Shown: positions 1 through 36,053 of the stretch, piece after piece | Numbering within the stretch: the first letter of the stretch is position 1 | Layout: each line of letters starts with the position of its first letter | Assembly: GCA_937893275.1 (NCBI GenBank) | Contig: CALBIN010000185.1 | Span: 1 to 36,053 of the forward strand | Direction: 5' to 3' | From: an uncultured Opitutia bacterium | Lineage (GTDB): Bacteria; Verrucomicrobiota; Verrucomicrobiia; Opitutales; Seribacteraceae | Length of the DNA: 36,053 bases | Program-made: the position numbers and the translations under genes | Notes under the pieces: model-generated | What the model was told of the DNA's origin: nothing | What the model saw: the letters and a program-made list of their open reading frames with translations, nothing else | Database searches by the model: none

Positions 1-2964
1 TAGACCCGTTTCTTGCTTTTCGACCTTTAGCGGTTTGCCGCTGGACCGAGTGATTTTTTTGTTGGGGAATTTTCCGGCTAGTTTCACTTCCAAGTTCTTT
101 ACCGGGCCTTTGCTCCAGTTTGCGAGAGTGATGACGGAGGCGTTTTTAGTTTCCACGATGCAGGACTCGACGAGGGGCTCGGAGCAGGTGACGGGGAGGA
201 GGAGGTCGCGGGCGGGCCGGGCGATGAGCCGGCGGACCGCGGTGTGGAGGTCGGTGGGGTGAAAGTGGCTGAGGGAATCGGCGGCGCTTGAACGGTCGGC
301 GGGGATGAGGGGGACGGAACCATGATAATAGGAGAGCCCGGGAAGGAAGGCGCACGACAGGGTTTCCCCTTTCCCGGGGGTTGAGTGGACGATGGCGGGC
401 GAACCGTTTGCGAATTTTGCGAGGACTTCGCCGCCTTTGGCTTTAAGTTTTGCCCTTACGGACAGGACGGGAAGTTTGGCCCCGTCCCAACTGGTTTCCG
501 CGATGGGCTTGGTGAAGGCCATGTCCTGGCGGATCATGTCGATTTGGGCGCCATCGGGTTCTTCGATTCCGTTTACTTCGATCCCGAGGAGAGGAAGAAG
601 AATTTCGTTGGGCCGATCGTACTCGTTGAGGGTTCCCGCCCCGGCGGTGGCGAACAGACGTCCGCCCGCTTTCACCCATTTTGCGATTTTGGAGGATGCG
701 GCCCGGGAGACGTGCTTGTCGGCCAGATAGAGGACCTTGTACTTGGCGAGGGTGCCGTCGAGGGCATCGGCCTCCACTAGGAAGTCGAGGGGAATCTGGG
801 CATGACGTATGGCGAGGTAAAGGGAGCGCTTGCCTGCCGCGAAGGAACCGTGCGAGTCTCCCCAGACATCGCCCGTTTCGCTAAACCAGAGGCCGGCCTG
901 GGCAGGGCGGGGGCGACCGTTCCATACGACGTCCTCGAACAGTCCGAGTTCTCGGAAGCCCGTGAGGACGGTGGCATAGTTGTCGAAATTGTTTACGTAG
1001 TTTTCCGTGTAGGCAGCCTGTACGGGCCGGAACTCGAAGAGGTTTACGATCTGCATGCCGTGCCCGAGGGCCCCGTAGAAGAGACGTCTCCAGGTGTCCG
1101 GACGATTGTTCGGCCAATGGGCCATGCAGTAGTAGTGAATTTTCTGATCGGGCTTTCCCCGGACGCCGGCGCTTAGCAGGTCGAGGTTCAGGTTGTTCAG
1201 TTGCATGGAGGCCACGGGCATTTGGAATAAGTAGTCTTCGCTCCATGGCTGGGTCATGCCTTCAGCTCGGAAGACGTTTACCCACTTGTGGACTTCGCCC
1301 AGGTACCTGTGTTCGGCGGGATAGTGAGGGGAGTAGTTGGCGCCGATGCCGGCGTTCGGAAGGTGTTTTCGCAGGATGTCGGTTCGTTCCTTGATCTTTA
1401 GAATTCCGTGGTGATGCAGGTAACGCTTGGACCAGTAGAAGAGTCCGGGCCTGTCGGCTTTCGCCTCGTCGGAGACGTCGTAGGCAATGGATTCCCAGTC
1501 TTTCGCTCCCGGCGCGAGGTCGGCCGGCTTGAGCTTTTTCCCTTTGGCGTAGGCTCGAAAGCCATCGGTGGCCTCGGTTCCTCGGGGGCGGGGCAGGCCG
1601 ATCTCATCGCCGAGGCTGATCGTGGCCATCTTGTTCGCCCTGTCGGCAAGCTTGGTTTTGCAATGCTCTTCCAGTTTTGGGGTGGGCACGCCTCGAACGT
1701 CGGTATAACCGTCAATCCTCGAGCCGCGTCCCGAGGTGTCGTTTGTCCGGGTGATGCCGAAAAGCTTTTGAAAGCGCTCGACGGCCTTGTCGTAGGCGGG
1801 ATCGAGCCCCGTGCGGAAGGTGAGGGCATAGGTGATGCATTGGGTGGGGAGCTTGCCGTGCTTGGGTAACTTTTCGAGTTTGGCGAGAAGGTCGAAGGCG
1901 ACGTCGCGCTCTTGAATGATTTTGCGAGAATACCGGGTGTCTCCGAAGTAGGCGAGGTTGAGGGTTTCGCCCGTGGTCTCGAAAGTTTCCATTCTCGAAA
2001 GTTTCCCGCGAGCATCTTTCACCGCTACTTCCACAACGACTTTGCCTGCCGGCTTTAGGCGTAGGGCCCATTGTCCGTCATTCATGGTGTCGAGGAGATG
2101 CCCGACTTCCTGCCAATCGGTTGTTTTGCCCGGCTCGACTTGCAATTGAAGGGGCTTCCATGATCGCATGTGCACCCAGTATGGCGAGTGCTCGGTGCCG
2201 TTCTTGGCCGTTACCGTCACTGCTTCCTTACCGAGGTTTTTGACCCTTAGGGAAACGTCGCCTTGTTGCGTGAGAAGGCCGTCGAGCGGCAGGTAGCGTT
2301 CCTTCTCGATTCGTTTGGCGACTTCCTCAACGTCGCGGGTGAGCATGACGAGATCGAGGTTCCGCTTGGCGGCGGGCTCGGGTTGCTTGCCCGCGAACAA
2401 GGTGATGGTGGCTGTGCCCGGCTTTAGGTTCACGAATGCATCATGCCCTTCCCAGACAATGTTCTCGGTGGCTCCCCAACTCCATTTGTGATCAGTTTTC
2501 AGCTTTTGGGAGAACGCCCAGATCTTGAGGTTCTTTCGGGAACCGTATAGACGGTCGAAGACTGTTTTTCCTCCCTGCTCGATGCGAATGCGAAATTCGG
2601 TGGAGAACCGATAAGCTGCTTCGTAGCGGACGAGGACGTGATATTTTCCACTTTCCTTAACCGTTACGTTCATGGAAGCGGAAGCCCGATGAGCTTGAGG
2701 GGCGGCGCCGAGAAACGCTTGCCGACTGAGGAAGCAGTTGGCAAAGGAGGCCGCATAATAGTTTTCCCCCCATTTCTTTGGTTGCCATCCGGATTTATCG
2801 CTAAGGGAGGGCTTGAACTCCTCGGCTTCCAGATAATGGTTGCCGTCGGGGGCTGGGCCCGCGGGTAAGTCGTCTCTATATGATCGGGGCGTGACTTCCG
2901 ATGCGAAAGATTCGCAAGTGAGTAAGGGAAGCACGGCAACTAATGGTAAAAGTAAAAGCTTCAT
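1..2964 (-). CDS. Secreted GH42-like glycoside hydrolase with N-terminal carbohydrate-binding-like domain (3' end missing)
   Basis: Reading from an ATG at 2964 the frame stays open for 988 codons to the left edge without a stop, so the C-terminus lies outside the window. An N-terminal hydrophobic signal (residues 1-22, possible cleavage after SFA) implies export. Residues about 40-185 start with YLEAEEF, typical of CBM6/CBM35-like modules. Residues about 330-690 look like a TIM-barrel hydrolase region; GDE at 452-454 is a candidate acid/base site. Residues about 725-800 (KVLYLADKHV, KWVKAGGRLFAT) resemble the beta-galactosidase trimerisation domain, a glutamine-amidotransferase-like fold of GH42 proteins. 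It lies 81 bases downstream of the SLC13 transporter on the same strand and may be co-transcribed. The substrate cannot be told. GH42 membership is inference from architecture; another clan-A family is possible. Confidence 0.72.
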   Translation of the reverse strand, partial: MKLLLLPLVAVLPLLTCESFASEVTPRSYRDDLPAGPAPDGNHYLEAEEFKPSLSDKSGWQPKKWGENYYAASFANCFLSRQAFLGAAPQAHRASASMNVTVKESGKYHVLVRYEAAYRFSTEFRIRIEQGGKTVFDRLYGSRKNLKIWAFSQKLKTDHKWSWGATENIVWEGHDAFVNLKPGTATITLFAGKQPEPAAKRNLDLVMLTRDVEEVAKRIEKERYLPLDGLLTQQGDVSLRVKNLGKEAVTVTAKNGTEHSPYWVHMRSWKPLQLQVEPGKTTDWQEVGHLLDTMNDGQWALRLKPAGKVVVEVAVKDARGKLSRMETFETTGETLNLAYFGDTRYSRKIIQERDVAFDLLAKLEKLPKHGKLPTQCITYALTFRTGLDPAYDKAVERFQKLFGITRTNDTSGRGSRIDGYTDVRGVPTPKLEEHCKTKLADRANKMATISLGDEIGLPRPRGTEATDGFRAYAKGKKLKPADLAPGAKDWESIAYDVSDEAKADRPGLFYWSKRYLHHHGILKIKERTDILRKHLPNAGIGANYSPHYPAEHRYLGEVHKWVNVFRAEGMTQPWSEDYLFQMPVASMQLNNLNLDLLSAGVRGKPDQKIHYYCMAHWPNNRPDTWRRLFYGALGHGMQIVNLFEFRPVQAAYTENYVNNFDNYATVLTGFRELGLFEDVVWNGRPRPAQAGLWFSETGDVWGDSHGSFAAGKRSLYLAIRHAQIPLDFLVEADALDGTLAKYKVLYLADKHVSRAASSKIAKWVKAGGRLFATAGAGTLNEYDRPNEILLPLLGIEVNGIEEPDGAQIDMIRQDMAFTKPIAETSWDGAKLPVLSVRAKLKAKGGEVLAKFANGSPAIVHSTPGKGETLSCAFLPGLSYYHGSVPLIPADRSSAADSLSHFHPTDLHTAVRRLIARPARDLLLPVTCSEPLVESCIVETKNASVITLANWSKGPVKNLEVKLAGKFPNKKITRSSGKPLKVEKQETGL

Positions 2965-3020
2965 CCCTCAGTTGTGGGAGAAATTTGAAGTTTTGCCAAG
3001 CCCCGGAGAGGGTTTCCTAG

Positions 3021-3059
3021 AAAAAAACGAGTTACGGGAGGCCCTTTAGGTCAAGGGCC
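3021..3059 (-). terminator. Weak hairpin at the end of the SLC13 gene
   Basis: A perfect 7-bp inverted repeat (GGCCCTT / AAGGGCC, 6-base loop, 3040-3059) spans the stop codon of the transporter gene, and a run of seven T on the minus strand follows at 3027-3021. The T run is about 12 bases from the stem, which is unlike a classical intrinsic terminator. It may only attenuate read-through into the downstream glycosidase gene. Confidence 0.25.
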
Positions 3060-4887
3060 AGAAGGTCAAGATCAAGGGTGTGCCCGCGGCCAGAATCATG
3101 ATTTCCAGCGGAAGGCCCATTCTCCAGTAGTCTCCGAAGCGATAACCGCCCGGTCCAAGAACCAGGGCGTTGCACTGGTGGCCGATGGGAGTGAGGAAGG
3201 CGCAGGATGCTCCCACTGCCACGGACATAAGGAAGGGGTCGGGATTAAGGTTCATGGCGATTGCGATGCCCGCGGCTATGGGCGCCATGATGAGTGCGGT
3301 CGCTGCGTTGTTGATGACGTCCGACAAGCACATGGTTACGCCCATTACGATGGCGATTATCACCCAATGAGGAAAGGAGCTGGCGGACAGTGCCATTTGT
3401 TTGGCTACGAGTTCTGCGCAACCCGTGTCTCGCAGGGCTTGGCTGAGAGGCATCATGGCGGCGAGGAGAACGATGACGGGCCAGTCGATTTCACGATATA
3501 TGTCTCGTGTAGGCAGGATACCTAGAAGGATATAGGCTAATGCGGCTCCTACGAAAGCGATCGTCATGGGCAGAACGCCTGCAGCGCTTAGGCCGATTGC
3601 CGCCGCGAACACAAGCAAAGCAAGTCCTGCCTTTTGGAAGGATCCGACGTTCACTTCTCGTTCGGCTAGAGGAAGCAGGTTGAGAGTGGCGACGCGATCG
3701 TCCATGGTCTCTGCATCGCCGTGAAGGAGTAGAACGTCACCGACCCTAAAAACGACCTTATCGAGGCGCTTGCGAATAGGTTCACCCTGTCTGGCGATGG
3801 CGAGAAGTACTACACCGCGCCCCATTCGTCGACGGAGGTAAGAGCGTCCGCGCCCTTCAAGCAGGGAGCCTCTGGAGACGATGGCCTCGAGGTAACCGAG
3901 GTCGTCGCTTTCGAAATTGTCGATTCGTTTGCGGATTTCCTTGGCAAGCCGTAATCCGTGCAGGTCTAGGACTTCCTGTAGGTCTACGGGGTCGGCCTTT
4001 GCGAGAAAACGGTTGCCGGCTTCGAGGACTCCGTCGGGATCGACTGTGACCACCTTGTCGTCCTTATTCACGAAACCTATGAGTTCCAGTTTTTGTCCGA
4101 GTTCCTTGGCGAATTCTCCTACGGTTTGACCAATCAAGCCACATTCCTCGGGGACGCGTAATTCGGTAACGTATTCGTTGATTCGAAAAAGGGCCTGCCC
4201 CCCTGGTTTCGTTCGCGAGGCTTTTGGTATAAGACGCCAACCGATCAAGGCTACGAAGGCTACGCCCGCAATCGCCACCACCGCGCCAACGGGAGAAAAA
4301 TCGAAGAGGCCGTACGGTTGAGCATTCGGTACCAAATCTGCCCGCATGGTTGCGATGATGATGTTGGGAGGCGTGCCGATCATTGTCATCATGCCTCCAA
4401 GAATACTTGCGAAGGCCAGGGGCATGAGAAGCATTCCAGGGGGGCGTGCCCGTTCCGCTGCCGTACGGAGGGCGACTGGAAGCATTAGGGCAAGGGCACC
4501 GACGTTATTCATGAAGGCCGAACAAACCATAACCACCGTCGAGAGCGAAAAGATGTGGCCGGACTCACTTTTAGTTAAGGGGAGAATACTCCGGGCGATG
4601 ATATCCACCACACCCGCGTTGCGTAGGGCCCGACTGATGACCAGTACCGCTCCCACCGTGAGGACGGCGGGATGACCGAATCCGGATAAGAGGTTGCCGG
4701 GATCCCTGACCAAGGTCGAAGCTCTTCCCAGCGCGAATTCCAATAGGAGATCCGCCGTGACCAGCAGAACGAGAGATATGACTGCCACGACGTCGTGCCT
4801 CCATTTGTTTCTGGCGAAAAGAACAAAGGTTGCCACTAGAATGCCGACGACGGTGAATTGCTCAGGAGTGTGAATCATTTCCGCCAC
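3046..4887 (-). CDS. SLC13/DASS-family anion transporter with two TrkA_C (RCK_C) domains
   Basis: The 613-residue protein has an N-terminal group of membrane segments (about 10-225), a soluble middle and a C-terminal membrane group (about 425-613). This is the layout of bacterial SLC13-like permeases that carry two cytoplasmic TrkA_C domains, here about 238-320 (EYVTELRVPE, GLIGQTVGEF) and 335-415 (LGYLEAIVSRGS, FRVGDVLLLHG). Family motifs such as GTPPNIIIA in the first half and FLTPIGHQCNALV in the second resemble the paired Na+/substrate-binding motifs. The substrate is likely sulfate, a dicarboxylate or another oxyanion; it cannot be chosen from sequence. The GTG at 4887 opens the frame, but ATG at 4878 (codon 4) after a GGAA is an equally good start. 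It is divergent from the ThuA gene and upstream of the glycosidase gene. Confidence 0.88.
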   Translation of the reverse strand: MAEMIHTPEQFTVVGILVATFVLFARNKWRHDVVAVISLVLLVTADLLLEFALGRASTLVRDPGNLLSGFGHPAVLTVGAVLVISRALRNAGVVDIIARSILPLTKSESGHIFSLSTVVMVCSAFMNNVGALALMLPVALRTAAERARPPGMLLMPLAFASILGGMMTMIGTPPNIIIATMRADLVPNAQPYGLFDFSPVGAVVAIAGVAFVALIGWRLIPKASRTKPGGQALFRINEYVTELRVPEECGLIGQTVGEFAKELGQKLELIGFVNKDDKVVTVDPDGVLEAGNRFLAKADPVDLQEVLDLHGLRLAKEIRKRIDNFESDDLGYLEAIVSRGSLLEGRGRSYLRRRMGRGVVLLAIARQGEPIRKRLDKVVFRVGDVLLLHGDAETMDDRVATLNLLPLAEREVNVGSFQKAGLALLVFAAAIGLSAAGVLPMTIAFVGAALAYILLGILPTRDIYREIDWPVIVLLAAMMPLSQALRDTGCAELVAKQMALSASSFPHWVIIAIVMGVTMCLSDVINNAATALIMAPIAAGIAIAMNLNPDPFLMSVAVGASCAFLTPIGHQCNALVLGPGGYRFGDYWRMGLPLEIMILAAGTPLILTFWPLT

Positions 4888-5027
4888 CCATGCTTATGGT
4901 TTCGGCGATTGCAAGCAAGACCGGTTCGCTGGGAAAGAATGGGATTTTTGGTATTCGCGCTTGCGTTCGGTCGCTCAAACGTCTGAATTTCGTCTTCCCT
5001 TCCTTCATTTCACCCTTCTGACCCATC

Positions 5028-5897
5028 ATGATAAAGACTATATCCACTCCTGCCTTTGCTCTCGCTCTTGCCTTCGGAGGCGTTCTTGTCGCTCAAGACA
5101 AGAACCAAGACAAGGAATTGGCGCAAATCAATGCCGCTCTTCCCTCCAAGCCGACCGTCAAGCCGAGCAAAAAGCACAAGATTCTCGTTTACTCGAAGCC
5201 GAGTGGTTTTCGGCATGGTTCGATTCCCACCGGGATCAAGGGCTTGCGAGCCATGGCAGCCAAGACCAAAGCCTTTGAGGCAACCTTCACCTTGGAGACC
5301 ACTGAATTCACGACCGAGGGTCTGAAGAAGTACGACGCCATAATCTTCAACAACACCACGCATGTCCAAAAGGCTTTCACCGAGCAGTCTCAGCGTGACG
5401 CCATCCTCAATTTCATCAAGGACGGCAAGGCCTTCATGGGTTTCCATTCCGCATCTGACGGAGGAATGACCGGGTGGAACGAGTACACCGAAATGATAGG
5501 TGGCTGTTTTGCCGGCCACCCTTGGAATGCCGGCGGAAAGTGGCCTTTTACCGTGGAGGATCCGAGTCACCCCGCGACCAAAGCCTTCAAGGATATGAAG
5601 ACCTTCGAGTATTCCGATGAAATTTACCAGTACAAGAATTACGATCGTAAAAACGTTCGCGTGCTTGTTTCCCTTGATGCGGTCAAATCAGGCAAGAAGG
5701 GTAATTCCAAAACGAACGATTATCCCGTTTCATGGGTGCGATCCTACGGCAAGGGCAGGATATTCTACTCGAACTTCGGACACAACAAGGCCACTTGGTG
5801 GACTCCTTACATGCTCCAGCATTTTCTTGATGGCATTCAGTGGGCCCTTGGAGACATCGATGGACCATCCGAATCCCTTCCTCTTCCCAAAAAATAA
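5028..5897 (+). CDS. Secreted ThuA-domain protein
   Basis: The 289-residue protein begins with a signal peptide (about 1-22, ending VLVAQ) followed by a ThuA domain of class I glutamine-amidotransferase-like fold. The pattern KHKILVYSKPSGFRH, the YDAIIFNNTTHVQ strand and the GFHSASDG segment are typical of this family, as is GGCFAGHPW. ThuA was first linked to trehalose/disaccharide utilisation through 3-keto sugars; in planctomycetes and verrucomicrobia similar proteins occur widely with GFO/IDH/MocA oxidoreductases. That matches here: the next gene, 54 bases downstream on the same strand, is such an oxidoreductase. The pair probably acts in the periplasm on an oxidised sugar. The exact reaction is not known. 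ATG at 5028 is the only start that gives the full signal peptide. Confidence 0.87.
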   Translation: MIKTISTPAFALALAFGGVLVAQDKNQDKELAQINAALPSKPTVKPSKKHKILVYSKPSGFRHGSIPTGIKGLRAMAAKTKAFEATFTLETTEFTTEGLKKYDAIIFNNTTHVQKAFTEQSQRDAILNFIKDGKAFMGFHSASDGGMTGWNEYTEMIGGCFAGHPWNAGGKWPFTVEDPSHPATKAFKDMKTFEYSDEIYQYKNYDRKNVRVLVSLDAVKSGKKGNSKTNDYPVSWVRSYGKGRIFYSNFGHNKATWWTPYMLQHFLDGIQWALGDIDGPSESLPLPKK

Positions 5898-5951
5898 TAC
5901 TCTGTGTTCAAACTTTAAACTCAAACTTACCAAACTACGGAGAACTCAAAA

Positions 5952-7274
5952 ATGAAAGAAACCGAAAACGTCTCACGACGAAAATTCCTAGGGGCTACAG
6001 CAACCGCTAGTGCTGCCATAACCTTTCCACATGTTTTGAACGCCCAGAAAGCGCGCAGCGAAACCGTGCGCTTCGGATTAGTTGGATGTGGCGGTCGCGG
6101 TACGGGAGCCGCAACCCAGATTCTGAACTCTCAGCACAATACTAAGCTCGTGGCCATGGCCGATGCCTACATCGACAAGGTGGACGGCGCCCACAAGCGA
6201 GTCGCCAGAACCCATGAGAAGAAAGTGGACGTGCCTCAGGATATGAAGTTTGCGGGTTTCGACGCTTACAAGAAGCTTATGGAGCAGGATCTCGACCTCG
6301 TCGTTCTTGCCACTTCTCCCGGCTTCCGTCCCTTGCATTTCGAGAACGCCGTAAACAAGGGACTTCATGTTTTCATGGAAAAGCCCGTTGGGGTAGATGG
6401 TCCCGGTATTCGTCGGGTTCTCGCGGCCAACGAAATTGCCAAGAAAAAGAACCTTTTGGTCGCCGTTGGTTTGCAACGTCACCATGAGCCCCAATACCAA
6501 GAAACCATCAAGCGCCTGCAGGACGGAGCCATTGGAGATATTAATTACATGCGCGCCTTCTGGAATGGCGGAGGAGTATGGACGCGCGGTCGCCAAGCGG
6601 ACCAGACCGAGCTCCAGTACCAAATGCGCAACTGGTACTACTTCAATTGGCTCTGCGGTGATCACATCACCGAGCAGCATATCCACAACCTCGACGTCAT
6701 CAACTGGCTCAAGGACGGTTTCCCCGTGGAAGCCAATGGGCAGGGCGGTCGTGAGGTTCGCGGAAATTCAGCCAATGACGGCGACGCCAAGAATCACGGC
6801 GAGATCTTCGATCATCATTTCGTCGAGTACAAGTATGCCGACGGATCCCGCCTGTATAGCCAGTGCCGACACATCAAAGGGTGCTTCAACAGCGTATCCG
6901 AACATGCCTATGGTTCCAAGGGCGAGTCGGACATAGGACGCTCAACAATCTTCGGCAAGGACGACAGCGCTTGGCGTTTCTCGGGCAAACGCCTCGGGGG
7001 GCACCAGCAAGAGCAGCTCGATCTTATCGACGCTTTGGCAAAGGGAGAAATCTACAACGAGGGAGACTATGGAGCCAAGAGTACGCTTACCTCCATTCTC
7101 GGTCGTTACGCGACTTATTCCGGGAAGACCGTTACTTGGGATCAAGCGATGAATAACAAAATTCAACTTTGCCCGGATCTCGATAACTTGACTTGGGATA
7201 GCGATGCTCCCATTCAGCCCAATCAGGATGGTCACTACTCTGCGGCTGTTCCGGGCAAGTCCAGAGTCGTCTAA
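5952..7274 (+). CDS. Gfo/Idh/MocA-family oxidoreductase with Tat signal peptide
   Basis: The 440-residue protein starts with a twin-arginine signal (SRRKFLGA, then an Ala-rich core ending LNAQ), so it should be folded with its cofactor and exported by Tat. The Rossmann region opens with RFGLVGCGGRGTG, a glycine-rich dinucleotide site, and the EKPVG motif at residues 143-147 holds the conserved lysine of the family. The C-terminal half includes the CGDHITEQHIHNLDVINW segment seen in secreted members of the PVC group. It likely oxidises or reduces a sugar or inositol-like substrate with NAD(P). A good ribosome binding site (GGAGAA, 5939-5944) sits 7 bases before the ATG. It follows the ThuA gene and ends before a strong terminator, so the two form a transcription unit. 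The encoded Tat dependence links it to the tatC in this window. Confidence 0.92.
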   Translation: MKETENVSRRKFLGATATASAAITFPHVLNAQKARSETVRFGLVGCGGRGTGAATQILNSQHNTKLVAMADAYIDKVDGAHKRVARTHEKKVDVPQDMKFAGFDAYKKLMEQDLDLVVLATSPGFRPLHFENAVNKGLHVFMEKPVGVDGPGIRRVLAANEIAKKKNLLVAVGLQRHHEPQYQETIKRLQDGAIGDINYMRAFWNGGGVWTRGRQADQTELQYQMRNWYYFNWLCGDHITEQHIHNLDVINWLKDGFPVEANGQGGREVRGNSANDGDAKNHGEIFDHHFVEYKYADGSRLYSQCRHIKGCFNSVSEHAYGSKGESDIGRSTIFGKDDSAWRFSGKRLGGHQQEQLDLIDALAKGEIYNEGDYGAKSTLTSILGRYATYSGKTVTWDQAMNNKIQLCPDLDNLTWDSDAPIQPNQDGHYSAAVPGKSRVV

Positions 7275-7306
7275 CGATTATCGAAATTCCCTACAGTTTA
7301 CTTTTG

Positions 7307-7347
7307 AAGAAGCCTCGGCGAAGATTCGCCGAGGCTTCTTCTTTTTG
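7307..7347 (+). terminator. Strong intrinsic terminator after the ThuA/oxidoreductase pair
   Basis: The sequence has a perfect 17-bp inverted repeat (7307-7323 and 7326-7342, core GCCTCGGCGAA / TTCGCCGAGGC) with a 2-base gap, effectively a tight tetraloop, followed directly by TTTTT. It lies 32 bases after the oxidoreductase stop and 36 bases before dcd, separating the catabolic pair from dcd. Confidence 0.92.
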
Positions 7348-7382
7348 ACCAACTCCAATTCTTTCTCTAAAGGTTCGCCATT

Positions 7383-7919
7383 ATGATTCTTTCCGACACC
7401 GCTATTCTTGCTGCCATTGATTGCGGCGACATCGTGGTCGAGCCTTTCGATCGTGATCGTCTCGGCACCAATAGTTACGACGTGGGCCTAGGCAAAAATC
7501 TCGCCTGCTACATCGATGAAGTGCTGGACGCTAGAGTTCATAATCACGTCGAGCGTTTCGAGATTGCTCCGGAGGGCATTGTTCTCGAGCCGGGAAAAAC
7601 CTATCTGGGCGTTACCGAAGAATACACCGAGACTCGTCGCTATGTTCCTTTTTTAGAAGGGAAGTCCAGCGTGGGTCGTCTGGGGATTGATATTCATGCG
7701 ACAGCGGGTAAGGGCGACGTTGGGTTTTGCAACCATTGGACACTTGAAATTTCTGTGGCTCAATCCGTACGCGTATATGCGGGCATGCCCATCGGGCAAC
7801 TTATCTACTTCCACGTTGGTGGCGAAATAGCGGTTGATTATTCCTCCAAGTCATCAGCCAAGTACAACGAGCGTACCCCTTATCCCGTTGAATCGATGAT
7901 GTGGAAGAACAATTTCTAG
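7383..7919 (+). CDS. dcd: dCTP deaminase
   Basis: The 178-residue product matches the trimeric dCTP deaminase/dUTPase fold in length and motifs. dCTP deaminase converts dCTP to dUTP in the pyrimidine route to dTTP. Visible hallmarks are GTNSYDVGLG near residue 28, EGKSSVGRLG at 92-101 with the conserved arginine R99, HATAGKGDVGF at 105-115 and HWTLEI at 118-123 with the catalytic glutamate E122, then GMPIGQLIYF. The TAGKGD stretch differs from the more usual TAGFID. Whether the enzyme is mono-functional or also hydrolyses dUTP cannot be read safely. It follows a terminator, so it has its own promoter, and the SufU-like gene starts 7 bases after its stop, implying co-transcription. Confidence 0.93.
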   Translation: MILSDTAILAAIDCGDIVVEPFDRDRLGTNSYDVGLGKNLACYIDEVLDARVHNHVERFEIAPEGIVLEPGKTYLGVTEEYTETRRYVPFLEGKSSVGRLGIDIHATAGKGDVGFCNHWTLEISVAQSVRVYAGMPIGQLIYFHVGGEIAVDYSSKSSAKYNERTPYPVESMMWKNNF

Positions 7920-7926
7920 ATGCGCC

Positions 7927-8343
7927 GTGGACGAAGACTTGCATCGCGAGATTTTGGAGGAACACGGTCGTCGTCCACGTCATAAATACGAGCTTCCCGA
8001 GGCAGAACTCATCGGTGAATATCGAAGCGGGTTGACGGGCAATGAATCAAAGTTGTTTCTCAAGCTATCCACTGACGGAACTGTTTCCGATGCAAGTTTT
8101 ATGGGTCAGGGGTCTGCCCTGTCGTTGGCTTCCGGCTCTTTGATTACTAGCTATGCCTCGGGCCAAACTACGAAAGAGTTGTTGAAGCTTTGCCGTACAG
8201 TTAGTCGCGTAATTCTAGAGGGAGCGGATGAGGATCTTCCGGGCGAGCTGGTCGTCTATCATACGATTTGTCGTTTTCCCGAGCGTCACGATTGCGCTCT
8301 TCTCGCTTGGCGAGCCTTAGAGCATGCCTTGGAAGAAGCCTAG
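7927..8343 (+). CDS. SufU/NifU-N-like protein lacking three of four metal-ligand residues
   Basis: The 138-residue protein aligns over its whole length with SufU (IscU-like fold), the zinc-dependent sulfur acceptor of SufS. It has the N-terminal LHREILEEHGRRPRH helix, the MGQGSALSLASGSL segment and the C-terminal RFPERHDCALLAWRALE helix. In canonical SufU the metal site is Cys and Asp in a CGD motif, Cys in GEGC and Cys in the last helix. Here the first motif reads LTGN (T37, N39), the second reads GQGS (S63), and only C123 remains. It therefore should not bind Zn or assemble Fe-S in the known way. It starts with GTG 7 bases after dcd and is not in a suf operon. Either it is a specialised paralogue that keeps a protein-binding role, or it uses other cysteines (C89, C115). 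Confidence 0.75.
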   Translation: MDEDLHREILEEHGRRPRHKYELPEAELIGEYRSGLTGNESKLFLKLSTDGTVSDASFMGQGSALSLASGSLITSYASGQTTKELLKLCRTVSRVILEGADEDLPGELVVYHTICRFPERHDCALLAWRALEHALEEA

Positions 8344-10445
8344 CTTCGGCGACGAGCCCAACCGCCTCCGTATTTTGGTTTGCCGCCATAGCCCTGGTTC
8401 CCTCTTCCGTAATTCCCCTGAGAGCGGTAGGAGGGGGCAGGCTTTTCAACTTCGTAATGGGTGTCAGGCAATTCCCTAATAAAACGACTCAACTGCATCC
8501 TGACAGGCGTTCCCTTTTGATTAGATAGCATCGGAAAGATCATGAACAACTCTTTCTCTGCTCTAGTTGCGGCGACATAGAACAGGCGCCGTTCCTCCTC
8601 GAGGTCGCCTTCACCGTCAATGGCTCTTTTGATGGGAAAAAGTCCATCGGCCAGGCCTATGATAAAGACATAAGGAAATTCCAAGCCTTTCGCCTGATGA
8701 ATCGTCGATAGACGCAGGCAACTCTCTTCGGATCGCGTAACTCGATTCCCGGATTCGGAACTGAGCAAAATGAGTTCGGCAAGCATCTCTGATAGGTTGT
8801 CGTATCGAGATGCAAATTCTATGAGGCTTTCGAGATCCTCCTCACGATGAGCCCAGTTGTCGTAGGTATAGCGAATGAAGTCGGCATACCATCCGTTGAC
8901 CGCTAGATCGACGACCTTGACTGGCGGGGAGGTGCGAGCTGCTTCATCGACTGCCTGGAGCGTTTCCACGAGGGCATCCCAGTCTTCTTCGGCATCCGCA
9001 GGTATCTTTTTGGAGACCGCTTCCGTTGCGAGAGCTTCCACCATCGGAATATTGTTCTTCGAAGAGATCGTTTCTGCCAAATTTAGGATTTTCGAAGCGG
9101 TCTTTTCTCCAATTTTCGGTAACAGGCATGCAAACCGATGGAAGGCCGGGAGGTCTTTCGGGTTTACGATGAAGCGTAACTGGGAAACCAAGTCCTTTAC
9201 GTGCGCTTGCTCAAAGAAGCGAATCCCGCTGGTGATTACGAATGGAGTTCCTCTTCTTGAAAGCTCCATTTGTATGTCCATCGCGTGGAAGTGGGCGCGA
9301 TAAAGGATAGCGATATCGGAGTAGCGGGCTCCACTGTCAATCAATCTGTCGATGCGATTCAGAACATAATCCGCTTGCTGATATGCATCCATCGCAGGGA
9401 CGAAAACCGGGAGATTTTCGTTTGGTCGAGATGGTTTGAGGATTTTAGTGTAACTACGGTCAATGGATCTGGATTCGAGAATGTCGTTGGCCAGTTCGAG
9501 AATCTGGGGCGAACTTCTATAGTTCGTCTCAATCTTGTAAATGGTGGTTTCGGGATGCCGCTTAGGGAAATCGAGAATTTGATCAAGGTCCGCTCCTCGC
9601 CAAGTGTAAATGCACTGAGCGTCGTCACCGACTGCCATGATCTGGTGGTTTGCGGCAATCTTGTCGACTATGCTAGCCTGAAGGACGTTAACGTCTTGGT
9701 ATTCATCCACCAGAATATGGCGGAAGCGATTTTGGTAGTAAGTCGCAGCTTCATCGTTGCTTTCGAGAACCTTTAGCCAGAGCTCCAAAAGGTCATCATA
9801 GTCCGTAAGCCCACGTCGGAGCTTGGTTTCTCGATATTCCTCCGCGAAGAACGCAATTTGCTCAGCTACATCTCTGTTTGAGGGATAACGAGCTCTTGCC
9901 GCCTCCTCTACGGGTCGCATGACGTTCCTTGCGAAACTTATAAGATTTTTGAGCACTTTTGGCTTTGGGTTGTCTTTTTTCTTAAGGAAGTCCGGATCGG
10001 ACTCCCGAATGATTTCGCCTAGCAGTGCATCGGAGTCGGAGTCGTCGAGAATAGTGTAATTCCGAGGAAGACCAACGACGTCGCCGAAACTTCTCAAGAC
10101 TTGCCCGCCGACATGGTGGAAGGTGCCACCCAAAAATTGATGTGAGGCCACTCCTGTAAGATGTTCGACCCGGTCTAGCATCTCTCTTGAGGCCTTGTTC
10201 GTAAATGTCAGGAGGAGGATTTCTTCCGGAAGAGCTCCTTGAGTAAGTAGGTAGGCCACTCGATAGGTGAGCGTACGAGTCTTTCCTGAACCGGCTCCAG
10301 CCAAGACAATGGCAGGTCCGTCGGGAGCGGTAACTGCTGCATACTGGTCGTCGTTAAGTTCGGCCCGAAAATCGATTTGGGCTTTGGCAGCCGCTGTGGG
10401 CGCATCACCGAACAGGTCGTCGTCCTCATCCTCGTAGTCGTACAC
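8340..10445 (-). CDS. UvrD/PcrA/Rep-type superfamily 1A DNA helicase
   Basis: The 701-residue protein has all SF1A motifs in order: the LNDDQYAAV Q-motif, Walker A AGAGSGKT (49-56), the TFTNKASREM Ia motif, VDEYQDVN (motif II), GDDAQCIYTWRGAD (III), ETNYRSS (IV), STIHQAKGLEFPYVF (V) and EERRLFYVAATRAE (VI). It translocates 3'-5' on single-stranded DNA using ATP, in repair or replication restart. The N-terminus is acidic (YEDEDDD) and the C-terminus is Gly/Arg/Tyr-rich (residues about 670-701), a possible flexible nucleic-acid or SSB contact. PcrA, UvrD and Rep cannot be separated by eye. Its GTG start lies 57 bases after proB on the same strand. Its stop codon overlaps that of the SufU-like gene: the four bases CTAG at 8340-8343 give TAG on both strands. 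Confidence 0.93.
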   Translation of the reverse strand: MYDYEDEDDDLFGDAPTAAAKAQIDFRAELNDDQYAAVTAPDGPAIVLAGAGSGKTRTLTYRVAYLLTQGALPEEILLLTFTNKASREMLDRVEHLTGVASHQFLGGTFHHVGGQVLRSFGDVVGLPRNYTILDDSDSDALLGEIIRESDPDFLKKKDNPKPKVLKNLISFARNVMRPVEEAARARYPSNRDVAEQIAFFAEEYRETKLRRGLTDYDDLLELWLKVLESNDEAATYYQNRFRHILVDEYQDVNVLQASIVDKIAANHQIMAVGDDAQCIYTWRGADLDQILDFPKRHPETTIYKIETNYRSSPQILELANDILESRSIDRSYTKILKPSRPNENLPVFVPAMDAYQQADYVLNRIDRLIDSGARYSDIAILYRAHFHAMDIQMELSRRGTPFVITSGIRFFEQAHVKDLVSQLRFIVNPKDLPAFHRFACLLPKIGEKTASKILNLAETISSKNNIPMVEALATEAVSKKIPADAEEDWDALVETLQAVDEAARTSPPVKVVDLAVNGWYADFIRYTYDNWAHREEDLESLIEFASRYDNLSEMLAELILLSSESGNRVTRSEESCLRLSTIHQAKGLEFPYVFIIGLADGLFPIKRAIDGEGDLEEERRLFYVAATRAEKELFMIFPMLSNQKGTPVRMQLSRFIRELPDTHYEVEKPAPSYRSQGNYGRGNQGYGGKPKYGGGWARRRS

Positions 10446-10501
10446 GGGGGGATACCAATTGGGAAAATACTGTTTCCTGCAAGCGTTTTTGGAAAAGTTC
10501 C

Positions 10502-11554
10502 TTATCTCAACGGGGCCAAATGATCCCTGTGAATGACCTCTGCTCCGTTTCTTTCCGGGAAAATAAGGTGAATCTCGTCGTTGCTTTTGCCTTTGACTTG
10601 AGAGAGTTCTTCAGAGCTGAACCGGCAAATCCCTCTCGCGATTATTTCACCGTCCGGGTTTTCAATGGTTACGACGTCGGATCGGCAAATCTCTCCTCGG
10701 CAGGAGACCAAGCCTATGGCGAGCAGGCTCTTTCCTTCTTGGATAATCGCTTGGCATGCACCTTCGTCCAGAACCAGAGCTCCCGTGGGTTCAGGAAAAA
10801 ATGCAAGCCACTTTTTGCGTTCATTGAGCCCTAAGCCCGCAGGAGCGAAAAAGGTGCCGGTGGCCTCGCCTTTCAGAATAAAGGGCAAACGATCCGGTTT
10901 CGTCCCGCTTCCCACAAAAACTGCACACCCTGACATCGTGGCTATCTTAGCGGCTTCGATTTTGGTAACCATGCCCCCCACTGCGGTCGAGCTTTTCGTG
11001 CCTTCCGCCATGGCTTCGATGGCTGGGGTGATTTCAGAGACGAATGGTATGATGTCTCCATCTTCCGGAGAAGTCATGAGTCCCGGTGCAGTTGACAAGA
11101 TCGCAAGCATTTCAGCCTTGCAGAGAGACGCGAGCAGCGCGGATAGGACATCGTTGTCGCCGAAGCGAATTTCCTCATCACTTACGGAGTCGTTCTCATT
11201 GATGATGGGAATGGCGCCATGTTCGAGAAGTCGCTGCAAGGTGAGCTCGACGTTTTGAGAACTTTTTCGACTACGGAAGTCTTCGCGAGTGAGGAGCATT
11301 TGGGCGATTATCAGACCCAGTGGTTCGAAGGCTTCGCTCCATATGTCCATGAGCAGGCTTTGACCTATTGCGGCGCAGGCTCGAAGTGTGGAAAGATCCG
11401 AGGGGCGTGCGGAAAGGCCAAGCTTTGCCATGCCCAGACCGACTGCGCCCGAACTGACGATGATGACCTCGACCCCTTCTTTGCGCAGGTTGCGTACGGA
11501 TTCTCCAAGAATCCTAAGTCTATCAGCTTCTATTGTCCCGGGAGTAGGGGACAA
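10502..11554 (-). CDS. proB: Glutamate 5-kinase with PUA domain; annotated 5' end is truncated by a frame break
   Basis: The product has the amino-acid-kinase fold: VIIVSSGAVGLG, the INENDSVSDEE segment, FGDNDVLSALLA, and a C-terminal PUA domain (about 260-350) as in full-length ProB. It phosphorylates glutamate as the first step of proline synthesis. The first usable start in frame is the TTG at 11554, but the conserved ATP-loop strand LVVKLGTGVLS is encoded in the same frame just upstream (to about 11584), so the TTG start would drop essential residues. That frame is closed by TAG at 11597-11599, and the only nearby ATGs (11634, 11627) are in the other two frames. A one-base length change in the five-A run (minus strand, 11595-11591) would restore a normal start. 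This is either a sequencing error, a real mutation, or recoding. Confidence 0.85.
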   Translation of the reverse strand: MSPTPGTIEADRLRILGESVRNLRKEGVEVIIVSSGAVGLGMAKLGLSARPSDLSTLRACAAIGQSLLMDIWSEAFEPLGLIIAQMLLTREDFRSRKSSQNVELTLQRLLEHGAIPIINENDSVSDEEIRFGDNDVLSALLASLCKAEMLAILSTAPGLMTSPEDGDIIPFVSEITPAIEAMAEGTKSSTAVGGMVTKIEAAKIATMSGCAVFVGSGTKPDRLPFILKGEATGTFFAPAGLGLNERKKWLAFFPEPTGALVLDEGACQAIIQEGKSLLAIGLVSCRGEICRSDVVTIENPDGEIIARGICRFSSEELSQVKGKSNDEIHLIFPERNGAEVIHRDHLAPLR

Positions 11555-11634
11555 AACACCAGTTCCCAGTTTTACGACAAGACGGGAAACTTTTTCCTAT
11601 GGATGGTTTTTGCGAGTCGGCCTTCATTTGACAT
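11555..11634 (-). other. proB: Probable displaced 5' coding segment of proB
   Basis: This stretch holds the missing N-terminus of glutamate 5-kinase. Residues VSRLVVKLGTGVL are in the proB frame but lack a start codon. From ATG 11634 one reads MSNEGRLAKTIHRKK, which would join proB if the A run held six bases; from ATG 11627 one reads MKADSQKPSIGK, which would join if it held four. No obvious Shine-Dalgarno precedes either ATG. Confidence 0.6.
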
Positions 11635-11757
11635 TGTTGGCGGTTTTTCGCTTAAGGACCTCGCTCGGTTCTAGTTTTCGCTACTGTGTTCTGGTAAATG
11701 CCCTTAGCGAAATTTTTCCGGCATGAGGTTGTTTTAAGATAAAAGTCACTCCCGGAT

Positions 11758-12315
11758 TCAGGGTTGCCTGAGCTCGGCTTCTTTTGCGGAGAGGGAGTCG
11801 TTGATGCGCGAAATGGCGTTGTCGACTTCCTTTTGGACCTCTTTTTCCAGTCGTTTGACATCATCTTCCGAGAGCCCCTCCTTCTGAGCCGCCTTGAGTG
11901 TGTCTAGTGCTTCCCTTCGTGCCGCTCTGGTGCCTATCCGTCCTTGTTCAGCCATGCCTTGGGCCATTTTACAAAGTTCTTCACGTCGCTCTCCGCTTAG
12001 CTCCGGTATCGGTAAACGAATAAGTTCGCCCGTGACAACGGGAGAAATTCCAAGATTGGCCTCGATAAGGGCTTTTTCTATTGGGGCAACGTTTGACTTG
12101 TCCCACGGTTGTATCTGAATAGTGCGTGCATCCGGAGTGGTAATCGCGGCAATGTCCCGAAGTTTCATTGAGCTTCCGTAAACGTCGACCGTGACGTTTT
12201 CCGCCATGGATGTGTTCGCCTTGCCCGTGTGAAGGGTGGTGAATTCGTGTAGGGTGTGCTCGCCTGATCTGTTCAAGTCTTCTTGCAACTTGGCTATTGT
12301 GGAGTCGGTGCTCAT
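11758..12315 (-). CDS. frr: Ribosome recycling factor
   Basis: The 185-residue product has the usual RRF length and pattern. RRF acts with EF-G to split post-termination ribosomes in the cytoplasm. Visible landmarks are the LHTGKANTSMAENVTVDVYGS region near residues 27-50 (family: R-T-G-R-A, here H-T-G-K-A), RTIQIQPWDKS, IPELSGERREELCKMA and the C-terminal helix ending EAELRQP. The two-helix hinge region and the DDVKRLEKEVQKEVD helix fit domain I. It follows pyrH by 84 bases on the same strand, the common bacterial order pyrH-frr, so co-transcription is likely. The gene is intact. Confidence 0.95.
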   Translation of the reverse strand: MSTDSTIAKLQEDLNRSGEHTLHEFTTLHTGKANTSMAENVTVDVYGSSMKLRDIAAITTPDARTIQIQPWDKSNVAPIEKALIEANLGISPVVTGELIRLPIPELSGERREELCKMAQGMAEQGRIGTRAARREALDTLKAAQKEGLSEDDVKRLEKEVQKEVDNAISRINDSLSAKEAELRQP

Positions 12316-12399
12316 GGCATTTTGGGTTTAAACTTTTAGATTCGTATTTATGGGGATTAGGTTGACTGTCGCTTGCGGGGGCAACCGTTAAAGGCAGGG

Positions 12400-13125
12400 T
12401 CAGCTTACGAGAGTGCCTATTTTTTCACCCGTAACGGCTTGTTGGATAGAGTTTTCTTGTTGTAGGTCGAAGACAAGGATAGGCATTTGATTGTCCATAC
12501 AAAGTGAGAAGGCGGTCGAATCCATTACCGAGAGCCTTTTTTCAATGCATTCCATATAGCTTAAATGCTCAAATTTCACGGCGTCGTCATGTTCGTGGGG
12601 ATCCTTGTCGTAAATGCCGTCCACCTTGGTTGCCTTGAGGATGATTTCGGCGCCGATCTCACTGGCTCTGAGAGCCGCGGTGGTATCGGTGGAAAAGTAT
12701 GGGTTGCCCGTCCCCGCCACAAAAATCACGATGCGACCCCGCTCCAAATGACGCACGGCTCGTCTTTTGATAAACGGCTCGGCTAGTTTTTCCATCGGGA
12801 TTGCTGTCTGAACTCGCACGACGGCCCCCATTTTCTCTAAGCAATCCATCAACGCGAGACCATTGATTACGGTTGCCAGCATCCCCATGGAATCGCCCGT
12901 TGTGCGGTCTATTCCTTTTTTGGCTCCTCTTAGTCCCCGAAATATGTTGCCGCCGCCGACGACTAAGCCCACTTCGGCACCCAAGTCGGCCACGGCCTTG
13001 ATTTCGGAGCAAACCCTTTCCAGTGATTCCGCGAAAATAGGTTCGCCCTCTTCTCGACTGCCGAGAATTTCTCCGCTGATTTTGAGTATTACCCTTTTAA
13101 ATTTCGTTTGGCTGTTCTCGCTCAT
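12400..13125 (-). CDS. pyrH: UMP kinase
   Basis: The 241-residue product is a typical hexameric bacterial UMP kinase, which makes UDP from UMP and ATP. It shows the amino-acid-kinase fold with [12 protein letters not shown] at the N-terminus, [11 protein letters not shown], the [18 protein letters not shown]-site helix, [29 protein letters not shown] and [14 protein letters not shown], all in family order. It heads the minus-strand series pyrH-frr-proB-helicase. The usual upstream rpsB and tsf genes are absent; instead a divergent tRNA-Gln starts 72 bases upstream of its start codon. The divergent gap 13126-13197 must hold its promoter, though I could not pick clear hexamers. Confidence 0.96.
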
Positions 13126-13197
13126 ATTTGACTGTGCTCGTAAGGTCTCCTCTCTTGACTTCGAGGAATCGTTTCGGCAACATTAAAGGGTAAGTTA

Positions 13198-13271
13198 AGC
13201 CTGGTGGTGTAATGGTAGCACAGATGTTTTTGGTACATCTAGTCGGGGTTCGAATCCCTGCCGGGCTGCCA
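13198..13271 (+). tRNA. tRNA-Gln (anticodon UUG)
   Basis: A full cloverleaf can be folded: acceptor stem AGCCTGG/CCGGGCT (13198-13204 with 13261-13267, one G-U pair), D arm with AATGGTAGC, anticodon stem GATGT/ACATC with loop TTTTGGT giving anticodon TTG, and T arm CGGGG TTCGAAT CCCTG. The discriminator is G (13268) and the CCA end is encoded (13269-13271). No variable-arm insertion is present. It is divergent from pyrH. Confidence 0.95.
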
Positions 13272-13461
13272 TTCTCTTATTGGCCAAGACCACATTCGAC
13301 ATGGGCTGTGAGGATGAATTGGGATCTAAGCCGTGTTTCGCAGTGACGTTCAAATTCAGGAAACAACACCGAACAGTAGATTGTTTCTTCGATAGAGCTA
13401 GAATTCGTTTTTCCCTGCCAATCAATTTTTCAAGTCGTAGACCCATGAAGGCGAACTTGGT

Positions 13462-15552
13462 CTAATTGTTCAGCGGAGGTGGAGGTGGAGGAACTGAGAA
13501 CGGATCGAAATCAGCGGGTGGCGGTGGTGGCGCCGCTGGCGGTGGGGGTGGAGTCCCAAACGGATCGTTCTGTACGGGTGCCGTAGGAGCGGGAGGAACC
13601 GGCAAATCGAAAGGATTAGGTTCCTCGACCGGCGTTGCGGGGGGGGCTAGGTCGTTGGGTGGTGTGGGTTCGGGTGCCGCTGGTTCAGGTTGTGCAGGAG
13701 AGTTATTAAATATATCTTCCAGTGGAATACTTGGCTGTGGAGGAAGTGGTTCCGGAGGTGGCGGATTGGTGACTGGATCTTCTATCAGAATATCTGGTAC
13801 TAAATCAGGGTCTATGGCAAATGGTGGGATAGTTGCTGGTGTTTCGGGGGCAGGAAGTGGCGGTGCGGAGATCCCCTCGTTTGTCGGTGTCGGTGGCGTA
13901 TCAAATGGATCAACAGCACCTGAGTCCGAAGGTGGCGCAGGAGGAGGCAAGTCAGGAGAAAACGGATCGGGGGCACTCGGAACCGGAGGGGGGGTATCAA
14001 ATGGATTCACGGCTTCATCAGGTGGCGGAGGAGGTGCAACGGGTTTTGGGGTTTCGGAAAACGGATCTATGCCAGCTGGATTTGGTGGTGTTGGTGGGGG
14101 GGGCGGCGACAAAGTCGGTGGTGGTTCCGGAGCAAAGGGATCAATGGGTGTGGCGGGAGGCGGCAAGTCTGGCATTGTTTCGCTGTTGGGAGTGGCGAAC
14201 GGGTCAAACGTCGGAGGTGCAGGTGTCGAGGGTGGGCTGACGGCACTAGGGAAAGGGGGCGGTGGTGGTGGAGTGGGAAATGTTGGTGGTTCAATTGCAG
14301 GAGCCGGGGAGGTCGGTTCTTTCGTTTCGCCAGGCGCGGCAAAAGGATCAAAAGTGGGAGGATCGGGCGTCGCCGGAGGTGTCGTCGGTGCGGTTTCCGG
14401 TTCAAGTGGTGGTAGAATCGGAGTAGGTTTGGGACTTGGTACGGGTTCGGGTTCTGGTTCTGGTTCCGGTGTTGGACTCGGTGAAGGTTCGGTCGGTTCC
14501 GGAGGCGTGGGTACGGGAGGTGCAAAAGGGTCTGGCTTAAGGGAGGGAGGTGCAGGCGGGGTTGTCGAGGAGGGCAGTTCGGGTATCTCCGGAGAAGTTG
14601 GTGTTCCCGATGTGGATTCACTTGGCTCTTCTGTAACCGCAGGGGTGGGAGGCGCGATCGAGGGGGGCGTTGGAAGAACTTCCTTCGAACCCTCTATTCC
14701 ATTTAGCAAGTCTTGGACAGGTTCACCATTGTCGAATCTGATTTCCGAAGTTTTCTTGCCGCTCTCATTCCATTCGGAGCAAATGCCATGCTCTTTGTCA
14801 TCTTGCCAATTGTAGTCGAATGCTTGCTGTCCGTTTTCAAACCATCCTTTTGCATTCCCCTCTTTTTTGTTTTTAACGAAGCTTGCCACGAGGCGTTGTT
14901 TTCCATTCTCGTACCAAACTGTGCGAATGCCGTGCATCTCGTCGCGTTGGTAATAAATGCGGAACTTTGGTTGCCCCGTAGGATACCATTCGGAGGCGGG
15001 GCCCTCGCGAAGTCCATGCCGATAAATCGTGGAGGATTTCCGGCGACCATCCTCATACCACTCAAGTGCTTCACCGTGTGGCTTTTCATCGCGCAATTCG
15101 ACTGCGAAAGCTTTGTTTCCATTTGGAAACCATTCCGCCTTAACCCCGTTTAGCTTTCCGTTGCCATAGTTCTCTTCCCGCAACAACTCCCCTGTCATTC
15201 TGTATTCTCTGGAAGGACCGTCCCGTTCTCCGTCATAAAAGGAAATTTCGCGCCGTTTGCGACCATTGTAGTAGTATTCAGTCGTAAATCCATGTCGCTT
15301 TCCCGCATGCCAAGAGGAGATCGATTTTGTAGGGCTCTGCTCGAAAGTCTCGATTGCTCGTCCAGTAAAAAGAGGGGATTCCTCCGTGGCATTGCCTTCC
15401 CCGCCGACTAGGCGAATCTGCCCGTCGTTCCCTTGATCGAGCCAGTGGAGCATGACCGTGTGTTCGTCTGTCGTCAGTTGCGTCGAACTGACGCAACCAA
15501 AAACTAAGGATAGAAGGGAAATGCAAATGAAGAGATAGAATGGCGTTTTCAT
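13462..15552 (-). CDS. Lipoprotein with MORN_2 (YwqK-like) repeats and a 400-residue proline-rich tail with DPF/NPF motifs
   Basis: The 696-residue product starts with a lipoprotein signal (LVFGC, lipid-modified Cys20). Residues about 80-280 hold a run of roughly 23-residue repeats of the MORN_2 type (WYEDGRRKS, WYPTGQPKF, WYENGKQRL, WFENGQQAF, WNESGKKTS). From about residue 293 to the end the chain is dominated by Pro with Thr, Ala, Glu, and carries nine DPF and two NPF tripeptides, commonly followed by small or acidic residues and Pro. There is no recognisable enzyme domain. MORN_2 repeats are known from YwqK-like proteins and are assumed to mediate binding. It is divergent from the GYF_2-AIM24 gene. 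The tail may span the periplasm or bind a proline-recognition domain; both are inference. The antisense strand of the tail reads as Gly-rich open frames, which are compositional artefacts. Confidence 0.82.
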   Translation of the reverse strand: MKTPFYLFICISLLSLVFGCVSSTQLTTDEHTVMLHWLDQGNDGQIRLVGGEGNATEESPLFTGRAIETFEQSPTKSISSWHAGKRHGFTTEYYYNGRKRREISFYDGERDGPSREYRMTGELLREENYGNGKLNGVKAEWFPNGNKAFAVELRDEKPHGEALEWYEDGRRKSSTIYRHGLREGPASEWYPTGQPKFRIYYQRDEMHGIRTVWYENGKQRLVASFVKNKKEGNAKGWFENGQQAFDYNWQDDKEHGICSEWNESGKKTSEIRFDNGEPVQDLLNGIEGSKEVLPTPPSIAPPTPAVTEEPSESTSGTPTSPEIPELPSSTTPPAPPSLKPDPFAPPVPTPPEPTEPSPSPTPEPEPEPEPVPSPKPTPILPPLEPETAPTTPPATPDPPTFDPFAAPGETKEPTSPAPAIEPPTFPTPPPPPPFPSAVSPPSTPAPPTFDPFATPNSETMPDLPPPATPIDPFAPEPPPTLSPPPPPTPPNPAGIDPFSETPKPVAPPPPPDEAVNPFDTPPPVPSAPDPFSPDLPPPAPPSDSGAVDPFDTPPTPTNEGISAPPLPAPETPATIPPFAIDPDLVPDILIEDPVTNPPPPEPLPPQPSIPLEDIFNNSPAQPEPAAPEPTPPNDLAPPATPVEEPNPFDLPVPPAPTAPVQNDPFGTPPPPPAAPPPPPADFDPFSVPPPPPPLNN

Positions 15553-15598
15553 AGCTATTTGCCTATACTGTGTCCCGCACGAAAAGGTTGCAAGAGGT

Positions 15599-15667
15599 TT
15601 TTAAGGCTTTGATTGGGCCCTTTAAACTCTGAAAATCAGGCTTTATTATACCATTTGAGCCTTAAAA
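15599..15667. repeat. 10-bp inverted repeat in the divergent intergenic region
   Basis: TTTTAAGGCT (15599-15608) and AGCCTTAAAA (15658-15667) are perfect inverted copies 49 bases apart, in the 192-base gap between the divergent lipoprotein and GYF_2-AIM24 genes. A similar TTTTAAGCCTCAAAAGG lies at about 19428-19444 upstream of tatC and ppdK. They may be a regulator site for both divergent genes, but no regulator is identified. Confidence 0.35.
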
Positions 15668-15744
15668 GGCATATGGATGTGTTCATTTTAAACTGTTAAA
15701 TAGGTTTGTCTAGAAAGAGACCTTTTGTTCTTTTAGAAATACCT

Positions 15745-16806
15745 ATGCAGTACTACTACATCGATTCAAATGGGAACACGGCAGGACCCTTAGCGGAAGA
15801 CAAACTTCGCGAACTTCATGCAAATGGCGACATTAAGGATAATACGGAGATTGCCGCAGTCGGAGCCGTCGAATGGATAACTTTTTCCAGTATTCTTTCA
15901 GATTCGCTTCCAGTATCGCCCCTAAAGGGTGCTCCCCCGTCGCCTCCTCCTTTGTCCGACTCGGCCTTGCTCCCGCCTTCGCAGGTGACAGGCGACATAG
16001 CGAGCGTCCCGGCTTCAATAAGTTGCGATGAAATCGACTACGAAGTGATTGGCGACGACCTTCAGGTGGTCGAGGTGGAACTCGATCCCGGAGAAACCGT
16101 CATTGCCGAGGCCGGTGCCATGAATTATATGGAAGACGGGATTTCCTTTGAGGCCAAAATGGGTGATGGTTCCCGCCCAAATGAAGGACTCTTTGGCAAG
16201 CTTCTTAGTGCAGGCAAGCGTGTTCTGACTGGTGAATCCATCTTCTTGACCCATTTTACCAATAAAGGATCCGGTAAGAGGCGCGTAGCTTTTGCCGCTC
16301 CCTATCCCGGCAAGATTCTAGACCTGAATATGGCCGAACTAGGAAAGGAGGTGTTTTGCCAAAAAGACTCTTTTCTTTGTGCTGCCCTTGGCACGGAGGT
16401 TTCAATTGCATTTCAGAAGCGACTTGGGGCAGGTTTCTTCGGGGGTGAGGGCTTTATTCTGCAAAAGCTAAAGGGGGACGGCATGGCTTTTTCCCATGCC
16501 GGAGGCACCGTTGTAAGAAAGGAGTTGAATGGTCAAACTCTTCGGGTGGACACCGGATGTATCGTGGCCTTCACTTCGGGTGTTGAGTACGACATTCAAA
16601 TGGCCGGAGGCCTCAAGTCCATGTTTTTTGGCGGAGAAGGCCTTTTTCTCGCTACCCTAAGTGGGTATGGGACCGTTTGGTTGCAAAGTCTCCCGTTTTC
16701 TCGCTTGGCCGATCGCATATTACAGTCGGCTCCGTCGGCTGGCGGGAAGTCCAAGGGAGAAGGTTCCGTTCTCGGTGGCATCGGTCGCCTTTTGGATGGC
16801 GATTAA
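15745..16806 (+). CDS. GYF_2-domain protein with C-terminal AIM24 (TIGR00266-like) domain
   Basis: The start is set at ATG 15745, because an upstream TTG (15706) would add 13 residues in front of the conserved GYF_2 beginning. Residues 1-51 ([16 protein letters not shown], then EWITF) are a GYF_2 domain. A Pro/Ser-rich linker (about 52-92, PPSPPPL) follows. Residues about 95-325 match the AIM24/TIGR00266 beta-rich domain ([56 protein letters not shown]). Proteins of this kind are of unclear function; the eukaryotic AIM24 is mitochondrial and helps keep inner-membrane organisation. No signal peptide or membrane segment is seen, so it is probably cytoplasmic. It is divergent from the MORN_2/proline-rich lipoprotein gene. 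GYF domains in eukaryotes bind proline-rich peptides; for bacterial GYF_2 this is only assumed. Confidence 0.85.
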
Positions 16807-16873
16807 GTGGAGCCAACTCAAGGAGTTCGTGATGACGGTAGTTTTTTGCAACGGATCGGATTAGAGACCCGCT

Positions 16874-17272
16874 CTACTCGTTTTCTTTGGCGAAAAATTC
16901 CTCCCAGGCTTGCCTCTCCTTCCTTGTGGGGCGCGGCGTAGTTGAACTCCGACTGAACTTAGGCATTGCTTTGCGATGTTCTCTGGCTGCTGCGTAATCT
17001 TCTTCCGGCGTTAGGTCTTTGAGGTATTCTGCTACGGTTTTAGCTCCTACGCGTTTCTCTGCAATTGCTACCACTTTTAAGGTCTGGTTCATGCCGTCCT
17101 TTCTCACTGTGACGATATCGCCGGGGGCAACCTCTCGTGAGGGCTTGGCTTTAAGGTCTGCCACCTTTACCTTTCCCGCCTTGCAGGACTCGATGGCCAA
17201 AGTACGTGTCTTAAATACCCTTGTGGCCCATAACCACTTGTCGACCCGCACCGTGCTTTCGTGATCAGTCAT
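16874..17272 (-). CDS. S4-domain RNA-binding protein of the Hsp15 (HslR) family
   Basis: The 132-residue product opens with an S4 domain: VRVDKWLWATRVFKTRTLAIESCKAG, then KVKVADLKAKPSREVAPGDIV, the canonical Hsp15/RluB-like pattern. Hsp15 binds free 50S subunits carrying a stuck nascent chain and helps their recycling in heat-shocked cells. Length and the basic C-terminal tail (RKAMPKFSRSSTTPRPTRKER) fit the family. Its ATG overlaps the stop of the XRE regulator gene by four bases (ATGA, 17269-17272), so its translation is probably coupled to that of the regulator. It ends 67 bases from the convergent GYF_2-AIM24 gene. Assignment to the family is firm; a heat-shock role here is inference. Confidence 0.88.
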   Translation of the reverse strand: MTDHESTVRVDKWLWATRVFKTRTLAIESCKAGKVKVADLKAKPSREVAPGDIVTVRKDGMNQTLKVVAIAEKRVGAKTVAEYLKDLTPEEDYAAAREHRKAMPKFSRSSTTPRPTRKERQAWEEFFAKENE

Positions 17273-17754
17273 TTTTCGTCGCCATCTCCCTTGGCGGTCG
17301 AAGATTTGGCCGATGTGGTCAACTTGAAGGCAATCTTCATCGAGATTACCGTGCCATTCTTCAAGTGAATCTCCAATGGCGCCCCAGCCGTGGTCGGGGG
17401 AAACACTTCGTTTATTTCCTCTGGGCTTATTCCCTGCCGGCGCAGCGAATAGGGCAAGAAGTTGTAAAGCACGGGATGATAATTATCCAAATCGGGCAAG
17501 ACTTGATCCCGCTTGGAGAAAACAATGCCCGCCAAAAGAAAACTTAACTTACGCTCTTCATTCAATCCCAAGCCCTTGGCGATTTTTGCCAAGCTCTTGA
17601 TTCCAGCGTGCCTGATCCCGTTTTCCAGGTCGTTCACAATGGAAGTGGCCACGCCGGACTCCTTGGCCAATTGACCTTGGGTGAACCCCCTGAGTCGGCG
17701 CTCTTTTTTAAGTACTATTCCAAAAGCCTTTATCTTTTTTTGAAGCATAACCAT
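17269..17754 (-). CDS. XRE-family helix-turn-helix transcriptional regulator
   Basis: The product (161 residues from ATG 17754) has an N-terminal Cro/CI-type HTH: LKKERRLRGFTQGQLAKESGVATSIVNDLENG, with the typical Q-L-A and recognition-helix spacing. The C-terminal part (about residues 60-160) has no recognised domain and ends in a basic/Ser-rich tail. Starts are ambiguous: a TTG at 17784 adds ten residues, and ATG 17748 removes two; none has a clear ribosome binding site. The HTH begins soon after all of them, so function is unaffected. It lies 129 bases or more after tatC on the same strand and overlaps the Hsp15-like gene by four bases, making a two-gene unit. The palindrome at 17798-17814 just upstream may be its own operator. 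Confidence 0.85.
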   Translation of the reverse strand: MVMLQKKIKAFGIVLKKERRLRGFTQGQLAKESGVATSIVNDLENGIRHAGIKSLAKIAKGLGLNEERKLSFLLAGIVFSKRDQVLPDLDNYHPVLYNFLPYSLRRQGISPEEINEVFPPTTAGAPLEIHLKNGTVISMKIAFKLTTSAKSSTAKGDGDEK

Positions 17755-17797
17755 CTTACATGGGCTATTTGCTTCGTTCGTCAAGGGATTAATTGTA

Positions 17798-17814
17798 ACT
17801 TATTGATCATAAGT
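17798..17814. promoter_or_regulatory. Candidate operator upstream of the XRE regulator
   Basis: ACTTA (17798-17802) and TAAGT (17810-17814) form a perfect inverted repeat around TTGATCA, which contains the palindrome TGATCA. It sits 14 to 60 bases before the possible start codons of the XRE gene. Cro/CI-type regulators commonly bind such short palindromes in their own promoters, so autoregulation is a fair guess. Confidence 0.35.
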
Positions 17815-17913
17815 GATTAACTGTTTTTGGAGTTAGGCCGATCTTAATCCGCGGATTACTTGCCCTTGATAAAAGCTGAGCTACTTGCTTCTTTCTGGCT
17901 TTGCGAACCGCCT

Positions 17914-19392
17914 TTATTTCGATTCATTACTTTCCGATAGGGTCTTCTCAGTTGGATTGATTCCAATTACCTGTGCTTCAAATAGGAGTGTTCCATTGGC
18001 CTCGGTTCGGTTTAAGTCAACGTAAGTGGGAAGCTGAAGGCGCAACTGGAGTGTGGAACCGATCTTCAAATTGATGTTTTCTCCGTTGGTGGATGATGCT
18101 CTTCTCATCTCCGTTGTCGATTGTCGGGCATCGAGATTTTTCGGCAAGTTGCCTTTGTCTTTGCCTTCTTCTTTTCCGCCAAAACTGCCGAAATCTCGTG
18201 CCGCATCGATGAAATTGGAGAGCTGTTCTTGTTTGTTAACGGTTATCCATACCAAGGCTCCTGCGATGAGGACGACCACGGCTATTAACTTTTTGTTCAA
18301 GCCCATACCCGTATCGGGCTTATCAGGTCGCGGTCCGTCGATGTCTTTGTCCCATTCTTCCCATTCCTTTTTCTTTCGTCTTCGCTCAATAAAGGTGCCC
18401 GAGATAATGGAAAGCTCGTACAGTACGTAGAGAGGGATAGTGAGAATACTAAGGCTTACCGGATCTCCGCCAGGGGTAATCAGTGCTGCCGAAACCATGA
18501 GAATGACAAATACCATGCGCCGGTTGTTTCTCAGTTTCTCTACCGAAAGCACTCCTATCCAAGTAAGCAGCACGATGATAAGAGGAAATTCGAAGGCAAG
18601 CCCCACGGCGAAGGTCATCCATATTACAGTGCTGTAATAGTTGCCTGCCTCGGGCCTATAGGTGTCGAGTCCGAGCACGTCGAAGGTGAATTCAATGGTA
18701 AAGGCGAGAGAGAAGGGCAAAATGATGAAGTAAGTCATTGCAGCTCCGGCGAGGAATAGGAGAAAGGCCACAACGCAACCGGGCAAGAGCACGGATTTTT
18801 CTTTTACAGTCAGCCCCGGGATGACGAATCCTCCGATAAAGTAGAAAATAAAGGGCAAGGAAATTCCCAAGCCGCCCAAAAAACATATCTTCATTGCAAT
18901 GAAAATCGGAGAATAGGAGCGGATGACCTGCAGGAGGTGCCGATTTTGACCAGCTTTGAAATGCGAAAGAATGCGAGTTCTGTGGTGCGGGTCGTCTATG
19001 CCCCAGCCAATAAGGGTCTGCTCATCAGCGTTTCTTAAAGTGCCAAGATCGATGTCTTTGTTGTGGAGATGTTCGATATATTGCTCGAGACCAATGCCCT
19101 GAAGGTCGACGTCGATTTCCCCAAAATCGTCAACGGCGGTGACCAGTGGTTGCTGTAGAATCTGGACGGATTCGTCAATGAATACGGCAACCGCAAGGCA
19201 TCCTACGATAAAGGCAACGGCACACTTGAAAATGACCCATCGCAAATCTTCGAGATGTTCGAGGAAGTGCATCTTGTTGGGGTCCTGAGTCTTTTTTTCT
19301 TTTGGTTTGAGTGCCCCCAGCAAGCCGTCATCGCGGAAACGTTCCGCAAAGCTTTTCGGTTTTTGTTCTTCAACTGGTTCTTGGTCACTCAT
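17914..19392 (-). CDS. tatC: Sec-independent translocase TatC with a SAM-like insertion in periplasmic loop 1 and a C-terminal membrane-anchored extension
   Basis: TatC is the receptor for twin-arginine signal peptides. The core is clear: HFLEHLEDLRW (42-52, family HLxELR), membrane segment 1 (about 54-73), QQPL with the conserved loop Pro, SYSPIFIAMKI (159-169), VIPGLTVKEKS with the conserved Glu, FEFPLIIVLLTWIGV, LRNNRR and ITPGGDP. The protein is 492 residues against about 240-260 in E. coli. Residues about 97-147, in the first periplasmic loop, read like a sterile alpha motif domain: IGLEQYIEHLHNKDID, then L, then DEQTLIGWGIDDPHHRTRIL. After membrane segment 6 (about 313-333) come a charged linker, a seventh segment (368-385) and an unrecognised domain (about 386-492), which would lie outside the cytoplasm. 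No tatA or tatB is nearby. Its natural clients include the Tat-signal oxidoreductase at 5952. Confidence 0.93.
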   Translation of the reverse strand: MSDQEPVEEQKPKSFAERFRDDGLLGALKPKEKKTQDPNKMHFLEHLEDLRWVIFKCAVAFIVGCLAVAVFIDESVQILQQPLVTAVDDFGEIDVDLQGIGLEQYIEHLHNKDIDLGTLRNADEQTLIGWGIDDPHHRTRILSHFKAGQNRHLLQVIRSYSPIFIAMKICFLGGLGISLPFIFYFIGGFVIPGLTVKEKSVLLPGCVVAFLLFLAGAAMTYFIILPFSLAFTIEFTFDVLGLDTYRPEAGNYYSTVIWMTFAVGLAFEFPLIIVLLTWIGVLSVEKLRNNRRMVFVILMVSAALITPGGDPVSLSILTIPLYVLYELSIISGTFIERRRKKKEWEEWDKDIDGPRPDKPDTGMGLNKKLIAVVVLIAGALVWITVNKQEQLSNFIDAARDFGSFGGKEEGKDKGNLPKNLDARQSTTEMRRASSTNGENINLKIGSTLQLRLQLPTYVDLNRTEANGTLLFEAQVIGINPTEKTLSESNESK

Positions 19393-19626
19393 CGTAATTG
19401 GAATTCAGGCAGCCTGAAATAGTACATTTTAAGCCTCAAAAGGGGAGGATTGGCAAAACTATTTTACCAACTTAGGTGTCTTGCGATGATGGAAGTAGCG
19501 CGTTGACAATATGGTCTGAAATGACATTTATTGAACTTAGCAATTCTCCTCTTTCAATTCCGCCCACTGCACCCATCTGAATTTTTCTCTATTTATTGTT
19601 AATTTTTATACAAATCCGTACAAAAC

Positions 19627-22374
19627 ATGGTTAAAAAGCAAACAAAGAAAGTTAAAAAATCAAAACCAGCTGCCCGCAAGTATGTATATGACTTTGGCAA
19701 GAAGACCGATGGAGGCGCCTCGCAACGTTCCCTCCTCGGGGGCAAGGGAGCGAACTTGGCCGAAATGGCTTGCATCGGACTACCGGTTCCTCCCGGGTTT
19801 ACCATTACGACCGAGGTTTGTACCCATTTCTACGCGAATGATCAAAGTTATCCCGAGGTTCTTGAAGAACAGGTTCGCAAGTCCGTTGCTCTTACTGAGA
19901 AACAGCTTGGCAAGAAACTTGGCGATCTCAATAATCCACTCCTCCTCTCAGTTCGTTCCGGTGCTCGCGACTCCATGCCGGGAATGATGGATACCATTCT
20001 CAATCTCGGCTTGAATGACGAAACGGTTGAAGCCCTTGGGACTTCTTCCGGAAATTCTCGTTTTGCATGGGATTGCTACAGGCGTTTTATTCAGATGTAC
20101 GGTGACGTCGTGATGGGCGTTCAGAAGTTGGATGGCGAGGAGCACGATCCCTTTGAAAGTGTAATCGACGCTTTGAAGGAGGAACTTTTCCCTAACGAAA
20201 AAGGCGAGATTGATGACAATCGTTTAAATCTCACGCACATGAAAGAGCTTGTTTCTCGATTCAAGTCATTGGTCAGAGAGCGTGCCGGGAGCGATTTCCC
20301 GATCTGTCCATGGGAGCAACTTTGGGGTTCCATAGGCGCTGTCTTTGGTTCTTGGATGAACGACAGGGCTGATGTCTACCGTCGTAAATACGGAATTCCG
20401 GCCTCGTGGGGAACCGCAGTGAATGTTCAGGCCATGGTTTTTGGAAATTCCGGTAAAAAATCAGGTTCGGGAGTGGGTTTTACTCGTGACCCCGCTAGCG
20501 GCGAGAAAGTTCTCTACGGTGAATTCCTTACCAACGCTCAAGGTGAAGACGTGGTTGCCGGTGTTCGTACGCCTCGTCCCCTCTCCCAGCTCAAGCGTGT
20601 TCTCCCTAAATCCTATAACGGCTTGGTAGCCGTCCAAAAGAAGCTGGAGAAGCACTTTAAGGACATGCAGGACTTCGAGTTTACCATCGAGGACGGAAAG
20701 CTTTACATGCTCCAAACCCGCAATGGCAAGCGGACAGGCATCGCTGCAGTTCGTATTGCCGCCGAGATGGTTACGGAACGTCTCATCGACTGGAAAACGG
20801 CCATAACTCGTGTTCCTGCCGACCAACTGGACCAAGTGTTGTCACCTGTGTTCGATGCCGCTGCAGCAAAGAAAGCAGACCTCCTTTGCAAAGGCTTGCC
20901 CGCCGGCCCCGGGGCTGCGAGTGGTCGCATTTTTCTTAATGCCGACCGAGCTGTGGTCGAAGCGAAGAAGGGCTCCGTATTGCTGACTCGGGTTGAAACA
21001 TCTCCCGAGGACTTGCGAGGAATGATTGCGGCTGCAGGCATTCTCACTGCTCGCGGTGGGGTATCCTCTCACGCCGCCTTGGTTGCGCGGCAGATGGGCA
21101 AGGTTTGCGTATGTGGAGCCGCCGATCTGGAAGTCGACTACAAGGCTCGCACAGTCAAGGTTGCCGGCAAGACCTTCAAGGAAGGTGACTATCTTTCCAT
21201 CGATGGTACGAGTGGTGAGGTCTTTGCGGGTGAGCTTAAGACTGCTCCTTCAGAGATCATACAGGTTCTCATAGACAAAAAATTAGATCCCAAGAAGAGC
21301 AACGATTACCAGAATTTCTCAAAGTTGATGGGCTGGTGCGAAAAAGCTACCAAGATGAGCGTTCGTACTAATGCCGACTCTCCGTCCCAAGTGGCCAATG
21401 CAATTGCTTTCGGGGCATCTGGAATTGGGCTCTGCCGTACCGAGCATATGTTTTTCGAAGGTAATCGGATCGACGCAATGCGCGAAATGATTTTGGCCGA
21501 GGAAGAAGATGCCCGCCGCAAGGCTCTCAAGAAACTCTTGCCCTACCAGCGTCGTGATTTCGCCGGAATATTCAAGGCTCTCGATGGTCGTCCGGCTACC
21601 ATTCGTTTGCTCGATCCGCCTCTTCATGAGTTTCTCCCTCATGATGAATCTGCTCAGCGTGGTCTTGCCAAAAAACTTGGTGTTTCACTAGCCTCGATCA
21701 AGAAGCGCGTAGAAGATCTTCACGAATTCAATCCCATGCTCGGTCACCGTGGTTGTCGTCTCGGCATTTCATATCCTGAGGTTACGGAAATGCAGGCTCG
21801 GGCCATTTTCGAGGCTGCCGTTCAAGTGCAATCCTCTGGAATCGACGTTACCCCTGAAATCATGGTTCCGCTCGTTGGTTTCTCCAAGGAGCTCGAACTT
21901 CAGGTGGAAGTCATTCACCGAGTGGCCAAGGAGGTGTTTGCTGCCAAGGGAGCCAAGGTGAAATATTTGGTAGGCACTATGATCGAGATTCCGAGAGCGG
22001 CCTTGACTGCCGACGAGATAGCCAAGACAGCTCAGTTCTTTAGCTTCGGGACCAATGATCTTACTCAGACAGCTTTGGGTATGAGTCGCGATGATTCCGG
22101 GAGCTTCTTGTCCAATTATACCGAACTTGATATTTTGCCCCAAAACCCTTTTGCCAGTGTCGATCAGAGCGGTGTAGGCAAGTTGATGGAAATGGCGGTA
22201 AAGCTTGGTAAAAAGAGCCGTCGTAACATCAAGCTGGGAATCTGTGGAGAGCACGGTGGCGATCCCGAAAGCGTCAAGTTCTGCCACAAGATTGGTTTGC
22301 ACTACGTTAGTTGCTCCCCTTACCGCGTTCCCACGGCTCGTCTGGCAGCGGCACAAGCTGCTGTTCAAAGCTAA
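19627..22374 (+). CDS. ppdK: Pyruvate, phosphate dikinase
   Basis: The 915-residue product interconverts pyruvate + ATP + Pi with PEP + AMP + PPi. After a Lys-rich start, the nucleotide-binding domain begins with VYDFGKK and [13 protein letters not shown], followed by [16 protein letters not shown]. The swivelling phospho-His domain reads [17 protein letters not shown] with catalytic His482. The PEP/pyruvate barrel includes [21 protein letters not shown], and [19 protein letters not shown], and the C-terminal [17 protein letters not shown] holds the catalytic Cys (about 896). Length and order are those of the family. One departure: the usual Thr two residues before the catalytic His, which is the phosphorylation target of PPDK regulatory kinases, is Ser480 here. 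It is divergent from tatC and is followed by its own terminator. Confidence 0.96.
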
Positions 22375-22420
22375 TCAAACATTGAAATTTGGCTATACGC
22401 CTGAAAAGTAGTTTTTTTGT

Positions 22421-22465
22421 AGCGGGTCGGTCTCCTTTTTTGCGAGATCGACCCGCTTTCATTTT
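22421..22465 (+). terminator. Intrinsic terminator downstream of ppdK
   Basis: A 14-bp stem (AGCGGGTCGGTCTC at 22421-22434 with GAGATCGACCCGCT at 22444-22457, one G-U pair) encloses a 9-base loop and is followed by TTCATTTT. The tail is interrupted by CA, so efficiency may be moderate. It lies 46 bases after the ppdK stop and before hflX. Confidence 0.8.
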
Positions 22466-22494
22466 CGAGGTTGTCATCCGCTTGATGGAATCCC

Positions 22495-23478
22495 GTGTTT
22501 GAGGTAAGCGAAAAGCCTAGGCGAGTGGAGCGGGCCTTTTTGGTTTCGGTCGTCAGGCACAAAGAAGAGGAGGCACGGGCGGTCTCTTTGTTGGAAGAGT
22601 TGAAGGAGCTTGTGGAAAACCTTGGAATCGAGGTCATAGGTTCGATATTGGCTCGGGTTCGCAAGACCTATCCGAAGTTTCTGCTAGGCAAAGGAAAGGT
22701 ACAGGAAATCCTTGAACTTGCGCAGGCTGCCGATTGCGACGTTATTGTTTTCGATAACGAGCTGACTCCGGGGCAGCAGAGGAATTGGGAAAAAGAAAGC
22801 AAGGGAGCCGTAATCGATAGGCACGAGGTAATCATTGATGTGTTTGCTGATCGCGCCCAAACTCGCGAAGCCGTTCTTCAAGTGGAATTGGCTCGTCTCG
22901 AATACTCCTTGCCTCGCCTTCGTCGGGCATGGACTCACCTCGGTAGGCAGCGTGGTGGCGGGGTTACCCAGCGTGGAGAGGGAGAGGCTCAACTGGAGTT
23001 GGACCAACGTATGGTTCGAGACAAGATCGCCTCAACGAAACGTGAACTCGTTCAAGTGATTCGCCAACGCACCGTAAGCCGTAAGCGCCGTCGTCGCGTG
23101 CCCGTGCCGACCGCGTCCATCGTGGGCTATACCAACGCAGGGAAATCCACGTTGCTCAACAAATTGACTGGCTCCGACATCTATGTCGCCGACAAACTTT
23201 TCGCCACTTTGGATCCGACCAGCCGGAAGATGAATTTGCCATCTGGTCGAGGTCTTGTTCTCACGGATACGGTCGGTTTCGTAAGGAATCTCCCGCACCG
23301 TTTGGTGGATGCGTTCAAGGCAACGCTCGAGGAGGCTTTAGTCGCCGATTTCCTCATTCACGTGGTTGACCTTTCTTCAGGGGAGACCGTCGATCAAATG
23401 GAGACGACTCTTGAGGTTCTCGACGAATTGGGGATTGTCGAAAAAAAGATCATAACCGTTTTTAATAAGGTCGATTAG
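22495..23478 (+). CDS. hflX: Ribosome-associated GTPase HflX, cut by an in-frame TAG
   Basis: The 327-residue open part contains the HflX N-terminal domain (LVENLGIEVIGSILARV, KVQEILELAQ, VFDNELTPGQQRNWEK, HEVIIDVFADRAQTREAVLQVELARLEY is the family's linear pattern read in pieces), the coiled GRQRGGGVTQRGEGEAQLE helix, and a GTPase domain with G1 GYTNAGKST (about 209-217), G3 DTVGF and G4 NKVD. HflX splits stalled or hibernating ribosomes. Translation meets TAG at 23476-23478 immediately after NKVD, while the same frame continues with the G5 motif and C-terminal domain to 23781. The gene starts with GTG at 22495, since upstream in-frame codons reach a TGA at 22483. If TAG is a true stop, the product lacks G5 and the C-terminal domain and is probably non-functional. 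Confidence 0.85.
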   Translation: MFEVSEKPRRVERAFLVSVVRHKEEEARAVSLLEELKELVENLGIEVIGSILARVRKTYPKFLLGKGKVQEILELAQAADCDVIVFDNELTPGQQRNWEKESKGAVIDRHEVIIDVFADRAQTREAVLQVELARLEYSLPRLRRAWTHLGRQRGGGVTQRGEGEAQLELDQRMVRDKIASTKRELVQVIRQRTVSRKRRRRVPVPTASIVGYTNAGKSTLLNKLTGSDIYVADKLFATLDPTSRKMNLPSGRGLVLTDTVGFVRNLPHRLVDAFKATLEEALVADFLIHVVDLSSGETVDQMETTLEVLDELGIVEKKIITVFNKVD

Positions 23479-23781
23479 GTCGACGACGAGATTGAGCGCG
23501 CGTCTGCCCGTTTTAAGGTGCCCGACGCCATCTTTGTAAGTGCGACGACTGGCGAGGGACTGGAGGCGTTGACCACTGTCTTTGAGGATATCTTGACGGA
23601 AGGTGTCGTGGAGCGAGAATATCTTGTGCCTCACGATCGCTATGATCTGGTTGCTCGACTACGTCGGGCAGGTTCCATCCGAAAGGAAGAATCAAACGAA
23701 GATGGGGTTTTCCTATTGGCTAGCCCTGCAGATTCGTTAATCCCGGTTATGGAAGCGTTTCGTTCCAAACACGGACCTTAG
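23479..23781 (+). pseudogene. hflX: C-terminal continuation of HflX after the in-frame TAG
   Basis: This stretch is in the same frame as the upstream part with no base gained or lost. It encodes VDDEIERASARFKVPDA, then IFVSATTGEGLEALTTVF (the G5 SA-type motif and following helix of HflX) and a C-terminal region ending MEAFRSKHGP. A GTG at 23518 could start an 87-residue peptide, but there is no reason to expect an independent gene. The unbroken frame and good conservation mean the TAG arose recently, is a sequencing error, or is read through. Confidence 0.75.
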
Positions 23782-23814
23782 TCCATGCTGCCTTGGAGTT
23801 AACGGCAACTATTG

Positions 23815-24060
23815 CTAGCTGTTTTTTTGGCGAAGCCAGTCTACCCAAGTTACCCTCAGCATTCCAACTGCGAGCCAGAAGACTCCTGTAATGCAGAACG
23901 AGGTATATGATGCGATCAAGCCAATCATGTCGGGATCGTTCGACGGTACGTGAGACTTGAACACTTCGCGCATGAAAAAAAAGAAAGCCACCGTTAGAAT
24001 AGCATCTATGATGCGACCGTTTCTAGATATCAGCTTAGTTTCTTCTTTTTCTTCGCTCAT
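23815..24060 (-). CDS. Small two-segment membrane protein of unknown function
   Basis: The 81-residue product is not recognised. It has a charged N-terminus (MSEEKEETKLISRNGR), two predicted membrane helices (about 19-34, DAILTVAFFFFMREVF, and about 46-69, including CITGVFWLAVGMLRV) with a short loop containing PSNDPD, and a short basic tail. It starts with ATG 55 bases after the gcvP stop on the same strand, so it may be co-transcribed with gcvP. It is convergent with hflX. Nothing in it indicates a role in glycine cleavage. Confidence 0.6.
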   Translation of the reverse strand: MSEEKEETKLISRNGRIIDAILTVAFFFFMREVFKSHVPSNDPDMIGLIASYTSFCITGVFWLAVGMLRVTWVDWLRQKNS

Positions 24061-24115
24061 TGGATAGGTGGATGAAAATGTTGGGATGTTGCCAGTGGGT
24101 CAAACCTTATCCTGT

Positions 24116-27100
24116 TTAATTTACCTGACTTAGAATGAGTTTCTTGATTTCGCTTATGGATAGTTTGAGCAGTTCCGAGGCAGCCATCCGGTTGCTCGGG
24201 ATGGCGGGAAGGGAATCCAATCTTTCCCTTAGGATCAAATTGCGGTTGGCCGCGACTTCGTCCACGCGATCGATCGGAGTGAAGTGGGGTGCGGAAGCAA
24301 GGGCTTGCGGGCATTCGTGAATAATTTCGCGGATAGCGATTACTGATTCGGCAAACCGATCCAATTCCGCTTTTGTGTAACTTTCGGTTGGCTCGATCAT
24401 TAAGCCGTAGACCTCCGGAAACGCGACGGTGGGGGCGTGGAAACCGAAATCCAGAAACAGCTTGCCTACCTGCGGTATGGCTTGGGATCTGGGAATTCCC
24501 GCAGCCTCTATGCTCGCAAAATCCTCTTCATTCAGGGTGAGAATGAATTCGTGCATGCGTGGGGTGCCGATGGCGCCTGTAGGCAGGGTAGGGTAGCTTT
24601 TCCCCAGCTTTTCGAATAGATAGCGTGAAGAAAGTACGGCTAGTGCGGACATTCGGGGCACTCCTTCTTTCCCCAAGCGCAGCAGATAGGCGAGTGCCCT
24701 GACCTTGTGTCCGAAGTTTCCGTGGTGACGATGAAAGGATCCAATCGACTTCTCTGTACGAACTTGGCGAAACAAACCATCTTCGCTTCTCACTACTTGA
24801 GTGCCCGGCAAGTATTCGGCCAAACATTGGGAAACCGCCACGATCGCATCGCCCGGTCCTCCCCCGCCATGAGGGATGGTCCAAGTCTTGTGGAGGTTGT
24901 TGTGCACGGCGTCGACTCCCAGAGCCCCTAGGTTCACTTGGCCTGCGATGGCGTTCATGTTTGCACCATCCATGTATACGAGACCTCCTGCAGCATGCAC
25001 CTTGTCGGCGATTGCCTTGAACTCAGTCTCGAAGACACCCGAGGTGTTGGGGTTGGTTATCATTACGCCGCAGAGGCGTTTGCCGTGAGTGGCGAGCTTG
25101 TTGTCAAAGTCTTCCGGATCAACCCGTCCGTCAGGCAAGGCTTCCAAATGCACGATGCCGGTCGATGGGTCGAAGCCTGCCATGACGGCGGTGGCAAAAT
25201 TGGTGCCATGAGCGGATTTCGGGATGAACACGACGTCGCGATCATTATCGAGGCGGCCCCGATGGTAGGCTTGAAAAAGCTTCAGTCCGACGAGTTCTCC
25301 TTGGGCTCCCGCCACCGGCTGAGTCGTTACTGCGGGCAAACCCGTGATTTTTGCAAACCACTCCTGGATGGCATAAAGAACCTCTAGCGGTCCTTGGACG
25401 TCTTCGACGGGAGCCTGCGGGTGAGCCTCGGAAAAACCAGGAAGTCCCGCTGCCCAATCGTTCACCAAGGGGTTGTACTTCATGGTGCAGGAACCGAGTG
25501 GATAGCAGGCGTCGTCGGGGCTGACGTTTAGCTCGGCGAGCTTCCCGTAGTAGTCGCGAATTTCGGCTTCGGCGATTTCGGGTAGCCCAGTTGGTCCTTG
25601 ACGAAGTTTATTTGTCTGGAGCTTGGGCAAGGCGACAGAGTTGTCTATCGAGATTGGGAAGATGGACTCGAAGAAGGACACCAGCTTTTCGAGGTCTTCT
25701 TCGGTCGTCATGTCATTGAAGGAAATCTTCAACAGGTTTGTTCGGGAATCTCCGGGCACTCGCTCGGAAACGTCGATGCCGACGTGAAGATCAGCCTCTC
25801 GCCCCAAAGCCATGACCTCGGAGACGGGTTTATCGAGTTGGAGGAGCGCCTCGTTGAAGAAGGGGGTTTCTGGAAAGGCGAGTGACACCCCTTGCCTTGA
25901 TATGATCCTCTTGACTGTACCGATTGCATTGGAACGAGCGGAGGCAACGGCCTCCGCCATGCCGCTTTCTCCCTTGGCTAGGGTGGCGGCTCCGGCCAAG
26001 GTTGCGAGAAAAGCTTGGTTGGAGCATACGTTGGACGTCGCTTTCTCTTTTCGTATGTGTTGTTCCCGAGTGGAGAGAACCATCACCAGGCATTCGCGAC
26101 CATTCTCATCCTTCGCCTTCCCGACGAAGCGTCCGGGAGTTGCTCGAACCATATTGCGAACCTTGTCATTGTGGCGTGTGGCAAACACGCCCAGCCCCGG
26201 ACCTCCGAAATTTGGCCGAATTGCCATGTGCTGCGCTTCACCCGCAAGAAAATCCGCTCCTTCCGCTCCGAATTCGGACGGTGGTTTGAGTCCACCGGCG
26301 GCTAGAAGCATCGGATCGACACAGGCTACGGACTTGACTCCCAAGTCACGGGCAAGGTCCGTCAATTCATCCACCTCTTCAAGTAGGCCTAAACTGTTCA
26401 CTTGGGGGAACACGATACATGCGAGCTCGTCCCCGAGGGCTTCCGCTTGTTGGCGAAGAGCGGAAAGATCGATTGCGCCTGTTGAGGGGTCGATGGTGGC
26501 GAAGGCAAGAGAAACATCCGTATCGGTTGTCAGCGTGCGTAGAACATCCAAGTCTTCCGGGAAGAGCGTTTCGGCGACGATGGCAGTTGAGGAACCTCTC
26601 TTCAGTCGAATGGCGCAGCAGATGGCCTCGAAGATGGCCATGGAGCGATCGTACAGGGAAGAGTTCACCGCCTCGAAGCCGGTGAGTGCACTCATTGCGC
26701 ACTGGTAAATCCAATGCGTCATCAAGGTGCCTTGGCTTCGTTCCGGTTGGTAGGGAGTATACGAGGTGGTGAGAGGCCTTAGGTTGGAAACATAGGAGAC
26801 CACGGGATGGACTTTCCAAGAGGGTAGACCGTCCCCAATGAATGAGGTCCGTAGCCTCGTTTGCTCAGACATTTCGTGCAGGCTTGCCTGTAGGTCTTGG
26901 TAGGAGAGTTCTTCCGGCAATTCCAAGGGTTCCGAAAATCTGATTTCGCTTGGAACATGAGAGAACAGGTCCTCGAGTTTATCAACACCCACCGTTTCGA
27001 GCATGGATTTTACGTCTTCCTCGGATGCGGAAACGTAATGCCGGGTAAGTTCTCTCGGGAACTCATTCGGGTCATATCCGAGTGGAGGTGGCAGGTTTCC

Positions 27101-27139
27101 TGAAATTGCGTGTGGAGATTCGGCTGTCATTTGGCTCAT
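24116..27139 (-). CDS. gcvP: Glycine dehydrogenase (decarboxylating), P-protein, two-subunit-type halves fused in one chain
   Basis: The 1007-residue product is the PLP-dependent P-protein of the glycine cleavage system, which decarboxylates glycine and passes aminomethyl to the H-protein lipoate. The N-terminal half resembles GcvPA (RHYVSASEEDVKSMLETVG, TSYTPYQPERSQGTLM, NSSLYDRSMAIFEA). The C-terminal half resembles GcvPB (CYPLGSCTMKYNPLVNDWA, PVAGAQGELVGLKLFQAYH, KSAHGTNFATA) and carries the PLP lysine K751 in NNLHKTWTIPHGGGGPGD. The two halves are joined near residues 475-500. The standard long-chain P-protein is about 950 residues, so this is somewhat longer. ATG 27139 and ATG 27130 are both possible starts. 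No gcvT or gcvH and no glycine-riboswitch-like fold is visible upstream. Confidence 0.93.
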   Translation of the reverse strand: MSQMTAESPHAISGNLPPPLGYDPNEFPRELTRHYVSASEEDVKSMLETVGVDKLEDLFSHVPSEIRFSEPLELPEELSYQDLQASLHEMSEQTRLRTSFIGDGLPSWKVHPVVSYVSNLRPLTTSYTPYQPERSQGTLMTHWIYQCAMSALTGFEAVNSSLYDRSMAIFEAICCAIRLKRGSSTAIVAETLFPEDLDVLRTLTTDTDVSLAFATIDPSTGAIDLSALRQQAEALGDELACIVFPQVNSLGLLEEVDELTDLARDLGVKSVACVDPMLLAAGGLKPPSEFGAEGADFLAGEAQHMAIRPNFGGPGLGVFATRHNDKVRNMVRATPGRFVGKAKDENGRECLVMVLSTREQHIRKEKATSNVCSNQAFLATLAGAATLAKGESGMAEAVASARSNAIGTVKRIISRQGVSLAFPETPFFNEALLQLDKPVSEVMALGREADLHVGIDVSERVPGDSRTNLLKISFNDMTTEEDLEKLVSFFESIFPISIDNSVALPKLQTNKLRQGPTGLPEIAEAEIRDYYGKLAELNVSPDDACYPLGSCTMKYNPLVNDWAAGLPGFSEAHPQAPVEDVQGPLEVLYAIQEWFAKITGLPAVTTQPVAGAQGELVGLKLFQAYHRGRLDNDRDVVFIPKSAHGTNFATAVMAGFDPSTGIVHLEALPDGRVDPEDFDNKLATHGKRLCGVMITNPNTSGVFETEFKAIADKVHAAGGLVYMDGANMNAIAGQVNLGALGVDAVHNNLHKTWTIPHGGGGPGDAIVAVSQCLAEYLPGTQVVRSEDGLFRQVRTEKSIGSFHRHHGNFGHKVRALAYLLRLGKEGVPRMSALAVLSSRYLFEKLGKSYPTLPTGAIGTPRMHEFILTLNEEDFASIEAAGIPRSQAIPQVGKLFLDFGFHAPTVAFPEVYGLMIEPTESYTKAELDRFAESVIAIREIIHECPQALASAPHFTPIDRVDEVAANRNLILRERLDSLPAIPSNRMAASELLKLSISEIKKLILSQVN

Positions 27140-27453
27140 TGGTGTAAGAGTCTTTACTTTTTTTCCCTCAGACGTAACGAGAAATTATTCACATCTTTGA
27201 AATTAATTCTTTTTTAAGCCAAGCTACTTGGGTCAAGTCGTAACAATATGCATTGGTCGGCGTATCCTTTCTCGTTGAAAAAAGTCCATACATCTGGAAA
27301 ATCCATACCATATGTCTATCAATCGACTCATAACTTTAACCTTGTGCAAAGCTAGCCCTAAGCCAAGCTTTCATGCTTTGATTCCAATTGAATTCTTCTC
27401 TTAAGTCCTGAGTCCCCACAAAGACTATCTCTTTCCGCTAACCAAATTACGCC
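27140..27453. other. Intergenic region between gcvP and the second GYF_2 gene
   Basis: This 314-base AT-rich stretch lies between divergent genes and must hold both promoters. I see no convincing -35/-10 pair, no tRNA and no riboswitch. An 11-base direct repeat TAAGCCAAGCT occurs at 27215-27225 and 27359-27369, which may be chance. Confidence 0.5.
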
Positions 27454-29709
27454 ATGCAAATTCACATTAACAAGGATGGGCAGCCTTACGGGCCTTACAC
27501 CGTTGATCAACTCAGGGAATATGTTCAGCAAGGTCACTTCACCGAACAGGATTACGCCTGTTACGATGGCCAGAACTGGGTGACTGTTGCCCAAGTGCCC
27601 GGCTATGCCGGTGGGGCCCAGGCTCAACCGCAACATCCTCAGCAAGAGGCGCAGGCGCAGGCTCAAGCCTCCGCCCAACAAGCCCAAGCAGTTGCCCATC
27701 AACAAGCGCAGGTTGCCGAAGCACAGGCAATGGCTGCGGCTGCTACCGCCGCTGCTGCCAAGAAAAAGAAGATTATTTTGCTTTCGAGCATCGGTGGGGT
27801 TGCTGCTTGCCTGATAGTCGGATTATTGATTTGGGCTCCATGGTCGGGTGGAGATGATGGCGATTCCGGTGAAGACATTGCCGGTGCCGACGCTGATGGT
27901 GATGATTCCGAAAAGGATCAAGAGGGTGGCGATGTCGATAACGAGAATTCCCCGCCTGCATTGTCAGGCAATTCCTCGGGTTCCTTAAGCTTGCTGGACA
28001 GGGTTCCGTCCAGCGCTATGGCATTGGCTAAGTTGGACTTGAAGCAAATTCTCGACAAAAGCAAAAGCAGTCCGCAAGCCAAGTCGATGCTCGAGAATAT
28101 GGTGCCACCTCCCTTCAAGGGAGTTTTTGATGATCCCGCTTCCGTCGGCATCGATCTTTCCGAACCCTTATTGGCCTACTTTCTAGTCAACCCCGTGGAG
28201 CCTGACGAAGATCCCATGTCAGGGATTGCCGCCAAGGTTTCGGATTCCGCCAAACTAAAGGATTTTTTGCAGTCAATTGGTATTGATAAGGCTGCCAAAG
28301 ATCAGGAATCCAAGGATGGTTATGTATTGTGGGAAATGGATACTGATGAACATTACTTCGCATTCGGTGACGAAATAGTCATCTTGGTCGGATGCGACGG
28401 GACTAGTTTGCACGGGACTAAATTAGTTGTTGAAGAACTTGCTCGGTTTATGAACGCCGATGGCTCCGATTCTTTTGCCAAGTCTCACGATTTGTCTGTT
28501 CTTGATGCTAAGAAATACGATGCCGGTGTTTTCGTGAGCGCCGACAACTTGGCTTCCGTAGCCGATGGCCAGGACGTGCCCGACGAATTATTGGATTTGG
28601 GAGAAGGGGGATCTTTGTTCGGAGGATTGCGATTCGATGCCGGAGAAGTTGTGCTCGAATTTTCTGGTAAAGCACAAAACATCCCAGATCTAGGCGGTGG
28701 AGGTATTTCTTCGGCCTTGACGAAGTTTTTGAGCGCAGACGCCTTGGCGAACCTTTCGATGTCATTCAACCTCAAGAGCCTTGCCGAATTGGCGGAGACG
28801 GCCATTGAGTCGCAAGGTGGTCCTAGTTTGGACGACCCCGTTCCCAACATGAATTTCAAGCCCCGTGAGGTACTTGACGTTTTTCAGGGCGGATTTGCCT
28901 TTTCGGTCACTAAGTACACAGGAGATGGAGGAGGAGAGTCGGATATCGAAGGTTTTGAAACTTCACCGGGTGATTTCGGAGCTCCCGGAGATGCGGGAGC
29001 TGAGGCTGACCCTTTTGGTAGGCCTTCTGCAACTGTAGAGAATACAGCTGTAACAGATGAAGAAAATCCGTTTGGTGTTCCTTCGGGAAATCCGGCGGTG
29101 GAAGCTCCTCCATTCGCCGTGCCCGGTGGTTCGTCTGGTTCTTCGACCGCTTCCCCCGGAGGTTTCCCTGACAGTCCCGGGCTTCCTGCCGGTGGTCCTT
29201 CCGGCATGTCCCCTGATATGCCTCTACAGTTCGTTTTAGCGGCTTCTATTGACACTGCAAAGTTTCAATCCCTCTTGAGCAATCATCCTCCGGTTGCAGG
29301 TGTTATGGCCATGGCTGCCCTGGCTGGCGTTACCATAACACCGACCGAAGGCGCTTTGGTCGTCTCCACGTCGGACAACAAGGATGTCGCCGCCGCAGGT
29401 GGTTTTTCATCGTCCGTCAGTTCCTCTACTGCATCTATCTTCAAGGAACATGATTTCGTGGTCCAAGTAAGTTCGGAATCCATATTGAAGATGGTTAAGG
29501 AAGAAGTCAAAGGACCTGAGGCTTTGTTGATTGCGGGTGCCTTGACCAAGTTCGATGGTCTCGCCATAACCGCGGACAGTGGCAAGGGGGAGGGAACCTT
29601 TTCCCTCCGCTTGGGCATGTCAGATAAAAAGACTAACAGCCTAGCCGCAATTTTGGAGTTAGCCGCCCCCTTTGGCGCCATGTTGGGGTCAATCCCCGAC
29701 CAACCTTAA
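27454..29709 (+). CDS. GYF_2-domain membrane protein with large exported region
   Basis: The 751-residue product is not a known enzyme. Residues 1-50 are a GYF_2 domain (MQIHINKDGQPYGPYTVDQL, then NWVTVAQVPGY). Residues about 54-102 are a Gln/Ala-rich linker. KKKK then introduces one membrane helix (106-128, ending LLIWAPW), so the GYF_2 domain should face the cytoplasm. A very acidic stretch (131-165) follows outside, then a long region with LLDRVPSSAMALAKLDLKQIL and repeated alpha/beta elements that loosely recall secreted proteins of the DUF3352/DUF4836 type; that resemblance is by eye only. Residues about 495-600 are a Gly/Pro/Ser-rich low-complexity segment containing DPF (519-521) and NPF (538-540). 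It is convergent with a MORN/proline-rich lipoprotein gene 156 bases downstream. Confidence 0.78.
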   Translation: MQIHINKDGQPYGPYTVDQLREYVQQGHFTEQDYACYDGQNWVTVAQVPGYAGGAQAQPQHPQQEAQAQAQASAQQAQAVAHQQAQVAEAQAMAAAATAAAAKKKKIILLSSIGGVAACLIVGLLIWAPWSGGDDGDSGEDIAGADADGDDSEKDQEGGDVDNENSPPALSGNSSGSLSLLDRVPSSAMALAKLDLKQILDKSKSSPQAKSMLENMVPPPFKGVFDDPASVGIDLSEPLLAYFLVNPVEPDEDPMSGIAAKVSDSAKLKDFLQSIGIDKAAKDQESKDGYVLWEMDTDEHYFAFGDEIVILVGCDGTSLHGTKLVVEELARFMNADGSDSFAKSHDLSVLDAKKYDAGVFVSADNLASVADGQDVPDELLDLGEGGSLFGGLRFDAGEVVLEFSGKAQNIPDLGGGGISSALTKFLSADALANLSMSFNLKSLAELAETAIESQGGPSLDDPVPNMNFKPREVLDVFQGGFAFSVTKYTGDGGGESDIEGFETSPGDFGAPGDAGAEADPFGRPSATVENTAVTDEENPFGVPSGNPAVEAPPFAVPGGSSGSSTASPGGFPDSPGLPAGGPSGMSPDMPLQFVLAASIDTAKFQSLLSNHPPVAGVMAMAALAGVTITPTEGALVVSTSDNKDVAAAGGFSSSVSSSTASIFKEHDFVVQVSSESILKMVKEEVKGPEALLIAGALTKFDGLAITADSGKGEGTFSLRLGMSDKKTNSLAAILELAAPFGAMLGSIPDQP

Positions 29710-29865
29710 TTACAATTACTTAGAGCGGCTTAGTCCCGCTACAACAGCATGGAAGGTTTTCTCTGTAGTTGTCCTTTCAAGCGATGGCGATCAGCTTGAA
29801 TATGTGAAGCAGTGCTTTTGACCTTGAATTTCTCCACGGTCCTCCTGCTTCCTTTCGCCAAATTA

Positions 29866-31011
29866 TTATTCGGGCAAGCGGCCGTTTTGCCAATTGTTTC
29901 GCTCGATTACGTTTCCGGCATTGTCGTAGACGACTTCTTCACCATGCAACTTTCCATTGACTAGGGAGGCCATGCCTTTGAGAGAGCCGTTGTCGCGAAG
30001 GATTACGAATTTGCCTGTGAACGCTTGCCCGGTTTTCTTGATGTGCACTACGTCTATGCCGCCGATCACTTGGTTCTCGAAATAAATTTCCGCCTGGGAG
30101 GTAGTGCCTCGCCAAACTACTTCGTCCTCGCCCGTGGCGGGAGCTGTTGGCAGTGGTTTCGGTTCAGGTATCGGTTCAGGTGCCGGTGGAGCCGGCGGAG
30201 GTTCGGGGAGCGGAGCAAAGACTTCGGCGACTGAAGGCGGTGGGGGAGGCGGTACAGGATCGATAGGGGGTGAGGGAGTCGGGATTTCCGGAAACGGAGG
30301 CGGCGCAGGTGGCGACAAGGGCTCGACTGCTACAGGGGGTGTCGGCGTAATTGGTTTCGGGAGAGGTAGAGTTGGAATCGTTTCGACGACCAGAGGTGGT
30401 GCAGGTGCCGGATCCGGTGGCGGGGGTGGAGGAGGCGGCTCGATCTTGACCTCAACCACTTTTTGATCGGGTGGAGCTGGCAAAACCGGGACAGTCGAGG
30501 GTTCCGGTAGCGGTTCCGGCAATGCAGGAGGTTTTCCAGCCTTCCATCTTCCCACCAGTTGCGTGCTGTCCGAACGAGTCAAGATACCTTCGCCATCCTG
30601 CAAGTCGTTAGACCAACTACCTTGATAGCGAGCTCCGTTTGGAGAGACAAAGGTGCCTTCTCCGTGCCGTTTCCCGTTAAGAAATTCTCCAACGTAGCTG
30701 GAACCATTCGTCCACTTGTAGCTACCTCGTCCCGTACGTTTTCCGCTCAGGTATTCACCTTCGTAGATTTCACCTGAGGTCCAAGTGAATCGGCCTCTTC
30801 CATGTCGAGAGTCTTTTTCAAATTCCCCCTCGTACTTGGATTTATCTTTCCACTGGTAAGTACCCATGCCGTGTTTGCGCCCCGACCGGTCCACCATTCC
30901 TTCATAGCGACCGTCCGAGAAGTCGACAGTCGCCTGCTTCGATGAATTACAGGATGATAAAAACAAGACCATTGCTGCCAATGACACATGGGCGAAATAC
31001 AAGCCTTTCAT
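29866..31011 (-). CDS. Lipoprotein with classical MORN repeats and a proline-rich segment
   Basis: The start is set at ATG 31011, which puts a lipoprotein signal (LFLSSC, Cys21) at the N-terminus; an upstream ATG (31029) would add six residues. The product is 381 residues. About residues 38-160 hold five to six MORN repeats (RYEGMVDRSGRKHGMG, KYEGEFEKDSRHGRG, IYEGEYLSGKRTGRG, SYVGEFLNGKRHGEG, RYQGSWSNDLQDGEG). Residues about 170-290 are proline-rich (PPPPPPPDPAPAPP). A C-terminal domain (about 295-381) ends in MORN_2-like LVNGKLHGEEVVYDNAGN. No catalytic motif is seen. The arrangement (lipid anchor, MORN, Pro-rich) parallels the lipoprotein at 13462, but sequences are not close copies. It is convergent with the GYF_2 membrane protein gene. 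Confidence 0.82.
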   Translation of the reverse strand: MKGLYFAHVSLAAMVLFLSSCNSSKQATVDFSDGRYEGMVDRSGRKHGMGTYQWKDKSKYEGEFEKDSRHGRGRFTWTSGEIYEGEYLSGKRTGRGSYKWTNGSSYVGEFLNGKRHGEGTFVSPNGARYQGSWSNDLQDGEGILTRSDSTQLVGRWKAGKPPALPEPLPEPSTVPVLPAPPDQKVVEVKIEPPPPPPPPDPAPAPPLVVETIPTLPLPKPITPTPPVAVEPLSPPAPPPFPEIPTPSPPIDPVPPPPPPSVAEVFAPLPEPPPAPPAPEPIPEPKPLPTAPATGEDEVVWRGTTSQAEIYFENQVIGGIDVVHIKKTGQAFTGKFVILRDNGSLKGMASLVNGKLHGEEVVYDNAGNVIERNNWQNGRLPE

Positions 31012-31137
31012 TGATCCATGAAACAACATTCCAAGATTACGGGCAAGCGTGTAAATGGATTTCCCTTGGCTTGTGTTTTCCTAATTATATTTGCTTCTTG
31101 TCGGTAAATTCGCGAAAAGGAATCATTCAGTGCTAGC

Positions 31138-31225
31138 GGAGAGGTGGCAGAGTGGTCGAATGTGCCTGACTCGAAATCAGGTGTGCCGTAAGGTACCGGG
31201 GGTTCGAATCCCTCCCTCTCCGCCA
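31138..31225 (+). tRNA. tRNA-Ser (anticodon CGA)
   Basis: A class II cloverleaf is visible: acceptor stem GGAGAGG/CCTCTCC (31138-31144 with 31215-31221), D arm GCAGAGTGGTCGAATGTGC, anticodon stem CCTGA/TCAGG with loop CTCGAAA giving anticodon CGA, a long variable arm around TGTGCCGTAAGGTACC, and a T arm GGGGG TTCGAAT CCCTC. The discriminator is G (31222) and CCA is encoded (31223-31225). It reads UCG codons. Confidence 0.95.
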
Positions 31226-31259
31226 TTTCGTTAAACTTTGCCATAATTTCATTAGTGAC

Positions 31260-31439
31260 GTGAAAGAAGAAGATTCCGAATCCGAATTGCCCGAATGTAT
31301 AGAGGATTTTTGTGCCTATCCTGAAACCTGTCGCTGGAATCGCCGCTGTATGGAAGAAGGCATGCGAGAGAGCAAAAAAGCCAAAATGGTTCGTGAGGAA
31401 ACCCTTGGTCGCGAGGATGGCGACGAAATGGAAAAGTGA
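31260..31439 (+). CDS. 59-residue cysteine-containing protein coupled to the downstream lipoprotein gene
   Basis: A GTG at 31260 opens a 59-codon frame ending with TGA at 31437-31439. The last codons overlap the GTG start of the next gene by four bases (GTGA, 31436-31439), the usual sign of translational coupling, which is the main support for it being real. The product is very acidic at its N-terminus, then has four cysteines (C13, C18, C24, C30; spacing C-x4-C-x5-C-x5-C, with CAYPETCRWNRRC), then a basic to acidic helix-like tail. No signal peptide is seen, so the cysteines may bind a metal rather than form disulfides; this is inference. The family is not recognised. It starts 35 bases after tRNA-Ser. 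Confidence 0.6.
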   Translation: MKEEDSESELPECIEDFCAYPETCRWNRRCMEEGMRESKKAKMVREETLGREDGDEMEK

Positions 31440-33712
31440 AAAATTTGCTTTCAGGCTTGGTAGCGTTGCTTGTCTTTTGCGCGTCTTGCGGTGAGGAACA
31501 TTCTTCTGAGGAAAATAAAGGCGACTCATCCCTTGAAGGAAAGATTCGGCTCATTGAAAGAACTCGTGCGGAAGCTGACCGCAAAGTCTTTTTCAACGAG
31601 AAAGAAGCCCAGCGTCATGAAGCAGTGTTCGTCCGATTGTGGGATTCTATGCGTAGGGGTGAACCCTATGCCGCATTGAGCAAATTTCCCTACGAGAGAA
31701 TTAGTATTCCTCAGGCCAAGAAAACGACTTCTCTTTCCTTTGGACCATATCCGATCGAACATGTTGTTTTTACCGGGCAAGCGGAAACCTTGAAGCCGGA
31801 TGCGGTCAGAACAATTTTAGCCGGCGCCAAAGCTTCGGGTTGGCGCATCGAACAGAGCGAATGGCATCACGTGACTTTCATTCCTGCCGAGAGCGGAAGT
31901 AACGCCCGCTCTGAGGTGTCTTTTGAAATACATGCCGATAGAGCTGAAATTCCCAAGCGAAGTATATTGAAAGGAATCCTTGATGTGACTTGGGAGAACT
32001 CCGGGGATGAGATCAAAACGCCTATCCCGAAAAGTCTTTCCGTTCAAGATTTGCAAATCTTCGAGAGTAAGGGAGCTACACCTTTTCGAAAAATAGCCGT
32101 TATTGATCCGAAGTTTTTTCGGAAGCGACCTGCCTGTACCCCATTACTCGCGCAGGACCTGAATGGGGACGGTCTGTCCGAAATTGTCCTCGTTGGAGCT
32201 AATTTGCTCTTTATCAACCGAGGTGGCGGTCGTTTCGATCAGGCCGATTTTCTAAAAAATTCTCCCGACGCACCTCTTAACATAGGGGTACTTGCGGATT
32301 TTACGGGGGATGGTCGCATCGACTTTGTGGGCGCTTCTGAGAACGCATCCGAACTGCTTCTTTTCGATGGAGATGAAGGCGGCAATTTCGAGAAACCGGG
32401 ACGATCGTGTTTTGCCAGTCATTTGATTCTCCCTCAAACCCTTACGGCCGGTGACGTGGATGGTGATGGCGACTTGGACTTGTTTCTGGGTCAGTACCGA
32501 TCCCCTTATCTTGATGGTTCTATGCCCACGCCTTTTCATGATGCAAATGACGGCGACCCCGATTTCTTGCTTATCAACGATGGAACAGGCAAGTTCACCG
32601 ACTTGACGGAAGCTTCCGGTTTGGCGGTTAAGCGCAAGCGCCGAACCTATGCTTCCAGTTTAGTGGATTTGGATGATGACGGCGATCTAGACCTTGCAGT
32701 GACTGCAGACTTTGCAGGGTTGGACCTTTATGCCAACGACGGTATGGGCCACTTTCGAGAGATGACCGCAAAGTGGGCGCCGGAACGGCATGGTTTCGGC
32801 ATGTCCCATGTTTTTGGGGATCTGAACCGTGACGGTCGGCAGGATCTCTATTTCGTGGGCATGAGCTCGACTACTGCCCGTCGATTGGATCGGTTGGGGG
32901 TCACTCGAGCAGGTTTCCCGGAATACTCTCGCATGCGGGCTCCGATGACCTTTGGGAACCGTTTGCTTTTCGGCCGATCGGGGGGTGGTTTTCGCCAAGC
33001 TCCAATTGCCGATAAGGTGGCAAGGACTGGATGGGGATGGGGATGCGCCGCTCAAGATTTCGACAACGATGGCGACCTCGACCTTTTTGTTGCCAATGGG
33101 CATCTAAGCGGAAAGTCCTCACGGGATTATTGCACCACATATTGGTGTCACGACTTGTACGAGGGAAACTCTTCTAAAAACCCAATTCTGAAATCTTTTT
33201 TCGATCGTCAATTCAAAGGTAGTATCGGCCAGTCCATTTCGTGGAACGGTTACGAGCATAACGCGCTCTTTCTTAATAAAGGATATGGCGAAGACTTTCT
33301 CGGTGTTGGTTTCCTGCTTGGTGTTGCGGGCGAGTTTGATTCGCGTTCCGTCCTCACGGACGATCAGGATGGGGATGGGCTAGTCGACTTGCTGGTGGTG
33401 GAGTACGATACAAAGACTTTTGGGCAGCGAGTCCATGTCTACCGCAATGAGTGGCCGAACGCGGGCAACTGGATTGGAGCTCGTCTGCGTGGGTCGGCTA
33501 TTGGCGCCAAGGTGACTGTGAAGGCGGGAGAAAAGGTTTGGTCGCGAAGTCTAGTTACGGGAGATTCCTTTTCTGCCCAGAAGGCGAATGTCGTTCACTT
33601 CGGCCTAGGTGAATTGGCCGCCGTCGATTACTTGGAGGTGCGTTGGCCGGATGGGAAGTTTTCCCGCTTACCAACTCCAAAGACGAACCTTTACCACGAA
33701 ATTGCCCGCTGA
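31436..33712 (+). CDS. Lipoprotein with FG-GAP/VCBS repeats and C-terminal ASPIC/UnbV domain (CRTAC1-like)
   Basis: The 758-residue product begins with a lipoprotein signal (LVFCASC, Cys18). Residues about 40-215 are an unrecognised domain. From about 225 on come several FG-GAP/VCBS calcium-type repeats: DLNGDGLSEIVLVG, DVDGDGDLDLFLG, DLDDDGDLDLAVT, DLNRDGRQDLYFVG, DFDNDGDLDLFVANG and DQDGDGLVDLLVV, which form an integrin-like beta-propeller. The last 85 residues (NWIGARLRGSAIGAKVTV, SAQKANVVHFGLGE, LEVRWPDGK) are an ASPIC/UnbV domain. Such proteins are numerous in planctomycetes and verrucomicrobia and are thought to be surface binding proteins; the ligand is unknown. The GTG start overlaps the small Cys gene by four bases. 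Confidence 0.9.
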   Translation: MKNLLSGLVALLVFCASCGEEHSSEENKGDSSLEGKIRLIERTRAEADRKVFFNEKEAQRHEAVFVRLWDSMRRGEPYAALSKFPYERISIPQAKKTTSLSFGPYPIEHVVFTGQAETLKPDAVRTILAGAKASGWRIEQSEWHHVTFIPAESGSNARSEVSFEIHADRAEIPKRSILKGILDVTWENSGDEIKTPIPKSLSVQDLQIFESKGATPFRKIAVIDPKFFRKRPACTPLLAQDLNGDGLSEIVLVGANLLFINRGGGRFDQADFLKNSPDAPLNIGVLADFTGDGRIDFVGASENASELLLFDGDEGGNFEKPGRSCFASHLILPQTLTAGDVDGDGDLDLFLGQYRSPYLDGSMPTPFHDANDGDPDFLLINDGTGKFTDLTEASGLAVKRKRRTYASSLVDLDDDGDLDLAVTADFAGLDLYANDGMGHFREMTAKWAPERHGFGMSHVFGDLNRDGRQDLYFVGMSSTTARRLDRLGVTRAGFPEYSRMRAPMTFGNRLLFGRSGGGFRQAPIADKVARTGWGWGCAAQDFDNDGDLDLFVANGHLSGKSSRDYCTTYWCHDLYEGNSSKNPILKSFFDRQFKGSIGQSISWNGYEHNALFLNKGYGEDFLGVGFLLGVAGEFDSRSVLTDDQDGDGLVDLLVVEYDTKTFGQRVHVYRNEWPNAGNWIGARLRGSAIGAKVTVKAGEKVWSRSLVTGDSFSAQKANVVHFGLGELAAVDYLEVRWPDGKFSRLPTPKTNLYHEIAR

Positions 33713-33733
33713 CACGGCGGCAACCAAGTTCAA

Positions 33734-35065
33734 CTACTTCTTTAGGCCGTTTAGGTAGCTTTGCCTAAGCGCGGATAGTCGATTCACTACGTCGGGATTG
33801 TTCTTGGCTAGGTTTTTTGATTCGCCCGGATCCTCGGCCAAGTCGGCGAGGAAAACTTTTCCGGAAGGTTCTCGACCTTCGGGACGGTTGTGGTCTCTGG
33901 GATTTAGCAGCAATTTCCAATTGCCTTCCCTTACCACGGATTGGTTGCCGAGTTGCCAGTAAAAGCTTTTGTGCGGCGAAGCGGTCTTATCGTTGGAAAT
34001 TACCTTGACCAAGCTTTTCCCGTCGAGCTTGCGATCATTTGGTAATTTAGCTCCGCTGAATTCGGCTAACGTCGGAAACCAATCGCATCCCGTGGCCATT
34101 TGCTGTCGGACTTCACCTTGCGGTATTTTGCCTGGCCAAGAGACGATGGAAGGAACTCGTATTCCGCCCTCGAAAAGACTGCCCTTGGCTCCACGGTATG
34201 GCCCTGAACTGCCGCCACCTCCGAAGGTGCGTGTTTCAATGGAGTGACCATGGTCGGACTGGAAGAGGATGATGGTGTTTTCTCGCAAACCAAGTTTCTC
34301 CACGTGAGTCACCACCTTGCCAATGATTTCATCCATGGACGATATGAATGCACCGTACTTGTCGCGAGGATGCGGGTGATCCTTGTAGTGTTCGCGCCAT
34401 TTGTCCGTTCCCTGAAGTGGGTAGTGCGGCCAATTGATTGCCCAGTACATGAAAAACGGTTGTTTTACGTTCTTGTCTATGAATGTCGTGCACTCGCGAA
34501 CCATGAGATCGCCAAAATAGCTTCCGTCTTCCCAAATCTCGACACCGTTGCGCCACAAATCGTGCAAGTTCGGAGGGACCCAGTAGAAGAAGTGGGAGTA
34601 GTTGTCGATGCACCCGCCCATATGGCCATAGGAGAAGTCGAAGCCTTGGCCGTTGGGCATGGTTTCGGGAGTGTACCCGAGATGCCATTTGCCGACGTGG
34701 GCCGTGGCATATCCCGCGTCCTTGAAGATTTCCGCCATGATTACTTCCTCAGTCGGCAATCCTGCCTTTCCCTTGTGGGAGGAAACGTTTCCGGGTACGC
34801 CCGCCCGTGGTGGAAGTCGGCCGGTAAGCAAACCTGCACGCGATGCGGAGCATATGGCCGATGGCGAATACATCTGATTGAAGCGAACTCCGGTTGCCGC
34901 CAGTTTGTCCAGCGTCGGGGTGGTAAGATCCTTCGAGCCGTAGCAGTTGGCGTCCACTGACCCTTGGTCGTCCGAGTAAATGACTATGACGTTCGGCTTG
35001 TCCTTGGCCGTAAGGTTGACAAGACTACCAACGCAAAATAACGCGGTGAAGATTAGAACGCGCAT
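33734..35065 (-). CDS. Secreted formylglycine-dependent sulfatase
   Basis: The 443-residue product has a signal peptide (1-20, VNLTA then K) and a type I sulfatase fold. Metal-binding SDDQG is at 31-35. The sulfatase signature reads ICSASRAGLLTGR, with Cys72 (C-x-x-x-R; C-S-A-S-R rather than the commoner C-S-P-S-R) as the residue converted to formylglycine. GKWHLGY and QSDHGHSIET supply further active-site residues. The substrate is probably a sulfated polysaccharide or small sulfate ester and cannot be specified. Export of a formylglycine enzyme needs maturation in the cytoplasm; no maturase gene is in the window. It starts only three bases after the stop of the 187-residue gene, so it belongs to the floA cluster. 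It is convergent with the ASPIC/UnbV gene, 21 bases away. Confidence 0.92.
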   Translation of the reverse strand: MRVLIFTALFCVGSLVNLTAKDKPNVIVIYSDDQGSVDANCYGSKDLTTPTLDKLAATGVRFNQMYSPSAICSASRAGLLTGRLPPRAGVPGNVSSHKGKAGLPTEEVIMAEIFKDAGYATAHVGKWHLGYTPETMPNGQGFDFSYGHMGGCIDNYSHFFYWVPPNLHDLWRNGVEIWEDGSYFGDLMVRECTTFIDKNVKQPFFMYWAINWPHYPLQGTDKWREHYKDHPHPRDKYGAFISSMDEIIGKVVTHVEKLGLRENTIILFQSDHGHSIETRTFGGGGSSGPYRGAKGSLFEGGIRVPSIVSWPGKIPQGEVRQQMATGCDWFPTLAEFSGAKLPNDRKLDGKSLVKVISNDKTASPHKSFYWQLGNQSVVREGNWKLLLNPRDHNRPEGREPSGKVFLADLAEDPGESKNLAKNNPDVVNRLSALRQSYLNGLKK

Positions 35066-35068
35066 TCC

Positions 35069-35632
35069 TTAAATTTCCGAGTTTCCGGATTGGCCATTTT
35101 GCAAGGAAACCGGCGGGCCAAGAATTTCTCTTAGCACGAGGGCCTTGCGGAGAGAATCAGGACTGCGAAGGTCGCTCACGATCGATTTGGCTAAGGCGTT
35201 TGCCTTTCTGGAATCTATGTCAAAGGCTTTCAGGTTCTTTTGCGCGGCACCCTGATGGGCGGTTGCTCCCTCTTGACGGTAGGCCACTTGGTCGGACCTT
35301 TTCGTTGGGGTTTGGGTTTTGTGGTCTGGAGCAGGGGCTTGAAGTGTAACTATTGGCGGTGGCGGCGTAACTACCGATTCTTGGGGAATCGGTTCGATTC
35401 TTTGCTCAAATCTTTGATGTTCCTGTTCCCCTCCCTCCCTGTTTTTTTCCCAGAAGTCGTTAAGGACATCGCGGAGTTGAGGTGCCTCCTCATCGGATTC
35501 GGGGGGGGCAGCGGGTTGTCGCGGAGGGGGAGGGGCGCCTTCATCGTCTTTATTCTTTTTGAAAAGCCTCCCGAACAGGGACGCGAGCACCAAGAGCACT
35601 ATGATTAGACTGTCGAACGAGATGTCTGGCAT
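35069..35632 (-). CDS. Single-span membrane protein with proline-rich stretches, next to floA
   Basis: The 187-residue product is not recognised. It begins with a short N-terminal membrane helix (about 8-22, LIIVLLVLASLFGRL) followed by KKNKDD, so most of the chain should be in the cytoplasm. The middle is proline-rich (PPPPRQPAAPP, TPPPPIVTLQAPAP) with a glutamine/glutamate-rich acidic part between. The C-terminal 50 residues (ANALAKSIVSDLRSPDSLRKALVLREILGPP) look like a conserved helical domain, a pattern I associate with small proteins following flotillin genes in this group. It lies 40 bases after floA and 3 bases before the sulfatase on the same strand. A scaffold role with FloA is inference. 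Confidence 0.72.
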   Translation of the reverse strand: MPDISFDSLIIVLLVLASLFGRLFKKNKDDEGAPPPPRQPAAPPESDEEAPQLRDVLNDFWEKNREGGEQEHQRFEQRIEPIPQESVVTPPPPIVTLQAPAPDHKTQTPTKRSDQVAYRQEGATAHQGAAQKNLKAFDIDSRKANALAKSIVSDLRSPDSLRKALVLREILGPPVSLQNGQSGNSEI

Positions 35633-35672
35633 CTTTCTTTCAGGTGCTCAGCGTTTGCTGTCGTGAAAAAAC

Positions 35673-36053
35673 TTAGGAGTTTTCGTCGGACTTTGAAATC
35701 GTTTCGCGCATATCGGTGTCGGCCTGAACATTACGCATACGATAGTAGTCCATGATGCCGAAGTTGCCGCTGCGGAATGCTTCCGCCATGGCAAGCGGAA
35801 TTTGTGCCTCGGCTTCCACCACCTTGGCCCGCATCTCTTGAACCTTGGCACTGTTTTCTTGCTCCATGGCGACGGCTGCGGCACGACGTATTTCCGCTTG
35901 CGCTTGGGCAACTTCCTTGTCTGCGGCTGCCTGAGACGTGCGTAGCATTGCCCCACGGTTTTCGCCAAGGTCGACGTCGGCTATGTCGATGGAGAGGATC
36001 TCGAATGCGGTTCCTTGGTCAAGTCCTCTTGCTAGGACGCTTTCGGTAATGGA
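35673..36053 (-). CDS. floA: Flotillin-like protein FloA (5' end missing)
   Basis: The frame is open from the right edge; 126 C-terminal codons are in the window and the N-terminus (membrane hairpin and most of the SPFH domain) is outside. The visible part matches the FloA/YqfA family: [37 protein letters not shown], then a coiled coil rich in Ala and Glu ([36 protein letters not shown]), and the terminal [27 protein letters not shown]. FloA forms membrane scaffolds linked to lipid microdomains. It is the first visible gene of a minus-strand cluster with the 187-residue protein and the sulfatase. The stop is TAA at 35673-35675. Confidence 0.93.

Follow-up and report, generated by a model that had tools for sequence, protein, structure and literature searches.

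We have identified, in the window (the whole stretch of 36,053 nucleotides analyzed here), a gene for a TatC protein that contains a sterile alpha motif (SAM) domain between TM1 and TM2, in the loop that homology with other TatCs places in the periplasm (P1). SAM domains are small interaction domains that are best known from animal proteins. The fold and the position of the insert are, in our judgment, virtually certain. The protein is a TatC, with a predicted role in twin-arginine transport, and the insert is found in essentially every genome of the window's family in which P1 has been sequenced. We tentatively favor a role for this domain in the packing of TatC against TatC.

Architecture of the TatC Protein

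The open reading frame and the residue numbers given in the initial annotation were found to be correct. The features of the gene, all on the minus strand, are listed below.

17914..19392 (-), tatC gene, an open reading frame of 492 amino acids, stop codon included
19117..19158 (-), N-side P1 cap element, residues 79-92, containing QQPL (family identity and alignment with the TatCs of E. coli and A. aeolicus)
18952..19116 (-), SAM domain insert, residues 93-147 (profile matches, AlphaFold2 (AF2) models, and Foldseek), with five helices in the AF2 model at residues 93-99, 103-111, 116-120, 124-129, and 135-146
18961..19104 (-), Pfam SAM_1 match, residues 97-144, corresponding to profile positions 12-59 of 64
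18913..18951 (-), C-side P1 cap element, residues 148-160, running into TM2 (identity among the family TatCs)
18358..18912 (-), TatC TM2-TM6 core, residues 161-345 (Pfam TatC, AF2 helices, and solved TatC structures)
18238..18306 (-), additional seventh TM helix, residues 363-385 (AF2 helix and hydrophobic sequence)
17917..18237 (-), C-terminal tail after TM7, residues 386-492, predicted to be periplasmic, fast evolving and without a Pfam match

Pfam family PF00902 matched residues 45-320 of the protein over positions 1-208 of 208 with 180.8 bits (cut-off, 25.1; E = 4e-53), and TIGR00945 gave 145.2 against a cut-off of 132.7. The tatC gene is single-copy in the window's genome (84.6% complete), where a second, ordinary TatC was not found. 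The six-TM TatC fold was recovered from Foldseek and from a full-length AF2 model of low overall confidence (mean pLDDT, 58.9); the seven Foldseek matches with E ≤ 0.001 were all TatC structures, with SAM domains next. The insert lies between TM1 (helix 43-89) and TM2 (helix 162-190) and is among the best parts of this model, with a pLDDT of 76-82 over residues 101-140, although the model is too poor overall to orient the SAM domain relative to the membrane.

Measured between the flanking prolines, from QQPL to S-P-I-F, P1 is 78 residues long, compared with 17 residues in the alignment with E. coli and 16-22 in most relatives from the order, which confirms the enlargement of the first periplasmic loop that had been proposed. 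P82 of the SAM-containing TatC (SAM-TatC) is the counterpart of P48 of the E. coli protein in the alignment. The net charge of P1 is negative and that of the cytoplasmic loop C2 is positive. With the topology taken from other TatCs, the SAM domain would lie on the periplasmic side, over the TatC trimer.

The tail of about 100 residues together with TM7 (window positions 17917-18306) is absent from the TatC of genus g3. Elsewhere in the window, an open reading frame of 696 amino acids on the minus strand (13462-15552) has, by eye, MORN-like repeats followed by a very long proline-rich tail.

Identification of the SAM Domain

A SAM-like insertion had been suggested for residues of about 97-147, and this was borne out by profile searches and by structure prediction. 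Using the whole protein, SAM_1 matched residues 97-144 with 29.5 bits, above the curated cut-off of 23. With the isolated loop, the SAM_1 score was 34.3 bits (E = 3e-8) and that of SAM_2 was 23.9 bits (cut-off, 20.5); NCBIfam gave no match to the loop. Both SAM_1 and SAM_2 matched 31 of the 31 aligned family loops with E ≤ 0.01 (best E, 1e-11), and a search of all PDB sequences with the loop profile retrieved SAM-domain proteins only (SHIP2, ANKS1A, SARM1, Caskin, tankyrase, and others). The loop was modeled by AF2 without templates as a five-helix bundle, for which the pLDDT was 87-93 across residues of about 90-139. All of the top 50 Foldseek matches to this model were SAM domains, with a probability of 1.00, a TM-score on the target of up to 0.91, and an rmsd that was mostly 0.7-1.6 Å.

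It is extremely improbable that the insert is something other than a SAM domain and that short helical motifs happen to have produced the match. The SAM_1 match does lack the first 11 profile positions, and a small domain can be expected to give modest E-values in Foldseek, as it did here (0.01-0.1). A false match is nevertheless ruled out by the homologue matches, by the exclusive retrieval of SAM-domain proteins from the PDB, and by the uniformity and close superposition of the best 50 fold matches. Residues of about 93-147 thus constitute a genuine SAM domain, far beyond chance.

Distribution and History of the SAM-TatC

Using the loop profile, the insert was detected between TM1 and TM2 in 34 of 36 genomes from the window's family, and the 237 other Opitutales genomes that were sampled gave no match, so that the conservation and placement expected of it among homologues were found. 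The two family genomes without a match are 84% and 60% complete, and in a separate draw SAM_1 was found in all 14 high-quality family genomes. P1 is exactly 78 residues long in every sequence from genera g1, g2, and g4 (32 TatC loci) and 83 residues long in the two members of g3; the recurrence of the same loop length in independent genomes rules out an assembly or reading frame artifact. The SAM domain of genus g3, which branches deepest, has diverged (SAM_2, 19.8 bits), the scanned member being below both Pfam cut-offs.

SAM_1 was found in 6 of 388 Verrucomicrobiota genomes, and only in the window's genome was it located in TatC. No SAM-TatC was detected outside the window's family, either in the rest of the order (237 genomes) or in the phylum sample, where the only other match to the loop profile is a different SAM protein (genome G379). 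A scan of genome contigs, which was seeded with two peptides of the window's family and may miss distant cases, returned no sequences from outside this family other than a single distant TatC that is unrelated. In a tree of TatC sequences from which P1 had been removed, the SAM-TatCs form one clade (support, 90/70; 88% of bootstrap trees) that adjoins a family with a long branch and with a P1 insert other than SAM. The named records with a SAM-TatC are metagenome-assembled genomes and single cells of uncultured Opitutales, Opitutia, or Verrucomicrobia, and many of them may be of marine origin, judging from the isolate names (TMED, NIOZ, AG-, and SI03x). A second, ordinary-looking short TatC with a very long branch was observed on another contig of genome G009 (L036, G009:C54), for which the contamination is 7%; it is possibly a contaminant.

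P1 Inserts in Other Families

Other Verrucomicrobiota families have P1 inserts that are unrelated in sequence, in loops of 50-139 residues, and those that were scanned gave no convincing Pfam match, with the exception of L040 (G053:C218:23400-26600, Opitutales family f18). The P1 of this TatC is 139 residues long and contains about three PQQ/BamB-like propeller blades (PQQ_2, 7e-20). An enlarged P1 of about 67-127 residues was also observed in L053-L059, L071, and L072 (f23), L049 and L060-L063 (f13), L064-L066 (f43), L067 (f37), and L038 (f16). The f23 inserts, from the class of the window's organism, are helical-looking, and the f13 set belongs to the Opitutales. In a TatC tree, nine labeled P1 states need eight changes, although the sequences were selected to display inserts and do not amount to a census. 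Because sequence-unrelated inserts occur in several families, domains seem to have been acquired by P1 of TatC on several occasions in the Verrucomicrobiota.

Conservation and Selection

The mean pairwise identity within the family was determined to be 81% for TM2-TM6, 77% for the N-side cap, 87% for the C-side cap (the most conserved region measured), 59% for the SAM domain, and 23% for the C-terminal tail. The dN/dS ratios, which were calculated for genus g1 only since synonymous sites are saturated in wider genera, are 0.052, 0.089, and 0.29 for TM2-TM6, the SAM domain, and the C-terminal tail, respectively. From these values, the SAM domain is under purifying selection and is kept less strictly than the membrane core.

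We consider it unlikely that the SAM domain is a passive, tolerated insert of little function that is kept folded so as not to harm TatC. Such tolerance would fit the natural range of P1 lengths, 14 to 248 amino acids (PMC3712464). It would also fit the several unrelated P1 inserts within the phylum, the faster evolution of the SAM domain relative to the TatC core (59% versus 81% mean identity), and the divergence of the scanned g3 domain. However, no loss was observed among the family genomes with P1 sequenced, the loop length is fixed in g1, g2, and g4, the dN/dS of the SAM domain is 0.089, and several residues on its surface are invariant.

Tat Partners and Other SAM Domains

No other significant SAM domain was found in 41 family genomes, which rules out a second SAM protein of the same genome as the partner, and thus any SAM-SAM contact would be homotypic. 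Of the 33 genomes with a TatA match, 32 have exactly one TatA-family gene, and the window's genome is among those that have the gene; the eight genomes without any match are mostly incomplete. A second, TatB-like member of the TatA family was as a rule not found in the family genomes, and in an older survey the Verrucomicrobia were also without an annotated TatB (PMC3827258). The Tat core of these organisms probably runs on one TatA-family protein in place of TatA plus TatB.

SAM domains were also observed in other settings. In another Verrucomicrobiota family, three adjoining open reading frames (L070, G066:C33:14500-19000) each have a strong SAM match near the start, then a stretch rich in proline and a TM segment, and one of the three has a VWA-like region by eye. 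Two adjoining SAM open reading frames at L068 (G177:C34) have, by eye, a C-terminal part of the formylglycine-generating-enzyme (sulfatase-modifying) type.

ML and EH Sides of the SAM Domain

Six residues of the SAM domain are invariant in the family (W130, P135, H137, R140, H144, and F145). The helix-5/EH side is the more conserved, with a mean entropy of 0.73 bits, and the ML side is variable (1.55 bits). The nearest solved domains by sequence, those of SHIP2 and ANKS1A, share with SAM-TatC a helix 5 that starts with D-P-x-H-R/K (DPAHK, DPQHR, and D-P-H/Q/Y-H-R, respectively), but they are from animal proteins unrelated to protein export. Polymer-forming SAM domains have G-H-R instead, and in SAM-TatC this Gly is replaced by His, Gln, or Tyr at position 136, the start of helix 5. 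Neither the helix-5 Gly nor the conservation of both the ML and EH faces that distinguishes the polymer-forming (ML-EH) subclass was found here. Position 136, equated by SAM consensus alignment rather than by superposition, corresponds to Gly241 of Tric1, which the Tric1 oligomer needs and whose change in G241E abolishes the oligomer (PMC11063897).

An open-ended, head-to-tail association of the SAM domains of neighboring Tat cores, which would cluster many cores, is highly unlikely. Many SAM domains polymerize in this manner, including that of plant mitochondrial Tric1 (PMC11063897), and with a single detectable SAM domain in the genome an ML-EH contact would be homotypic. Against this, the helix-5 Gly is absent, the ML face is unconserved, and a closed three-fold core would seem to leave little room for a helix with six domains per turn. 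Since the consensus alignment has the helix-5 Gly replaced, a canonical polymer of this kind is improbable, and the main rival to reinforced TatC-TatC packing is a partner without a SAM domain.

For such a partner, the SAM domain would be a periplasmic docking site that places a putative exported client, folding factor, lipid, or envelope protein at the exit of the Tat core, a reading that we regard as possible but doubtful. It is favored by strong conservation on the helix-5/EH side only, with its invariant residues, by the binding of other proteins by the SAM domains of SHIP2 and ANKS1A, and by the unrelated P1 inserts of other Verrucomicrobiota families, one of them propeller-like. The EH-side conservation may, however, partly reflect folding, and the combination of a variable ML face and a conserved EH face is compatible both with another partner and with self-association.

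Comparison with Known Systems

To our knowledge, SAM domains are seldom located outside the cytoplasm, and the STIM proteins are a citable example. The EF-SAM region of STIM1 and STIM2 places a SAM domain of a membrane protein in the ER lumen, but these are eukaryotic calcium sensors in which the SAM domain is paired with EF hands (PMC11506743). Tric1 and Tric2, which import tRNA into plant mitochondria, resemble SAM-TatC in that a SAM domain is carried by a membrane transport protein, and its oligomerization is needed for function; they differ in having a PRAT fold, a C-terminal SAM domain, and a location in the outer mitochondrial membrane, and in binding tRNA (PMC11063897).

No description of a TatC joined to a SAM domain was found in the searchable literature. 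The view of the initial annotation that no TatC of this kind had been described holds for the SAM domain, which is new as an insert, but not for large periplasmic inserts, since TatCs with folded inserts of this type are already known. The TatC of Myxococcus xanthus likewise has an additional folded domain within a periplasmic loop, which was crystallized as a homotrimer and augments TatC-TatC contacts (PDB 9E03 and 9E0S; PMC13323110). Unlike that of SAM-TatC, this insert is in P2, since it precedes TM4 in the alignment; it is larger, is not reported as a SAM domain, and works with TatB. The length of this P2 is 183 amino acids (PMC3712464). The TatC of Nitratifractor salsuginis (PDB 9E02; PMC13323110) has an insert of about 100 residues that precedes TM2 in the alignment and is thus in P1, as in SAM-TatC, but it is disordered in the complex, has, according to that study, no relation to the M. 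xanthus insert, and is not reported as a SAM domain (PMC13323110). In Pirellula staleyi TatC, a P1 of 248 amino acids is enlarged between two conserved caps, as in SAM-TatC, but the accessible text of PMC3712464 does not identify the insert as a known domain.

Proposed Role of the SAM Domain

In the mechanism that we propose, a SAM domain would have entered the permissive middle of P1 a single time, in an ancestor common to one Opitutales family, with both caps retained. The three SAM copies of each core would lie close together and contact one another, and these contacts would reinforce TatC-TatC packing in a core with one TatA-family protein. The mode of action would be that of the unrelated homotrimeric P2 insert of M. 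xanthus TatC, and the contact need not be a canonical open-ended head-to-tail polymer. We prefer reinforced packing because any SAM-SAM contact would be homotypic and because of the M. xanthus precedent, but the mechanism as a whole is tentative and, in our estimate, somewhat short of probable.

Single insertions and deletions in P1 of E. coli TatC are tolerated only at K51-T58, and natural long P1 loops, over the range of lengths given above, expand between the same elements (PMC3712464). The position of the SAM domain coincides with this permissive site in the alignment. Dominant-negative changes of TatC cluster in the periplasmic cap (PMC5102672), and in a cryo-EM study from 2026 TatBC heterodimers were found as a trimer that is packed at the periplasmic side (PMC13323110). 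Against the mechanism are the replacement of the helix-5 Gly of polymer-forming SAM domains by His, Gln, or Tyr, the heterotypic complexes with other SAM domains in which SHIP2 and ANKS1A were solved, the variability of the ML face, and the disorder of the N. salsuginis insert, which is in P1 by alignment (PMC13323110).

It is plausible, as the initial annotation had proposed, that a built-in oligomerization domain could alter Tat assembly or client docking. We think it quite unlikely that the further proposal holds in full, namely that the SAM domain organizes TatC cores from within the periplasm and takes over part of the role of TatB, with P1 as a recurrent landing site for domains in the Verrucomicrobiota. 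The SAM-TatC is a natural experiment, in which a compact and well-understood interaction domain has come to sit where TatC packs against TatC in a core with apparently one TatA-family partner, and it makes the role of periplasmic inserts in Tat assembly a testable question.
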